Below, piece by piece: positions 1 to 64,000 of a DNA stretch of 64,000 bases; position 1 is the stretch's first letter, and every line of letters starts with the position of its first letter. Made by a program: the position numbers and the translations under genes. Under the pieces are notes generated by a model that saw nothing but the letters and a program-made list of their open reading frames with translations, made no database searches and was not told the DNA's origin. Origin of the DNA: Desulfobulbaceae bacterium. GTDB taxonomy: Bacteria > Desulfobacterota > Desulfobulbia > Desulfobulbales > Desulfobulbaceae. The DNA is taken from positions 1-64,000 of the forward strand of contig JABMJC010000002.1 in the NCBI GenBank assembly GCA_013201405.1. Reading direction: 5' to 3'.

Positions 1-807
1 CTGGAGCAGGTGGAAGGCCGTGCCACCAGCACGACATACGGCAAATTATACGGCAAACCCGGCGAACCCATACGGCTGGAAAGCCTGGTGCTCCGGCCAG
101 ATCCCCTCGCCTTTTTTCGGCAGCGGGAACTACGCAGCCACTTCACCCTGCACATGGCGCAGGGGACCATGACAGGAAACAGCCTTGTGCGCCTTGATGA
201 GGGGCAGCGCAGCATCGATCTTTCCGCCACCCTGGATTCCCTGAACCTGGCGGAGCTGGGCTGGCTGCGGCAAGGTTTGGACCGGCAGGTGCAGGGTATA
301 CTTTCTGGCACGGCACAGGGCCGGATCGTGCAAGGAGGTGTGCTGGAAGACCTGCATGCCGCTGTCCATGTGGCAGATGGCGAACTGCCCCTGCGTCGCT
401 CCATACAGGGCCACGAGCGCCTGCCCTTTACAGGTTTGCTGCTGCGGCTTGAACAGAATGGCCAGAATATTGCCGTGAAAAACGGCAGCCTGCAATCGCC
501 GCTCTGCACCTGTGAGTTCCAGGGTGCGGTACAATTTGTCCAGCCCTTGCTCGCTAATTTTACCAGCAGCCGTTTGGATGTGCGTGGCACCGTTTATCCC
601 AAACCGGCCCTGTACGCCGAGCTACGCAGCGAACAGGAAGTGCAGATGATCGAGGCATATAAGGAGCACCCGGCCAGGGACGCGTTTTATGTGGTGCTGT
701 CCGGTAGTCTGGCCGATCCGGCCCTGGCCTTTAAGCGAGATGAGCGGGATGGACGGGATGCAGCCCTGCTGCAGACACCGGAGCAGGAGAGGGGGACAGG
801 GCCATGA
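1..807 (+). CDS. gspN: Type II secretion system protein GspN-like, 5' end outside window
   Basis: ORF open to the left edge; immediately upstream of gspC/D/E-like genes with ATGA overlap to the next gene; GspN-like sequence (…LEDLHAAVHVADGELP…, …SGSLADPALAFKR…). Confidence 0.7.
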   Translation: MEQVEGRATSTTYGKLYGKPGEPIRLESLVLRPDPLAFFRQRELRSHFTLHMAQGTMTGNSLVRLDEGQRSIDLSATLDSLNLAELGWLRQGLDRQVQGILSGTAQGRIVQGGVLEDLHAAVHVADGELPLRRSIQGHERLPFTGLLLRLEQNGQNIAVKNGSLQSPLCTCEFQGAVQFVQPLLANFTSSRLDVRGTVYPKPALYAELRSEQEVQMIEAYKEHPARDAFYVVLSGSLADPALAFKRDERDGRDAALLQTPEQERGTGP

Positions 808-1613
808 AGAAGCGACTGCTACCGCTGGGTATTGCGCTGGGAGTTGCGGCCCTTGTCCTGTATGCGGCCGTGTATTTTGCTTATCAGTGGCTGGGGAGCA
901 GGCTGGATGCGGTGCTTGGTCCGAACATAGCCCCGCAGCAGGCAGAGACAGGACGCAGCGGTCAGGAAAGCGGCACACTGCTGACCCATGAGGCTGCTAT
1001 CCAGCAGATTTTGGCCCATAATATTTTCAAGGCTGCCCTTGAGGGCAAGGGTACAACTGGGCAGGACTGGCAGGCAGACAAGCTGGCCGCCAGTGGTGGG
1101 CCGCTTGAACTGTTGGGCACGGTGAGTGGTAGTGCTGCGGATGCCCGCGCCATTATCCGGGCGGGTAAGGAAGAACAGGAGCAGATTTACCGCTTGGGTG
1201 ATACTGTTTTGGGCGCGGAGATCGTGCAGATAGGGCGTGGCCGGGTGGTGCTGACCACCAGTGCCGGGCCGGAACTCCTTTTATTAAAGGAACGGGAAAA
1301 CAACCCGGTTCTGCCACCTGGCAGGGCCGATGCCTCCATGGGCCTGGAGGAAGGCCAACTGCTCAGCCCCTTGTCGCCGCAGGGGCTGCAAGGATCACCA
1401 GAACCACAGGAAGCATACAGTATCGGCGGCCGCACAGTTCCCCAGGCCCTGCCTGGTCGCCGAGTCAATACCACCGGTTCTGTCTCCCGGAGCAATCACG
1501 GTGAAACCGCCGGAGGAGTACCGGTGCGTACCGGCGCGGCTGCTCTGCAGCCCCTGGAAGTCCCTTGGGAAGAACCAGGGAGCTTGACCCAGCCAAGCGG
1601 CGCAAACCACTAA
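804..1613 (+). CDS. gspC: Type II secretion system protein GspC-like (single TM plus HR domain)
   Basis: N-terminal TM segment followed by a GspC homology-region-like stretch (HNIFKAAL…LELLGTVSG…AIIRAG…YRLGDTVLGAEIVQIGRGRVVL); sits before the secretin gene. Confidence 0.75.
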   Translation: MKKRLLPLGIALGVAALVLYAAVYFAYQWLGSRLDAVLGPNIAPQQAETGRSGQESGTLLTHEAAIQQILAHNIFKAALEGKGTTGQDWQADKLAASGGPLELLGTVSGSAADARAIIRAGKEEQEQIYRLGDTVLGAEIVQIGRGRVVLTTSAGPELLLLKERENNPVLPPGRADASMGLEEGQLLSPLSPQGLQGSPEPQEAYSIGGRTVPQALPGRRVNTTGSVSRSNHGETAGGVPVRTGAAALQPLEVPWEEPGSLTQPSGANH

Positions 1614-1661
1614 GCTGCCTGTTTGTACAGGCCATGGATTGATCTTGAAACTAGGCGGATC

Positions 1662-3932
1662 ATGGGCAAAAGAAGCACAACTAATCTGGCAGTATTCATC
1701 ATCCTGCTCTTTTTTTTATTGACCTGGCAGACAGGTCTTGCCGCGGGACAGGTGACTGATCCTGATGCTGGGTCAAGACCAGTAGAAAGTCAGCCAGTGA
1801 CTATGGATTTCAACGATGTGGATATCAATGTCTTCATCAAATACATGAGTGAGCTCACCGGCAAAAATTTTGTCGTTGATCCGGAGGTCAGGGGCAAGGT
1901 GACCATTCTCTCGCCTGCGGGTGTATCAACGGGTGAGGCCTATCGCATCTTCGAGTCTGTTCTGGAGGTGAACGGCTATGCAGCGGTGCCCAGCGGACCA
2001 GTGGTGAAAATCGTGCCCTCGGTGCAGGCCCGTTCCAAAAATATTGCCACCTTTCGCGATGGCGATATTCTGCCCGCCGAAGACAGGATCATCACCCACA
2101 TTGTTCGCCTCAAGCATGCAGGTGCTGACGAGGTGCGTGCCATGCTTACCCCACTGGTGCCCAAAACCAGCATTATGGTGTCGCATGGAGATTCGGGTAT
2201 CCTCACTATTACGGATTACCAGTCTAATATCAGGCGGCTTCTGGAAATTATCCGTTCAGTGGATGTGCCTGCCCGCAACGAGGAACTGGCCATCATTCCC
2301 CTGCAACACGCCTCGGCTGCCAGTGCGGCCCGGGTGGTGGGGCAGCTTTTTCCGCAGGATGCACAGGCCGGGGCCGGACAGCGTGCGACCCTGGTCAAAA
2401 TGATGCCCTATGAGCGTGCCAATGCCCTGGCAGTGTATGCTCCGCCTGCCACCATTGGTCGAATTCGGGCTGCAGTGGCCAAACTGGATGTGGAGACTGG
2501 CACACAGGTGGAGCAGGTGCAGGTGATCACCCTGCAGCATGCCCGGGCCGAAGAGATGGTCAAGGTGCTGATGGATCTCCCCCGGCAGGAGGGTGGTGGT
2601 CCTGCCAGGGAGGGTGAGGAAAAGCCCCTGAGCCGGCCGGTGTTGACTGGCGAGATGAATATTGTGGCCGATGTGGAGACCAACTCCCTGGTCATCAATG
2701 GGCCGCGGGAGGAGTTTGAGGCCGTGGCGGCCATTGTCAGGCAGCTGGATGTGCCCAGGCGCATGATCTATCTGGAAGCATTGATTATGGAGGTGCAGGC
2801 AGACAAGGATTTCAATATCGGCGTGCAGTGGGGTGGCACTGGTACCTTTGACAGCGGCGATGGCACCCTGCATACGGGGTTTAGTGGCAATCCAGACAAT
2901 CCCTACGACATTATCCGTGGGGTGAGAGCTACGCCGCCGGTATTGCCTGCCGGCTTTACCTTGGGTGTGCTCAAACAGGGTATTGAAATCGGCGGCATCA
3001 CCTTTCCCAACCTGGGGGCAGTGTTGAATGCCTACAAGAACGACAAGGATATCAATGTAATCGCCACTCCACAGATCCTCACCACAGACAATAAAAAGGC
3101 CACCATCAAGGTGGGGGAGAATGTACCTTATATTGTCAGCAAAAATACTACAGAGGCCCTGCAGGATTACACTAACTACGAGTACAAGGACGTAACCACC
3201 ACCCTGGCCATCACCCCGCAGATCAACCAGGCCGATGTGGTGCGTATGGATATCGGGGTGGAGGTGATCAAGCTCAAGACCTTGAATAACGGCAATCCCA
3301 CCACCTTCACCCGCAGTGCCGATACCACCGTGGTGGTGCAGAACGAGCAAACCGTGGTTATTGGCGGCATGATCGGCCAGGATACAGCCACGGGTGAATA
3401 CAAGGTGCCGCTGTTGGGAGATATCCCGGGCTTGGGCTGGCTGTTCAAATCGCGCGGCAATATGGAAAAGAAAACCAACCTCTTTATTTTCATCACCCCG
3501 CATATCATGGAAAACCCGGTGGAGTTGAACCGGGTTTTTGAAGAGAAGCGCGCAGAGGTGGAGGCCATGCATAAAAAGCCCGGCGATGTGGCCGATCGTT
3601 TCCTGCGCCGGCCAAAGCCTTTGACTGAGGCAGCGTGGCTGACAGACATGGGCTTTGTTAAGCTCCAGCAGCGGCAGTTGGGCAGCGCCCGTCTTTACCT
3701 GCGCCAGGCCCTGGAGAAAGATCCGGACAGTATGGCCGCCCTGGTGAACATGGGGCTGTTGCTGGAGCAGGAGGGCAGGCGCAGGGATGCTGCTGCCATG
3801 TTTGAGCAGGCCCTGGCCCAGCCGCTCCCCCAGGGCGCGCCGGAGAGTGCACCGGTACTCGGGGAGCAGAGCCTGCGGGAGAGTGCTGCCGCTCATTTGA
3901 ACCGGGTGCAGCGCCGCACAAACAGCAACTGA
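1662..3932 (+). CDS. gspD: Type II secretion system secretin GspD with C-terminal TPR-like extension
   Basis: Secretin N domains and C-terminal secretin signature (VPLLGDIPGLGWLFKSR…KTNLFIFITPHIM); signal peptide after M at 1662; TPR-like repeats after the secretin domain. Confidence 0.93.
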   Translation: MGKRSTTNLAVFIILLFFLLTWQTGLAAGQVTDPDAGSRPVESQPVTMDFNDVDINVFIKYMSELTGKNFVVDPEVRGKVTILSPAGVSTGEAYRIFESVLEVNGYAAVPSGPVVKIVPSVQARSKNIATFRDGDILPAEDRIITHIVRLKHAGADEVRAMLTPLVPKTSIMVSHGDSGILTITDYQSNIRRLLEIIRSVDVPARNEELAIIPLQHASAASAARVVGQLFPQDAQAGAGQRATLVKMMPYERANALAVYAPPATIGRIRAAVAKLDVETGTQVEQVQVITLQHARAEEMVKVLMDLPRQEGGGPAREGEEKPLSRPVLTGEMNIVADVETNSLVINGPREEFEAVAAIVRQLDVPRRMIYLEALIMEVQADKDFNIGVQWGGTGTFDSGDGTLHTGFSGNPDNPYDIIRGVRATPPVLPAGFTLGVLKQGIEIGGITFPNLGAVLNAYKNDKDINVIATPQILTTDNKKATIKVGENVPYIVSKNTTEALQDYTNYEYKDVTTTLAITPQINQADVVRMDIGVEVIKLKTLNNGNPTTFTRSADTTVVVQNEQTVVIGGMIGQDTATGEYKVPLLGDIPGLGWLFKSRGNMEKKTNLFIFITPHIMENPVELNRVFEEKRAEVEAMHKKPGDVADRFLRRPKPLTEAAWLTDMGFVKLQQRQLGSARLYLRQALEKDPDSMAALVNMGLLLEQEGRRRDAAAMFEQALAQPLPQGAPESAPVLGEQSLRESAAAHLNRVQRRTNSN

Positions 3933-3939
3933 GCTGGCA

Positions 3940-5739
3940 ATGACCCGAACAGAGATGCAGGTGCAAACACAGGCAGCAATGCAAGCGCAGGAACAGGTGC
4001 AGCCAGAAGAGCCGCAGCAGGCTGGAGCCCCGGCGTTGAACGCAAATCCTCCCCGCCTGGGTGAGCTCTTACAAAGAGATTTTGGCCTGGATGCCGCTGC
4101 TGTGCAGGCGGCCCTGGCCGTGCAGGCGGCAAAGGGTGGCAGGCTCGGCGAGATTTTGTTGCGCCAGGGGGCGATCAAGGAAGAGACGCTCATCACTGCC
4201 CTGGCACAGCAGTATGACCTTGAACCCATGCTGCGACTGCCCAGGGAGATGAGCACGTTTTTCGTGGCCAAACTGAGCATTGCCAGTTTGAAAAAATTCA
4301 AGATGGTGCCAGTGGCCACGCCGCAGCGGTCTTGTTTGGCCCTGGCAGAGCCACTTTTTTTTCAGCAGGCCGATGATCTGGCCCGTCTTTTGGAATGGGA
4401 AGGGGTGGATTGGGTACTGGCGCCGGAGGCTGCCATCCTTGCGGCCATCAGTGCTGCGTATGAGCAAACCCGCTCCCTGGCAGCAGCCCAGGTGATGCAG
4501 GATATAGACGAGGAAGACCCGGCCAGCATCCTTTCGGAGATTGAAGAAACCGCTGATCTGCTTGATGATACCAGTGATACCCCGGTGATCAAGCTGGTCA
4601 ACCTGGTGCTGTCGCAGGCGGTGCGGGAGGGGGCCAGCGATATCCATATCGAGCCTTACCGGGACAAGGTCAAGATCCGCAAGCGGGTGGACGGCATCCT
4701 CTACGATATGTACACTCCGCCCAAGCATGCCCAGGCCAAGCTGGTTTCGCGGGTCAAGATCATGGCCAGCATGGACATTGCGGAAAAACGACTTCCCCAA
4801 GATGGCCGTATTGAAATTCGCCTTGCCCAGCGCAGCGTGGATATTCGTGTTTCTACCCTGCCCACGGCCTTTGGCGAGCGGGTGGTCATGCGTTTACTCG
4901 ATAAGGCCAATACCTTGCTGCCGCTGGAAAAGTTGGGACTAAGTCCAGAGGATTACCGTCATTTTCAGGAGTTGCTGGCCGCACCCCACGGCATCATCCT
5001 GGTGACCGGGCCCACGGGCAGTGGCAAAACCACCACCCTGTACTCTGCACTCAACATCCTCAATACGCCGGATATCAACATCATCACCATTGAAGACCCC
5101 ATTGAGTACCAAATCAACGGTATCAGCCAGATGCAGGTGAACGCACGCATTGGCCTGGGCTTTGCCAGCGGGCTCAGAACCATTGTCCGCCAAGATCCAG
5201 ACGTGATTCTGGTGGGGGAAATCCGTGATGATGAAACCGCGCAGATTGCCATCCAATCGGCCTTGACCGGACATTTGGTTTTTTCCACCCTGCACACCAA
5301 CGATGCGGCCAGTGCCATCACCCGGCTGGTCGATATGGGGGTAGAGCCCTTTTTGGTAGCTTCCTCGGTGCATGCCATCATGGCCCAGCGTCTGGTGCGC
5401 ACCATCTGCCCGGAGTGCCGTGAGCCCTACCAGCCCTCGCCCGAACTGCTCCGCCTGGCCCGGATTGCTGCCGACCGTGGGGGGGAGTTGCAACTGTACC
5501 GCGGCCAGGGATGTAGTGCCTGCCTGCACACCGGCTATCGTGGGCGTATTGGCATTTTCGAACTGCTGCGCCTGAGTCCGGCCATGAAGAACTTGATTTT
5601 ACGCACCTCCGAGGCAGGCAAGCTCAAGGCCGAGGCCCTGGCCCTGCCGGAAACCGGCATGCGCACCCTGCGTGACGATGGCATTGCCAAGGTACTGGCC
5701 GGCCTCACTACCCTGGAGGAGGTCTTTCGGGTTACCTGA
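3940..5739 (+). CDS. gspE: Type II secretion ATPase GspE
   Basis: Walker A GPTGSGKTTTLYSAL, Asp box, Walker B VGEIRDDETAQIAIQSALTGHLVFSTLHTNDA, CPEC…CSAC zinc motif. Confidence 0.95.
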   Translation: MTRTEMQVQTQAAMQAQEQVQPEEPQQAGAPALNANPPRLGELLQRDFGLDAAAVQAALAVQAAKGGRLGEILLRQGAIKEETLITALAQQYDLEPMLRLPREMSTFFVAKLSIASLKKFKMVPVATPQRSCLALAEPLFFQQADDLARLLEWEGVDWVLAPEAAILAAISAAYEQTRSLAAAQVMQDIDEEDPASILSEIEETADLLDDTSDTPVIKLVNLVLSQAVREGASDIHIEPYRDKVKIRKRVDGILYDMYTPPKHAQAKLVSRVKIMASMDIAEKRLPQDGRIEIRLAQRSVDIRVSTLPTAFGERVVMRLLDKANTLLPLEKLGLSPEDYRHFQELLAAPHGIILVTGPTGSGKTTTLYSALNILNTPDINIITIEDPIEYQINGISQMQVNARIGLGFASGLRTIVRQDPDVILVGEIRDDETAQIAIQSALTGHLVFSTLHTNDAASAITRLVDMGVEPFLVASSVHAIMAQRLVRTICPECREPYQPSPELLRLARIAADRGGELQLYRGQGCSACLHTGYRGRIGIFELLRLSPAMKNLILRTSEAGKLKAEALALPETGMRTLRDDGIAKVLAGLTTLEEVFRVT

Positions 5740-6982
5740 TGAGCTGGTTCATCTCGAAAATGGGCAACAGCACTGCCACCACAATAAAGGCCACCGCTGC
5801 TCCCATCAGCAGAATCATAACTGGCTCGAGCATGGAGGTCAGGGCCGTGATCTTTGTTTCCACCTCCTGTTCGTAACTGTCTGCCGCCCGGGTCAACATT
5901 TCATCTAACGCACCGCTCTGTTCACCTACGGCCATCATCTGCACCAGCATGGGCGGAAAATATGGCTTACCCCGAAAATAGGCAGCCAGACTCTGGCCCT
6001 TTTCCAATTCGGTGCAGGCATTTGCAATCATTTCGCCAATCAACACGTTGCCGGTGGTGTTGCTGACAATGCGCAGTGCAGCCACCAGGGGGACGCCCGA
6101 GTGCAGGAGGTTTGCCAGTGAGCGGGCAAAGCGGGCGGCTGCCTGCTTTTGGTTGAGGCCAGCAAGCAGGGGAAGCGAGAGCTTGGCTTGGTGCCAGCGT
6201 CGTTGGCCTTGCGGGGTACGCACCGCCTGACGCAAAGCCACCAGCAGCATGAGAGTAAGGAGCAGAAGCGGCAGCCAGTAGGAGCGCAGGATTGCGCTTA
6301 GGCCCATGAGCAGGGTGGTGGGCAGGGGGAGAGCCTGCTTGCTGTCTGCAAATACCGCGGTGATGCCGGGCAGGATGAAGATAATGAGAAAAGCCAGCAC
6401 TGCGATACCGACCACGGCCATAAAGAGCGGGTAGAGCATGGCCGCACGGATGCGGGAGTGCAGGGCCTGCTGTCGCTCGCCGAATTCCGCCAGTTGAGTC
6501 AGCACCAGGTGCAGGGTGCCAGCGGCCTCGCCGGCTCGGACCATGTTGATGTACATGGGAGAAAAGAGTTTGGGCTGGGCGCTGAGCGCGGCACTGAAGG
6601 AATGGCCTTCGTTGAGTGCCTCGCGGATGCGGGCCAGCATGGTTTTCAGGGCACGCTGTTCGCCTGGGGCACCCTGTTCAATCAGATTGCTCAAGGCTGG
6701 TACCAGGGGGATGCCGGCTCCCAGCATGGTGGCCAGCTGGCGGCTGACCAGGTGGATATCCTGGGCTCTGATCCAGCGGCTGCTAGAAAGAAAAAATGGC
6801 AGGTGCAGTCCCTTGGCTCCCTTGGCACCCAGCAGGGCCTTGTCTTCCGTGGCCCGCAGGGTAACCGGATAGTTTCCCTGGTTGCGAATTTTTTGCCGGG
6901 CTGCAGCAGGCGACTCGGCATCGATGATGCCATGCAGTGTCTTGCCCGCTGCATCCAGAGCAGTGAACTCATAAACCGGCAT
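5732..6982 (-). CDS. gspF: Type II secretion inner-membrane protein GspF
   Basis: MPVYEFTALDAAGKTLHGIIDAESPAAARQKIRNQGNYPV…, T2SSF repeats and TM segments; convergent with gspE, 8 bp tail overlap. Confidence 0.93.
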   Translation of the reverse strand: MPVYEFTALDAAGKTLHGIIDAESPAAARQKIRNQGNYPVTLRATEDKALLGAKGAKGLHLPFFLSSSRWIRAQDIHLVSRQLATMLGAGIPLVPALSNLIEQGAPGEQRALKTMLARIREALNEGHSFSAALSAQPKLFSPMYINMVRAGEAAGTLHLVLTQLAEFGERQQALHSRIRAAMLYPLFMAVVGIAVLAFLIIFILPGITAVFADSKQALPLPTTLLMGLSAILRSYWLPLLLLTLMLLVALRQAVRTPQGQRRWHQAKLSLPLLAGLNQKQAAARFARSLANLLHSGVPLVAALRIVSNTTGNVLIGEMIANACTELEKGQSLAAYFRGKPYFPPMLVQMMAVGEQSGALDEMLTRAADSYEQEVETKITALTSMLEPVMILLMGAAVAFIVVAVLLPIFEMNQLIR

Positions 6983-7235
6983 GGCAGCAGCGGTTGGCCA
7001 AGCTGCCCTGATGCGGCAAACATGGAAGCAGGCAGGATGCAGGGGTATTCATCGGGGTGAAAATATGGTATGAAGGGACGAGGGTTCAGCTGTATGCAGC
7101 ACCAGATGCATACGGGTGTAGTGTGATATCAGCAGTGAAATGAAGACTGAAATTGATAAAAAAGATACCGGCGGCCAGGGTGGGGGTCAAGGGAAATGTC
7201 TGCCTTGAACAGGCTGTCTTGTGCGGGAAAGAGTT

Positions 7236-8927
7236 ATGCTGCATGAGTTGCGCATTCAGAGTTTGGCGCTCATAGATACGCTCCACCTCGATTTTTCGGC
7301 GCGGGACGCTGGTCTTATTGTGCTTACCGGCGAGACCGGTGCTGGCAAATCCATCATCCTGCAGGCGGTGAATCTGCTCACCGGTGGACGCGGGTCCAGT
7401 ACCTGGGTGCGCAGCGACAGCGAACAGGCAGCCATTGAGGCAGTGTTCACCATGGATGCGACCAACAGCACCTTGCATACGCTGCTGGAGGAGCAGGGTT
7501 TGGACGATACAGCCAGCAGTGGCCAGTGTATTTTTCGCCGCATTCTGTACAAGGATGGCCGCTCCCGTCTTTTTATCAACGACCAGGCCGTTACCGCCAA
7601 ACTGGCTGCAGAACTGAGCACCCATCTGGTGAACATTGCCAGCCAACACGATCAGCAGCAGTTGCTCAATGCCCGCAGTCACCTGGATTTTCTCGACAGC
7701 TACGGTGAACTGTGGAACATGCGTCAGCACGTGGCAGACCAGTACCAGCAGTGGCGGCAGGCAGCCAATGCCTTGCAGGAGTTGCGCCAGCGCGAGGCCG
7801 ATAAGGAACAGCAGCACGATTTTCTTCGTTTTCAGCTGGAGGAAATTGGTAAAATTAAGCCCCAGACAGGTGAAGATGAGGCGCTCATCCGCGAGCGCGA
7901 TCAGCTCAAGGCTTCGGTGGCCCTTGTGCATAACGTGGGTGCGGCTGCCCGTCAGTTGAGTGAAGCGCAAGACAACTTGACCGAGGCAAAAAAGAGCTTG
8001 GAACAGGCCGCTGCGCTGGATGCCGCCCTGCTTCCCCTGGCCGAGCGAACCGCTTCTGCTGGTTTTGAGCTGGAAGACATCAGTGACCTGGCTGCCCGTT
8101 ATCTGGCCGACCTGCCCACAGATACCAGCCGTTTGGAACTGATTGCCGGCAGATTGGCTGACTTGAAGTTGTTGCAACGCAAATACGGTCCCACTTTGGC
8201 AGAGGTGCTTGCCTTTGCGGAAAAAGCTGCCCAGGAGCTGGCGGATTTGGAGAGTATGGAAGAGCAGATCCAGTGCCAGGAAAAGGAAACAGCAGCCCTG
8301 CTACAGGTTCTTGAGCAGAGCGCAGGACGCCTGAGTCGGGCCCGTAGCGAGGCGGCCCGCAAGATGGTCGCCCAAATGGAAAGCGAGCTGGCTTCTTTGA
8401 GTTTTACTCAGGCCAAATTCGTGGTTTCACTGCAAGGGTCGCGGGAAGACCACCGCGTGCGCGCCAGTGGCTGGGACGAGGTGGAATTCCTCTTTTCCGC
8501 CAATCCAGGCGAACCGCCCAAGGCGCTCTCCCGCATTGCTTCGGGCGGAGAACTCTCGCGGCTGCTTTTGGCCATGAAGTGCCTGCTCGCCCGCCGGGAT
8601 CAGGTGGACACCGTTATTTTCGATGAGGTGGATGCCGGTATCGGCGGCCAGGCTGCAGAGGCGGTTGCCGGTAAAATCAGTGAGCTGGCCGGGCACCACC
8701 AAGTTATTTGCATTACCCATCTGCCCCAGATTGCTGCCCGGGCCGATCTCCATTTTAAGGTGGAAAAGCAGGTGGCCCAAGGCCGTACCAGTACGGAGAT
8801 TAGCCTGCTTGATGAAGAGCAGCGCTTGGCCGAATTGGCCCGCATGCTGGATGGCGAGCAGGCCAGTGCGCAAACCCATGCGTACGTGCGTGAGCTGGTG
8901 GCGCGCAAGCTGCGGAGTGTGCCATGA
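7236..8927 (+). CDS. recN: DNA repair protein RecN
   Basis: MLHELRIQSLALIDTLHLDF…LTGETGAGKSIIL; C-terminal ABC signature LSRIASGGELSRLLLAMK and Walker B VIFDEVDAGIGG. Confidence 0.95.
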   Translation: MLHELRIQSLALIDTLHLDFSARDAGLIVLTGETGAGKSIILQAVNLLTGGRGSSTWVRSDSEQAAIEAVFTMDATNSTLHTLLEEQGLDDTASSGQCIFRRILYKDGRSRLFINDQAVTAKLAAELSTHLVNIASQHDQQQLLNARSHLDFLDSYGELWNMRQHVADQYQQWRQAANALQELRQREADKEQQHDFLRFQLEEIGKIKPQTGEDEALIRERDQLKASVALVHNVGAAARQLSEAQDNLTEAKKSLEQAAALDAALLPLAERTASAGFELEDISDLAARYLADLPTDTSRLELIAGRLADLKLLQRKYGPTLAEVLAFAEKAAQELADLESMEEQIQCQEKETAALLQVLEQSAGRLSRARSEAARKMVAQMESELASLSFTQAKFVVSLQGSREDHRVRASGWDEVEFLFSANPGEPPKALSRIASGGELSRLLLAMKCLLARRDQVDTVIFDEVDAGIGGQAAEAVAGKISELAGHHQVICITHLPQIAARADLHFKVEKQVAQGRTSTEISLLDEEQRLAELARMLDGEQASAQTHAYVRELVARKLRSVP

Positions 8928-10006
8928 GTCTGGGCAGGCGGCGGGCCTTGGCTCTTTTTTCCGGCGGGCTGGATTCCATCCTTGCCTGCCGGGTACTGAT
9001 GGAACAGGGTGTAGAGGTGGTGGCACTTCGTTTCATCACCCCTTTTTTTGATGGGGATGTTGCCGGTGCCGCTGACTACAGTGCCACCATGCAGGCTAAA
9101 TACGGCATCCACGTGCAGGTGCTGGATGTGAGCCGCGATTATATAAACATGCTGCGGGCGCCGCAGCATGGCTTTGGTCGCCATTTCAACCCCTGCATCG
9201 ACTGCAAGATTTTTATGCTGCGCCAGGCGCGAGCCCTTATGCCGGAATTTCAGGCCAGTTTCCTGGCCACTGGTGAGGTGCTGGGGCAACGGCCCATGTC
9301 GCAGCGCCGCGACACCCTGCACCTGATCGAACGGGAATCCGGCTGTGCGGGTATCCTGCTGCGCCCTCTGTCTGCCCGGCTGCTGCCGCCCACCAAGCCC
9401 GAGCTGACCGGTCTGGTGGATCGTGAGCGTCTCTACCGTCTTGCTGGCCGGGGTCGTAAGGAGCAACAGGCCCTGGCAGAACATTTCAATATCGTTGATT
9501 ATCCGGCTCCGGCTGGAGGATGTTTGCTGGCAGACGTAAATTTGGCCCTGCGTTTCCGCCGCCTGAGCCCGGGTATCTTTGGCGTGGTTCGAGACAATGG
9601 GGGTGACAGTCTGGTGGATGATTTTCGCCTGCTCCTTTTGGGTCGGCATTTTGAACCATTACCGGGTCTGTGGTTTATTCTTGGCCGGGATCAAAAGGAT
9701 AACGAGCGGTTGCTTGCCCTGCGCGAACCCGGTGATTGGCTGTTGCACATGGTCGACCGGCCCGGGCCAGTGGCTTTGCTCCGCCGGGGAGAAAGGGTGA
9801 TGCCGAACCTGTTGGCTGAAAACGGGTTGGATATGGCCGGGTTGGAGGCTCGCTTGGCCGGGCTGGTTTTGCGGTATGGTAAAAAGGTGGCTGGCCAGCC
9901 GGCCAGCGGCCTGGTACGCATTGAGCGAGGCGGGCCATCCCGGGTGTCGCGGGAAGAGGTGTTTGCGCCTCTGGCAGATGAGTTGGTGCAGGACCTGGTG
10001 GTATGA
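8924..10006 (+). CDS. PP-loop ATP pyrophosphatase (thiouridine synthase-like) with C-terminal NFACT-R-like segment
   Basis: SGGLDS PP-loop, NPCIDCK motif, and C-terminal FILGRDQKDNERLLALREPGDWLLHMVDRPGP resembling NFACT-R/DUF814. Confidence 0.75.
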   Translation: MSLGRRRALALFSGGLDSILACRVLMEQGVEVVALRFITPFFDGDVAGAADYSATMQAKYGIHVQVLDVSRDYINMLRAPQHGFGRHFNPCIDCKIFMLRQARALMPEFQASFLATGEVLGQRPMSQRRDTLHLIERESGCAGILLRPLSARLLPPTKPELTGLVDRERLYRLAGRGRKEQQALAEHFNIVDYPAPAGGCLLADVNLALRFRRLSPGIFGVVRDNGGDSLVDDFRLLLLGRHFEPLPGLWFILGRDQKDNERLLALREPGDWLLHMVDRPGPVALLRRGERVMPNLLAENGLDMAGLEARLAGLVLRYGKKVAGQPASGLVRIERGGPSRVSREEVFAPLADELVQDLVV

Positions 10007-11523
10007 GGATGGCAAGCGCTCCAAACGCGGTGGTGTCTGTGCACAACATGTTGACCAAAGAACAGGTACTGACCTTGCTGCCACCCTGGTTGCGGGAGGG
10101 GCTGGGTACCCTGCGCCAGCACCATGGAGGAAATCTTTATCTCAGTGGTGGCAGCCTGCGCGATCTCCTTTTGGGGCGCCAACCCCATGATGTGGATTTG
10201 ACCATTGCTGCGGGTGCTGTTGCCCTTGCCCAGGCGCTTGCACAACAAACAGGCGGTACCTTTGTTTTGTTGGATGCCACAGAAGATGTGGCCCGGGTCG
10301 TGCATGGTGGTCTAGAGGTGGATATTTCGTCTTTCCGGGAAGGGACCTCAAACATCGAGGCTGATTTGCAGCTGCGGGATTTTACCATCAATGCCCTGGC
10401 CCTTTCCCTTGAAGGACTGCTTGAGGGAGAGGTAATTGATATGGAAGAACCCCTTGCCTGCCTCGATCCCACCGGTGGCCTGACAGATCTGCGCCAAGGG
10501 GTGATCCGTATGACCCAGGCCGCGGTCTTTACCAGTGATCCCCTGCGCATGCTGCGCGCCTATCGCCTGGCCGCTGTTTTGGGATACACTCTGGCCGAGG
10601 CAACACAAGGGGCCATTGTCCGCCAGCGGCAGTTGATCAGCCGCTCGGCACCCGAACGGGTGGCTGCTGAACTCAACACCATCATGTCCTCGCCCCGGGC
10701 CCATACCGCTGTGGCTGCCATGGCCAAAAGTGGCCTGCTTTTTGAAATCATCCCCGAGTTGGCCGCAGGGGCACAGGTCGAGCAGCCTAAAAGCCATCAT
10801 CTAGATGTGTTGGCGCACAACCTGGAAACCCTGCGCCAGAGCGAGCTACTGCTTGCTCGGCCCGAGCTGGGTTTTCCCCAGTGCAGTGCAGCCATGCGCG
10901 CCTATCTGGCGAAGGCGAGCAATATCCTTGTTCTCAAATGGGCTGCCCTCCTGCACGATTTGGGCAAACCCGCCACCTGGTCGCAGGATGTAGCCCAAGA
11001 CGGGCGCATTACCTTCCACCAGCACGAACGGGTCGGCGTAGAGCTGGTGCAGGCCCTGGCGCAGCGTTTACACTGGAGCGGCAGACAGACCGAACGGGTC
11101 TGCCTGCTTATTGGCCAACACATGCGGCCCTTTCATCTCTTGAATGTGGCCCGTCAGGGTGAGTTGAGTTTAAAAGCCTGCATCAGGCTGGTACGGGCCC
11201 TGGGAAAGGAGTTGCCTGGCCTGCTCGTGCTGGCCATGGCCGATGCCCGGGCTGGTAAAGGGGAAGAGCGACCAGAGGCTATGGAAGAGGAGTTGGCGCA
11301 ACTGGTCATGCGTTTGGAAGAGGTGCAGACCGAGCACGTGCTGCCGGTGCAGAACAGTCCGCCGCTTTTAGATGGTAGAGATTTGATTGGACAGCTGGGG
11401 CTTGAGCCTGGGCCGGTGTTTAAGCAAATTCTTACTGCAGTGGAAATGGCTCGCATGGAAGGGATGATTGCCACCCGGGCCGAAGCGCTGCACTTGGCCC
11501 GCAGCATGGTTTTGGCCAAATAA
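10003..11523 (+). CDS. CCA-adding/polyA polymerase family nucleotidyltransferase with HD domain
   Basis: LYLSGGSLRDLLLGRQPHDVDLTI nucleotidyltransferase motif, RDFTINALAL, HD motif LLHDLGKPATW. Confidence 0.88.
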   Translation: MRMASAPNAVVSVHNMLTKEQVLTLLPPWLREGLGTLRQHHGGNLYLSGGSLRDLLLGRQPHDVDLTIAAGAVALAQALAQQTGGTFVLLDATEDVARVVHGGLEVDISSFREGTSNIEADLQLRDFTINALALSLEGLLEGEVIDMEEPLACLDPTGGLTDLRQGVIRMTQAAVFTSDPLRMLRAYRLAAVLGYTLAEATQGAIVRQRQLISRSAPERVAAELNTIMSSPRAHTAVAAMAKSGLLFEIIPELAAGAQVEQPKSHHLDVLAHNLETLRQSELLLARPELGFPQCSAAMRAYLAKASNILVLKWAALLHDLGKPATWSQDVAQDGRITFHQHERVGVELVQALAQRLHWSGRQTERVCLLIGQHMRPFHLLNVARQGELSLKACIRLVRALGKELPGLLVLAMADARAGKGEERPEAMEEELAQLVMRLEEVQTEHVLPVQNSPPLLDGRDLIGQLGLEPGPVFKQILTAVEMARMEGMIATRAEALHLARSMVLAK

Positions 11524-11550
11524 GGTTGAAGTGGAAGCGGAGACTGAGGC

Positions 11551-12174
11551 ATGCGCAAGGAAAAAGACTACTATTTCCACAAGGCGAAAAAGGAAAAATA
11601 CCCGGCCAGGTCGGTGTACAAGCTGGAAGAGGCACAGCTGAAATACCGTTTTCTCAAGCCTGGTCAGCGAGTGCTCGACCTGGGCTGTCATCCTGGCAGC
11701 TGGAGCCTGTATGCGGCAAACATAATCGGGCCCAAAGGCGTGCTTGTGGGCGTGGATGTGCAGCGACCAGGCGACTTGCCCCAAAAACCCGATGCTGAAA
11801 TCCACCGGCTCTGTTATGATGTTTTTTCCGAGGAACTCGTTGGGATAGTGCACAAAAAATGGCCTGGCTTTCATGTGCTGCTCAGCGACATGGCCCCAGC
11901 CACCACGGGCAGCCAGTATGCCGATCATCAGCAGTCACTCAGGCTCTGCCACCGGGTATTGGAACTGGCAGAGCGTCTCTTGCACGACAATGGTGTCCTA
12001 TACTGTAAAGTCTTCCAAGGGGAAGATTTTCCTGCCTTTTTGCAGGAGTGTAAAGTGCTGTTCACCACGGTTAAAGTGCTGAAGCCGCAAAGTTCCCGCC
12101 AGGAAAGCCGGGAGGTTTTCATCCTTGGGCAGGGCTATCGCCGGCCCAGGCGGCAGCAGGAAACAATCAGTTGA
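11551..12174 (+). CDS. rlmE: 23S rRNA (uridine-2'-O-)-methyltransferase RlmE/FtsJ
   Basis: RSVYKLEE…[16 protein letters not shown]…[11 protein letters not shown]…KVFQGED. Confidence 0.9.
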
Positions 12175-12193
12175 ATCAAAAGGAGTAATACGC

Positions 12194-12943
12194 GTGTCCG
12201 GTCATTCGAAATGGAGCACTATCAAACGGAAGAAGGGAGCAAATGACGCCAAGCGCGGCAAAATGTTCACCAAACTGATCAAGGAAATCACCATTGCCGC
12301 CAGAACCGGCGGTGGTGATCCAGCGGGTAATCCCCGCCTGCGCAGCGCCATTACTGCTGCCAAGGCGGAAAACATGCCCAAGGACAATATCGATCGGGCC
12401 ATCAAGAAGGGCACCGGAGACTTGGATGGGGCTGTTTACGAAGAGATCCTCTATGAAGGCTATGGGCCGGGCGGGGTGGCTATTTTGGTGGAAACCATGA
12501 CCGACAATAAGAACAGGACGGTCGCCGATATCCGCCATTTTTTTGCCAAAAGCGGCGGCAACCTGGGAGAGTCGAACTGTGTTGCCTGGATGTTTGACAA
12601 GAAGGGCAGCCTGACTGTGGATAAGGAAGGGGTCAAGGAAGACGCACTCATGGAACTGGCCCTGGAGGCTGGGGCCGAGGATGTGCTGGAAGAAGGTGAC
12701 ATCTATCAGATTTTGACTGCGCCGGAAGATTTTAACGACGTGGTCGAGCAACTGGAGGCCGGTAACTTTTCTTTCAGTGATGCAGGGTTGGTCATGCTTC
12801 CCAGGACGACCGTTGAGGTAAGTGAAGAAAAAACAGCCCAATCGCTTCTCCGCCTTTTGGAAAGCCTCGAAGACCACGACGATGTGCAAAAGGTGCACGC
12901 TAATTTCGATATCCCCGACGAAATTATGGACAATTTCTCTTGA
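12194..12943 (+). CDS. yebC: YebC/PmpR family protein
   Basis: GTG start: (V/M)[36 protein letters not shown]…; upstream of ruvC. Confidence 0.94.
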
Positions 12944-12955
12944 AATTGTATCTGC

Positions 12956-13453
12956 ATGCGTATTTTGGGAGTTGATCCGGGTTCGAGAATAACCGGCTAT
13001 GGCGTGATCCAAACGCGGGGAAACAGGCTTGATTTTATCTCCTGTGGCACCATCCGTACAGCTGGTGAGGAAGATTTTTCCCGTCGCCTGCTGGTTATTT
13101 TTTCCGACTTGAGCGAGATAATTCGCACCCATGCCCCGGAAGTGGCGGCGGTGGAGGAAGTTTTTATTGATCGCAATCCCAGGGCTGCCCTAAAACTCGG
13201 TCATGCCCGCGGTGCTGCGGTGGTGGCTGCCGTGCATCATGGGTTGGAAGTGTTCAACTATAGTCCACGTCGGGTCAAGCAGAACGTGGCCGGCTATGGC
13301 CAGGCTGACAAGGCCCAGATGCAGTATATGGTGCGGATGCTGCTAGGCCTGAGTGCCGCACCCTCCAGGGATGCGGCTGACGCCCTGGCCTTGGCCATCT
13401 GCCATGCCCATCATGCGTACCATGCACACCGCATCCACCATGGCCCCATTTAA
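12956..13453 (+). CDS. ruvC: Holliday junction endonuclease RuvC
   Basis: MRILGVDPGSRITGYGVI…EEVFIDRNPRAALKLGHARG…DAADALALAICH. Confidence 0.95.
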   Translation: MRILGVDPGSRITGYGVIQTRGNRLDFISCGTIRTAGEEDFSRRLLVIFSDLSEIIRTHAPEVAAVEEVFIDRNPRAALKLGHARGAAVVAAVHHGLEVFNYSPRRVKQNVAGYGQADKAQMQYMVRMLLGLSAAPSRDAADALALAICHAHHAYHAHRIHHGPI

Positions 13454-13521
13454 AACAGTTTGGGAGAGATAGTGCATAAATATTGCAGATATTTCGGGTT
13501 ATCGGGCTGTACAGCATTGTC

Positions 13522-14148
13522 ATGATTGCTGCTCTGCAAGGGAAGATTATTCAAAAAAGTCCTGGCCAGGCTGTGCTCGATGTGGGAGGGGTTGGTTACG
13601 AGGTGCTGCTGTCGCTGCGTAGCTATGAGGCACTGCCGGCTTTACACCAGGAGGTGCAGCTCTTTGTGCAAACCATAGTTCGGGAAGATGCCATCATCCT
13701 CTACGGTTTTGCCAGTGCAGAAGAAAAAAAGCTCTTTCTTTTACTCATTGGTGTGTCGGGAATCGGGCCCAAACTGGCGCTCACCACCTTGGGTGGTTTT
13801 AGCGTAGTTGATTTGCAAAAGGCCATTGCCAGCAGGGATATCGGCCGCTTGACCACAGTACCCGGAGTGGGCAAAAAAACTGCTGAGCGCATCTGCATGG
13901 AACTGGCCGAAAAGGTTGCCCTGATCTTAGATGTACCTGAAATGCCGGGAGTAGTATCCCCAGGCCCGGCCAGCGGTATGCCCGCGTCCCCCCAGGCTGA
14001 CGCTGCCTCGGCGCTGATCAATTTAGGCTATGGTGAACAGCAGGTTTGGCAGACGCTGCGCAGCCTCGAAAAAGAACAGGACACCACAGCCTATGCACTT
14101 GAAGATTGGCTGCGCCAAGCCTTGCGCCGGCTGGCCACTGCCAGGTAG
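13522..14148 (+). CDS. ruvA: Holliday junction DNA helicase subunit RuvA
   Basis: MIAALQGKIIQKSPGQAVLDVGGVGYEV…LLIGVSGIGPKLAL…VPGVGKKTAERI. Confidence 0.94.
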   Translation: MIAALQGKIIQKSPGQAVLDVGGVGYEVLLSLRSYEALPALHQEVQLFVQTIVREDAIILYGFASAEEKKLFLLLIGVSGIGPKLALTTLGGFSVVDLQKAIASRDIGRLTTVPGVGKKTAERICMELAEKVALILDVPEMPGVVSPGPASGMPASPQADAASALINLGYGEQQVWQTLRSLEKEQDTTAYALEDWLRQALRRLATAR

Positions 14149-14192
14149 TTTGTTGAGGATACTGTTTTTTTGCTTTGCACGAGGTGCTGTGA

Positions 14193-15263
14193 GTGAAACA
14201 TGAGGAACCGCTTGGCGGCAAACGCCTTATCAGCGCAGAACTGGAAGAGGAGGATATTTTTGTCCCAGGCGTGGAAATTCGACCCCGCACGCTGACGGAA
14301 TATATTGGTCAGGCACAGGTCAAGGAAAGTTTGCATGTTTTTATTCAGGCGGCCAGACTGCGTGGCGAAGCACTGGATCATGTGTTGTTCCATGGTTTTC
14401 CAGGGTTGGGTAAAACCACCCTGGCCTATATCATTGCCAATGAAATGGGCGCGGGTATCAAGGTCACTTCAGGGCCGGTCATCGAGCGGGCAGGCGATTT
14501 GGCTGCCATCCTCACCGGGCTGGAGGAAGGGGATGTTCTGTTCATTGATGAAATTCATCGCCTCAACCATGTGGTGGAGGAGATTCTCTACCCGGCCATG
14601 GAAGACTACCAGCTCGATCTGGTCATTGGGCAAGGGCCCGGGGCCCGCTCCGTGAAGATGGATTTGCCCCGTTTTACCCTGGTTGGCGCCACCACCCGCA
14701 CCGGTCTTTTGACCCCCCCGCTGCGTGACCGTTTCGGGGTTATTTTACGCCTTGATTATTACAGCCCCGAAGAACTGGCCACCATTGTGCAGCGCTCAGC
14801 ACGTCTGTTTCAAATAGATATCAGCGTGGACGGTGCCCTGGAGATTGGCCGCAGGAGCAGGGGTACCCCCCGTATTGCCAACAGGCTCTTGCGCCGGGTG
14901 CGTGATTTTTCCGAGGTGGGCGGACATGCGCGCATCAGCCGTGAGGTGGCGGACAAGGCTCTGGAAATGCTCCAGGTGGATCGCTTTGGTCTGGATGAGA
15001 TGGACCGGCGCATCCTGCTCACCCTGATCGAAAAGTTCCAGGGTGGTCCTATTGGCTTGGAAACCCTCTCTACCGCAGTCTGTGAAGAAAAAAATACTCT
15101 GGAAGATGTATATGAACCGTTTCTGATTCAATCAGGTTTTCTCATGCGTACCCCACGGGGCCGGGTGGCCACACCCAACGCCTATGCACATTTCGATTTG
15201 CCCTTCCGCGCCAGCGCCATGTACCAGGCCGGCCTTTTTGACGACCCTGCTGCGCAGGATTGA
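14193..15263 (+). CDS. ruvB: Holliday junction DNA helicase RuvB
   Basis: [12 protein letters not shown]-type N-terminus, [49 protein letters not shown]. Confidence 0.96.
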
Positions 15264-15430
15264 GTCTGCCACAAGGTTTTGTTTTTAATTTTCAATAGTT
15301 TTTCCTGCTGTACCCCCTTTCCTTGCGCTACGCAGCCTCGCCAGTGCTGGTAACGTGATGCAACTGCTCTCCCAGCTGCTGATTCTTCCCTTCTTTTTTC
15401 TTGACTTCTCAATCGTGCTCCGTTTATTTT

Positions 15431-15480
15431 GTGGGTAAAGGTGGTGCAAAGTAGAGTAAAAGGGTTGTGAAGTGGAGTGA
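15431..15480 (+). promoter_or_regulatory. 10-bp periodic direct repeats upstream of mraZ, candidate MraZ binding repeats
   Basis: gtgggtaaag/gtggtgcaaa/gtagagtaaa/agggttgtga/agtggagtga: five 10-bp units, G-rich at the start of each, just upstream of mraZ; resembles the TGGG-N repeats bound by MraZ. Confidence 0.65.
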
Positions 15481-15519
15481 ATGACCCGGATTGATGATTC
15501 TTTCTGACCTGGTGTAGCC

Positions 15520-15972
15520 GTGCTCCAGTTTGAAGGTAATTCAGAGCATAGCCTGGATCCTAAAGGCAGGTTGAACATTCCCACCCGCTTCCGCGAGGTG
15601 ATCAGGGAAGTGTATGGCACGGACATGGTCAAGGTCACGCTGTGGAAGGACTGCCTGCGCGCATACCCCTTGCCTGAATGGGAAGATTTGATGCGTAAAC
15701 TGAATTCCGAAGGGCTCAAGCACCGCGCAGGGAGCAGGTTTATCCGGGCCTTGACCACCAGTGTGGTGGAATGTCCTGTCGATAAACAGGGTCGCATTCT
15801 GCTACCACCCAAAACCAGAAGCGATGCCGGTATTGATAAAGATGTGGTGGTGGCAGGCGTGCTGCAACATTTTGAAATATGGGACAAGGACGCCTGGCAG
15901 CGTGAATTTGAAGATATGCATGCCTCCTTTGATGAGTATGAGGAGATCATGACAGCGGTTGGCGTGTTGTAA
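15520..15972 (+). CDS. mraZ: Transcriptional regulator MraZ
   Basis: GTG start; FEGNSEHSLDPKGRLNIPTRFRE…DKQGRILLPP SpoVT/AbrB-like pair; upstream of rsmH. Confidence 0.94.
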   Translation: MLQFEGNSEHSLDPKGRLNIPTRFREVIREVYGTDMVKVTLWKDCLRAYPLPEWEDLMRKLNSEGLKHRAGSRFIRALTTSVVECPVDKQGRILLPPKTRSDAGIDKDVVVAGVLQHFEIWDKDAWQREFEDMHASFDEYEEIMTAVGVL

Positions 15973-15981
15973 GGCCGATAC

Positions 15982-16869
15982 ATGGCGGGAGTTCCGGGGC
16001 ATGTGCCGGTACTGCTTGATGAAGTGTTACGCTGGTTGCAGCCAAGGGACAGTGGCCTGTATGTCGACGCCACGCTCGGGCTGGGCGGGCACAGCCGAGC
16101 CATCCTCACAGCATCGGCGCCGGGTGGCAGGGTTATCGGGTTTGAATGGGATGACCAGGCAGCGGCAATGGCCAGGAAAAACCTGGCAGCATATGGCGAT
16201 AGGATACAGGTTGTTGCCGCATCCTATGTGCAGCTCCAGGCTGAATTGAGCCGGCTGGATATTGACGGGGTTGACGGGCTGCTCGCTGATCTGGGTGTTT
16301 CTTCGCTGCAGCTGGACAAGGGCGAGCGGGGTTTCAGTTTTCAGGTCGATGCGCCGTTGGATATGCGCATGGACAGAAGCAGGCAGGTACGGGCTGCTAC
16401 CTTGCTGGCAGAGTTGAGCGAGGCGCAGCTGGCTGATTTGCTCTACTACTACGGCGAAGAACGCCAGGCCAGGCGCATCGCCCGTTATCTGGTGCAGGTC
16501 AGGCAGAGGGAACCAATTGAGCGTACACTGCAATTGGCGCACTTAGTGGCCGAGGCGATTCCGAAAAAATACCATCCCCGCAGGGTGCATGTGGCCACCA
16601 AAACCTTTCAGGCCCTGCGTATTGCGGTGAATGGGGAGTTGGACAACATCAGGGCCTTGCTCGCAACTGCGCCGGCCCTGCTCAAACCGGGAGGATGTAT
16701 GGTCATTATCACGTTCCACTCCCTGGAAGATCGGCTGGTGAAGCAAGCCTTTGAGCAGGATGACAGGTTGCAACTGCTCTTGAAAAAACCGCTGGAGCCG
16801 CAGGCAGAAGAAATTCGCCGCAATCCCCGCGCCCGCAGCGCAAAAATGCGGGTCGCGCAGCGAAAATGA
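15982..16869 (+). CDS. rsmH: 16S rRNA (cytosine-1402-N4)-methyltransferase RsmH
   Basis: HVPVLLDEVLRWL…YVDATLGLGGHSRAIL…LADLGVSSLQLD…GFSF…PLDMRMD…FHSLEDRLVK. Confidence 0.96.
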   Translation: MAGVPGHVPVLLDEVLRWLQPRDSGLYVDATLGLGGHSRAILTASAPGGRVIGFEWDDQAAAMARKNLAAYGDRIQVVAASYVQLQAELSRLDIDGVDGLLADLGVSSLQLDKGERGFSFQVDAPLDMRMDRSRQVRAATLLAELSEAQLADLLYYYGEERQARRIARYLVQVRQREPIERTLQLAHLVAEAIPKKYHPRRVHVATKTFQALRIAVNGELDNIRALLATAPALLKPGGCMVIITFHSLEDRLVKQAFEQDDRLQLLLKKPLEPQAEEIRRNPRARSAKMRVAQRK

Positions 16870-16919
16870 AGTCTGTTTTCGCCGGCAGCAGCGATGAACA
16901 ATAAAAAGAGGTGACTGAT

Positions 16920-17288
16920 ATGATCAGCAATACGAACATTAGAGCCTACAGATACCCCTATGCGCAGGCAAGAAGACCGCAGCTGCATTTCAACATTCGG
17001 TGGCATCAGTATCTGGCGCTCACAGGACAGCAAAAACTCGTGTTGGTTGTACTCGTTGCGCTTGCCTGTTGCGTTGGGGCGGTCAATTCGCTGGTGTTGC
17101 ACACCAAGGCGGCTTCGACGCAGACAGCCATACAGCAGATTCAGGTTCAGCACAGCGCTTTGGACAGTGAACATATCCATCTGCTCGCTGCCAGGGCCCA
17201 ACTCAGTTCCAAAGCGCGGATCACCGGGATAGTGAAGGACAGGCTTCAGCTTTTTGAACCGGTTGCAGGCCAGGTACAGCATATGTAG
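16920..17288 (+). CDS. ftsL: Cell division protein FtsL-like
   Basis: Small bitopic protein with one TM and coiled-coil, between rsmH and ftsI-like. Confidence 0.75.
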   Translation: MISNTNIRAYRYPYAQARRPQLHFNIRWHQYLALTGQQKLVLVVLVALACCVGAVNSLVLHTKAASTQTAIQQIQVQHSALDSEHIHLLAARAQLSSKARITGIVKDRLQLFEPVAGQVQHM

Positions 17289-17294
17289 GCATGC

Positions 17295-19127
17295 ATGGCT
17301 AAAGTCGTCAGCTCAAAGAACAGAAAGAAGCGGCGGGGTCTTAAGATCTTTTTAAGCATTATTTTGCTGGCAGCGGCTGGGGCTGTTCTGTATGGAATCC
17401 CTCCCTCCCTCCTGGATATCAACAGGATTATCCAGTCTGCTGCCAGTAAAATCCCCCGGAATCCAGCGGGCTTCACGCCCGCTGCTTCTGTTTTAAGGGG
17501 ATCCATTTACGATCAGCGCTTCAACGAGCTGGCGGTAAGTTATCGCCTGTATACGCTGAGCGTACGCCCTGCCGATGTTGCCGATCACCAGGCCACAGCC
17601 GAGGCCCTGTCGCAGGTTATCAATAAAAAGGCGGAAGAGATTGCCGGCAGCCTGAAAAGTTCCAGACAAACACTCACGCTTATGGAAGATCTTGATGAGC
17701 ACCAAGCTGCTGCCATTGAGGAGTTGCAGCTTCCCGGAGTGTTATGCCTGCCGGTGGAAACCAGATTCTATCCTGCCCATACCGCGGCTTCGCACGTGCT
17801 CGGTTTTATGGGTGACAATGCGGGCCTGGCTGGTGTAGAGGGACGTTTTGATGCCGTATTGTCCTCGCGTACGGTGCGCAACAGCAATATTCCAGATATC
17901 AACTTCAAGGGCCAGGAAAGCCTTGGGGCACAATCTGTTGACCTGATCCTCACCCTTGATCTGCGTCTGCAACGCCAGTTGGAACAGTTGTTTCGCGAAT
18001 ACCTGGCCGCCCAGGGCATGGAAAAGGGCATGGGGCTCTTGCTTGAGCCGGGGAGTGGCCGTATCCTGGCCTTGGTCAATCAGCCCTCCTTCAACCCCAA
18101 TTATTTTTGGAAAGCCAATGAAGGCAACCGGGTCAACCGAGTATACAGCCATTTGCTCGATAAGGATCTTATCCGGCCGATTTTGGTGCGGGCCGCTGAA
18201 ATTGAGCGGGAAGGCATTGATGGACCGCCACTTTTGCCGGAAACCGTGGCTGCACCCGATTACGGTTTCACTGAAGCCATGCTCAGCAATTTTGAACACC
18301 GCCTCAGGTTATATGATCCGGTATCCGACAACTGGGAAGGTGGTTCTTCGCAGGACAACCAGGAAGGCAGGGAAGACGCGGTTACCGGCGTGCAGGTGGG
18401 GGCGACCTTGGCCAGTCTGGTGAATGGCGGCTGGCGCATCAATCCCTATGTCGTTGATTCCATTTATGACCATGCCAGTGCCAGCCGTTTTTACCGCAGC
18501 ACCACGGGTGTTGGCCGGGCGCATGTGCTTGATCCGGCATTGAGCGTGAAGATACGTCGCAATCTGTTTGCCAGGTGGGTGTCGAGCAAGGATGATAAAA
18601 TTTTGTACGAGGTGGACAAGGAACAGGCCGGTCAAGTTGGCAGTTTAGGGGAGTATTCCACCCAGCGGCTCTTTGTCGGTCTGGCGCCGGCAATATATCC
18701 CCAGTATCTTTTGGTCATGGCTGTGGAAAAAAACGAGATACGGCCGCAGCAACAGACGGGCAGGGCCAATAAAGACAAGACCATTAGCCTGGAGCAGCTG
18801 GGGCGCGATCTTCTGAGCTATGTGACGCAAAATCCGCCGCAGCTGGCGCAAGGCGAGGCTCCTCCGCCACGCAGTGAGGAAAATATGCGCCAGTTTTTCA
18901 TCAGCAAGCGGCTGGCAGCGACCAAAACACCCGAAGAAATCGTGGCCCAGGCCGCAACCATGCCATCCTTGCGCGGCTTGAGCCTGCGTAAGGCCTTGCA
19001 GAAGATCGACCCGTACAAGATGCGGGTGCGCATCAATGGCAGCGGCAGGGTGATAGCCCAGTATCCATTGCCCGGCACTTCGCTGCTTGGTATGAACGAG
19101 TGCATCCTGACCCTGGAAGAGCGATGA
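17295..19127 (+). CDS. ftsI: FtsI/PBP2-type penicillin-binding protein with C-terminal PASTA-like domain; catalytic motifs apparently absent
   Basis: PBP dimer domain (LRGSIYDQRFNELAVS…HVLGFMGDNAGLAGVEGRFD), transpeptidase-fold landmarks (VDLILTLDLRLQRQLE…SGRILALVNQPSFNPN…FVGLAPAIYPQYLLVMAVE), PASTA-like tail; dcw position. SxxK aligns to LIRP and KTG to QVG. Confidence 0.85.
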   Translation: MAKVVSSKNRKKRRGLKIFLSIILLAAAGAVLYGIPPSLLDINRIIQSAASKIPRNPAGFTPAASVLRGSIYDQRFNELAVSYRLYTLSVRPADVADHQATAEALSQVINKKAEEIAGSLKSSRQTLTLMEDLDEHQAAAIEELQLPGVLCLPVETRFYPAHTAASHVLGFMGDNAGLAGVEGRFDAVLSSRTVRNSNIPDINFKGQESLGAQSVDLILTLDLRLQRQLEQLFREYLAAQGMEKGMGLLLEPGSGRILALVNQPSFNPNYFWKANEGNRVNRVYSHLLDKDLIRPILVRAAEIEREGIDGPPLLPETVAAPDYGFTEAMLSNFEHRLRLYDPVSDNWEGGSSQDNQEGREDAVTGVQVGATLASLVNGGWRINPYVVDSIYDHASASRFYRSTTGVGRAHVLDPALSVKIRRNLFARWVSSKDDKILYEVDKEQAGQVGSLGEYSTQRLFVGLAPAIYPQYLLVMAVEKNEIRPQQQTGRANKDKTISLEQLGRDLLSYVTQNPPQLAQGEAPPPRSEENMRQFFISKRLAATKTPEEIVAQAATMPSLRGLSLRKALQKIDPYKMRVRINGSGRVIAQYPLPGTSLLGMNECILTLEER

Positions 19128-22100
19128 GCAGCGCAAGCCCTCGTACCCTTGAAAGCCTGCTGCAAGCGGCCGGGCTGGAGATGCCCCTGGGGCTGGCTGC
19201 TGCTATGCACACACAGATTAGCGCTGTCGTGTGTGATTCACGCAAGGCGACGCCTGGCAGCCTGTTTGTGGCCCTGCCTGGGCATGCAACTGCCGGATAT
19301 CTGTATATGCAGGACGCCATTGACAAGGGATGCCATGCAGTTGTGGTGGAGAAGGGACTGTGCATGCCGGACTGTTCTGTCCCCTGTATTCCGGTGGCCA
19401 ATGCACAGCAGGCCCTGGCTGCCCTGGCTGCAGCCTGGTACGGGCATCCGGCCCGGCAGCTGCACTGCATCGGTATCACGGGCACCAACGGTAAAACCAC
19501 CACTTCCTGGCTGATTGAAGGGATGCTTGTCCATGCGGGTTTCCGGCCCGGAGTGATAGGCACGGTCAATTACCGCTACCATGATCCAGAGGGCCCAGAT
19601 GGCACGCAGGTGATACAAGCGGCGGCCCTGACCACGCCGGATGCGCTCACCTTGCAGAAGCTACTGCGGCACATGGTTGATGCCGGGGTAACCCATGTGG
19701 TCATGGAGCTCTCTTCCCATGCCCTGGTGCAGGGGCGCGTTGATGGCCTGCGCTTTGCGGTGGCGGTGTTCACCAACCTGACCCGCGATCATCTGGACTA
19801 CCACCGGGATATGGAGCACTACTTTGCCGCCAAGGCACTCCTTTTTTCCCAGCATCTTGCTCCACACGGGGTGGCAGTGCTTGCCGTTGGTGTGCCAGGC
19901 GAAGAAGATTGCTGGGGCGAACGCCTTGTTGGGCAGGTGCACGGCGCACAGGTATTGCGTACCGGAACGGATGAAGCGTGTACCATCAGAGCGACTGCCC
20001 TGCGTTACGGGCTTGATGGGTTTCGTTGCGAATTAGATGTCTGCGGCCAAAAGACCCGTCTGCATTCTCCACTGGTGGGGGCTTACAATGCACGCAATGT
20101 GCTCAGTGCGGTGGGAGCGGGGCTGGGCCTTGGTTTGCCCCTGGAGCAAGTTTGTGCAGGGCTTGCCACAGTGGAGGCGGTGCCGGGGCGTTTGCAACGG
20201 GTGCTGCCGCCGGGCGCAGATGCTCAAATGTTTCCCTCCGTATTTGTAGACTATGCCCATACCCCGGATGCCTTGGACAATGTCCTGCGCACGCTGCGTC
20301 CACTGCGCCGGGCTGGTGGACGGCTTGTCTGTGTTTTTGGCTGTGGGGGCGATCGGGACAGGGGTAAACGACCACTTATGGGCGCGATTGCGGCCAAGCA
20401 CAGTGAGCTGGTTGTGGCCAGTTCCGACAATCCTCGCACAGAGGAGCCAGAGGCCATCTTGGATGATATCATGGTTGGTCTGCAGGGCGAAGGGGCACAG
20501 GCCTGCTCCGCGGATCAGCTTTTTCTTTCTGCTGACAGCGCAGCACACCCGGCGCGATACAGTCGGCTGGCCGACCGGCGTAAAGCCATTGCCATGGCCT
20601 GCTCCCTGAGCCGGCCTGAAGATACGGTGCTCATTGCCGGCAAAGGGCATGAAGACTACCAGATCCTTGGCCGGGACAAACACTATTTCGATGACCGCAT
20701 CGAGGCACTCAACGCCCTGGCGAGCTGGAACGAACGCCTGCTCCTTACCGCAAGCGGTGGTGTCAAAGTTGGGCATGGCGGTCAGCGAATTGTGCTGCAA
20801 AAAATTTGTACAGACAGCCGGGCCTTGGCGCAGGGGGATATCTTTCTTGCCCTGCGGGGCGAGCGTTTTGATGGCCATGATTTTATTGAACAGGCTGTGG
20901 CCGCCGGTGCAGGCGCCATTATTGCCGAACAGTTTCCAGCACCTGTACTGGCCATGGATGATCTGCTCTGCATCAAGGTGCCAGACAGCTTACAAACCCT
21001 GGGCTGCCTGGCTGGCTTCCGCCGCCGTCTTTTTGCCGGGCCCTTGCGTGTTGCCGCCATTACCGGCAGCTCGGGCAAGACCACGGTCAAGGAAATGGTA
21101 GCCACAATTTGTACTATAGCCTTAACGGATCAATGGGCACAACAGCAGCCGGTGCTTAAAACCAGCGGCAACTTCAACAACCTGGTTGGTCTGCCGCTTT
21201 CCCTCTTACCACTGCAGGCCGGCCACCGGGTGGCGGTGCTGGAGATGGGTATGAACGCGCCGGGCGAGATTGCCCAGCTCACCAGGATTGCCGACCCAGA
21301 TGTGGGCTGCATCAACAACGTGCATCCCGCCCACTTGCAGGGCCTGGGGAGTGTAGATGGCGTGGCCCGGGCCAAAGGGGAGTTGTTTGCCGGTATGCGG
21401 CCAGAGGCCATTCGGGTAGTTAATGCAGATGATCCGCGTATCTATAGACAATTAAAAAACACCCAAGTGGCCAAAATCGGTTTTGCCGTTACCCAGGCTG
21501 GTCGCAGGCGCAATCCCCTTGTACGTATTACCCGGCTGCGCAACCTGGGCGAGCAGGGCATCCGTTTTACCCTGCACATCGGTGACTGGGCACAGCGCCT
21601 CAGCGTGCCGGCATTTGGCGAGCACAATGCAGCCAACTGCGCCGCAGCTGCGGCCGTTGCCCATGCCATGGGTATACGGGCCGAGCACATTGCCGCTGGG
21701 CTCAGCCAGTATCAGTCCATGAATCAGCGAATGATGGCTAAATCCCTGCCTGGTGGGGTTAAATTGATGAACGATGCCTATAATGCCAATCCGGCTTCCA
21801 TGGCCGCCGGGCTGCGGAGCGTGACCGCTATGGTGCATTCAGGGCGTGCGAGGCAGACAAGGAAGACCCAGGTGGCGCAGGGTAAATGCGTGGCTGCCCT
21901 GGGAGATATGCTGGAATTGGGTGTTGCTGCTCCTGCCCAGCATCGGGCCATCGGTCAATTGGCGGCGGAACTGGGCTTCTTTTACCTAGCCCTGACCGGC
22001 CACTATGCTCAAGAAACGGCCCAGGCGGCCAAAAAACATGGGATGAACCCTGAACATGTGCTTGTTTTTGCCGATCCCCAGACCATGGGCCGGTGGTGCG

Positions 22101-22246
22101 CTGCCTTGCTGGTGCAGGGTACTTTGAGCCACGGCGACTGGATTTTAGTAAAAGGTTCCCGCGGCATGCGCATGGAAGGCTTCATTGAGGCACTGGAGCA
22201 AGAACTGCATCAAGCCCCGGCCCAAGGAGCAAACCATGCTCTATAA
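19124..22246 (+). CDS. murE-murF: MurE-MurF fusion: UDP-MurNAc-tripeptide synthetase plus UDP-MurNAc-pentapeptide synthetase
   Basis: MurE half: GITGTNGKTTTSW, DNPRTEEP (meso-DAP specificity motif); MurF half: CTDSRALAQGDIFLALRGERFDGHDF, ITGSSGKTTVKEM, LEMGMNAPGEI, NDAYNANPASM. One continuous frame with no stop. Confidence 0.95.
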   Translation: MSSASPRTLESLLQAAGLEMPLGLAAAMHTQISAVVCDSRKATPGSLFVALPGHATAGYLYMQDAIDKGCHAVVVEKGLCMPDCSVPCIPVANAQQALAALAAAWYGHPARQLHCIGITGTNGKTTTSWLIEGMLVHAGFRPGVIGTVNYRYHDPEGPDGTQVIQAAALTTPDALTLQKLLRHMVDAGVTHVVMELSSHALVQGRVDGLRFAVAVFTNLTRDHLDYHRDMEHYFAAKALLFSQHLAPHGVAVLAVGVPGEEDCWGERLVGQVHGAQVLRTGTDEACTIRATALRYGLDGFRCELDVCGQKTRLHSPLVGAYNARNVLSAVGAGLGLGLPLEQVCAGLATVEAVPGRLQRVLPPGADAQMFPSVFVDYAHTPDALDNVLRTLRPLRRAGGRLVCVFGCGGDRDRGKRPLMGAIAAKHSELVVASSDNPRTEEPEAILDDIMVGLQGEGAQACSADQLFLSADSAAHPARYSRLADRRKAIAMACSLSRPEDTVLIAGKGHEDYQILGRDKHYFDDRIEALNALASWNERLLLTASGGVKVGHGGQRIVLQKICTDSRALAQGDIFLALRGERFDGHDFIEQAVAAGAGAIIAEQFPAPVLAMDDLLCIKVPDSLQTLGCLAGFRRRLFAGPLRVAAITGSSGKTTVKEMVATICTIALTDQWAQQQPVLKTSGNFNNLVGLPLSLLPLQAGHRVAVLEMGMNAPGEIAQLTRIADPDVGCINNVHPAHLQGLGSVDGVARAKGELFAGMRPEAIRVVNADDPRIYRQLKNTQVAKIGFAVTQAGRRRNPLVRITRLRNLGEQGIRFTLHIGDWAQRLSVPAFGEHNAANCAAAAAVAHAMGIRAEHIAAGLSQYQSMNQRMMAKSLPGGVKLMNDAYNANPASMAAGLRSVTAMVHSGRARQTRKTQVAQGKCVAALGDMLELGVAAPAQHRAIGQLAAELGFFYLALTGHYAQETAQAAKKHGMNPEHVLVFADPQTMGRWCAALLVQGTLSHGDWILVKGSRGMRMEGFIEALEQELHQAPAQGANHAL

Positions 22247-23315
22247 TTTACTCTATGCCTTCCATACCGAATACAGCTGGCTCAATGTATTTCGTTACAT
22301 CACTTTTCGCTCCATTGGCAGTGCGATCAGTGCATTTCTTCTGGTGATGCTCTTTGGCCCGCCTTTTATCGCCTGGCTCAGACGCCGACAGATTGGCCAG
22401 GTGGTTCGTGACGATGGCCCGGAAACCCACTTTTGCAAGCGCGGCGTGCCCACCATGGGTGGTTTGCTTATCCTCGGCGCGATGATCATCTCCTCCCTGT
22501 TGTGGTGCAATCTGCTCAGCGGTCTCGTGTGGCTGCTCATTGGCATCAGTATCTTTTTCGGCGCCATTGGTGCGGCCGATGACTGGAAAAAGATCCGCAA
22601 GGGCAATGCCCGGGGCCTGCGGCCCAAAGAAAAATTGATTTTGCAGGTGCTGGGTGCAGGCATTGCTGCCTATATTCTATTGGCGCACCTGCACTACGAT
22701 GGCGTGCTCAGTCTGCCCTTTTTCAAGGGACTTCAACCGGATTTGGGCTGGTGGTATCTGCCCTTCGCGGTTCTGGTGATTGTCGGCGCCTCCAACGCGG
22801 TCAACCTGACCGATGGGCTCGATGGTTTGGCCACTGGGCCCATTGTAATCACTGCCTCCACCTACCTGATTTTTTCCTATGTGGCAGGCAATGCGGTGGT
22901 GGCCAGTTATCTGCAGATTCCCTATGTGCAGGGGGCGGGTGAGGTCACGGTGTTTTGCGGTGCCATGGTGGGAGCCAGTCTTGGTTTTCTCTGGTTCAAC
23001 TGCTACCCAGCCCAGATATTCATGGGTGACGTGGGCTCGCTCTCCCTGGGCGCAACCCTGGGTGCGGTGGCCACCATCACCAAACAGGAGTTTCTTCTGG
23101 TGATAGTTGGTGGACTGTTTGTCATGGAGGCGCTGTCCGTGATTCTGCAGGTGGGATATTTTAAGATGAGTGGCGGCAAGCGCATCTTCCTCATGGCCCC
23201 CTTCCACCACCATTTCGAGAAAAAAGGCTGGCCGGAATCCAAGGTGGTGATCCGCCTGTGGATCGTGTCCATTATTTTGGGGCTGATCGCCCTGGCAACC
23301 CTGAAGCTGAGGTAA
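22236..23315 (+). CDS. mraY: Phospho-N-acetylmuramoyl-pentapeptide-transferase MraY
   Basis: MLYNLLYAF…TPTMGG-like GVPTMGGLLIL, NAVNLTDGLDGLA, FMGDVGSLSLGA, APFHHHFEKKGW. Confidence 0.97.
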   Translation: MLYNLLYAFHTEYSWLNVFRYITFRSIGSAISAFLLVMLFGPPFIAWLRRRQIGQVVRDDGPETHFCKRGVPTMGGLLILGAMIISSLLWCNLLSGLVWLLIGISIFFGAIGAADDWKKIRKGNARGLRPKEKLILQVLGAGIAAYILLAHLHYDGVLSLPFFKGLQPDLGWWYLPFAVLVIVGASNAVNLTDGLDGLATGPIVITASTYLIFSYVAGNAVVASYLQIPYVQGAGEVTVFCGAMVGASLGFLWFNCYPAQIFMGDVGSLSLGATLGAVATITKQEFLLVIVGGLFVMEALSVILQVGYFKMSGGKRIFLMAPFHHHFEKKGWPESKVVIRLWIVSIILGLIALATLKLR

Positions 23316-23318
23316 GCG

Positions 23319-24767
23319 GTGGATACACGGCCGGATGAAATATTGCCACTACGGGTGGGCAACACGGCTGGCGTTCTGGGTTTGGGCGTGGCTGGCCGCG
23401 CTACGGTTCGTTTTCTGCTGCAGCATGGCCTGCGCCTTAAGGTGAGTGATCTGCGCTCGCAACAGCAGGTGGAGGCGGAAGAGCCGGGTTTTTTGAATTT
23501 TTTGGCTGCACATGGGGTCAGCACCGAGTTTGCTGGCCACAGCGCCACCTTCCTTGATGGGCTTGATCTCTTGGTTCCAGGGCCTGGAGTGCCCTTGCAT
23601 AGCCCGCTGCTTGTTGCAGCACGCCAGCGCCACATTCCCCTGGCCGGTGAATTGGCCTTGGCAGCGGGCCGCTTGCCTGCACCGGTTATCGCGGTAACTG
23701 GTGCAAACGGTAAGACTACGGTGACCGGTTTAATCGGCCATCTATTGGGCGTTGCCGGTAAAAAAACCTTTGTCGGCGGCAATATAGGTACGCCGCTGCT
23801 CGAGTACTGCCTCAATCCGGCAGCTTATGATAGCCTTGTTCTGGAACTGTCCAGCTTTCAGCTCGATCTTGCCGGTGCCTTTCGACCCGATGTGGGACTG
23901 CTGCTCAACATCACCCCCGACCATCTCGACCGGCACGGTTCCTTGGCCGCCTATGCTGCAGCAAAAATGCGGCTTTTTGCTGCCCAGCAGGCAGAAGATG
24001 TTGCCATCCTTGGCTGCGACGATCCACTTGTGGCTGCTACGATGCTCAATACCGGGGTAGAGCGGTTCTGTTTTGGCCAAGGCAAGGACTGTGCCTGTCG
24101 GGTTGAGGAGCAGGGTGTGCGCCTGCTGCTGCCCAACCAGGAGGTGTACTTTTCCCTTGCGCAAACTAGGCTTGCCTCAACAGTGAACCGGCTCAATGCA
24201 GCGGCAGCCATCTTGGCGGCCAGGCTGGTTGGCTGCAGCAGCGAAGCAATCCAAGAAGGACTGACCAGCTTTCAGCCACCGGCACACCGTATGGCTGAAG
24301 TGGCGGTGTTGAATGGGGTCAGCTATATTGATGATTCCAAGGCTACCAATATCGGTGCCCTGGCTGCTGCGCTGGCCAGCTGCAAGGGGTCGGTGTTACT
24401 GATTGCCGGCGGACGCGACAAGGGCGGAGATTATCGCCTGCTCCGCGATATTGTCAGCCGCAAGGTGCGGCGGCTTCTTCTTCTGGGTGAGGCTGCACCT
24501 CTTATGCAAGAGGCCTTAGGGGACCTAGTTGCCACCCAGCGGGTGAGCGACATGCAGGAGGCAGTGCAATGCGCCAGCAAGGTGGCCCGGGGTGGCGAGG
24601 TGGTACTCCTGGCTCCTGGCTGCTCGAGTTTTGACATGTTCAGCGGCTATGAAGAGCGCGGCAGGGTCTTTAGCCAGGCAGTGCTGGCCCTGAGTGCTGC
24701 AGGCGCGACCGCTCCAGCACAAACGCAGGCTGCACCGACAGGGGAGGGGCAGGCATGCGTGCGGTAA
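23319..24767 (+). CDS. murD: UDP-N-acetylmuramoylalanine-D-glutamate ligase MurD
   Basis: VTGANGKTTVTGLIGHLL, NITPDHLDRHGS, DDSKATN, GGRDKGGDY. Confidence 0.95.
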   Translation: MDTRPDEILPLRVGNTAGVLGLGVAGRATVRFLLQHGLRLKVSDLRSQQQVEAEEPGFLNFLAAHGVSTEFAGHSATFLDGLDLLVPGPGVPLHSPLLVAARQRHIPLAGELALAAGRLPAPVIAVTGANGKTTVTGLIGHLLGVAGKKTFVGGNIGTPLLEYCLNPAAYDSLVLELSSFQLDLAGAFRPDVGLLLNITPDHLDRHGSLAAYAAAKMRLFAAQQAEDVAILGCDDPLVAATMLNTGVERFCFGQGKDCACRVEEQGVRLLLPNQEVYFSLAQTRLASTVNRLNAAAAILAARLVGCSSEAIQEGLTSFQPPAHRMAEVAVLNGVSYIDDSKATNIGALAAALASCKGSVLLIAGGRDKGGDYRLLRDIVSRKVRRLLLLGEAAPLMQEALGDLVATQRVSDMQEAVQCASKVARGGEVVLLAPGCSSFDMFSGYEERGRVFSQAVLALSAAGATAPAQTQAAPTGEGQACVR

Positions 24768-25852
24768 TCACCGGCGGTGGTACCGGCGGGCATCTCTTCC
24801 CGGGTATCGCCCTGGCCACGGGCCTTGTAGAGCGTTTACCGGAGAGTGAAATTTTGTTCATCGGTACGCCCCGTCTGTTGGATCAACAGGCGCTGCGCAA
24901 CCGGGGCTTTCTCTTGGCCTCGTTGGAGAGTAGCGGCGTCAAGGGCTTGGGGCTCGGGGCACAACTGGGCAGTCTGCTGCGTCTGCCCAGGGCCGTATGG
25001 CAGGCCAGGAAAATGCTGGTCCGTTTCCGACCCGACTTGGTCTTTGGTGTGGGCGGCTATGTTACGGGGCCGGTTCTGCTGGCGGCAAAAACACTGGGCA
25101 TTGCCACGGCTATTCACGAACAGAATTCCGTGCCTGGCCTGGCTAACCGCCTTGCCGGTCACCTGGTGGACAAAATCTGTATCTCTATTCCCTGTCAACC
25201 AGCTTTCCCACCGGAAAAAACCGTGCGCACCGGTAATCCGGTGCGAGCTGAGATTGTGGCAGCAGCGCAGCGTAGGCAGCAGAAAGAGCAGGTGGATGGA
25301 ATGCTGACTCTCTTGATTATGGGAGGCAGTCAGGGTGCGCATGCACTCAATGTACACATGCTGGCGGCAATGAAACTCCTGCAGCAAAGAGGTGCAGCCC
25401 TGCGCGTAGTGCACCAGAGTGGCAGCGCAGACGCAGACATGGTGCGGAAAGGTTACGCGCAACTGGACATTCAGGCGGAGGTGCATCCCTTTATCGATGA
25501 TATGGCTGCAGCCTACAGCGCAGCAGATTTGGTCGTCGCGCGGGCCGGTGCCACCAGTCTGGCCGAGCTTGCGCTCATGGGCCTGCCAGCTATTCTGGTG
25601 CCCTATCCCTTTGCCGCCGATAATCATCAGGCTAAAAATGCTGCCTATTACGCCCAGAGGGGTGCTTGCGTGGTTTTTGAAGAAAAGTCCTTGACTGCAG
25701 GCGCTCTGGCAGACCAAATACAAAACTTGGTGCAGGATCAGCCACAGCGGCAGCGCATGGGCGAGGGCATGCGTGCCTTGGGACAGCCGGAGGCCACCAG
25801 GCGGCTGGTTGATGAATGTTGTGCGCTTGTAGCTGAAAAAAGTGGCCGGTAG
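24755..25852 (+). CDS. murG: UDP-GlcNAc:undecaprenyl-PP-MurNAc-pentapeptide GlcNAc transferase MurG
   Basis: MRAVITGGGTGGHLFPGIALA…FGVGGYVTGPVLLAA…HEQNSVPGLANR; overlaps murD by 13 bp. Confidence 0.96.
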   Translation: MRAVITGGGTGGHLFPGIALATGLVERLPESEILFIGTPRLLDQQALRNRGFLLASLESSGVKGLGLGAQLGSLLRLPRAVWQARKMLVRFRPDLVFGVGGYVTGPVLLAAKTLGIATAIHEQNSVPGLANRLAGHLVDKICISIPCQPAFPPEKTVRTGNPVRAEIVAAAQRRQQKEQVDGMLTLLIMGGSQGAHALNVHMLAAMKLLQQRGAALRVVHQSGSADADMVRKGYAQLDIQAEVHPFIDDMAAAYSAADLVVARAGATSLAELALMGLPAILVPYPFAADNHQAKNAAYYAQRGACVVFEEKSLTAGALADQIQNLVQDQPQRQRMGEGMRALGQPEATRRLVDECCALVAEKSGR

Positions 25853-25876
25853 GCAGGTACTGAGGCGGAAAGAAAT

Positions 25877-27262
25877 ATGTACAGACAAAACCAGCATATT
25901 CATTTTGTCGGTATTGGCGGTATTGGCATGTCGGGCATTGCCGAGCTGCTGTTGAGCTTGGGCTACCAGGTCAGTGGTTCTGACCTGCGGGAAAGCGATC
26001 TGACCAGACGTCTGGAGGAACTGGGCGGCACAGTACATATCGGCCATGACCCCAGGTGGATTGCCGGGGCAGACGTGGTGGTGGTGTCCAGCGCAGTGAG
26101 TGAAACCAACCCGGAAGTGGCAGCTGCTTTGGACGATAAAATTCCCATTGTCCAGCGGGCCGAGATGCTGGCCGAGCTGATGCGGCTGAAAAAGTATGGC
26201 ATTGCCGTGGCCGGTAGCCATGGCAAGACTTCGACCACCTCCATGGTGGCTGCGGTGTTGGCCGAAGCCGGGGTGGATCCAACCGTGGTGGTGGGCGGTA
26301 AGGTGCATAGCCTGGGCAGTAACGCACGTTTGGGCAGCGGTGAGTTTTTGGTTGCCGAGGCGGATGAGAGCGACGGTTCTTTTTTGAAGTTGTCACCGGT
26401 GATCGAGGTGATCACCAATATAGACCTGGAGCATCTCGATTATTACCGGGATATCGACCATGTTAAGTCGGTTTTTTTGGACTTTGTCGACCGTCTGCCT
26501 TTCTATGGCGTGGCGGTTCTCTGTCTGGACAACGACCATGTCATGCAGTTGCTCCCGCATATCCGTAAGCGGGTTTTGACCTACGGGCTCACCGAACAGG
26601 CGGATTTGCAGGCCATCAGGCTGACCCGCGAGAATGGTCGTAACACCTTCACTGTCCGCTACCGTGAGCGTGAGTTGGGGGTCATCAGTTTGAATCGGCC
26701 AGGCAGACACCTGGTGTACAATAGCCTTGCCGCCGTGGGCGTGGGCCTTGAACTGGACATAGATTTTGCTGTTATCTCAAGAGCCTTGGAAAACTTCCAG
26801 GGTGTGCAGCGCAGGCTGCAGATCAAGGGTGAGGCTGGCGGTATGCTGATTGTCGATGATTACGGTCATCATCCCACAGAGATACAGGCAACGCTCGAGG
26901 CGATTCGCGAGGGCTGGCCGGAACGCCGGGTAGTGACGGTTTTTCAGCCGCATCGCTACAGCCGCACCATAGGGCTTTTTGATGCTTTTCTCACTGCTTT
27001 TAGACGCTCCGATGTCTTGGTACTCAGCGATATCTATGCAGCAGGGGAAGCGCCCAGGAACGATGTGTCCAGCGTCATGCTGCAGGAGGCGATCAAGCAG
27101 CATGGCCAGCGGCAGACCTATTATCTGCCCGATGTGGTGCAAGAGCCGGCCACCCTGCTTCCCCTGCTTGAACCCGGTGATCTGATTTTGACCCTTGGTG
27201 CCGGTAGTATAGGCCGTTTGGGTGACGATTTGTTGCCCCTGTTGGCAGGCCAGGGAAGTTAG
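25877..27262 (+). CDS. murC: UDP-N-acetylmuramate-alanine ligase MurC
   Basis: HFVGIGGIGMSGIAELLLSLGY, AGSHGKTSTTSMVA, EADESDGSF, DDYGHHPTEI, FQPHRYSRT. Confidence 0.96.
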   Translation: MYRQNQHIHFVGIGGIGMSGIAELLLSLGYQVSGSDLRESDLTRRLEELGGTVHIGHDPRWIAGADVVVVSSAVSETNPEVAAALDDKIPIVQRAEMLAELMRLKKYGIAVAGSHGKTSTTSMVAAVLAEAGVDPTVVVGGKVHSLGSNARLGSGEFLVAEADESDGSFLKLSPVIEVITNIDLEHLDYYRDIDHVKSVFLDFVDRLPFYGVAVLCLDNDHVMQLLPHIRKRVLTYGLTEQADLQAIRLTRENGRNTFTVRYRERELGVISLNRPGRHLVYNSLAAVGVGLELDIDFAVISRALENFQGVQRRLQIKGEAGGMLIVDDYGHHPTEIQATLEAIREGWPERRVVTVFQPHRYSRTIGLFDAFLTAFRRSDVLVLSDIYAAGEAPRNDVSSVMLQEAIKQHGQRQTYYLPDVVQEPATLLPLLEPGDLILTLGAGSIGRLGDDLLPLLAGQGS

Positions 27263-27320
27263 CGTTATGGGCGGACCATGGGCATATAAGGGAGACTGGC
27301 AACATGGAGCTGGCTGTAGT

Positions 27321-28256
27321 ATGAACAGCGCTCAACAACAAGAACTTAAGCGCCTTTGTCCAACGGTGCGTTGGCAGGTGGACATGGCCGCCTATTCCAC
27401 ATTCCGCACCGGGGGCACAGTCGAGGCACTGGTCGAGGTGGATGACTGTGTCTGTTTGCCGGAACTGCTGCGCTGGCTGGATACTGAAAAGGTGCCCTGG
27501 CAGACTCTGGGTGGTGGTTCCAATATCCTCTTTACCAGCGGCCAGCATCAGGGAGTGTTTATCCGTCTACAAGGCGGTATGGGTGATATTGCTTGGCAAC
27601 ATGTGCATGCAGAACCAGGCAAGCCCGAGCAACAACTGGTGGATACAGGGGCTGGAGTGAGCATGGCGCTCTTGCTGGCCTGGTGTTTACGTGCACAACT
27701 CAGCGGATTGGAGTTTATGGTTGGCATTCCCGGCAGCGTGGGTGGCGCGGTCTGCATGAATGCCGGTGCCTTTGGCGGCACCATCAGTCAACGGCTTTTT
27801 GCCGTACGTTGCCTGAACAGCCGGGGTGAACTGCTCGACCTACCAGCCGCAGCCCTTGATTTTCAATATCGGCGCACTGTTTTTCCGCTTGCATGTACAG
27901 ACAAATATATCATTGTCAGGGTAAGTGTATGCATGCAGCCGGATACGAGTGAGGCCATCAAAGGTCGCATGCGTGAGTTGCTTGCACAGCGAAAGGCGAA
28001 ACAGCCTGTTGGGGTGGCCAGTGCGGGTTCCTTTTTTAAAAACCCACAGGGAGACTATGCTGGCCGTTTAATCGAGCAGGCTGGGCTAAAGGGATATGCC
28101 TGCGGCCAGGCCGTGGTCTCGCCCAGACACGGTAATTTTCTTGTGAATCGGGGAGGGGCGAGCCCAGAAGATATCCTGGCACTCATGCGGGTTGTGCAAG
28201 AGCGAGTCTACGAGAGCAGCGGTATTCTACTGGAGCCGGAAGTACGAATTTACTGA
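27321..28256 (+). CDS. murB: UDP-N-acetylenolpyruvoylglucosamine reductase MurB
   Basis: YSTFRTGG…LGGGSNIL…GIPGSVGGAVCMNAGAFGG…ASAGSFFKNP. Confidence 0.95.
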   Translation: MNSAQQQELKRLCPTVRWQVDMAAYSTFRTGGTVEALVEVDDCVCLPELLRWLDTEKVPWQTLGGGSNILFTSGQHQGVFIRLQGGMGDIAWQHVHAEPGKPEQQLVDTGAGVSMALLLAWCLRAQLSGLEFMVGIPGSVGGAVCMNAGAFGGTISQRLFAVRCLNSRGELLDLPAAALDFQYRRTVFPLACTDKYIIVRVSVCMQPDTSEAIKGRMRELLAQRKAKQPVGVASAGSFFKNPQGDYAGRLIEQAGLKGYACGQAVVSPRHGNFLVNRGGASPEDILALMRVVQERVYESSGILLEPEVRIY

Positions 28257-28279
28257 AAAGTGGATGGAGCACAGCGACC

Positions 28280-29218
28280 GTGGCCTATAGTTTCAAAAGA
28301 TATACCCCGCCCAAGGCACAGCGCCGCATGCGTAGGAAGCTTTGGTCAAAGGTATTGGGCCTGCTGCCCTTCGGGCGTGGACACAAGCGCGCGGGCAAGC
28401 AGCCTCCCATTGGTCTTGCCGGAGTGCAAACCCAGCGAAAGAAGAAAAATTTTTCCCTGGCCAAGACCCTGCCCCTGTTTGTGCTGTTTGTACTTTGCCT
28501 TGTTGGCTGGGGAATCTATCAGCTTCTAGCCCATACAGATATTTTTCGTATCACTGAACTGCGCTTGACCGGAGCCCGTTCTGTTACTGAACGACAGGTG
28601 CTGCAACTGGCTGGACTTCAGCAGGGTATCAATCTGATGGTTTTTAACGCCAGTGCTGCAGAAAAAAAGATTGCCACTCATCCCTGGGTGGCAGAGGTGC
28701 GCGTTAAAAAACAGTGGCCTTCCGGGGTGCTGGTAGACATCCGTGAATACATGCCCTTTGCTATGATCAACCAGGGAGGGGAAAGTGAACGTAAGCTGTC
28801 CTACATTGATTACACAGGGCATATTATCGCCGAGGTTCAGGAGGGTGGTTCGCTGGATTTTCCGGTGATCAATGGCGCTGAGTCAGATGATATCGCAGAG
28901 GGACTTTTGGTCCAAGGCAGTAAGGCTGAAGGCGCATTACAGCTTTTACATTTTGCGGCCCGCGGCAATGCACTCCTGCCGCTGCAGTCAGTCTCGGAGG
29001 TACGCATTACCGCAGACAAAGGGTTGGTGCTGTATCTGGTGGACCATCCCTTTCCCATACATTTTGGCAGCGATTATTTGCAATATAAATTCAACAGGTT
29101 GCTCCAAGTGTTAAAAAACTTGTACGACAGTGGTGAAATCAACCAGGTTGCTGCCATTGAAATGGCCTATGGAGATAATTTAAATAAAATGTTATGTCGT
29201 TTCGTACAACCCCGCTGA
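28280..29218 (+). CDS. ftsQ: Cell division protein FtsQ (POTRA)
   Basis: GTG start; single TM; POTRA ITELRLTGARSVTERQVLQLAGLQQGINLMVF…PWVAEVRVKKQWPSGVLVDIRE; between murB and ftsA. Confidence 0.9.
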   Translation: MAYSFKRYTPPKAQRRMRRKLWSKVLGLLPFGRGHKRAGKQPPIGLAGVQTQRKKKNFSLAKTLPLFVLFVLCLVGWGIYQLLAHTDIFRITELRLTGARSVTERQVLQLAGLQQGINLMVFNASAAEKKIATHPWVAEVRVKKQWPSGVLVDIREYMPFAMINQGGESERKLSYIDYTGHIIAEVQEGGSLDFPVINGAESDDIAEGLLVQGSKAEGALQLLHFAARGNALLPLQSVSEVRITADKGLVLYLVDHPFPIHFGSDYLQYKFNRLLQVLKNLYDSGEINQVAAIEMAYGDNLNKMLCRFVQPR

Positions 29219-29272
29219 GTTTTCTTCAGGTGAACGGCCGGGGCACATAGACAGGGCTGACAGAACAAGAAT

Positions 29273-30565
29273 GTGACAGGGTCTGTAATGATAAAGACAT
29301 GGATGACGGAGCGTGAGTCCTCTGAGGGAGAATTGGAGGAGCGCATACAGATAGATGAGCGGGAACCCGGTCTACTGGTTGCAGGGCTCGATGTTGGTTC
29401 CACTAAGATCTGCGCCATGATCGGTGAGGTCTTCCCAGACCGGGTGGACATCATCGGGGTGGGCACAAGTCCTTCTTCGGGTATGCGCAAAGGGGTGGTG
29501 GTCAATATCCAGTCCACGGTGGAGGCCATCAAGAACGCGGTGAAAAAGGCCTCGGACATGGCTGGTTGCGATATCAACCAGGTGTATGTGGGCATAGCCG
29601 GCAGTCATATCAAGGGTTTCAATTCGCCGGGGATCATTGCCATTAACAACCAGGAAGTCCGGCAGAAGGATATTGAGGCGGTTATCCAGGCAGCCCAGAC
29701 GGTCAAGATTTCCGACAATCAGCGCATCATCCATGTGCTGCCGCAGGAATTCATGGTTGACGACCACACCGGCATCCAGAGCCCTTTGGGTATGACTGGA
29801 GTGCGTCTGGTAACCAATGTGCATATCGTTACCGCAGACATGACCGCCCTGCACAACGTGGCGGCCTGTTGTAACCAGGCGGGTTTGAGCGTGGTGGAGG
29901 TGGTGCTGGAATCCGTGGCTGCCGCAGAAACCGTGCTCACTGCAGACGAGAAGGACCAGGGCGTTGGTTTAATTGATATCGGAGGCGGTACCACGGATCT
30001 GGCCATCTTCAGCAATGGAACCATCAAGCACTCCTGGGAATTGGCCTTGGGCGGCAACAACCTGACCAGTGACCTCTGCGTAGGTCTGCGTACCCCCCTG
30101 CAGGAGGCCGAGGAGTTGAAATACCTGTATGGTGGTGCATTGTCCTCCATGATCAAAGAGAACCTGATGATTGATGTACCGACAGTGGGGGAGCGGAAGA
30201 ACAGGAAAATTTCCCAGAAAACCCTGGTCGGCATTTTAGAGGCGCGGATGGAAGAAATTTTTCAATTGGTGGATAAAAATATCGCCTCTTCCGGTAGCCG
30301 CAACCGTATCAATGCCGGTTTGGTTCTCACCGGCGGCACCGCGCTCTTGCCCAACGTGGTTGAACTGGCTGAACAGGTTTTTGATATGCCGGTGCGCATA
30401 GGTTATCCGCGTAATGTGAGTGGCCTGTTGGAGGAGATCAATACCCCGCGCAGCACCACAGCTGTGGGCTTGGTTCTGTATGGCAGCCGCTCCAGAAGTT
30501 TTGTTGCCAAGGAACAGGGCGGCATGTTGAGCAAACTGAAGCAATGGCTGCGGGGCATTGTGTGA
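29273..30565 (+). CDS. ftsA: Cell division protein FtsA
   Basis: VAGLDVGSTKICAMIGEV…VGIAGSHIKGFNS…LIDIGGGTTDLAIF…VLTGGTALLP. Confidence 0.95.
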   Translation: MTGSVMIKTWMTERESSEGELEERIQIDEREPGLLVAGLDVGSTKICAMIGEVFPDRVDIIGVGTSPSSGMRKGVVVNIQSTVEAIKNAVKKASDMAGCDINQVYVGIAGSHIKGFNSPGIIAINNQEVRQKDIEAVIQAAQTVKISDNQRIIHVLPQEFMVDDHTGIQSPLGMTGVRLVTNVHIVTADMTALHNVAACCNQAGLSVVEVVLESVAAAETVLTADEKDQGVGLIDIGGGTTDLAIFSNGTIKHSWELALGGNNLTSDLCVGLRTPLQEAEELKYLYGGALSSMIKENLMIDVPTVGERKNRKISQKTLVGILEARMEEIFQLVDKNIASSGSRNRINAGLVLTGGTALLPNVVELAEQVFDMPVRIGYPRNVSGLLEEINTPRSTTAVGLVLYGSRSRSFVAKEQGGMLSKLKQWLRGIV

Positions 30566-30638
30566 TAGGTGGCTGTAACGACGCTGAATAAAAGAGAAAC
30601 TGTACAAATGCGAGTTCGCGGGGGAAACGAGGTGGCAT

Positions 30639-31961
30639 ATGATTGATGAAAAAAATATACAGTCTGCGCTGGACACAACCGGGCAGGACATCGATAATAC
30701 ATACAATGATGGCACACCCATGGACAAGACAGCAGCGTACCGAATGGTGGAGGAGCAGGGAGACGATATCGTTATCAAGGTTATTGGCGTTGGTGGTGGC
30801 GGTGGCAATGCCATTAATACCATGGTGGACAGTAAACTAGCCGGTGTGGAATTTATTGCTGCCAACACCGATATGCAGGCCTTATCCCTGTCACGCGCGC
30901 CGAAGCTGTTGCAACTTGGGACAGGGATCACCAGGGGCATGGGAGCAGGAGCCGACCCAGAACGGGGCAGGGATGCGGCCCAAGAAAGCTATGATGAGTT
31001 GCTGGCCAATGTAGAGGGAGCGCACATGGTGTTCATTACCGCTGGTCTTGGCGGTGGTACGGGCACTGGTGCTGTGCCGGTGATTGCCAGGGCCTGTAAG
31101 GAAGTGGGTGCTTTGACCGTGGCCGTGGTGAGCAAACCCTTTTATTTTGAAGGTAAAAAGCGAATGCGCAATGCAGAGGCCGGCTGGCAGACCCTGCGTG
31201 AACATGCCGACACCATTATTACTGTGCCCAACGACCGTCTGCTGAGCTTGATGAACAAGAATTCCACCATGAATGATATGCTGGTACAGGTGGATCATGT
31301 TCTTTTACAGGCGGTGCGCGGGATAACCGACTTGATCAAGCTGCCGGGTCTTATCAACGTGGACTTCGAAGATTTGAAGACCGTTATGCGGGAAGTTGGT
31401 CCGGCCATTATGGGTACAGGAGCGGCTGCCGGCGAGAACCGGGCGGTTGAGGCAGCCAAACGCGCCATTGACAACCAGCTGTTGGAAGATGTGGGTATTG
31501 ATGGTGCCAGGGCGCTGTTAATTAATGTGTCTGCATCCAAGGAAACACTCACCCTGAGTGAATTCCAGGAGGCAGCAGCCCTGATTCAGGAAAAAGCGCA
31601 CGAAGATGCCACTGTGATTGTGGGGGTTCTCTATGACGAATCCCTTGGCGACGAGATGCGGGTCACGGTAATTGCCACTGGTATCAGCAGTAAGGAAGAG
31701 GTGGAATTGGAACCGACCATATCCAGCCGCCGCCTGACCAGCGTACCATCCTCTCCGCTTGCCCGTCTACGCAGTCGCAGGACTTCCTTTGACAGCGTGC
31801 CGGTTGCCGGGGAGCGTTCATCAGGCAATGAGACGCAAACTTTGGCCCAGCCCAATCAGCAGCCCAAGGGCCTGGCACGAATGCCGAAACCCATTTTTGA
31901 CGAACAGCGGGACGCAGAAGATCTGGATGAGCCCGCCTACCTGCGTAAAAGCGCCAATTAG
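30639..31961 (+). CDS. ftsZ: Cell division GTPase FtsZ
   Basis: VIGVGGGGGNAINTMV, GLGGGTGTGAVPVIAR tubulin signature, C-terminal peptide DEPAYLRKSAN. Confidence 0.97.
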   Translation: MIDEKNIQSALDTTGQDIDNTYNDGTPMDKTAAYRMVEEQGDDIVIKVIGVGGGGGNAINTMVDSKLAGVEFIAANTDMQALSLSRAPKLLQLGTGITRGMGAGADPERGRDAAQESYDELLANVEGAHMVFITAGLGGGTGTGAVPVIARACKEVGALTVAVVSKPFYFEGKKRMRNAEAGWQTLREHADTIITVPNDRLLSLMNKNSTMNDMLVQVDHVLLQAVRGITDLIKLPGLINVDFEDLKTVMREVGPAIMGTGAAAGENRAVEAAKRAIDNQLLEDVGIDGARALLINVSASKETLTLSEFQEAAALIQEKAHEDATVIVGVLYDESLGDEMRVTVIATGISSKEEVELEPTISSRRLTSVPSSPLARLRSRRTSFDSVPVAGERSSGNETQTLAQPNQQPKGLARMPKPIFDEQRDAEDLDEPAYLRKSAN

Positions 31962-31984
31962 ACTGTTGTCGCAATACGTTGTTG

Positions 31985-32012
31985 CCGGGGCAGGGTTATG
32001 CCCTTGCCCCGG
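31985..32012 (+). terminator. Strong hairpin after ftsZ, possible dcw terminator
   Basis: CCGGGGCA…TGCCCCGG 8-bp stem with further inner pairing, shortly after the ftsZ stop; weak U-tract. Confidence 0.5.
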
Positions 32013-32167
32013 TTCTTGTCGTGTGCAATTTGATATAGCGCGAACCTTTTTCTGTACTTCTTTGAGCTACCAGCCGGGCAAAAGCATACAATGCCTGCGA
32101 ACGGCCCTTCGTACCGTCCCGCACCCAGCGGGCTCTTGGGGGCCAATGAGTCATTCTTTACTCCCTT

Positions 32168-33988
32168 TTGTTGCAGTGGAAGTTGCCTGTGCCCACCCCC
32201 CTGAGTAATGAATACGGAACCATCCGTAAAAAATGGACAGGTCGTCTGCCCATTGCCCTGCTGTACCCGAATCTGTATTCCGTGGCTGTTTCTAATCTGG
32301 GTTTTCAGCTCGTGTACGGCGCACTCAATGCACAAGATGGGGTGGTGTGTGAGCGTTTTGTCTATCCAGCCCGGCGTGCACCCTTTCGTTCGCTGGAATC
32401 CTCCCGGCCGCTGACTGATTTTCCCCTGGTTTTTGCCTCTGTCAGTTTCGAACATGACTATCCCCGTCTGGCAGCCATGCTGGCAGCTGGCGCAGTCCCT
32501 CCGCTGTCAGCCGATAGAGGGGCGGATATCCAGCCAGGTATGCCCCTGGTGCTGTTTGGCGGCGTGGCCATGTTCATCAATCCCGAACCCTTGGCAGCCT
32601 TTGCGGATCTTATCGCCATTGGCGAGGCAGAAGCCATCCTGCCGTCCCTGTTGGCCTTGCTGACCAACTGGTCTGCATACTCGCGCAGGGATTTGTGCCA
32701 TCAGGCCGCAGCCAGTATTCCGGGCTGTTATGCCCCGGCTCTATACCGATACAAACACGATGAAAATGGCGTGCTTACGCATATTGCCGCGGAAGAAGGT
32801 TTGCCAGAGCGCGTCCGTAAGGTTGTGGCGACCGCTGTGGAAAATGCTCCAGTCGGCCATTCACTCCTGTATTCCCCTAAGGCTGAGTTGAACATGCACA
32901 TGGTGGAGTTGGGACGTGGTTGTAGCCGCGCCTGCCGTTTTTGTGCAGCAGGCTATGTTTATCGGCCGCCCCGTCTCTGGCCACCGGAAGCGGTTGGGCA
33001 GGCCCTGCAGGAGCGCCCGCCCGAAGTGGAGCGTATTGGCCTTTTGGGGATGGAGATGAGTCCTGATCCACATTTGATGCACCTTGCCGAAACATTGCTG
33101 GCCAAGGGCTGTCTTTTGAGTTTTTCTTCCTTGCGGGCCGATCGCCTTTCGCCCCAACTCCTGGAGGTTTTGGGAAAATCTGAACTGAAAAGCGCAGCCA
33201 TCGCGGCAGACGGGGCATCAGAACGCTTGCGGCGGATAATGAACAAGGGCATCAGTGCACAGGATTTGCACAATGCGGCCGTGAGCCTGGTTGAGGCAGG
33301 GATCTTTCATTTGAAAATTTATCTGATGATTGGCCTGCCCGGGGAAGATAAGGCAGACCTGGCCGAGTTTGCCGAACTCATCCGTTCGATACGGGCAGCC
33401 ATCCTGCCCTTGGGCCGGGCCCGCGGCCGGGTGAGCGAGTTAACGCTTTCGCTCAACTGCTTTGTACCCAAACCCTGGACACCGTTTCAGTACTGTGCCT
33501 TTGCCGGTGGAGACAGCGATCATCTTGACAGTTCTTCGCCTGGTGTGCTCAAACCGAATGAGCATATCCGCCTTGCCCTGGCCTCGTTACAAGACAAAAA
33601 CCGCTTGCTGCGTCGTTTGCTCAAAGGTGAGGCGAATGTGCATTTTACCTTTGACAGTCCGGAACAGGCTCTGGAGCAGGCGGTTTATGCCAGGGCAGAT
33701 CGCCGTATTGCCCCGGTTTTGCTGGCGCGCGGTGCAAACGCATTGTCGTTTCGCATGGCCATGAGGCGTTATCTGGATCAGGGCCGGGCAGGCTCGGCCA
33801 TCTGGAACTATGCACTCCGGCCGCGTCAATCGGATGAAGTGTTTTGCTGGGATGTGATTGACCACGGCTTTGCGCCCGGGTATATGTGGCGTGAGTATGA
33901 GCGGGCCATGCGCGGGCTTGCCACTTTGCCCTGCGAACCAGAACGTTGCCGCAGCTGCGGCGTCTGCCATGCCGAAATTGAATCTTAA
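32168..33988 (+). CDS. B12-binding-like/radical SAM protein (resembling the TIGR03960 family)
   Basis: ELGRGCSRACRFCAAGYVYRPPRLWPPEAV (CxxxCxxC), N-terminal LYPNLYSVAVSNLGFQLVYGALN; start (TTG) uncertain. Confidence 0.8.
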   Translation: MLQWKLPVPTPLSNEYGTIRKKWTGRLPIALLYPNLYSVAVSNLGFQLVYGALNAQDGVVCERFVYPARRAPFRSLESSRPLTDFPLVFASVSFEHDYPRLAAMLAAGAVPPLSADRGADIQPGMPLVLFGGVAMFINPEPLAAFADLIAIGEAEAILPSLLALLTNWSAYSRRDLCHQAAASIPGCYAPALYRYKHDENGVLTHIAAEEGLPERVRKVVATAVENAPVGHSLLYSPKAELNMHMVELGRGCSRACRFCAAGYVYRPPRLWPPEAVGQALQERPPEVERIGLLGMEMSPDPHLMHLAETLLAKGCLLSFSSLRADRLSPQLLEVLGKSELKSAAIAADGASERLRRIMNKGISAQDLHNAAVSLVEAGIFHLKIYLMIGLPGEDKADLAEFAELIRSIRAAILPLGRARGRVSELTLSLNCFVPKPWTPFQYCAFAGGDSDHLDSSSPGVLKPNEHIRLALASLQDKNRLLRRLLKGEANVHFTFDSPEQALEQAVYARADRRIAPVLLARGANALSFRMAMRRYLDQGRAGSAIWNYALRPRQSDEVFCWDVIDHGFAPGYMWREYERAMRGLATLPCEPERCRSCGVCHAEIES

Positions 33989-35471
33989 GGGGTTTTGGCG
34001 TGCATTGAAGGCACGGGGCGCAGGCGATGGCCTGCTTCCCTTTGCACTGGTCAAGTATTTTGCTTTTACCTCCCTGGTCATCATCCTGCTTGCCGCCTTT
34101 GCTCTGTCTTGGCTTATTGCCGACAACGCCCGCACTACCCTGCTGCGACGCAGCGAAGCCTATTCTCAGCTTTTTGCCGACAACCTCAATCGACAGGTCT
34201 TTCTCCAGTTCGTGCTGCCCACGGTGGTGCGCTATGGCCGTATCGCCATCTCCAACCAGAGGCAGTACGAAAGCCTGGATCAGATCGTTAAAAACCTGAC
34301 CCGGGGCATGCATATCAAGGCAGTCACAATTTATGATTCCGGAGACAACATTGTGGCCTACTCCACGGTGCAGCCACTGATGGGCCGGCGCGGCCTGGGT
34401 GGGCTGGAATACCGTAAGGCCGCCCAGGGCGAAAAAAATTCTGTCGTGATCTCCAGCGGTTCGATTTTGAGCTTGCTGCCGGGCAGCGACGCCATTTTTT
34501 GCACCATGAAGACCTACGTGCCCTTTCGTCAGGAAACTCGCTTGGCCGAGCAGACCGATGACATTATGGGGGTGATTGAGGTGGAGCAGGACATTTCCGA
34601 AGACTTGCATGCCATCATTGTCCTGCAGGCCAAGGTGATAGTGCTCTCTTTAGCTATCATGTCGTTGCTCTTTGCCATTTTGAGCATGATCGTGGTCAAG
34701 GCGAACCGGGTGATGGCACGCCGGGCCGAAGAGCGTATCCGTCTGGAAGAAGAACTCAACGAGGTGCAGCGCCTGGCCTCCCTGGGAAAGATGGTGGCCT
34801 CTGTTTCCCATGAAATTAAAAATCCCCTGGGTATTGTCCGTTCCACTGCAGAGATTCTGGTGGGTCGTATCAGCAAGCTGGCTCCGGGCAATGAACGCCT
34901 GGCCATGATCATTGTGGAGGAAACCACCCGGCTGGATAGAATTGTGCGTGAGTTCCTCGATTTTGCCCGTCCCCGTGAAACAGAGATGGCCCTGGGGCAG
35001 TTGCAGACTCCGGTGGAACGGGTGCTGCGTTTTCTCCAGTCGGAGCTTACCCGCAAGGAAATAGAGGTGGATACCGAATTTGCAGCGGATCTGCCTGAAA
35101 TCCTTTTGGACAGCGAGCATATCTATCAGGTGGTACTCAACATTGTGTTCAATGCCATCCAGGCCATGCCCCGGGGCGGAAGACTGCATCTAGGTACCAG
35201 GCTGGCCCCTGACGGTGAGAGCGTAACGCTCTCCATCACCGATACCGGTTGCGGCATTGCTCCGGAAGCACTTTCGCAAATTTTTACCCCTTTCTACACC
35301 GATAAAAATCGCGGTAGTGGCTTGGGGCTGGCAATCGCGTACAGCATCATTGAAAAACATGGTGGCAAAATCGAAGTGGACAGTGTCGTAGGAGCGGGTA
35401 GCTGCTTCACCATTACCCTGCCGCTACCGCCGCAGGATGCGGAAGTGTCCCAGGTCGTTGTTACAGATTGA
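33969..35471 (+). CDS. Membrane sensor histidine kinase (HisKA/HATPase)
   Basis: Two TM segments flanking a sensor region; SLGKMVASVSHEIKNPLGIVRSTAEIL; GSGLGLAIAYSIIEKHGG. Confidence 0.92.
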   Translation: MPKLNLKGFWRALKARGAGDGLLPFALVKYFAFTSLVIILLAAFALSWLIADNARTTLLRRSEAYSQLFADNLNRQVFLQFVLPTVVRYGRIAISNQRQYESLDQIVKNLTRGMHIKAVTIYDSGDNIVAYSTVQPLMGRRGLGGLEYRKAAQGEKNSVVISSGSILSLLPGSDAIFCTMKTYVPFRQETRLAEQTDDIMGVIEVEQDISEDLHAIIVLQAKVIVLSLAIMSLLFAILSMIVVKANRVMARRAEERIRLEEELNEVQRLASLGKMVASVSHEIKNPLGIVRSTAEILVGRISKLAPGNERLAMIIVEETTRLDRIVREFLDFARPRETEMALGQLQTPVERVLRFLQSELTRKEIEVDTEFAADLPEILLDSEHIYQVVLNIVFNAIQAMPRGGRLHLGTRLAPDGESVTLSITDTGCGIAPEALSQIFTPFYTDKNRGSGLGLAIAYSIIEKHGGKIEVDSVVGAGSCFTITLPLPPQDAEVSQVVVTD

Positions 35472-35478
35472 AGCGGTT

Positions 35479-36675
35479 ATGAGCTTTTTTTCGACATTGC
35501 GCCAGCACCTGCCGCCCATTATTTTTTTACTGGCGCTGCTGTCTGCCTTTCCTCCACTGGCAACCGATATGTATCTGCCGGCCCTGCCGCAGCTACAACA
35601 GGAATGGGGAGTTTCCTTTGCCAAGGTCAATCTCACCCTGGTCGCCTTTTTCATCTCCTACTGCTGTTTTCTGCTGATCCACGGCCCCCTGTCCGACCGT
35701 TTTGGCCGTAAGCCACCTCTCATTGCAGGTATTACCGTCTTTATCGCCGCTTCTGTGCTCTGTGCCATGGCCCCCTCTGTGGAGGTGATGGTTGCCGGCC
35801 GCTTTCTGCAAGGCGCCGGAGCTTCTGCGTCTTCGGCAGTAGTCTTTGCCACCAGTAAGGATCGCTTCAACGGACCCATGCGCCAGAAGGTATTTGTCCA
35901 GATTGGTGCAATTGTGGCTGCTGCCCCCATGCTGGCCCCGGTGTTGGGAGGCTGGCTGCTGAAATTCTTTTCCTGGCAGTGGATTTTTATCCTCCAGGCC
36001 ATGCTGGGCTGCATCGCCCTGGTGGGCGTTTACCACATGCGTGAAACCCTGCCCGAAAAGAGTGCGGCTGGATTTCGCGCGGTTTTTATGGGCTATTTGC
36101 GTCTTCTGGGCAATCAGGGCTATCTGCGCCAGCTCATGCTCTTTTCATTGATCGGTATGCCTCTTTTTGCCTTTATCGGTGGCTCTGCAGATCTGTACAT
36201 GAATGACATGGGGTTCAGCGCCCAGCAGTACGGGTATTTTTTTGCCTTCAACTCCTCGGCCTTTATTTTGGCGCCACTGGCCTTTTCGCGGGCATCGCGC
36301 CGCTTCAGCGTACGCTTGCTTATCCCTTTGGCGTTTTGCGGCATGCTGGCCGGAGCCCTTGTGCTGCTCGTGCCGGTGCTGCCCACTCCCTGGCACTTGG
36401 CTGTGCCCATGCTCTGGATCACTTTTTGTTTTTCTTTCTGCAGGCCAGCGGGAAATAATCTGATTTTGGAGGAGGTGAGCACAGACGCCGGCTCAGCCTC
36501 TTCGCTCATGGTCTTTTTTTATTTTGTGACCGGTGCTGCCGGAATTTGGATTTTTTCCCTGGCCTGGATAGACAAGCAGCAGGTGCTGGCCATTATGACC
36601 CTGGTGGTGGCGACTGTGGCACTTTTGTTGTGGTTTTTACATGCGTTTTTACCTGCGCCCCGTAGAGGCAGCTGA
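35479..36675 (+). CDS. MFS multidrug transporter, Bcr/CflA type
   Basis: FPPLATDMYLPALPQLQ, GPLSDRFGRKPPL, RFLQGAGASASSAVVFA; 12-TM-like hydrophobicity. Confidence 0.88.
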   Translation: MSFFSTLRQHLPPIIFLLALLSAFPPLATDMYLPALPQLQQEWGVSFAKVNLTLVAFFISYCCFLLIHGPLSDRFGRKPPLIAGITVFIAASVLCAMAPSVEVMVAGRFLQGAGASASSAVVFATSKDRFNGPMRQKVFVQIGAIVAAAPMLAPVLGGWLLKFFSWQWIFILQAMLGCIALVGVYHMRETLPEKSAAGFRAVFMGYLRLLGNQGYLRQLMLFSLIGMPLFAFIGGSADLYMNDMGFSAQQYGYFFAFNSSAFILAPLAFSRASRRFSVRLLIPLAFCGMLAGALVLLVPVLPTPWHLAVPMLWITFCFSFCRPAGNNLILEEVSTDAGSASSLMVFFYFVTGAAGIWIFSLAWIDKQQVLAIMTLVVATVALLLWFLHAFLPAPRRGS

Positions 36676-36822
36676 CAAGGGACAGGCAAACACCGCTGTG
36701 CGTAGAGGTCTGTCAGACGCGGTACAGCGTGTGGGATCTGGTGTTGTGGGCTGTGGTTGCTGCAGGTACAGCGACAACCAGAACGTGCTTAACTGAAACG
36801 TAGAATTTTTTGGGAGGAAGAC

Positions 36823-37788
36823 ATGAAGAAAATCCGTTTGGCCCTTATTGCCGGAGGCAAGTCTGATGAGCGTGAGGTGTCCTTGAATGGCGCCAAGGGA
36901 GTGGCTGCTGCGCTGAATGCGGAAAAATACGAACTGAGCCGCTACGATCCTGCCAGCGACCTGGCTCGCCTGGCCGCGGATGCGGACAAACTGGATGTTG
37001 CCTTTATTCTTCTCCATGGTCTGTTCGGAGAAGACGGCACAATTCAGGGTTTTCTTGATCTGCTTGACATCCCCTACCAGGGAGCCGGGGTTTTGGGCAG
37101 CGCTACGGCCATGGACAAAAACCGGGCCAAAATCCTGTACCGTGAAAGCGGACTGCCTGTTGCCCCGTGGCTGATGGCAGAAGCAGCGGACCGCAATAAT
37201 CCAGAGCGTCTTGTCAACACCCTGCACCTGCCCTGTGTGGTGAAACCGGTGCGGCAGGGTTCCTCCATTGGCATGTCGATTGTGTATACCGCCGAGGAGA
37301 TGGGGCCCGCGTTGGAACTCGCCTTTGCCCATGACGAGCAGGTGATGGTCGAGGAGTACATCCAGGGCCGTGAGCTCACTGCGGCAGTTCTCGGCAACCA
37401 GGAATTGCAGGCTTTGCCGCTTGTCGAAATCATTCCGGACAGTCGCTATACCTTTTTCAACTACGAAGCAAAGTACCTGCCCGGTGCCAGCCGGGAGATT
37501 TGCCCGGCCGAGGTGGACGAGGCTGTCCGCGCGCAGGCGCAGGAATATGCACTGCGTGCGCACCGTTGCCTGGGCTTGAGGGGCTATAGTCGCACCGACA
37601 TGATGCTGTCGCAGGACAACAAGCTCTACGTGCTGGAAACCAACACCATTCCCGGAATGACCCCCACCAGCCTCTTTCCCCAGGCTGCAGCTGCGGCTGG
37701 CTATTCCTTTGCCTCTCTCTTGGATAAGCTGATCGAGCTGGCGCTTGAAGGCCGTGAGGCGGACAGCAAAGAGACAAACAACAAATAG
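36823..37788 (+). CDS. ddl: D-alanine-D-alanine ligase
   Basis: LIAGGKSDEREVSLNGAKGVAAAL…LLHGLFGEDGTIQGFLDLL…VVKPVRQGSSIGMS…ETNTIPGMTPTSLFPQAAAAAG. Confidence 0.95.
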   Translation: MKKIRLALIAGGKSDEREVSLNGAKGVAAALNAEKYELSRYDPASDLARLAADADKLDVAFILLHGLFGEDGTIQGFLDLLDIPYQGAGVLGSATAMDKNRAKILYRESGLPVAPWLMAEAADRNNPERLVNTLHLPCVVKPVRQGSSIGMSIVYTAEEMGPALELAFAHDEQVMVEEYIQGRELTAAVLGNQELQALPLVEIIPDSRYTFFNYEAKYLPGASREICPAEVDEAVRAQAQEYALRAHRCLGLRGYSRTDMMLSQDNKLYVLETNTIPGMTPTSLFPQAAAAAGYSFASLLDKLIELALEGREADSKETNNK

Positions 37789-37810
37789 ACTTAAGCCGCG
37801 CTCCGGTTAA

Positions 37811-39103
37811 TTAGTCCTTGGTCGTTTTTTCTGTAAAATGCTCCTTGAAGTAAGGGGCAAGCACTTTGGGCAATTTGATGCTGCCATCAGCCTCCTGGTA
37901 GTTTTCCATGATGGCCAGCAGGGTGCGGCCCACTGCCAGGCCAGAGCCGTTTAGGGTGTGCACCAAGCGACTTTTTTGTTCGCCCTTGGGGCGGTAGCGG
38001 ATGCCAGCTCGCCTGGCCTGGAAATCCAGGAAGTTTGAGCAGGAGGAAATTTCCCGGTAGGTTTGCTGGCTCGGCAGCCAGACTTCGATGTCATAGGTTT
38101 TGGCAGCAGAAAAGCCGAGATCGCCTGTGCACAGGCTCACCACCCGGTAGGGTAGCTCCAGCATCTGCAGCACCTCCTCGGCATCGGCCAACAGCGATTC
38201 CAACTCCTCCATGGATTGTTCAGGGGTGGTGAATTTCACCAGCTCCACCTTTTCAAACTGGTGTTGGCGGATCAGGCCACGGGTGTCTTTTCCGTACGAA
38301 CCTGCCTCGGAGCGGAAGCAAGGGGTATAGGCCGTATATTTGAGCGGCAGGTCTTCTTCGGCCAGGGTCTGGTTGGCATGCAGGTTGGTGACCGGTACTT
38401 CGGCCGTGGGGATGAGCCAAAGATCCCACCCCTCAATGCGGAAGAGATCTTCGCTGAACTTGGGTAACTGGCCGGTGCCGGTCATGGCTGCGGAGTTGAC
38501 GAGAAAGGGCGGGAGGACTTCGCTGTAACCATGGCGCTGGGTGTGCAGATCCAGAAAGAAATTGACCAGGGCCCGGGAGAGCCGTGCGCCAAAACCCTTG
38601 AGCACGGCAAAACGGGCTCCAGCCAATTGGGCTGCACTTTCAAAATCAAGGATGCCAAGTTGTTCTCCCAGTTCCCAGTGGGGCAGGGGTTGGAAGGCAA
38701 AGTCGCGGGGCTGACCCCAGCGCCTGATCTCCAGATTGTCCGCATCGCTGGTACCTATGGGGGTGTTGTCGTCGCACAGGTTGGGGATGGTCAAGACGAT
38801 TGCCTGCAACTCCTCTTCAATACCTGTAAGTTTGGCATCCAGTCCCTTGATCTGCTCGGCAACAGCCTTCATCGCCAGAATACGGGCCCCTGCCGCCTCG
38901 TCTGCACCTTCCTTTTTCAGTTGGGCGATCTCTTTGGAAACTGTGTTGCGCTGGTTTTTGAGGGCTTCTACCTGGGTCAGGAGTTCCAGGCGCTGGCCAT
39001 CGACCTGGCTGAAGCGCCCCAGGACAGCGGGATCGAGCCGGCGCAGCTCACATTTTTGGCGGACAAGTTCCAGATTTTCACGGACAAAACGGAGTTCAAG
39101 CAT
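37811..39103 (-). CDS. serS: Seryl-tRNA synthetase
   Basis: [18 protein letters not shown]…[14 protein letters not shown]…[32 protein letters not shown]. Confidence 0.97.
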
Positions 39104-39428
39104 GGGATTTGCTCTGTTGATTTGATCTGTTAAGGAGACGTGGGCAAGGTGTACAGCTTGCTAAAACACATCTCAAAAATTTAGCATGGGCCCATCTGGA
39201 GTGCAAGGCGCAATCCTGTAGATACGGTCAAGCTGCGCTCATGCTGGCGAAGAAGAGAGAAGCCAGAGGAGCAGAGCCCCAAAACCCGGAGTCGGACAAG
39301 GGGAGGGCTCTTTTTTGCCAGCAGCTCCAGGCTTGCGCGGCAAGGACTCTTTTGCTATTTTCCGGACTCAAGCCCAGTCCGCCATCAGGAAAAACCGGGC
39401 GGCAACCCCTTCATGAACAGGCCTGCCG

Positions 39429-40160
39429 ATGCACATCAACCGGAGCGCAATCCTACTGTTTATAGCCGAGCTCAGACGATCAATACGCTTGCTTGGCGCA
39501 GCGCTCATTGGCCTGACCGTGGCGCTTTTCCTCTTTTCCGGACACTTGCGCACTTTTTTACAGCAACATATTGGCGGGCAGCTGTATTTTTTCTCAGTGG
39601 CTGAACCTTTTCTTGCCCATGTCAAGCTGGCTTTTTTCGCTGCGCTCTACCTGTTGATGCCCCTGTTTCTGTATGTGTTGTGGCGGGCACTGGGGCGTCC
39701 CTTTGGGTTGAGCGGCAGGCAGCGTTTTTGGTTTACCTTCTCCACCAGCCTGCTGTTTTATTGTGGTACTATTTTTTGTTACCTGCTGACCCTGCCCTTT
39801 GGCATCCAGTTTCTGCTCGGTTTTGCGGGCGAAACCCTGGAGCCGGTCATCTCCATCAACCGGTTCACCAATTTTATTTCCCTTTTTGTGCTGGCCTTTG
39901 GCTTGGTGTTTGAGCTACCGGTTTTTATGATTTTCTGCTCGCGCGTCGGCTTGATCAGTCGCAGAGGCTTTGAACGGAACCGGCGCTACGCCATTTTAAC
40001 CATCGCCATCCTGGCTGCGGTGTTGACACCAACCCCGGATGCAGTCAATATGGGGCTTATGGGTCTTCCTTTATACCTGTTGTACGAGATAGGCATTGTC
40101 CTGATCCGTGTGTTCCGGTTGGATAAGCAGGTGGAGTCGAAAGGGAAGGCGACCGGCTGA
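39429..40160 (+). CDS. tatC: Sec-independent translocase TatC
   Basis: ELRRSIRLLGAAL…PFLAHVKLAFFAALYLLMPLFLYVLWRAL…FGLVFELPVFM…AAVLTPTPDAVNMGLMGLPLYLLYEIGI. Confidence 0.92.
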   Translation: MHINRSAILLFIAELRRSIRLLGAALIGLTVALFLFSGHLRTFLQQHIGGQLYFFSVAEPFLAHVKLAFFAALYLLMPLFLYVLWRALGRPFGLSGRQRFWFTFSTSLLFYCGTIFCYLLTLPFGIQFLLGFAGETLEPVISINRFTNFISLFVLAFGLVFELPVFMIFCSRVGLISRRGFERNRRYAILTIAILAAVLTPTPDAVNMGLMGLPLYLLYEIGIVLIRVFRLDKQVESKGKATG

Positions 40161-40166
40161 GGTGCA

Positions 40167-40592
40167 TTAAAATTCCTGCACTTGGATGCCTGAGCGTTGG
40201 AGCAGGGCGGCGCATACCCCGGGCCTTGGCGTACAACCACAGGATGGGCTGCCTGATTTGAGCAGGGCCAGATGAATATTTTGCATGCGGACAATGGCAT
40301 GCACCATGTTCGCGCCCTGTATAAAGGCAGGGCTGAGGTCGCGGCCATAGGGGTCGAGCACCCGGGCCCGGCCCTCTAACACGGCATGGCCATCCCCACC
40401 CATGAGCATGGCTGGAAGTCGAGGGGTGGGCAAACCACCCAGTTGCTCAGGACAGATGGGGATGTACTGATACTGTTTAAGAACGTGCAGGCAGGCTTTA
40501 TTTGTTTTGTTTTTTCCGTCATAACGGGTGCACAGGCCAAGAAGACAAGCGCTGACCAGGCACAGGGGCTTGGACAAGGGCTGAGGCGGCAT
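40167..40592 (-). CDS. DUF523 family protein
   Basis: LCLVSACLLGLCTRYDGKNK…PICPEQLGGLPTPR…LLKSGSPSCG. Confidence 0.9.
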   Translation of the reverse strand: MPPQPLSKPLCLVSACLLGLCTRYDGKNKTNKACLHVLKQYQYIPICPEQLGGLPTPRLPAMLMGGDGHAVLEGRARVLDPYGRDLSPAFIQGANMVHAIVRMQNIHLALLKSGSPSCGCTPRPGVCAALLQRSGIQVQEF

Positions 40593-40959
40593 GGGGAGAA
40601 CTCCAGTGAAATGGTTGACAAAAAAACGGATGACTGTGGGAACGCCAGGGCGGCAGCTGGGGGAGAAGGCCCGGGCCAACGTTTTTTGGCCGGCCGTAGG
40701 GGCGATTGTTGTGCTGTTGGTCCTGTGGGTACTGTTTGCGCCGGGCAGCGGCTATTTGCACTACAAAAAGGCGCAACGGCAGCTGGAGGCGATAGAGCAG
40801 GAAAATCTCCGTTTGCAGCGCGATAATGAAGCTCTGCGACAGGAAATTGGGCGCCTGAAAACAGATGAGGCTTACCTTGAGGAGGTTGCGCGCAAAAAGC
40901 ATGGGCTCCTGAAAAAAAACGAACGGGTCTATGAATTCAACAGCCCGGGTGGCAAATGA
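40591..40959 (+). CDS. ftsB: Septum formation initiator/FtsB-like protein
   Basis: Single TM followed by coiled-coil YLHYKKAQRQLEAIEQENLRLQRDNEALRQEIGRLKTDEAYLEEVARKKHGLLKKNERVYEF. Confidence 0.85.
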   Translation: MGRTPVKWLTKKRMTVGTPGRQLGEKARANVFWPAVGAIVVLLVLWVLFAPGSGYLHYKKAQRQLEAIEQENLRLQRDNEALRQEIGRLKTDEAYLEEVARKKHGLLKKNERVYEFNSPGGK

Positions 40960-41005
40960 AGGTGCTGGCACTGTGTGGGGAACCGCACGGGTTCCTGGAT
41001 CATCC

Positions 41006-41203
41006 TCAGCGAAAGCCTCCCCTGGGTTGACAGGTTGGCCCGGTCTGTGCCGGAGAGGAGCGGTGGCTCGAGGCAGATATCTGCTTGCGTACCTCTGTGC
41101 TGCCACAGTGTGGACATGCTACGATCTGTTGGCTTGCGGCAGAGGTGGTGAGCTGTTCAAAGTCTTTGTCGCAGGAGCGGCAATGGTATTCGTAAAGCGG
41201 CAT
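41006..41203 (-). CDS. FmdB-family zinc ribbon protein
   Basis: MPLYEYHCRSCDKDFEQL…VACPHCGSTEVRKQIS. Confidence 0.88.
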   Translation of the reverse strand: MPLYEYHCRSCDKDFEQLTTSAASQQIVACPHCGSTEVRKQISASSHRSSPAQTGPTCQPRGGFR

Positions 41204-41483
41204 GTGGTTTTGTTGTGTAGAGGGGGTATGTGTTTGTGACTTGGTTTACATTCGGTGCTGCAGGTAGTCAGTGGTCTTGTTCCGGTCCCTCTATCTGGAA
41301 GCAGGATCCGGAAAGCAGGATCCGTGATTACGATGGTCACCTTAAAATAGCCGTACCACCCTTTGAGGTCAATGTTTCAACTTATTTTACAGTAAACGTT
41401 AAAGGCGAGCAAACGGCAAGGGCGACACCTCGCTGGCCGGAGCACAGCAAGATACACCCAGTGTAATAAAAGCGTAATAGATT

Positions 41484-42350
41484 ATGGTAGAGAGCAAGAC
41501 AGGCGTGGACTCATCTTCTGAATATGTATGGCAGCTGGCCTCTGCCCTGCGTGCCCGCCTGCGCTTTCATCAGCAATGCGGTATCAGTGCCTATCCTCCC
41601 CTTGCTCTTCCCTCTTTACCGAAAAAAGCAGAGTTGCCGCCATCCCAGCCACAAAATATGGGGGGAGAAAACATGCGCCAGCAGGCTTTGGAAAAGACAA
41701 AAACAGAAGAGCAGTCCCGGCCGCAGACAATGCGCCGTTTGAAGACTATTGCGGAAACTGTGCGCGCCTGCACACTCTGTGCTCTGGCGCCTGCTTCGCC
41801 AGCACGAACTGTGGGCTTGGGCAGGGCGCGAGCCCGTCTGCTGGTGGTGGGTGATTATGCCGTGGCAGAGGGCCAGAATAGCGGCCCCTTACCATCCTTG
41901 CCAGCAGATCAGATCACGCTTTGCTTTGGCAAGGCCGAGGATGAACTGTTATGGAAAATGATGCAGGCCATTGGTCTGGGTCCGCAGGATGTGTACGTGA
42001 CCAATGCGCTGAAATGTTTTCTGCCGCAGGAACAAGAACCAGGTATTGAGAGCCTTTGGCAATGCAGGCAGCATCTGTTCGACGAGATTGCTGCGGTGCA
42101 GCCGGCGGTTGTATGCGCCATGGGCGATACTGCGGCATCTGCGCTGTTGGGGGGTACAGAGCCGGTGGCGCGGTTGCGGGGGCGTGCACACCTTTTCCGG
42201 ACAGGCGGTGCTGGGGCAGCGGCATATAGGGTTATGGTTACCTACCATCCCCGTCTTCTGCTCCGCCTCACCGACATGAAGGCGGCTGCGTGGCAGGATT
42301 TGCAACAGGTGCGCAGCATGCTGCACCAGCGTGGTACAGTTCGAGGTTGA
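41484..42350 (+). CDS. Family-4 type uracil-DNA glycosylase-like protein with degenerate motif 1
   Basis: CTLC…NALKCFLPQ…C four-Cys Fe-S pattern, VYVTNALKC, VTYHPRLLLR; GEGPGxEED motif replaced by GDYAVAEGQ. Confidence 0.75.
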   Translation: MVESKTGVDSSSEYVWQLASALRARLRFHQQCGISAYPPLALPSLPKKAELPPSQPQNMGGENMRQQALEKTKTEEQSRPQTMRRLKTIAETVRACTLCALAPASPARTVGLGRARARLLVVGDYAVAEGQNSGPLPSLPADQITLCFGKAEDELLWKMMQAIGLGPQDVYVTNALKCFLPQEQEPGIESLWQCRQHLFDEIAAVQPAVVCAMGDTAASALLGGTEPVARLRGRAHLFRTGGAGAAAYRVMVTYHPRLLLRLTDMKAAAWQDLQQVRSMLHQRGTVRG

Positions 42351-42427
42351 GTAAACGGGCCGTATGGCAGCATAGGGCAGCATAGGCCCATTCAACCCGT
42401 AGCACCTTTCACCAGAGGAGAAATGAC

Positions 42428-43054
42428 ATGGCTGTGCATGAGTTGCACCATCCGCTTGTGCGGCATAAGCTGGGGCTTTTGCGGGAAAAGGATATCTCCA
42501 CCAAGGATTTTCGCGAACTGGCCTCTGAACTGGGCATGCTGCTCACCTACGAGGCAACCCGGGATCTTCCGCTGGGGAAAGTGCGGACCGAATCCTGGGC
42601 CGGGCCGGTTGAGGTTGAACGGATCAAGGGCAAGAAGTTCACCATTGTTCCCATTTTGCGCGCGGGCATTGGTATGATGGACGGGGTATTGCGGGCGGTA
42701 CCCACAGCCAGAATTTCGATGGTGGGTGTCTATCGGGATGAGCAAACCATGCAGCCAGTAACCTACTTCAAAAAACTGGTGCAGGATATCGACCAACGCA
42801 AGGCCATGATCCTTGACCCCATGCTGGCCACGGGTGGTACCCTGATCGCCACCATTGACATGCTCAAGGAGGCGGGCTGCAGGGATATTATCGGTATTTT
42901 TCTGGTGGCTGCGCCCGAGGGCATTGCCCGCCTGGAAGCCCGGCATCCGGATGTGGATATCTATGTGGCTGCGGTGGACGAACGCCTGGATCAGAATAGC
43001 TATATCCTGCCTGGTCTGGGTGATGCCGGCGACAAGATTTTCGGCACCAAGTAA
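42428..43054 (+). CDS. upp: Uracil phosphoribosyltransferase
   Basis: [12 protein letters not shown]…[16 protein letters not shown]…[49 protein letters not shown]. Confidence 0.97.
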
Positions 43055-43103
43055 TAACCGATGTCAGTAATGTCGGTATACTGTTCATAACTCTTTCTTT
43101 TGA

Positions 43104-43298
43104 TCAGTTTCTGGTCTTACCACTGACAAAGAGTTCAAAGAGTTTTTCAAAGACAAAGGGAATGGCCGATGCCTGGGCATTGGCCGAACCTGCATAAGCC
43201 TTGGTCAGTTCAAAGGCACGCTCAAAGCTTTCTTCATAGTCGGACTGCTCATTTTTCCGTAGAATACGGACCAGTTCCTGGGCGATGTGCTCTTCCAT
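43104..43298 (-). CDS. Small hypothetical protein (~65 aa)
   Basis: MEEHIAQELVRILRKNEQSDYEESFERAFELTKAYAGSANAQASAIPFVFEKLFELFVSG; RBS-like sequence upstream. Confidence 0.55.
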   Translation of the reverse strand: MEEHIAQELVRILRKNEQSDYEESFERAFELTKAYAGSANAQASAIPFVFEKLFELFVSGKTRN

Positions 43299-43489
43299 GC
43301 TTGAGACCTCTTTAACATGGTGGGAAGTGAAGGGAAAAATATGCACTAAGGTACCATACCAGGAGAGACTGCGTCAGTGTTTTTCCAGGGAACCCCCCTG
43401 ACCGTTTCGGCAAGAACAGGGACGTGCCGGATACCGTGGGTTGCAACCATAACGACGTGGCTGGTCGAAGTGGTTGGTGGGAAATCAAC

Positions 43490-43518
43490 TTGACGCTGCT
43501 CTGCCTTGCCTGTACCTT
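43490..43518 (+). promoter_or_regulatory. Candidate sigma70-type promoter for the DisA_N-domain gene
   Basis: TTGACG-N17-TACCTT with TG directly before the -10 hexamer, about 90 bp upstream of the start codon. Confidence 0.45.
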
Positions 43519-43605
43519 AAACTAAATAGGTGTTCGGCATCATTTTTAATGAATCTTCGGGAAGATACCGTGGTCAACCGGAAGCAACAGTGAGAGGTGG
43601 GTGCC

Positions 43606-45048
43606 ATGATTGACAAGGCGGGCTACTCCTTTATCCGGCGCTGCGTTAGCGATATTATCAATGGTTTGAGTGAAGGCTTCACCCATTTCTCTGGCGCAAG
43701 CCGGGCAGCGGTTGTTTTTGCGCTTGGGCCGGATAGCCCGCTCATGATCTGTGACCCGCAGCATCTCTTGCAGGGGCACGAGCCCATCTTCAAGCAGCTC
43801 TTTTTGCAGGATGAATCGTGGCGTTACCACGAAAAGGCCAGGATCGGAGGCAGGAAATTTATCGATGTGCTTTCTGTGCCGAATTTGGGCCTGGCTGGTC
43901 TGCTCTCCAGCGGTGGCTACTCGAGCCCGGTTTTTTTTCAGTTCTGGTTTACGGAACACCATCCCAATCTCTGTTCCACCGGTCCCAGCGAATGCTGGCT
44001 GGAACATGCCCTTTGGCGTTTTGCCCATGACGTGGCCAATGGCGTGGAGCGCTACTCTGGGATTTCTGGCTACTTTCTCAAGGAATACGCCACCCATGCG
44101 GTGCGCGATCATATCATCGACCGCATGAACCGGCTCATTGGCTGGGATACGCCCCTGAGGATCTATCCCGTACTGGATGCAGTACTCATGATCTCCGAAA
44201 CCAGGGAGGAGGGTTCCTGGCCAGAGGGGCGGTTGCTTTTCATCGACCCGCGTTTGGCGGATGATCTGGACTATTTGATCCGCTTCAACGAGGAGGAGCG
44301 GCCCCAGTTGACCCACTACCGGCATGTGCGCAAGATGTTGCAGAGCGTGGAACATGCCAACCGCTATCTGGTCAGCGATGGCCGCGCCATACTGGGTATT
44401 TGCGGCGGACAGCGACCTGCTTTTTCCGTCAGCGCCGAATTTTTTGGACGCCGGGGCTTTCTCAGGGTCAATAGCGACAAGATCTGCAGTTTTTCCGACG
44501 GTCGCTTTTCTTCCAGCAATTATCGCCCCACCCTGGTGCAACTGGAAGAACTGCTCCTGGAATGCGACCTGGAGCAGACCCAGCGCTTCTACCTGTTCAG
44601 CATTGTCACTGGTCTGGTATACCATGCCCAGCGCCATAAACACGGCTGCACCATTGTCCTCGACCTGAATGAAAAGCCCGAAGATATTTCGGGCTATGTG
44701 CTGAAACCACCACTGGATCTGCGCAAACCCTACATGCTGCACATGACCAAAGCCCTGGCCAAGGTGGACGGTGCCCTGCACATTGGGGCAGACTTGCACC
44801 TGCACGGTTTTGCCAGCCTGCTCGATGGTCGTACCTATACCGGCGAAGATCGTGCCAGGGGAGCACGCTACAATTCTGCCCTGCGCTACAGTCATGAACA
44901 CCAGAATGTGATTGTGGTAGTAGTTTCCGCAGACTTGCCGGTATCTGTACTCTACCGCGGCATGGATATGGATGGTGCTTGCGCCTGGCGACAGTACCCT
45001 GGTGGTGGCACCTACCAGATCAATACTCTGGAACAGTGGGTGCTGTAA
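43606..45048 (+). CDS. DisA_N (diadenylate cyclase-like) domain protein with long N-terminal putative sensor region
   Basis: C-terminal VDGALHIGADLHLHGFASLLDG…RGARYNSALRYSHEHQNVIVVVVSADLPVSVLYRG matches the DisA_N layout (DGA motif and RHR-equivalent site). Confidence 0.8.
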   Translation: MIDKAGYSFIRRCVSDIINGLSEGFTHFSGASRAAVVFALGPDSPLMICDPQHLLQGHEPIFKQLFLQDESWRYHEKARIGGRKFIDVLSVPNLGLAGLLSSGGYSSPVFFQFWFTEHHPNLCSTGPSECWLEHALWRFAHDVANGVERYSGISGYFLKEYATHAVRDHIIDRMNRLIGWDTPLRIYPVLDAVLMISETREEGSWPEGRLLFIDPRLADDLDYLIRFNEEERPQLTHYRHVRKMLQSVEHANRYLVSDGRAILGICGGQRPAFSVSAEFFGRRGFLRVNSDKICSFSDGRFSSSNYRPTLVQLEELLLECDLEQTQRFYLFSIVTGLVYHAQRHKHGCTIVLDLNEKPEDISGYVLKPPLDLRKPYMLHMTKALAKVDGALHIGADLHLHGFASLLDGRTYTGEDRARGARYNSALRYSHEHQNVIVVVVSADLPVSVLYRGMDMDGACAWRQYPGGGTYQINTLEQWVL

Positions 45049-45126
45049 TATGGCGCCTGGCTTCTGTTTGCACCAACACAGCTCGTTGGTAGCTGTGGCT
45101 GACGATGTTTCTGTTCGGCACCAGTC

Positions 45127-46932
45127 ATGACCCTATTTTCCGCCCAAGAGGCAGCCAAGGCCACTGTTAAGGAGGCGGCCGATATTGTCGAGGTTATCGG
45201 CGAGCACGTTGCCCTGAAAAAAACCGGGACGCGCTACACTGGCCTGTGTCCTTTCCACGGGGAAAAAACCCCATCCTTTTCGGTGAATCCCCAAGGGCAA
45301 TTCTATTACTGTTTTGGCTGTGGCGCTTCAGGAGATGTTTTCTCCTTTGTCATGCAGTTCCATCACCTCGATTTTCCCGAGGCACTCAAACAGCTGGCCG
45401 CCAAATACCGCATTGAGCTGCCTGAGCGGCAGTTGAGCGAGGCGGAGCAGGCTCGGCTGCGACTGCGTGAACAACTGTATGCAGTGCACGAGGCCGCGGC
45501 CCAGTGCTATGAACAAACCTTGGTCGATACCCGCTTGGGGGCGCAGGCACGGGAATATTTGCGTCAGCGGGGGGTGCCAGATGAGGCCATCTCCCACTAT
45601 CGCCTCGGTTTTGCACCAGATCCAGCGGCAGCTGGCTGGGATTATCTAGCCCGCAATCTCTGTGGGCAAGGCTTTGCCGCTGAGCTGCTTCTGCAGGCTG
45701 GTCTGGTTTTGAGCGGCAAGAGGGGCGGTCACTACGACCGCTTCCGCAGCCGAGTGCTGTTTCCTTTAGAGGACATGAGCGGCCGCATCACTGCTTTTGG
45801 TGGCCGTATCTTGGGAGAAGGCCAGCCCAAGTACATGAATTCGCCGGAGAGTTTGATTTTCAGCAAAAGCCGTCAGCTCTTTGGCCTGTATCCGCACCGG
45901 GAGGCCATCCGCACAACACGGCGTGTTTTGGTGGTGGAAGGCAACTTCGACCTGCTTTTACTGGCCGTGCATGGCATCGACAATGTGGTGGCACCCCTGG
46001 GCACGGCCCTGAGTCGTGAACATGTCCATTCCCTGAAAAAATACTGCGATGAGGTGGTTTTGCTCTTTGATGCCGATGCGGCTGGGCTTAAGGCAGCCAT
46101 GCGTAGTATTCCCTTTTTTTTGGAAGAGGCCCTGGACGGCTTGGTGGCGCTTTTGCCCAAGGGCCATGATCCAGATTCCTTTGTGCGGGAGCAGGGCCGC
46201 ACTGCTATTGATTCCCTGGTGGATGGGGCCCTGCCCCTGGCCGAATTTGTCCTGGGCAACCTGATTGGCGAGCACGGTCTGACGCTGGATGGCAAAGGGC
46301 GCATCGTGGAAGAACTCAAACCGCTCATCCAGGCCGCGACCAAGCGTGAGCAGCGTGAGCTGATGGTCTCTCATTTTGCCGCAAAACTTGGCGTTTCTGC
46401 CAGTTATTTCAATAGCGGCAAAACTGGCCCTGTCCCAAGTGCTCCGCCCACAGATCCAGGCCCGACTACTGTTGCTCCCTTGCAAACCCTTGGTAGACAG
46501 GAAAAGCAACTGTTTGATTTTTTGTTGTTCTGGCCAGAATATTGCGGCCCTTTGCAAGAAGCCGGTTTAATTGAGGTAGTGCGTAGCCCAGCCCTGCGGC
46601 GCATGTTGGAGTTGATGGAGGCCCATGGCGCAGCCACAGCCAGTCAGCCGGAATATCTTCTGGCTGCACCGCTGGAGCCTGAGGAGCGAGCCTATGTCAT
46701 CGCCCGTTTGATGCAGCCGGCACCCTTGGCTGCTGGTGGGCCGGATACGACTCCCCAGCTCATGTTTGATCAACTGCTGGTATGGGTACGCCAGCAGCGT
46801 CAACGGCAAAATGCAGCCAGCCTGCAGCAGCAACTGCAGGAGGCGGAACAGGCCGGAGACAACAAGCGGGTTTGGGAGCTTTTGCGGATCAAACAACAGG
46901 GCAAAAAACAAAGGGGTGATCCTTCCCCCTGA
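45127..46932 (+). CDS. dnaG: DNA primase DnaG
   Basis: YTGLCPFHGEKTPSFSVNPQGQFYYCFGCGASGDVFSF zinc ribbon; GGRILGEGQPKYMNSPES; VVEGNFDLLLL Toprim. Confidence 0.97.
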   Translation: MTLFSAQEAAKATVKEAADIVEVIGEHVALKKTGTRYTGLCPFHGEKTPSFSVNPQGQFYYCFGCGASGDVFSFVMQFHHLDFPEALKQLAAKYRIELPERQLSEAEQARLRLREQLYAVHEAAAQCYEQTLVDTRLGAQAREYLRQRGVPDEAISHYRLGFAPDPAAAGWDYLARNLCGQGFAAELLLQAGLVLSGKRGGHYDRFRSRVLFPLEDMSGRITAFGGRILGEGQPKYMNSPESLIFSKSRQLFGLYPHREAIRTTRRVLVVEGNFDLLLLAVHGIDNVVAPLGTALSREHVHSLKKYCDEVVLLFDADAAGLKAAMRSIPFFLEEALDGLVALLPKGHDPDSFVREQGRTAIDSLVDGALPLAEFVLGNLIGEHGLTLDGKGRIVEELKPLIQAATKREQRELMVSHFAAKLGVSASYFNSGKTGPVPSAPPTDPGPTTVAPLQTLGRQEKQLFDFLLFWPEYCGPLQEAGLIEVVRSPALRRMLELMEAHGAATASQPEYLLAAPLEPEERAYVIARLMQPAPLAAGGPDTTPQLMFDQLLVWVRQQRQRQNAASLQQQLQEAEQAGDNKRVWELLRIKQQGKKQRGDPSP

Positions 46933-47195
46933 CATGCCGGGATCAATTCTTGCAGTATATTGAAAATAATGTACGATTTTAAGGAGATGTTTCAATAGAT
47001 CCAAGGCTGTTTTTTGTTTGTAAGGCAGTGCGACCTTTGCCGCTTTTTTTGCAACAATGGGAAAGCAGGTAAGCAGGGCGGGGTGAATATGATGAATGCC
47101 CAATCGCCGCAGGATAATCGTCGCGGTTCTTCAGCCCTTGGAATGGGGTAAAACATCGTGCCAGACATGATCGCCGCACTGGCAATAACCGGTGT

Positions 47196-47318
47196 CAGGT
47201 TGATCGCCGCTGCTTCAATGTGACCAGGGAGCGTATCCGTCAAATCGAAGTGCAGGCTTTGAACAAATTGCGGCATCCCTCCAGAAACAAGAAGCTGCAG
47301 GAGCCGTGTCTGGAATAG
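47196..47318 (+). pseudogene. rpoD: Remnant of rpoD (sigma-70 region 4.2, C-terminus only)
   Basis: Frame ending TAG 47316-47318 translates as …[34 protein letters not shown], matching the RpoD C-terminus; no upstream sigma domains in frame; lies directly after dnaG where rpoD often resides. Confidence 0.85.
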
Positions 47319-47548
47319 GCCAGGCCTGGCTGTTTGTCCGCTTGCCTGTCATTGCCTCTGTCCTTGTTTTTGCAGGGTGGCACTGGCGCCATATGTGCCA
47401 TATGTTTGTGGAGTTGTTGTTTTTGTGAACCATTCTCAACAAATCCATGTCTGCTGTCTTTTTGCCCATTGCTTGCGTTAAGCAGACCGCTGAAGAGCGT
47501 GTGGCGCGACTCGCGACTTATAGTACGCATTATTTTTTTGGAGGAACC

Positions 47549-48667
47549 TTGATCTGCCCGGATGCACAAGAATGGCTTACCCTGCAGTTCTTGCCGGGGC
47601 TTGGCTGCCACAGTATCTCCCGGCTGGTGGAGGTCTTGGGTTCTGCCCGGGCTGTGCTTGAACATGGTAAGGAAATAGGTACTCATTGTCCGGGGATCCG
47701 GCCAGGACTTGCGGCCCTGTTAGGTGATGACACAGCCCTTGCTCTGGCCAGGGAAAAGGCGATGCGTGAACTGGAACACATCGAGCGCCGGGGCGTATCC
47801 CTGATTTCCTGCACCTGTGCGGAGTATCCGTCTGTTCTGCAAGATATTGCCGACAAACCGATTTTACTCTACCTAAGGGGAAAAGTAGCGCGTTTGCGCG
47901 AGCCGATGTTGGCTGTGATTGGCGCCAGGAGTGCCAGTGAATACGGGCGACGGGTGGCCAAACGCTTTGCCGCTGCCGCAGCAGAGCGGGGTTTGGTGAT
48001 TGTTTCCGGTGCAGCCTACGGTATTGATGCGGCTGCACACCAGGGGGCCTTGCAGGTACGTGGGAAAACAGTTGCTGTGCTGGGTTGCGGAGTGGACGTG
48101 GCCTATCCGGCTGCGCATAGGCGTCTTTTAGAGGAGATTGTCACAGATGGTGCGGTGCTTTCCGAATTTCCACTGGGCAGTAAACCAGAGGCTTTCCGCT
48201 TTCCCATCCGCAACCGGATCATCAGCGGCTTGGCCAGGGCGGTGTTGGTGGTCGAAGCCAGTGAGAAATCAGGTTCCCTGATCACGGCCCGTCTGGCCCT
48301 GGATCAGGGCAGGGAGGTGATGGCTGTGCCTGGGCGCATCGATTCCGTAAAAAGTAGCGGTGCACACTGGCTTATCCAGCAGGGGGCAACCCTGGTGCAA
48401 CGGATTGAGGATGTTTTTGAGGTGCTTGCCTGGCCCGGGGCTGGATTTTCCTCGGTACAGGGCGAAAACAATGGCACAGGCACTGCTCTGCCATCTGAGG
48501 CGGAGCAGGTGCTGCGGGCCCTGGATGCCTATCCTGCGGACATTGACGCATTGGCACAGGCAAGCGGGCTGAGCCTCACCACCTTGCAATCCCTTCTGCT
48601 GACACTGGAGTTGCAAGGTCTTGTGCGGCAACTGCCCGGACAACTGTATGAAAAAGTGTTTGTTTGA
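47549..48667 (+). CDS. dprA: DNA processing protein DprA/Smf
   Basis: AVIGARSASEYGRRVAKRFAAAAAERGLVIVSGAAYGIDAAAHQGAL…VLGCGVDVAYPAAHRRL…FPIRNRIISGLARAVLVVEASEKSGSLITA; TTG start preceded by GGAGGA. Confidence 0.93.
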   Translation: MICPDAQEWLTLQFLPGLGCHSISRLVEVLGSARAVLEHGKEIGTHCPGIRPGLAALLGDDTALALAREKAMRELEHIERRGVSLISCTCAEYPSVLQDIADKPILLYLRGKVARLREPMLAVIGARSASEYGRRVAKRFAAAAAERGLVIVSGAAYGIDAAAHQGALQVRGKTVAVLGCGVDVAYPAAHRRLLEEIVTDGAVLSEFPLGSKPEAFRFPIRNRIISGLARAVLVVEASEKSGSLITARLALDQGREVMAVPGRIDSVKSSGAHWLIQQGATLVQRIEDVFEVLAWPGAGFSSVQGENNGTGTALPSEAEQVLRALDAYPADIDALAQASGLSLTTLQSLLLTLELQGLVRQLPGQLYEKVFV

Positions 48668-48793
48668 ATGGTATTCTGCTTCGCCTTGCCCGCGTGCTGG
48701 CGTCTCTAGCGTCGTCCTTTTGGTGCTGAGGCGTTTAGACTAGCCATGCTGGTTTATATGTATGCTCACATGTATTACCCAGAGGAATCAACC

Positions 48794-49498
48794 ATGATGG
48801 ATCTGCCGGAAATGAGACGATATATGATCGCGCCTTCCATTCTATCTGCGGATTTTTCTCGTCTGGGCGAGGAAATCCAGGCGGTTGAGCAGGCAGGCGC
48901 AGACTGTATCCATGTTGATGTTATGGATGGGCATTTTGTGCCCAACATCACCATTGGACCGCTCGTTGTTGCAGCTGCGCGCAAGGTGACCAAGCTGCCG
49001 CTTGACGTGCACCTGATGATTACCGACCCGGACAGATATGTACCAGATTTTATTGCCGCCGGTGCTGACTGGATCAGTGTGCATGTGGAGACCTGTCCCC
49101 ATCTGCACCGCAGCCTTGGCTTGATCAGAGATGCGGGTAAAAAGACCGGAGTGGTACTCAATCCGGCCACGCCTCTGTGCAGTTTGGATCATGTCCTGGA
49201 TATGGTGGATTTTGTCATGTTGATGAGCGTCAATCCAGGATTTGGCGGCCAATCATTTATTCCCTCATCTCTGGAAAAAATCAGTGCCCTGCGGACGCGA
49301 TTGGATACAGTCAATCCTGCTGCGGGCATCGAGGTGGATGGTGGCATTGGCCCGGCCACCATTGGTGCGGTGGCAGCGGCAGGGGCCAATATTTTTGTTG
49401 CGGGTTCGGCAATTTATGGGCAGAGCGTCTACGAAGGCGCGATCAGTACCATGAAAGAAAATATCAGGCAGGCAGGAGGGCAAGGCTATGCGGTATAA
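48794..49498 (+). CDS. rpe: Ribulose-phosphate 3-epimerase
   Basis: [45 protein letters not shown]…[14 protein letters not shown]. Confidence 0.96.
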
Positions 49499-51098
49499 AG
49501 ATTTTTCTGCGCTGACCACGGTGGCAAGGCTGACCGGGCTTGCCAGGCACCCCTACGACCTGACCCGGCCGGAAGCACTTTCGCCTGCTCGACTCCAGAG
49601 CTGTAAAAGTAGCGCTTGCGGCTTTGATTTGCTGTATGCCACCGAGCGGCTTGATGATGAGGTGCTGGCTGCGCTGCAAGCACTTGCCGATGAGGCGGAG
49701 CTGGTTGAGCAGTTCATGTCCATGAAAAGGGGGGCAGTGCTGAACCGGATAGAAGGCTTTGCCAGCGAGGAGCGACAAGTACTCCACACGGCTTCCCGGG
49801 ATATTTTTACGGAGCAGCCCCATTATCCCGAGGCCACGGATAAGGCCAAAAAAGAGCTGGAGAAGTTGCGCCTTTTTTTGGAGGACTTGGCCTCCGGCAC
49901 CCTGGTCAATGCCAATGGCGAGCCCTTCACCACCTTAGTACAGGTGGGGATCGGAGGCTCAGACTTGGGGCCAAGGGCCCTGTCCTTGGCTTTGCAGGCC
50001 TATACCCTGCCCGGCAGGGAAGCCCGTTTTATCGCCAATGTAGACCCGGATGATACAGCGGCCATTCTTGACGGCCTGGATCTTGGCCGCAGTCTTTTTG
50101 TGATCGTGTCCAAAAGCGGTACCACCCTTGAGACACTGACCAATGAGGAACTGGTGCGCACGGCCCTTGTCCGCGCAGGCCTGGAGCCCAAAGAGCATCT
50201 TTTGGCGGTCACCGGCCAGGGCAGCCCCATGGACGATTCCAGCCGCTACCTGGCTTCCTTCTACATGTACGATTACATTGGCGGCCGCTATTCAGCCACC
50301 TCCATGGTGGGCGCTCTTACCCTTGGTTTCATCCTGGGTTATGAGGCACTTTTAGAAATCCTGCGCGGCGCCTGGGAGATGGATGTTGTCGGCGAACAAA
50401 CAGATATTCGCAAGAACCTGCCCCTGCTCATGGCCTTGATCGGTGTCTGGAACCGCAACTTTCTTGGATGCACCACCTGCGCCATTTTGCCCTACAGCCA
50501 GGCCTTATCCCGTTTTCCTGCACACTTGCAACAGTGTGATATGGAAAGCAATGGCAAGTCTGTCACTCGCCAGGGACATGCGGTCGAATGGAAGACCGGG
50601 CCAATCATCTGGGGCGAGCCAGGGACCAACGGCCAGCATGCCTTCTACCAGCTCATCCACCAGGGCACCGAGATCGTTCCCGTTGAATTCATCGGTTTTC
50701 GTCGCAATCAGCGTGGACTGGACATTGAGGTGGGCCAAACCAGTTCGCAGCAGAAACTCGTTGCCAATATGCTGGCCCAGTCCCTGGCCCTGGCGCAGGG
50801 TAAGGAGGATGCCAATCCTGCACGGCGTTTTCCCGGCAACCGACCAAACCTGGTGCTCATTGCCGAGCAGCTCACTCCATACCAGATGGGCGCCCTGTTG
50901 GCCCTGTATGAGCATCGTATCGCTTTTCAGGGTTTTTGTTGGAATATCAACTCATTCGATCAGGAAGGGGTGCAGTTGGGCAAGGTCTTGGCAACAAAGT
51001 TGCTGCATCTTCTTGCAAATAGAGACAAAAGCGCTCCTGCACAGGTGCGGACATCCACTGTGGAGGAGGCCTTGCTGCAAGAGGCGGGCATGCTCTAG
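49488..51098 (+). CDS. pgi: Glucose-6-phosphate isomerase
   Basis: [70 protein letters not shown]; overlaps rpe by 11 bp. Confidence 0.96.
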
Positions 51099-51151
51099 AG
51101 CATGCCAAAATTTGAATGATTTTTCAGCAGTTATGCAGGTTTGAATTTTAG

Positions 51152-51180
51152 TTGACAAAGATTTTGCGGGCGTTTATGCT
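51152..51180 (+). promoter_or_regulatory. Candidate sigma70-type promoter for dsrA
   Basis: TTGACA-N17-TATGCT; 5' leader of about 120 nt to the dsrA start. Confidence 0.6.
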
Positions 51181-51242
51181 CAGCTGATGAATGAGTATTC
51201 AATATAGGTTGTTGCACTCCCGCCTGTTTCGTCTGTAATACT

Positions 51243-51272
51243 ACGGGCGGAGCTGGGAACTCCCGTTTTTTT
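51243..51272 (+). terminator. Attenuator-like hairpin with T7 tract in the dsrA leader
   Basis: ACGGG(cgg)AG…CTCCCGT followed by TTTTTTT, lying between the candidate promoter and the dsrA start at 51303. Confidence 0.55.
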
Positions 51273-51302
51273 CAACCTCACATTTTTTCAGGAGGAAAAC
51301 TG

Positions 51303-52592
51303 ATGGCAAAGCAGCACAAAACGCCTCTACTGGACGAGCTGGAAAAAGGCCCTTGGCCGAGTTTCGTCACCGACCTTAAGCAGCAGGCAGAGACCAAGCC
51401 GGAGTGCTGGGATATCCTTGGCCAGCTTGAGCTTTCCTACAAAGATCGCATTACCCACTGGAAGCACGGCGGTATCGTTGGTGTTTTCGGTTATGGCGGC
51501 GGCATCGTTGGCCGCTATTCGGATGTGCCGGATCAGTTTCCCGGCGTGGAGCATTTCCACACCTTACGCGTGGCCCAGCCTTCCGGAATGTATTATAGCA
51601 CCGAGAATTTGCGCGCCCTGATGGACCTTTGGGAGAAATACGGCTCTGGTGTAACCAATATACACGGGTCCACCGGCGACATGATTTTTCTGGGCACCCG
51701 CACCGAGAATCTCGAGCCCCTGTTCTGGGACTTGACCCATAACCTCGGTCAGGACTTGGGCGGTTCTGGTTCTAACCTGCGTACTCCCTCTTGCTGTCTG
51801 GGTGTTTCCCGCTGTGAGTGGTCCTGCTATGATACCCAGGAAGTATGCCACAGCCTGACCATGCACTATCAGGACGAAATCCACCGTCCTGCCTTTCCCT
51901 ACAAGTTCAAATTCAAATTTTCCGGTTGTCCGAACGACTGTGTGGCGGCAATAGCCCGTTCCGACTTTGCCGTTATCGGCACCTGGAAGGATAAAATCCG
52001 TATCGATCAGGCTGCAGTCAAAAAGTATATCGACAACGATCCAGCGTATCCGTCCTGCGGTGGCGCCCACAAGGGGCGTGATTGGGGCAAGTTTGATATT
52101 CGCAAAGAGGTACTCAATCTCTGTCCGACCCGCTGCATGTGGATGGAAGGAGATGAACTGAAGATCGACGATGCGGAATGTAACCGTTGCATGCATTGTA
52201 TCAATGTTATGCCCCGTGCTCTGCGCCCTGGCGTGGAAAAAGGCGCCAGCATCTGTATCGGCGCTAAGGCCCCGATTCTGGATGGTGCTCAGTTCGGTAC
52301 CCTGATTATTCCCTTTGTTCAAGTGACCAAGGATAACGACTTCCAGGATCTGATCGATGTGATCGAAAAGGTTTGGGACTGGTGGATGGAGGTTGGCAAG
52401 AACCGTGAGCGCGTGGGTGAAACCATGCAGCGTGTCGGCCTGCCCACCTTCCTCAGTGTTATGGAAATCGAGCCCATGCCACAGCATATTCAGGAGCCAC
52501 GTTCCAACCCCTATGTGTTCTGGAAGGAAGAGGAAGTACCTGGCGGTTGGGAGCGTGATATCGTTGAGTTCCGCAAGCGGCACGCAGCCTGA
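51303..52592 (+). CDS. dsrA: Dissimilatory sulfite reductase alpha subunit
   Basis: TPLLDELEKGPWPSFVTDLK…YGGGIVGRYSD…TPSCCLGVSRCEWSCYDTQ…FKFSGCPNDCVAAIARSDF; ferredoxin-like CNRCMHC. Confidence 0.98.
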   Translation: MAKQHKTPLLDELEKGPWPSFVTDLKQQAETKPECWDILGQLELSYKDRITHWKHGGIVGVFGYGGGIVGRYSDVPDQFPGVEHFHTLRVAQPSGMYYSTENLRALMDLWEKYGSGVTNIHGSTGDMIFLGTRTENLEPLFWDLTHNLGQDLGGSGSNLRTPSCCLGVSRCEWSCYDTQEVCHSLTMHYQDEIHRPAFPYKFKFKFSGCPNDCVAAIARSDFAVIGTWKDKIRIDQAAVKKYIDNDPAYPSCGGAHKGRDWGKFDIRKEVLNLCPTRCMWMEGDELKIDDAECNRCMHCINVMPRALRPGVEKGASICIGAKAPILDGAQFGTLIIPFVQVTKDNDFQDLIDVIEKVWDWWMEVGKNRERVGETMQRVGLPTFLSVMEIEPMPQHIQEPRSNPYVFWKEEEVPGGWERDIVEFRKRHAA

Positions 52593-52646
52593 TGATCACC
52601 GCAAAAATTACTCCATTAATTGATATTTAAACGAAGGAGACAGAAC

Positions 52647-53786
52647 ATGGGTTACGATCCGAAAAATCCTATGGAAGGCCGTCTCACCGACTTGGGGCCG
52701 CACTATTTCGGCGATTTTCTCCCACCGGTGATCAAGGAAAATAAAGGCAAATGGCTGTACCATGAAATTTTGGAGCCGGGCGTGCTGGTGCATGTCGCTG
52801 ACAGTGGTGCCAAAGTTTTTACGGTACGCTGCGGTTCTCCCCGCTTGGTAACCGTGAATTATGTGCGGGATATTTGCGATATCGCTGACAAGCACTGTGA
52901 TGGCTTTGTTCGCTTCACCACCCGCAACAACATCGAGTTCATGGTGGATGCCGAAGAGAAAGTCGCTCCCCTGAAGGAAACCATCAAGAGTTATGGCAAC
53001 AAATTCCCCATTGGCGGTACTGGTGCCTGTGTTACCAATATCGTGCATACCCAGGGTTGGATCCACTGCCATACTCCGGCTACCGATGCTTCCGGTCCGG
53101 TTAAGGCGGTTATGGATGATCTGTTCGACTATTTTGGCAGCATGACTCTGCCGGCCCAAGTGCGCATCGCTTTGGCCTGCTGCTTGAACATGTGCGGTGC
53201 AGTGCATGCATCTGATATCGCCATTCTGGGTGTACACCGCAAGCCGCCGATGATCGACCATGAGCGTATTACTGGCGTTTGCGAGTTGCCCTTGGCCATT
53301 GCTTCCTGTCCGCTGGGTGCGGTAAGGCCGGCAAAAGCCACGGTAAAAGGCGAAGAGATCAGGACCGTTACGGTAAACGCCGAGCGTTGTATGTTCTGCG
53401 GTAACTGCTACACCATGTGTCCGGCCATGCCGCTTTCAGATCCTGAGGGTGACGGTATTGCAATCCTGGTTGGGGGCAAGGTCTCTAACTCTAAATCTGC
53501 GCCCAAGTTTTCCAAACTGGTGGTGCCGTTTTTGCCGAACAACACCCCTCGCTGGCCAGAAACCGTGGCCTGCGTACGTCAGATTCTGGAAGTCTACGCC
53601 AAAGATGCGCGCAAGTACGAGCGCTTGGGCGAATGGGCAGAACGGATCGGATGGGAGAAATTCTTTGAAAAGACAGGCCTCCCCTTTACTGAGAAATCCA
53701 TTGACGACTACCGTCTAGCGTACACAACGTGGCGTACAAGTACTTTGTTCAAGTACACCACCCACACCGATTCCTATACCAAGTAA
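52647..53786 (+). CDS. dsrB: Dissimilatory sulfite reductase beta subunit
   Basis: [40 protein letters not shown]…TRNNIEFMV…[18 protein letters not shown]…[15 protein letters not shown]. Confidence 0.98.
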
Positions 53787-53794
53787 TCTGACCT

Positions 53795-53845
53795 TTGCCC
53801 GGTCAACCCTCATGCCACGGGGGATGGCCGGGCAATTCCTTTTTT
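53795..53845 (+). terminator. Intrinsic terminator between dsrB and dsrD
   Basis: TTGCCCGG…CCGGGCAA stem (with inner CCC/GGG pairing) followed by TTCCTTTTTT. Confidence 0.75.
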
Positions 53846-53865
53846 AACAATACAAGGAGCTTCCC

Positions 53866-54096
53866 ATGGCATTAAGCACTGAAGAATTGAAGAAAGCCAT
53901 CATCGAGAAGGCTAAAAAGTCCCCCAAGCCACAGCTGTACATCAAAGATTTCTACGAGTGCGACCCAGATGCCAAGCCCCGTGACATCAAAAAAGTTGCC
54001 AACGCGCTGGTCACCGAAGGTGAGTTGATGTTTTGGTCTTCGGGTTCCACCACCATGTATGCTCGTCCAGACCGCATTCAGAACGAAGAGAAGTAA
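53866..54096 (+). CDS. dsrD: Dissimilatory sulfite reductase-associated protein DsrD
   Basis: KAIIEKAKKSPKPQLYIKDFYECDPDAKPRDIKKVANALVTEGELMFWSSGSTTMY; directly follows dsrAB. Confidence 0.96.
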   Translation: MALSTEELKKAIIEKAKKSPKPQLYIKDFYECDPDAKPRDIKKVANALVTEGELMFWSSGSTTMYARPDRIQNEEK

Positions 54097-54125
54097 GGCA
54101 TATCTCTTAAATAGACTGCTATTCA

Positions 54126-54158
54126 GCAGGGATCTTGCGGGATCTCTGCTTTTTTTTT
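54126..54158 (+). terminator. Intrinsic terminator after dsrD
   Basis: GCAGGGATC ttgcgg GATCTCTGC stem followed by T9. Confidence 0.85.
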
Positions 54159-54213
54159 ACGAAGGGGCAAAAGACGCATCTGACCGGTTCCGGCGGTATA
54201 GTGCCACTTCATC

Positions 54214-54951
54214 ATGCAAGAGCTTATTTATTATCAACAACTTGACTCCACCAATCGTCTGGCTAAGGAACTGGCCCATCAAGGTGCTGTTGCAGGAACT
54301 GTAGTTCAGGCAAAGAGGCAGAGTGCTGGTCGGGGACAGTACGAGCGCTCTTTTCTTTCTCCTCCAGGCGGCCTGTATTTTTCTCTCATTCTACATCCGA
54401 CACTCAGTGCGCAGGAAATCGCTCTGGTGACCTTGGCTGCAGGTTTGGGTTGTCGCGATGCCATCCAGGCGCAATGCGGACTTGCGACCCAAATCAAATG
54501 GCCCAACGACCTCTATTGTTCCGGGAAAAAAATAGCAGGCATCTTGTCGGAATATTGCCTGGAAATGGCAGACAGCGGCAAAACTCCAGCTGTGGTGGTG
54601 GGCGTCGGTATGAACGTGAACAGTCGCAGCACTGATTTTCCGGCGGAGTTGCAGGGGCAACTCAGCACCCTGCTTGATTGTTGTGGAAAACGACAAGATA
54701 TGGCCGCACTTTTACAGGCCTGTGTGGAGAGCATTGGCTGGCGGGTGGAGCAACTGACGAATAGCCGCAGCGTCTTTCTTACGCAGTGGCAACAGGCGGA
54801 TTATCTTTTTGGCCGTAAGGTGCAGCACCTGCTGCGCGATGAGCAACTTGCCCTTGGTATTGGTCAGGGCATTGACGAACAGGGCCGCTACCTTCTTCTG
54901 GATAGCGGTCAATTGCGCAGAATTTTGGGTGGCCAGCTTAGGCCACTTTGA
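54214..54951 (+). CDS. birA: Biotin-[acetyl-CoA-carboxylase] ligase BirA-type
   Basis: LDSTNRLAKEL, QSAGRGQYERSFLSPPGGLYFSLIL, IKWPNDLYCSGKKIAGILSE. Confidence 0.92.
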   Translation: MQELIYYQQLDSTNRLAKELAHQGAVAGTVVQAKRQSAGRGQYERSFLSPPGGLYFSLILHPTLSAQEIALVTLAAGLGCRDAIQAQCGLATQIKWPNDLYCSGKKIAGILSEYCLEMADSGKTPAVVVGVGMNVNSRSTDFPAELQGQLSTLLDCCGKRQDMAALLQACVESIGWRVEQLTNSRSVFLTQWQQADYLFGRKVQHLLRDEQLALGIGQGIDEQGRYLLLDSGQLRRILGGQLRPL

Positions 54952-55000
54952 ACCGGAAGCAGGCGTCAAGCAGTTGCAGATTGCTCCATGGGAGTGCAAG

Positions 55001-56008
55001 ATGGATGAACAAATTTTTTCAGCCTTGGTGGTGCGCAAGCATGCAGATGGCAGCTGTACGCGGGCAATTGAAGAGCGCCGTGTGCGCGAGTTGCCTGTTG
55101 GTGATGTTTTGGTGCGGGTACTTTACTCATCCTTGAACTACAAGGATGCACTGTCCGGCAGTGGTAATACCGGTGTCAGCAAACATTATCCCCATACTCC
55201 AGGTGTTGATGCGGCGGGTGTGGTTGTGCAGTCGGCTGATGCGGCCTTCAAACCAGATGATGCGGTGCTTTGCACAGGATATGATCTGGGTATGAATACT
55301 CCCGGTGGGCTGGGGCAGTACATCCGTGTACCAGCAAAATGGCTCGTACACAAGCCGGCTTCCTTATCACTGCTGGAGAGCATGCAATACGGCACCGCAG
55401 GGTATACTGCGGCCCTTTGTGTGCTGGCACTGCAGGATGGCGAAATTACCACAGATTCTGGGGATATCCTGGTGACTGGAGCCACAGGCGGGGTGGGCAG
55501 CATTGCTGTGCATTTGCTCAGCCAGTTGGGCTATCGAGTTACAGCTTTGACCAGTAAAGAACATGCTGCAGAATTTTTACGTGATCTTGGGGCTGTTGCC
55601 ATAGAAGCCGTGCAGCAGTTTATGCACAACAAGGACAAATTGCTTTTGCCTGCGCGCTGGGCAGGCGTGGTGGACACGGTTGGTGGCGAAATTTTAGCTA
55701 CTGCGGTTAAAAGTACCGGTTTTGACGGCGTGATAACCTGTTGTGGCAATGCCGCCTCCCACGACCTGCCACTCAACGTGTATCCCTTTATCCTGCGCGG
55801 TGTACACCTAATTGGTATCTATTCAGCCGAAAGCCCGATGCACAAGCGGCTACGGGTATGGGAGAAACTGGCTGGAGAATGGAAGCTGCCGAAGATGGTT
55901 GAATTGAGCAGAATTATTCCTTTGGCCCAGGTGCCTGTCGAGATGGATGCCATGTTGGCAGGGCAAGCCCACGGGCGTATTGTGGTCGACATGCAGGAGG
56001 TTGGATGA
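55001..56008 (+). CDS. YhdH/AcuI-family zinc-free quinone oxidoreductase (acrylyl-CoA reductase-like)
   Basis: SSLNYKDALSGSGNTGVSKHYPHTPGVDAAGVV…GTAGYTAALCV…VTGATGGVGSIAVHLLSQLGY. Confidence 0.9.
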   Translation: MDEQIFSALVVRKHADGSCTRAIEERRVRELPVGDVLVRVLYSSLNYKDALSGSGNTGVSKHYPHTPGVDAAGVVVQSADAAFKPDDAVLCTGYDLGMNTPGGLGQYIRVPAKWLVHKPASLSLLESMQYGTAGYTAALCVLALQDGEITTDSGDILVTGATGGVGSIAVHLLSQLGYRVTALTSKEHAAEFLRDLGAVAIEAVQQFMHNKDKLLLPARWAGVVDTVGGEILATAVKSTGFDGVITCCGNAASHDLPLNVYPFILRGVHLIGIYSAESPMHKRLRVWEKLAGEWKLPKMVELSRIIPLAQVPVEMDAMLAGQAHGRIVVDMQEVG

Positions 56009-56976
56009 ACGTCTCTGAGGCAAAGCAGGTGCTGGCCATTGAGGCTGAAGGATTGCGGGCTGTGCATGATCGGTTGGGTTTGGAATTTGACGAAGCTATC
56101 AAACTGATCATGGCCTGTCCCAGCAGGGTGGTGGTCACCGGTATAGGCAAATCTGGTTTGGTCGGCCAAAAAATTGCAGCAACGCTCAATTCCACTGGCA
56201 GCCCTGCGTTTTTTCTCCACCCGGTAGAGGCCATGCATGGTGATTTGGGATTGGTGTCGCCCACTGATGTGGTGCTGGCCCTGTCCTATTCCGGCGAAAC
56301 TGCTGAACTCAATCAGCTACTCCACAGTTTGCAGCAGCGCCATGTGCCGATTGTTGCCATCTGTGGTTGTCCGGACTCCACCTTGGGGCAACTGGCCAAG
56401 GTAGTGCTCAACTCAGCGGTACCACGGGAAGCTTGCCCCTTGGGACTGGCACCAACAGCGTCGACCACGGCAATGCTTGCCCTGGGTGATGCACTGGCAG
56501 TGGTGCTGCTTGATCGCAAGCATTTCAAGATTGAAGATTTTCGTCGCAATCATCCCGGTGGCAGCCTGGGGGCACGCTTGAAGGTGGCCATTCGGGAAGT
56601 AATGCTGACAGGTGCAGCTGTGCCGCAGGTGCAGCTAACAACAAGCCTGGCAGCCACCCTGACCGAGTTGAATGAAAAAAATCTGGGTGCAGTTTTTGTG
56701 CTCGGAGAGCAGGGAGAGCTGGTTGGCATTGTTACGGATGGGGACATCCGTCGCGGCCTGTCTTCAGGACGCTCCTTTGAGTCGCTTGATCTGCACCAGG
56801 TGATGACCGCAAATCCTCTGTCTATTGCCAGTGATCTTTTGGCTGCAGATGCACTCAGCCTTATGCAGCAGCATGAAATAACCGTGTTGGCAGTGATTGA
56901 TCAAGACAGGCATTTTCAGGGCATTGTCCATCTGCACAACTTGCTTGGCAAGGGCGAATTCCGCTTCCTTATTTGA
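56005..56976 (+). CDS. kdsD: Arabinose-5-phosphate isomerase KdsD/KpsF (SIS plus CBS domains)
   Basis: VVVTGIGKSGLVGQKIAATLNSTGSPAFFLHPVEAMHGDLGLV…SYSGETAELNQLL…HPGGSLGARL; tandem CBS. Confidence 0.95.
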   Translation: MNVSEAKQVLAIEAEGLRAVHDRLGLEFDEAIKLIMACPSRVVVTGIGKSGLVGQKIAATLNSTGSPAFFLHPVEAMHGDLGLVSPTDVVLALSYSGETAELNQLLHSLQQRHVPIVAICGCPDSTLGQLAKVVLNSAVPREACPLGLAPTASTTAMLALGDALAVVLLDRKHFKIEDFRRNHPGGSLGARLKVAIREVMLTGAAVPQVQLTTSLAATLTELNEKNLGAVFVLGEQGELVGIVTDGDIRRGLSSGRSFESLDLHQVMTANPLSIASDLLAADALSLMQQHEITVLAVIDQDRHFQGIVHLHNLLGKGEFRFLI

Positions 56977-57117
56977 TTGTTGACCACTGCCCGTCGAAGA
57001 TATTTTCTATCTGTCGGCGCCTTTCCAGGTGCTCCACTGATCTTGTTCATGGTAGACAGCAGCGCAGAGCTGCGCCGCGTGTTTGTGGATAGTGAAAAAT
57101 AGATGCGGATGCACGCT

Positions 57118-57756
57118 CTATTTGATGCCGTGTTCAACGGCAAAGCGCACCAGGTCTGCCGAACTTTTCAACCGCAAGGTTTCCATCATACTGTACTTGT
57201 GAAATTCGACTGTTCTGGCCGATATACCGAGTATGGCTGCTGCCTCCTTGACTGAAAGGCCCTCGGCAAGGAGTTGCAGCACTTCGCGTTGGCGGGAGGT
57301 TAATCGGGAGAGGCGATCCTCCTGTTTTCCCTTGGGATGGCTGTGCTGGTAATTGAGCAGCTCTTCGGCCAGTATGGGCGTGATATAGGTTTGCCCCTTG
57401 AGGCCAGAGTTAATGGCAGTCAGCAATTCTGAGGGGGCAGAGTGTTTGAGTACATAACCCGAGGCGCCAGCATCAAAGGCACTAGCCGCATAGGCTACAT
57501 CGAGATGCATGGTGAGAAAGACAACGACGCATTGCGGATTTTTTTTCTTGAGCTGCCTTACCGCCTCGATCCCGTTTAAAAGCGGCATGGATACGTCTGC
57601 CACCACCACATCGGGCATGAGCTTGTCTGCCGCTTCGAGCAAGGCTCGCCCGTCTTCGACCATGCCCACCAGTTGATAGTTTGGTTCAAGCAGACCGCGC
57701 AGGCCTTCGCTCACCATACGATGATCGTCTGCCAGCAGTATTCGTGGTTTTTTCAT
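57118..57756 (-). CDS. NarL/LuxR-type response regulator
   Basis: MKKPRILLADDHRMVSEGLRGLLE receiver; SRLTSRQREVLQLLAEGLSVKEAAAILGISARTVEFHKYSMM HTH. Confidence 0.95.
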   Translation of the reverse strand: MKKPRILLADDHRMVSEGLRGLLEPNYQLVGMVEDGRALLEAADKLMPDVVVADVSMPLLNGIEAVRQLKKKNPQCVVVFLTMHLDVAYAASAFDAGASGYVLKHSAPSELLTAINSGLKGQTYITPILAEELLNYQHSHPKGKQEDRLSRLTSRQREVLQLLAEGLSVKEAAAILGISARTVEFHKYSMMETLRLKSSADLVRFAVEHGIK

Positions 57757-57769
57757 CTTTTCCTCCTTG

Positions 57770-59620
57770 TCATAACGGCACCGACACATCGATCACCGTC
57801 CCTTGCCCCGGTTCGGAGCGGACAGTGAACTCTCCCTTGACGTATTGCACCCGTTCCCGCATGCTTGCCAGGCCAATCCCTGGAGTGTGGCGGGTGCATT
57901 GCGGTTCAAAGCCGGTACCGTCATCTTCGATGGTTGCCAACAGACGGTGCGGAGTTTGTTTGAGGAAGATATCCACATGGTGGGCACGGGCATGCTTGGC
58001 AATGTTGCGCAGGCTTTCCTGAATAACCCGGTACACACACAGGGCAATTTCCTTGGGAATGGTGTCGGAGAGGTCGCTGATATGGCAGCCCACTGGTATG
58101 TTTTCCCGGTCGGTAAAGTTGAGACAGAGGGAGTGTACCGCCTGTTTTAAGCCTAGATCAGCGAGAATGGCTGGATGTAATTCTCGAGAAAGGCTGTGTA
58201 TATCTTTAGACAGAGCAATCAGCTGGGTTTTGATGTGGGCAATCTTTTCCGTCATGGCTGGTCCATAGGGCTGGGCCTGGATTTCCAAGGTGCCTATTTC
58301 AATACTCACTGCCGCCAGCCGCTGGGCATAGTCGTCATGGAATTCTCGGGGCAGGCGGCTGAGTTCCTCTTCCTGGGAAGAGATCAGCCGGCCAGCCAGA
58401 TCTTGAAGTTCTTGCTGGCTGCTCCGCAGAGCCTTTTCCGCCAGTTTGCGATGGTGCAGGTTGAATACCAGCCCAACAATCAAACCCGACTGTATGGCGA
58501 GGAGCAGTACCACGCCGATAATGAGGAATTTGTACTGATCCCACAGGGTGTTTTCACGGAAGAGAACCGTACTGTTACCGGGCAGCAGATCCTCATCAAT
58601 GTGATGGATGCTGAGTTGGCGCCAGTCATAAAGATTGCTGTGACTGCCGCTGGTGACAAAGAACTTTTGCATTGTCGTTGTTTGTCCCCGGAGCATCTGC
58701 AGGGCGAGTTCCGCTGCCTGGGCTCCTTCAAGGCGCAGGGAAATCAGGGGGCCGCCAACAATGCCATGGCCAAGGTAGGACTCGTATGGGCCGAAAACAG
58801 GGTAGTCGCTCACCGCAACAATTGATTGCAGTACATTTTTGGGAATAAAGCTGCGGCCTTTGGCATCGACAAAAAGGGTCGAGTAAAAAATGAGGCTTTC
58901 CTTGGGCAGGCTTTCACAGCGGGAGAGCACTTCTCCCAGGCTCAATCCGGTCAGATCGATTAGTTGGAGACGTTCGCCCATGTCTTTGAGGGCCTTTCTC
59001 AAGGCAATGGCCCGGGCCTCGTCATTTTCAAACGCTCCGGCTATCAGTACCGCATTTTTTGTACCTGGCTTGAGGCGCAGGGCAGAATCCACTAGCTGTT
59101 GCGCCATGGCTGCGGGTTCAAGTATTCCATTGACCCTGTTTTTAAGCGGTGAGGCAAGGAGTTGGTCGCCCAGTGCTTCGGGCACGGAACAGACCACTAT
59201 TGGAATCAGGGGAAAGATGTACTCCCCATAGTCCATCAAAAAGTGGGCGGCTGGGACATCGACACAGATAATCAGATCTATTTTTTTAGCGTGATAGCGC
59301 TGGTGGAGGAGGTCGGCCAGGGCCTGGCGCTGGGCTGTGTCGCGGAAACGGGAAAGATCGAGGTATTCGGGAAAGAGCTGTATGCTGAATTGGGTTTGCT
59401 CGGCAAGTACATCGTGCAGTCCTTTTTCCACCATCTCGGTGGCAGGGAAGCCACGCGGCTGGGAATAGAGAATGACTACCTGTTTCTCCTCTTTTCCTGC
59501 CGGCACGGCAGGTTCGCTGCTCCCCGGTGCAGGCTGCCCGATGAGCAGCATGACCAGGAGAACGGCACAAAAGACTAAGACATTGCGGACTGTGCAGGTA
59601 TGCAGCTTTTTATTCAGCAT
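57770..59620 (-). CDS. NarX-like (HisKA_3) sensor histidine kinase with periplasmic ABC-type substrate-binding-like domain
   Basis: Signal/TM, periplasmic region like the ABC sugar/peptide substrate-binding family, second TM, LPREFHDDYAQRLAAVSIEIG phosphoacceptor, VYRVIQESLRNIAKHARA, HATPase. Confidence 0.9.
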   Translation of the reverse strand: MLNKKLHTCTVRNVLVFCAVLLVMLLIGQPAPGSSEPAVPAGKEEKQVVILYSQPRGFPATEMVEKGLHDVLAEQTQFSIQLFPEYLDLSRFRDTAQRQALADLLHQRYHAKKIDLIICVDVPAAHFLMDYGEYIFPLIPIVVCSVPEALGDQLLASPLKNRVNGILEPAAMAQQLVDSALRLKPGTKNAVLIAGAFENDEARAIALRKALKDMGERLQLIDLTGLSLGEVLSRCESLPKESLIFYSTLFVDAKGRSFIPKNVLQSIVAVSDYPVFGPYESYLGHGIVGGPLISLRLEGAQAAELALQMLRGQTTTMQKFFVTSGSHSNLYDWRQLSIHHIDEDLLPGNSTVLFRENTLWDQYKFLIIGVVLLLAIQSGLIVGLVFNLHHRKLAEKALRSSQQELQDLAGRLISSQEEELSRLPREFHDDYAQRLAAVSIEIGTLEIQAQPYGPAMTEKIAHIKTQLIALSKDIHSLSRELHPAILADLGLKQAVHSLCLNFTDRENIPVGCHISDLSDTIPKEIALCVYRVIQESLRNIAKHARAHHVDIFLKQTPHRLLATIEDDGTGFEPQCTRHTPGIGLASMRERVQYVKGEFTVRSEPGQGTVIDVSVPL

Positions 59621-59792
59621 GGCTCACTCTACCCCCAAACGATAATGACTGCAATTCGACTCTTCAGATTTCAGATACAAGGATACTGCAGAAAAAAATG
59701 ATAGGAACACTCCTGTTGCGGTACAGGATGTTTTTGGTGCGATGGTGGAATTTTGTTTTCGTCCTTCTTGGCTGTGGCTAGGGAGAGAGAAT

Positions 59793-59827
59793 AAAAAAAC
59801 AGCCGGTGCATGGTTTGCACCGGCTGT
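59793..59827 (-). terminator. Intrinsic terminator of the ASST transcription unit (minus strand)
   Basis: Perfect 12-bp inverted repeat ACAGCCGGTGCA-tggtt-TGCACCGGCTGT; on the minus strand followed by T7. Confidence 0.9.
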
Positions 59828-59968
59828 CGCCGAGGACCTGCGTATTGCGTTCTTGGTTTGTTTCTGTCCTGCCCAAGCTGCAGGTGGTTTGGCCTGTTTG
59901 GCCGGCTCCTCAGTTTAACTGCCTGCGGGCATTGTGCAGGCCTTCGGTTTGTAGAGGGATTTCTTTCT

Positions 59969-61849
59969 CTAGCAGCAGAGGGTTACCCCGGATTGGTATT
60001 TTTTATCGTTGATGATCACCTTGAGATTGAAGATACCCTTAAGGCCCCTCTTGCTGATGTGCATCTTCACATCGCGATCATCCTCCTCCAAGTATGCGCC
60101 GGAACACATGGCCAGGTAGTTGGACCTGGAGGTGTTGACAAAATAGTTGTGGCTTTCGTCCTCATTTTCCAGCAGGAGCATAACCAGGGTGCCCTTTTCG
60201 AAGCGGCCAAAGAAGACAAAGCGATCTTCATCTTCTTCAATCTTGATTTGATGAAAGCTACTGGGCAGTTCGAATACCTCTTCTGCATCGGGTACTGTGC
60301 CGAACTCTTCGGTAATTTCCAACTCGCCCAGGAGTTGGCCTGCGCCCAGTTCAATATTGGCACCATCGTGATAGAGCGACAGTTTCTCTGCACGGTAGAA
60401 GTTACCTTCGGTCTCCAGCTGATAGAGCACTACGCCGTCCTTTTCTTCCACGGTGATGGAGCGCAGTTCGTGGTTGGGATTGTCCATATCCAAAAATGCG
60501 CCGAGCTGGTCGGAGGCTTGGCCATTCTCGCGACCAATACCGCCCGAATGGATCATGTAGTGGCCTTCGTCGTAGTATTCCACGTTGCAGATGTACGGGG
60601 AGAAAAATTCCTGGCCACGCTCCTTACCATACTGCCAAACCTGCTCGATCTCCATCTTGTCGGTGTCGATACGGTAGCGTACGCCGCGGGAAAAATTCTT
60701 GTTGTTTTTGATGTAGTTTTCTTTCTTTTTGGCACGGTACTGGCCGTTGTCAAAACACATCACATCGCCGTTGGGGCAGATGACGCAGGCATGCTGCTCG
60801 TACTGCCAGTCGAACTTGGAGAGATCACCCACAGGCTTGAAGAAATATTTTTTCTGCATGTCCTCGGGCCAACCTTCAGGATCGCCAACAATCCAGTTCA
60901 GCTTGCCGGTGTCGTAGTCGATGTTGATCACCGCATCCTGGTGTCGGCCAGAAAGGGAGATGCTGTTGGTTTTTTTGTCGTACCATACCGCATTGTTGTG
61001 GAACCAGTCGTGCGCATCCTGGGAGCCGGAACCAGCCACATCCATGGGCAGAATGTCGCGGTAATCCCAGGTCTTCAGGATGGCGCCGGTGTTGCGGTCG
61101 ATCAGTACCAGCATGTCTTCCACGGTGTCCCGGCTAAAATCCTGGGTGCAGGCCAGGAGGTTGCCATCTTCCATCTCGAAATGATCGTGATGGTAGTTGC
61201 CCGGCATGCGGTACTCTTTGTAGATTTTGCCCAGCAGGTTGATTTCAATCATGCCGGTTGCGTTGTAGGGCATATGACAGAAACGGCTGGAGCCGGTAAC
61301 AATGTTACCGTTTTTCATTCGTTTGATGTCGAACATGGTGTTTTCGGTGAGCAGCCAGCGGATATCGCCTTTGTAGTCATAGGCAGTGGGTAGATTCTTG
61401 CCCGCAGGGGTCAGAAACATAATATTGTCGCCCAGATAATCCAAAGAAGCCTGAATATTGATGCAGCGGCAGATATCTTCGGGCAGTTTGTCGGTGGTGA
61501 TGGTCAGGCTGGTGGTTTTGCCGTCAGGCAAAGAGATGGTCACCTTGTTGTCAAAATCTTCATACAAGCCGAGCACAGGCAGGTAATGTTCGGTGGCTGC
61601 CGGGAAGGTGTGGGTGATGTTTTCACGTTCATAGCGCTTGCCATGCACGGTGAGGGTCGGTGCAACCTTGTCCTCGGTTTTGAACAGCACCAGGGCGCAG
61701 AGCGGGTTAATCAGGTACGGGTTGGGAACCACCATGGGCTCTGCAAAGGAGGGGTTCTTTTTGGCAAATTCTGCAAGAAATGTTTTTTCGGCCTGTGCCT
61801 GTTGGGTAATGAGATGATCCTGGCTGGTGTACTGAATCTTATAATTCAT
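59969..61849 (-). CDS. Arylsulfate sulfotransferase (ASST)-like protein lacking a signal peptide
   Basis: DWFHNNAVWYDKKTNSISLSGRHQDAVINIDYDTGKLNWIVGDPEGWP, EQHACVICPNGDVMCFDNG; N-terminus MNYKIQYTSQDHLITQ is not signal-like. Confidence 0.9.
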   Translation of the reverse strand: MNYKIQYTSQDHLITQQAQAEKTFLAEFAKKNPSFAEPMVVPNPYLINPLCALVLFKTEDKVAPTLTVHGKRYERENITHTFPAATEHYLPVLGLYEDFDNKVTISLPDGKTTSLTITTDKLPEDICRCINIQASLDYLGDNIMFLTPAGKNLPTAYDYKGDIRWLLTENTMFDIKRMKNGNIVTGSSRFCHMPYNATGMIEINLLGKIYKEYRMPGNYHHDHFEMEDGNLLACTQDFSRDTVEDMLVLIDRNTGAILKTWDYRDILPMDVAGSGSQDAHDWFHNNAVWYDKKTNSISLSGRHQDAVINIDYDTGKLNWIVGDPEGWPEDMQKKYFFKPVGDLSKFDWQYEQHACVICPNGDVMCFDNGQYRAKKKENYIKNNKNFSRGVRYRIDTDKMEIEQVWQYGKERGQEFFSPYICNVEYYDEGHYMIHSGGIGRENGQASDQLGAFLDMDNPNHELRSITVEEKDGVVLYQLETEGNFYRAEKLSLYHDGANIELGAGQLLGELEITEEFGTVPDAEEVFELPSSFHQIKIEEDEDRFVFFGRFEKGTLVMLLLENEDESHNYFVNTSRSNYLAMCSGAYLEEDDRDVKMHISKRGLKGIFNLKVIINDKKYQSGVTLCC

Positions 61850-61864
61850 GGTCTCTCCTCCTTA

Positions 61865-62173
61865 TTAATAAAGTGCCTCAATGGCATTGATGATGGCGGG
61901 TTTCTGCTTAAGTCCTTCCAGACGGCTGACCTCCTGGCCGTCTTTGAAGAACAGCATGGTGGGAAAACCCTTGACGCCAAGCCGTTCCTTTAATTCCCGA
62001 TTTTCGTCGAAATCAATGATGTAGATGGGAAAATCAGGTTTTTGCTTGCTGATGTCCTTGAGTACAAAGGACAGCATTTTGCAGGGCCCACAGGTCTTGG
62101 AATAGAATTCGATCATCTTCGGCGTGGCCGGATCCAGGGTTTCGTATTCCTTTTCTGTAATTTCAGTAATCAT
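61865..62173 (-). CDS. Thioredoxin-like protein
   Basis: MIEFYSKTCGPCKMLSFVLKDI…VKGFPTMLFFKDGQEVSRLEG. Confidence 0.93.
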   Translation of the reverse strand: MITEITEKEYETLDPATPKMIEFYSKTCGPCKMLSFVLKDISKQKPDFPIYIIDFDENRELKERLGVKGFPTMLFFKDGQEVSRLEGLKQKPAIINAIEALY

Positions 62174-62190
62174 TGCAATATTTCTCCTGT

Positions 62191-63117
62191 TTACTTGAGT
62201 GATTCGACATAGGATGCTGCGCTGTTGGCTGCCACTGCACCGTCTGAACAGGCGGTGATAATTTGCCGAAGGTGTTTTACGGTAATATCACCGGCACCAA
62301 AAATGCCGGGCACAGAGGTGCACATGCGGGCATCGGTCTGGATGCAGCCTGTACGGTCAAGGATACCAAGATCGGCAAAAGCCTGCGAAGATGCCGAAAA
62401 GCCGATGTATTCAAACACCCCGTCGCAGGTAACGTAACGTTCGGTGGCGTCTTCCTTGGTCGATTTGAAGCGCACACCGGTCAGCCGGTCTGTACCTGTG
62501 AACTCCAACACCTCCTGGTAGGGATAGATGGTGACGTTGGGCATTTTGCGCAGCTGATCGCAGGCCTTGGGATCGGCAGTCAGGTCAAGCATGGTGACAA
62601 TGGTCAATTTGGTGCAGATACCGGCCAGGTAAATAGACTCCTCCACTGCCGAGTTGCCGCCGCCAATAACCACCACCTCCTTGTCGCGGTACTGTGCGCC
62701 ATCGCAGATCGCGCACCAGCTAATGCCGTTGGCCGCCCACTCTTCCTCACCAGGTACGCCCAGGCGTCTGGGTACGGTGCCAGTAGCCAGGATAACCGCC
62801 TTGGCCTGATATACGGTACCTTCTTCCTCGCAGGTAACAGTCTTCAGGTCCCCGCCATTGCTGATGTTGACAACCGTTTTGTAGTCAAATTCCACTCCCA
62901 GTTCCTGGGTGTGTTCAAACATCTTGATCGCCAATTCGGCGCCGCTCAATTTGCCGGTTCCGGTGTAGTTTTCGACCTCGTTGGTGTTGATCATTTGTCC
63001 GCCAGGCGCCAGTCGGTCGAGCAGCAACACCTTCATGTTGGCGCGGATGGCGTAAATGGCTGCGGTCATACCGGCCGGTCCGGATCCAACGATGATGATG
63101 TCATAGATGTTTCCCAT
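62191..63117 (-). CDS. trxB: Thioredoxin-disulfide reductase-like flavoprotein
   Basis: IIVGSGPAGMTAAIYAIRAN, WCAICDGAQYRDKEVVVIGGGNSAVEE, GIFGAGDIT. Confidence 0.94.
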   Translation of the reverse strand: MGNIYDIIIVGSGPAGMTAAIYAIRANMKVLLLDRLAPGGQMINTNEVENYTGTGKLSGAELAIKMFEHTQELGVEFDYKTVVNISNGGDLKTVTCEEEGTVYQAKAVILATGTVPRRLGVPGEEEWAANGISWCAICDGAQYRDKEVVVIGGGNSAVEESIYLAGICTKLTIVTMLDLTADPKACDQLRKMPNVTIYPYQEVLEFTGTDRLTGVRFKSTKEDATERYVTCDGVFEYIGFSASSQAFADLGILDRTGCIQTDARMCTSVPGIFGAGDITVKHLRQIITACSDGAVAANSAASYVESLK

Positions 63118-64000
63118 AATAGCCTCCTTGGTTGCTTCGCTTTTCAAAAGAACGAAGCGCGTACAGTGTGGAATACGATGGTGGATCGCTTTATTGCCAA
63201 AAAAATGTGCGAGTAGCCTGGCGTGATGGATGCGTTTACTTGGACGCTTTGAACGCAGGCAACATCTCTATGCTTTATACGGTTACTTTAAAAAAAAAGA
63301 CCATTGTAGCAACTCGCAAAATTACCAGGTTTTGCTGTTAATTTTTCAGAGCAGGGATGTGATGAAGATATCCTGATACGTACACTGCGTCCTGTATGGC
63401 AGTGGAATGTGTTGGGTCCCTACGGACAGGGGGGTGTGGCGCTGCCGCGGCAATGGGTTGGGCCCAAAGGTGATTCCAGGCTTTCCGGTACATGGCTGAG
63501 GGTTTATTTGTGCCAGCAGATAGGGCTGCATGTCCGAGCCTGTGAATGGCTTATTCTGTTTGATGCGACCGTCTCTGTTCGCCATCTGTTTACAAGTTTT
63601 TCCTATTTAAACGGCTGTAAGAAAGGTTAATTTTCTGTGGCAGAAGCGCAAAAAGCCGTCTAAGCGGGTGGTTTTTTTGTACACTGCACTTTTTCTTCTG
63701 CGAAAGATGTTCGACAAGGATCGAAGCCAAAACTGTTAATTCTCCGCACCTTGTGTTTGTTGGAGGTAACGGCGGAACCTCGAATGAGGGTAGTATTTAG
63801 AGCTGGACTATGGTTCAGTTTGTTGACGGGAATAGTTAGGGCGTTTTTTAGTGAAAACTCCTGGTACATTTCCAGCACTCTTGACCAGGCAAGGTGTGGA
63901 CGGGCGATTGTGAAGTGGTGCAAGGGGGTTATGCAGATCTTGAATCAGAAAGCAGTCTGACTGTGCAGTGCTGGTGCGTGGCAGGTAAACATGCAGAGGA

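Follow-up and report, generated by a model that had tools for sequence, protein, structure and literature searches.

The dnaG-dprA junction

The window (the whole stretch of 64,000 nucleotides that was analysed) comes from a genome of 2.46 Mb, available as a draft of 185 contigs that is 99.99% complete, and the locus of interest sits on a 74.8-kb contig with conserved flanking gene order. The named records closest to the dnaG of the window belong to Desulfobulbus and other Desulfobulbaceae, and the order of the relatives compared below is taken to be Desulfobulbales, which are sulfate reducers. The features of the locus, with the evidence for each, are as follows.

45127..46932, + strand: dnaG (DNA primase), intact, 601 aa, the upstream partner in the dnaG-rpoD-dprA arrangement also found in relatives (ORF)
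46939..46981, + strand: non-coding stretch 3' of dnaG, kept before the dead gene, 81% to the relative G005 (blastn and alignment with the nearest relatives)
47089..47210, + strand: rpoD pseudogene, retained 5' end, ~45 codons, with a frame slip at ~47136-47150 (alignment with G005 and G014)
47206..47210, + strand: internal deletion junction, GCCGC (alignment; codon comparison)
47208..47318, + strand: rpoD pseudogene, retained 3' end, i.e. the region 4.2 helix-turn-helix, C-terminus and stop codon (Pfam/NCBIfam, genome search, codon comparison)
47549..48667, + strand: dprA, intact (ORF; homology to relatives)
48746..49498, + strand: rpe (ribulose-phosphate epimerase), next in the conserved neighbourhood (ORF; gene order in relatives)
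49488..51098, + strand: pgi (glucose-6-phosphate isomerase), next in the conserved neighbourhood (ORF; gene order in relatives)

The longest dprA frame opens at ATG 47447, and homology sets in only from ~residue 34 of this long ORF; the true start is probably TTG 47549, located behind GGAGG.

The initial annotation had described the sequence behind dnaG as the tail of an RpoD (sigma region 4.2) with no intact ORF over it, and Pfam, NCBIfam and a genome-wide profile search all bear this out. The 36-residue frame at 47208-47318, which ends in a stop codon, scores above the cut-off of Pfam Sigma70_r4 (1.4e-7, 31.3 bits) and matches RpoD-type models of NCBIfam down to ~2e-12; the whole-genome search with TIGR02393 returned the match at 47211-47303 (1.3e-8), and none of the ORFs of the region around the tail is an intact sigma factor. 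The tail is real, but it is not all that is left of the gene, as had been supposed: the 5' end is kept too, and it is the middle that has been deleted. Alignment with the intact genes of the two nearest relatives, G005 and G014, places 47089-47210 on the first ~45 codons, and this retained 5' end runs directly into the tail at GCCGC, a 5-bp repeat common to both ends of the deletion. A single internal deletion has removed ~435 codons (1.3 kb), which correspond to regions 1.2 to 4.1. The second lesion, a one-base frame slip inside the retained 5' part, splits the latter over frame 0 (18 residues) and frame 2 (22 residues), where a relative reads GIERRAQYDRRISNDRRQGDRR, and parts the start codons from the rest of the gene.

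In the codon comparison with G005, third codon positions account for 16 of the 26 differences in the tail. This bias suggests that most of the divergence probably built up before the deletion, in a functioning gene, and that the loss is recent. With RpoD similarity, the genomic place of the ortholog and disabling lesions all found together, which are the three marks of an RpoD pseudogene, the remnant is the ancestral dnaG-linked rpoD (hereafter D) in its original place, turned into a pseudogene by internal deletion and frame slip. An origin from a mobile element or phage was rejected, phage and plasmid records giving no match, and so was an RNA feature in the dnaG-dprA gap, for which Rfam gave no match.

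The junction in related genomes

Outside the order, too, rpoD commonly sits behind dnaG. Within the order, dnaG-rpoD-dprA is intact in G005, G014 and G020, and rpoD-dprA in G015; the intact D of relatives is ~500-570 aa long and lies between dnaG and dprA, and it is in place in the relatives examined with an uninterrupted contig at the locus, outside the lineages of loss. As an intact sigma gene occupies the ancestral dnaG-dprA position in relatives, the remnant in the window is an in-place pseudogene rather than a stray fragment.

The synteny comparison also revealed further lineages of the order without D at the dnaG-dprA junction. One family (f4; five genomes in four genera) has no D: dnaG directly adjoins dprA in G026, G144, G145 and G146, and D is absent behind dnaG in G147. 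In G180, of another family, dnaG likewise adjoins dprA without D. The loss is therefore not peculiar to the window genome, and apparently D was lost three times independently, the window genome included. Several of the cases without D show dnaG and dprA overlapping by a few bases; at L237, L238, L240, L241 and L242 (family f4 and G180) the two genes abut or overlap, a clean loss without remnant.

G010, a single-contig relative, was not counted as a further loss. Its D gene (L040, ~4239) has one apparent one-base frameshift, which may be a sequencing error or a very recent loss, and this one-base gap stands alone in an otherwise 95% identical D protein. G086 and G087 were not counted either, as contig ends cut off their D genes.

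The remaining sigma factors and the comparison of P with D

Only two proteins with sigma region 2 (PF04542) are encoded in the window genome, i.e. an RpoH-like protein and an RpoD-like paralog of 448 aa, hereafter P, which lies on contig C43 (5551-6897) in front of genes resembling the futalosine menaquinone pathway. No match to a FliA or ECF factor was obtained in the 2.46-Mb genome. The whole-genome search found neither a second copy of D nor any other D fragment. With D dead and only P and the RpoH-like protein left, we infer that P must serve the housekeeping promoters here, if the assembly is complete. The view that a functional primary sigma factor has to be encoded elsewhere has thus held up, while the routes proposed for it, relocation, duplication or recombination, have not. 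Relocation is rejected in the absence of a second D in the genome, and a recent duplication of, or recombination with, the C43 gene is rejected by a deep split in the tree and by the mere 38 bp (at 84% identity) that P and the remnant have in common; the intact rpoD expected elsewhere was not found. P belongs to an ancient separate lineage that extends across the order and that relatives carry alongside an intact D.

P contains regions 1.1, 1.2, 2, 3 and 4, in this order, in one protein. Region 1.1 is recognized by Pfam in P (3.8e-12), whereas D gives no match. A region 1.1 HMM built from the other RpoDs of the phylum, 29/33 of which it matched (many of these being its own training set), matched all main-lineage P proteins of the order and 0 of 36 D proteins, so that the intact D of relatives lacks the region by which an RpoD primary sigma factor is told. 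Against TIGR02393, the RpoD equivalog of NCBI, P scores 316 bits, below the 354-bit cut-off, and hence is not counted among the RpoD orthologs; with TIGR02394 (RpoS, cut-off 378.7 bits) P reaches 257.7 and D 279.7 bits, both below, and P was therefore rejected as an RpoS. Main P is identical in region 2.3/2.4 in every genome of the order sampled, and RERIRQIE is retained in region 4.2; it thus has the conserved -10 and -35 recognition residues of group 1. D is variable (T/N/H/L/A/S) at the residue that corresponds to T440 in the numbering of E. coli sigma70, the four relatives nearest to the window genome having H or L. Extra P-like sigma copies without region 1.1 occur in two genomes of the order, G032 and G034 (L168 and L171).

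The two proteins also differ in their rates of evolution. Among 18 genomes of the order, P shows the higher conservation in 153/153 pairs, with mean identities of 78.6% for P versus 54.6% for D, and tree distances of 0.50 versus 1.88, i.e. ~3.8 times longer for D; the mean identity of ordinary RpoD in the wider phylum is 68.7%. The dN/dS ratio ranges from 0.01 to 0.06 in P and from 0.05 to 0.20 in D, and is lower for P wherever both could be computed, synonymous sites being near saturation in several pairs. Purifying selection still acts on the D of relatives, which must therefore have some function.

In the tree, P forms one clade (100/99), some basal branches of which are long and of unsure placement, and D forms another (100/99), which falls within ordinary RpoD next to E_G108 and E_G136. 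The ordinary RpoDs of G108 and G136 (L217 and L219), which are outside the order, also have no region 1.1 by the HMM, L219/E_G136 being cut by a contig end, and region 1.1 is present in the P of both genomes. The displacement of D discussed below may predate the order. The survey of the order took in 164 genomes that are 90% complete or more; only four gave no match to P, all at most 92% complete (90-92%), including G146, which matched neither P nor D; the missing matches are likely due to genome incompleteness.

A proposed displacement of D by P and its alternatives

Compared with the group 1 factors (RpoD/SigA: E. coli RpoD, TIGR02393, PRK05658), P is alike in regions 1.1-4, and among proteins of solved structure it comes closest to RpoD, but it falls outside the RpoD clade of the phylum, has no detectable non-essential region (Sigma70_ner) and remains under the NCBI RpoD cut-off. 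Both the tree and the gene order make D and the remnant orthologs of ordinary RpoD, but D differs in lacking region 1.1. In this lack, and in that some lineages can dispense with it, D resembles RpoS and other group 2 factors. It differs from them in holding RpoD's place behind dnaG and in having regions 1.2 and 2 separated by a long insert; D and P both score below the RpoS cut-off. Burkholderia has alternative primary sigma factors and Cupriavidus a second RpoD; these contain all RpoD domains and exist beside an ordinary RpoD, and replacement under special conditions has been suggested there (PMC2194791, PMC2864759). The ordinary RpoD is kept in those organisms, whereas here the ordinary one (D) would have been demoted and lost, with the extra one (P) better conserved and present in nearly all genomes of the order. 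Our search of open-licence papers found nothing direct on rpoD loss with takeover by a paralog, or on the primary sigma factors of this group.

The domains, rates, recognition residues and pattern of loss together argue that P was already primary order-wide. We consider it likely, taking the explanation as a whole, that D is a pseudogene in the window genome, that the housekeeping role has passed to P, and that D, accessory and dispensable, was deleted. We hold it probable too, with a little less assurance, that P displaced D across the order, perhaps in the sister lineages of G108 and G136 as well, and that D lost region 1.1, turned accessory and was lost at least three times independently, here recently. 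The housekeeping role would then have been handed from the ancestral RpoD to its ancient paralog before region 1.1 of D was lost, and the deletion would have come last. P would direct the bulk of transcription, its region 1.1 guarding the free protein, its region 2.3/2.4 opening and reading the -10 element and its region 4.2 reading the -35 element. D, once without region 1.1, would have become an accessory, group-2-like factor, which in the reduced genome of the window was presumably dispensable and could be deleted, leaving P and the RpoH-like protein. Speaking against this reading are the purifying selection on D in relatives, the score of P under the NCBI RpoD cut-off, the draft state of the assembly and the four genomes that gave no match to P.

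A different history, in which D had been primary up to the very recent past and P, a stress-type sigma factor, took its place in the window genome only, seems improbable. It would agree with the ancestral place that D keeps behind dnaG, with the score of D, which is nearer to classical RpoD across most of the order, and with the changes unique to P, of which there are 14 in the window genome versus 2 in its sister G014, a ratio more skewed than that of rpoB (38 versus 27) or dnaG (50 versus 54). These counts make a mild recent acceleration of P in the window genome possible; however, the changes lie mostly in linkers and the amino-terminal half, and leave region 2 and region 4.2 almost untouched. 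Furthermore, P is the slower and more uniform protein in every pair tested, also where D is intact, region 1.1 is in P and absent from D, and a whole family and G180 are also without D.

We regard it as very unlikely that the deletion is an assembly or amplification artefact, i.e. a chimeric join or a collapsed repeat where a full rpoD is present. The genome is a draft of 185 contigs, and the 5-bp repeat at the junction could be used by artefactual joins too; but the frame slip is a separate second lesion in the retained 5' part, no other D fragment exists in a genome that is 99.99% complete, the gene order around the locus is as in relatives, and other lineages have lost D as well. It is hardly credible that the remnant is a functional mini-gene for a short region 4.2 helix-turn-helix peptide binding -35 elements, for although region 4.2 is nearly intact and its differences from relatives are mostly silent third-position changes, such changes are equally expected from the time before the deletion as a normal gene, the frame slip cuts the start codons off from the tail, and a good start or ribosome site is missing from the tail frame.

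Bacterial transcription is usually pictured with the primary sigma factor as a fixed and essential hub, for which the dnaG-rpoD linkage serves as marker. If the displacement of D by P is true, even the primary sigma subunit can be swapped, its job being passed to a paralog and the original discarded. The steps of such a swap, i.e. the loss of region 1.1, the drift of the -10 contact and the deletion, would be testable, since relatives with both factors, with a demoted D and with none coexist in this group. In practical terms, what annotations of this order label "rpoD" behind dnaG is probably not the housekeeping factor.
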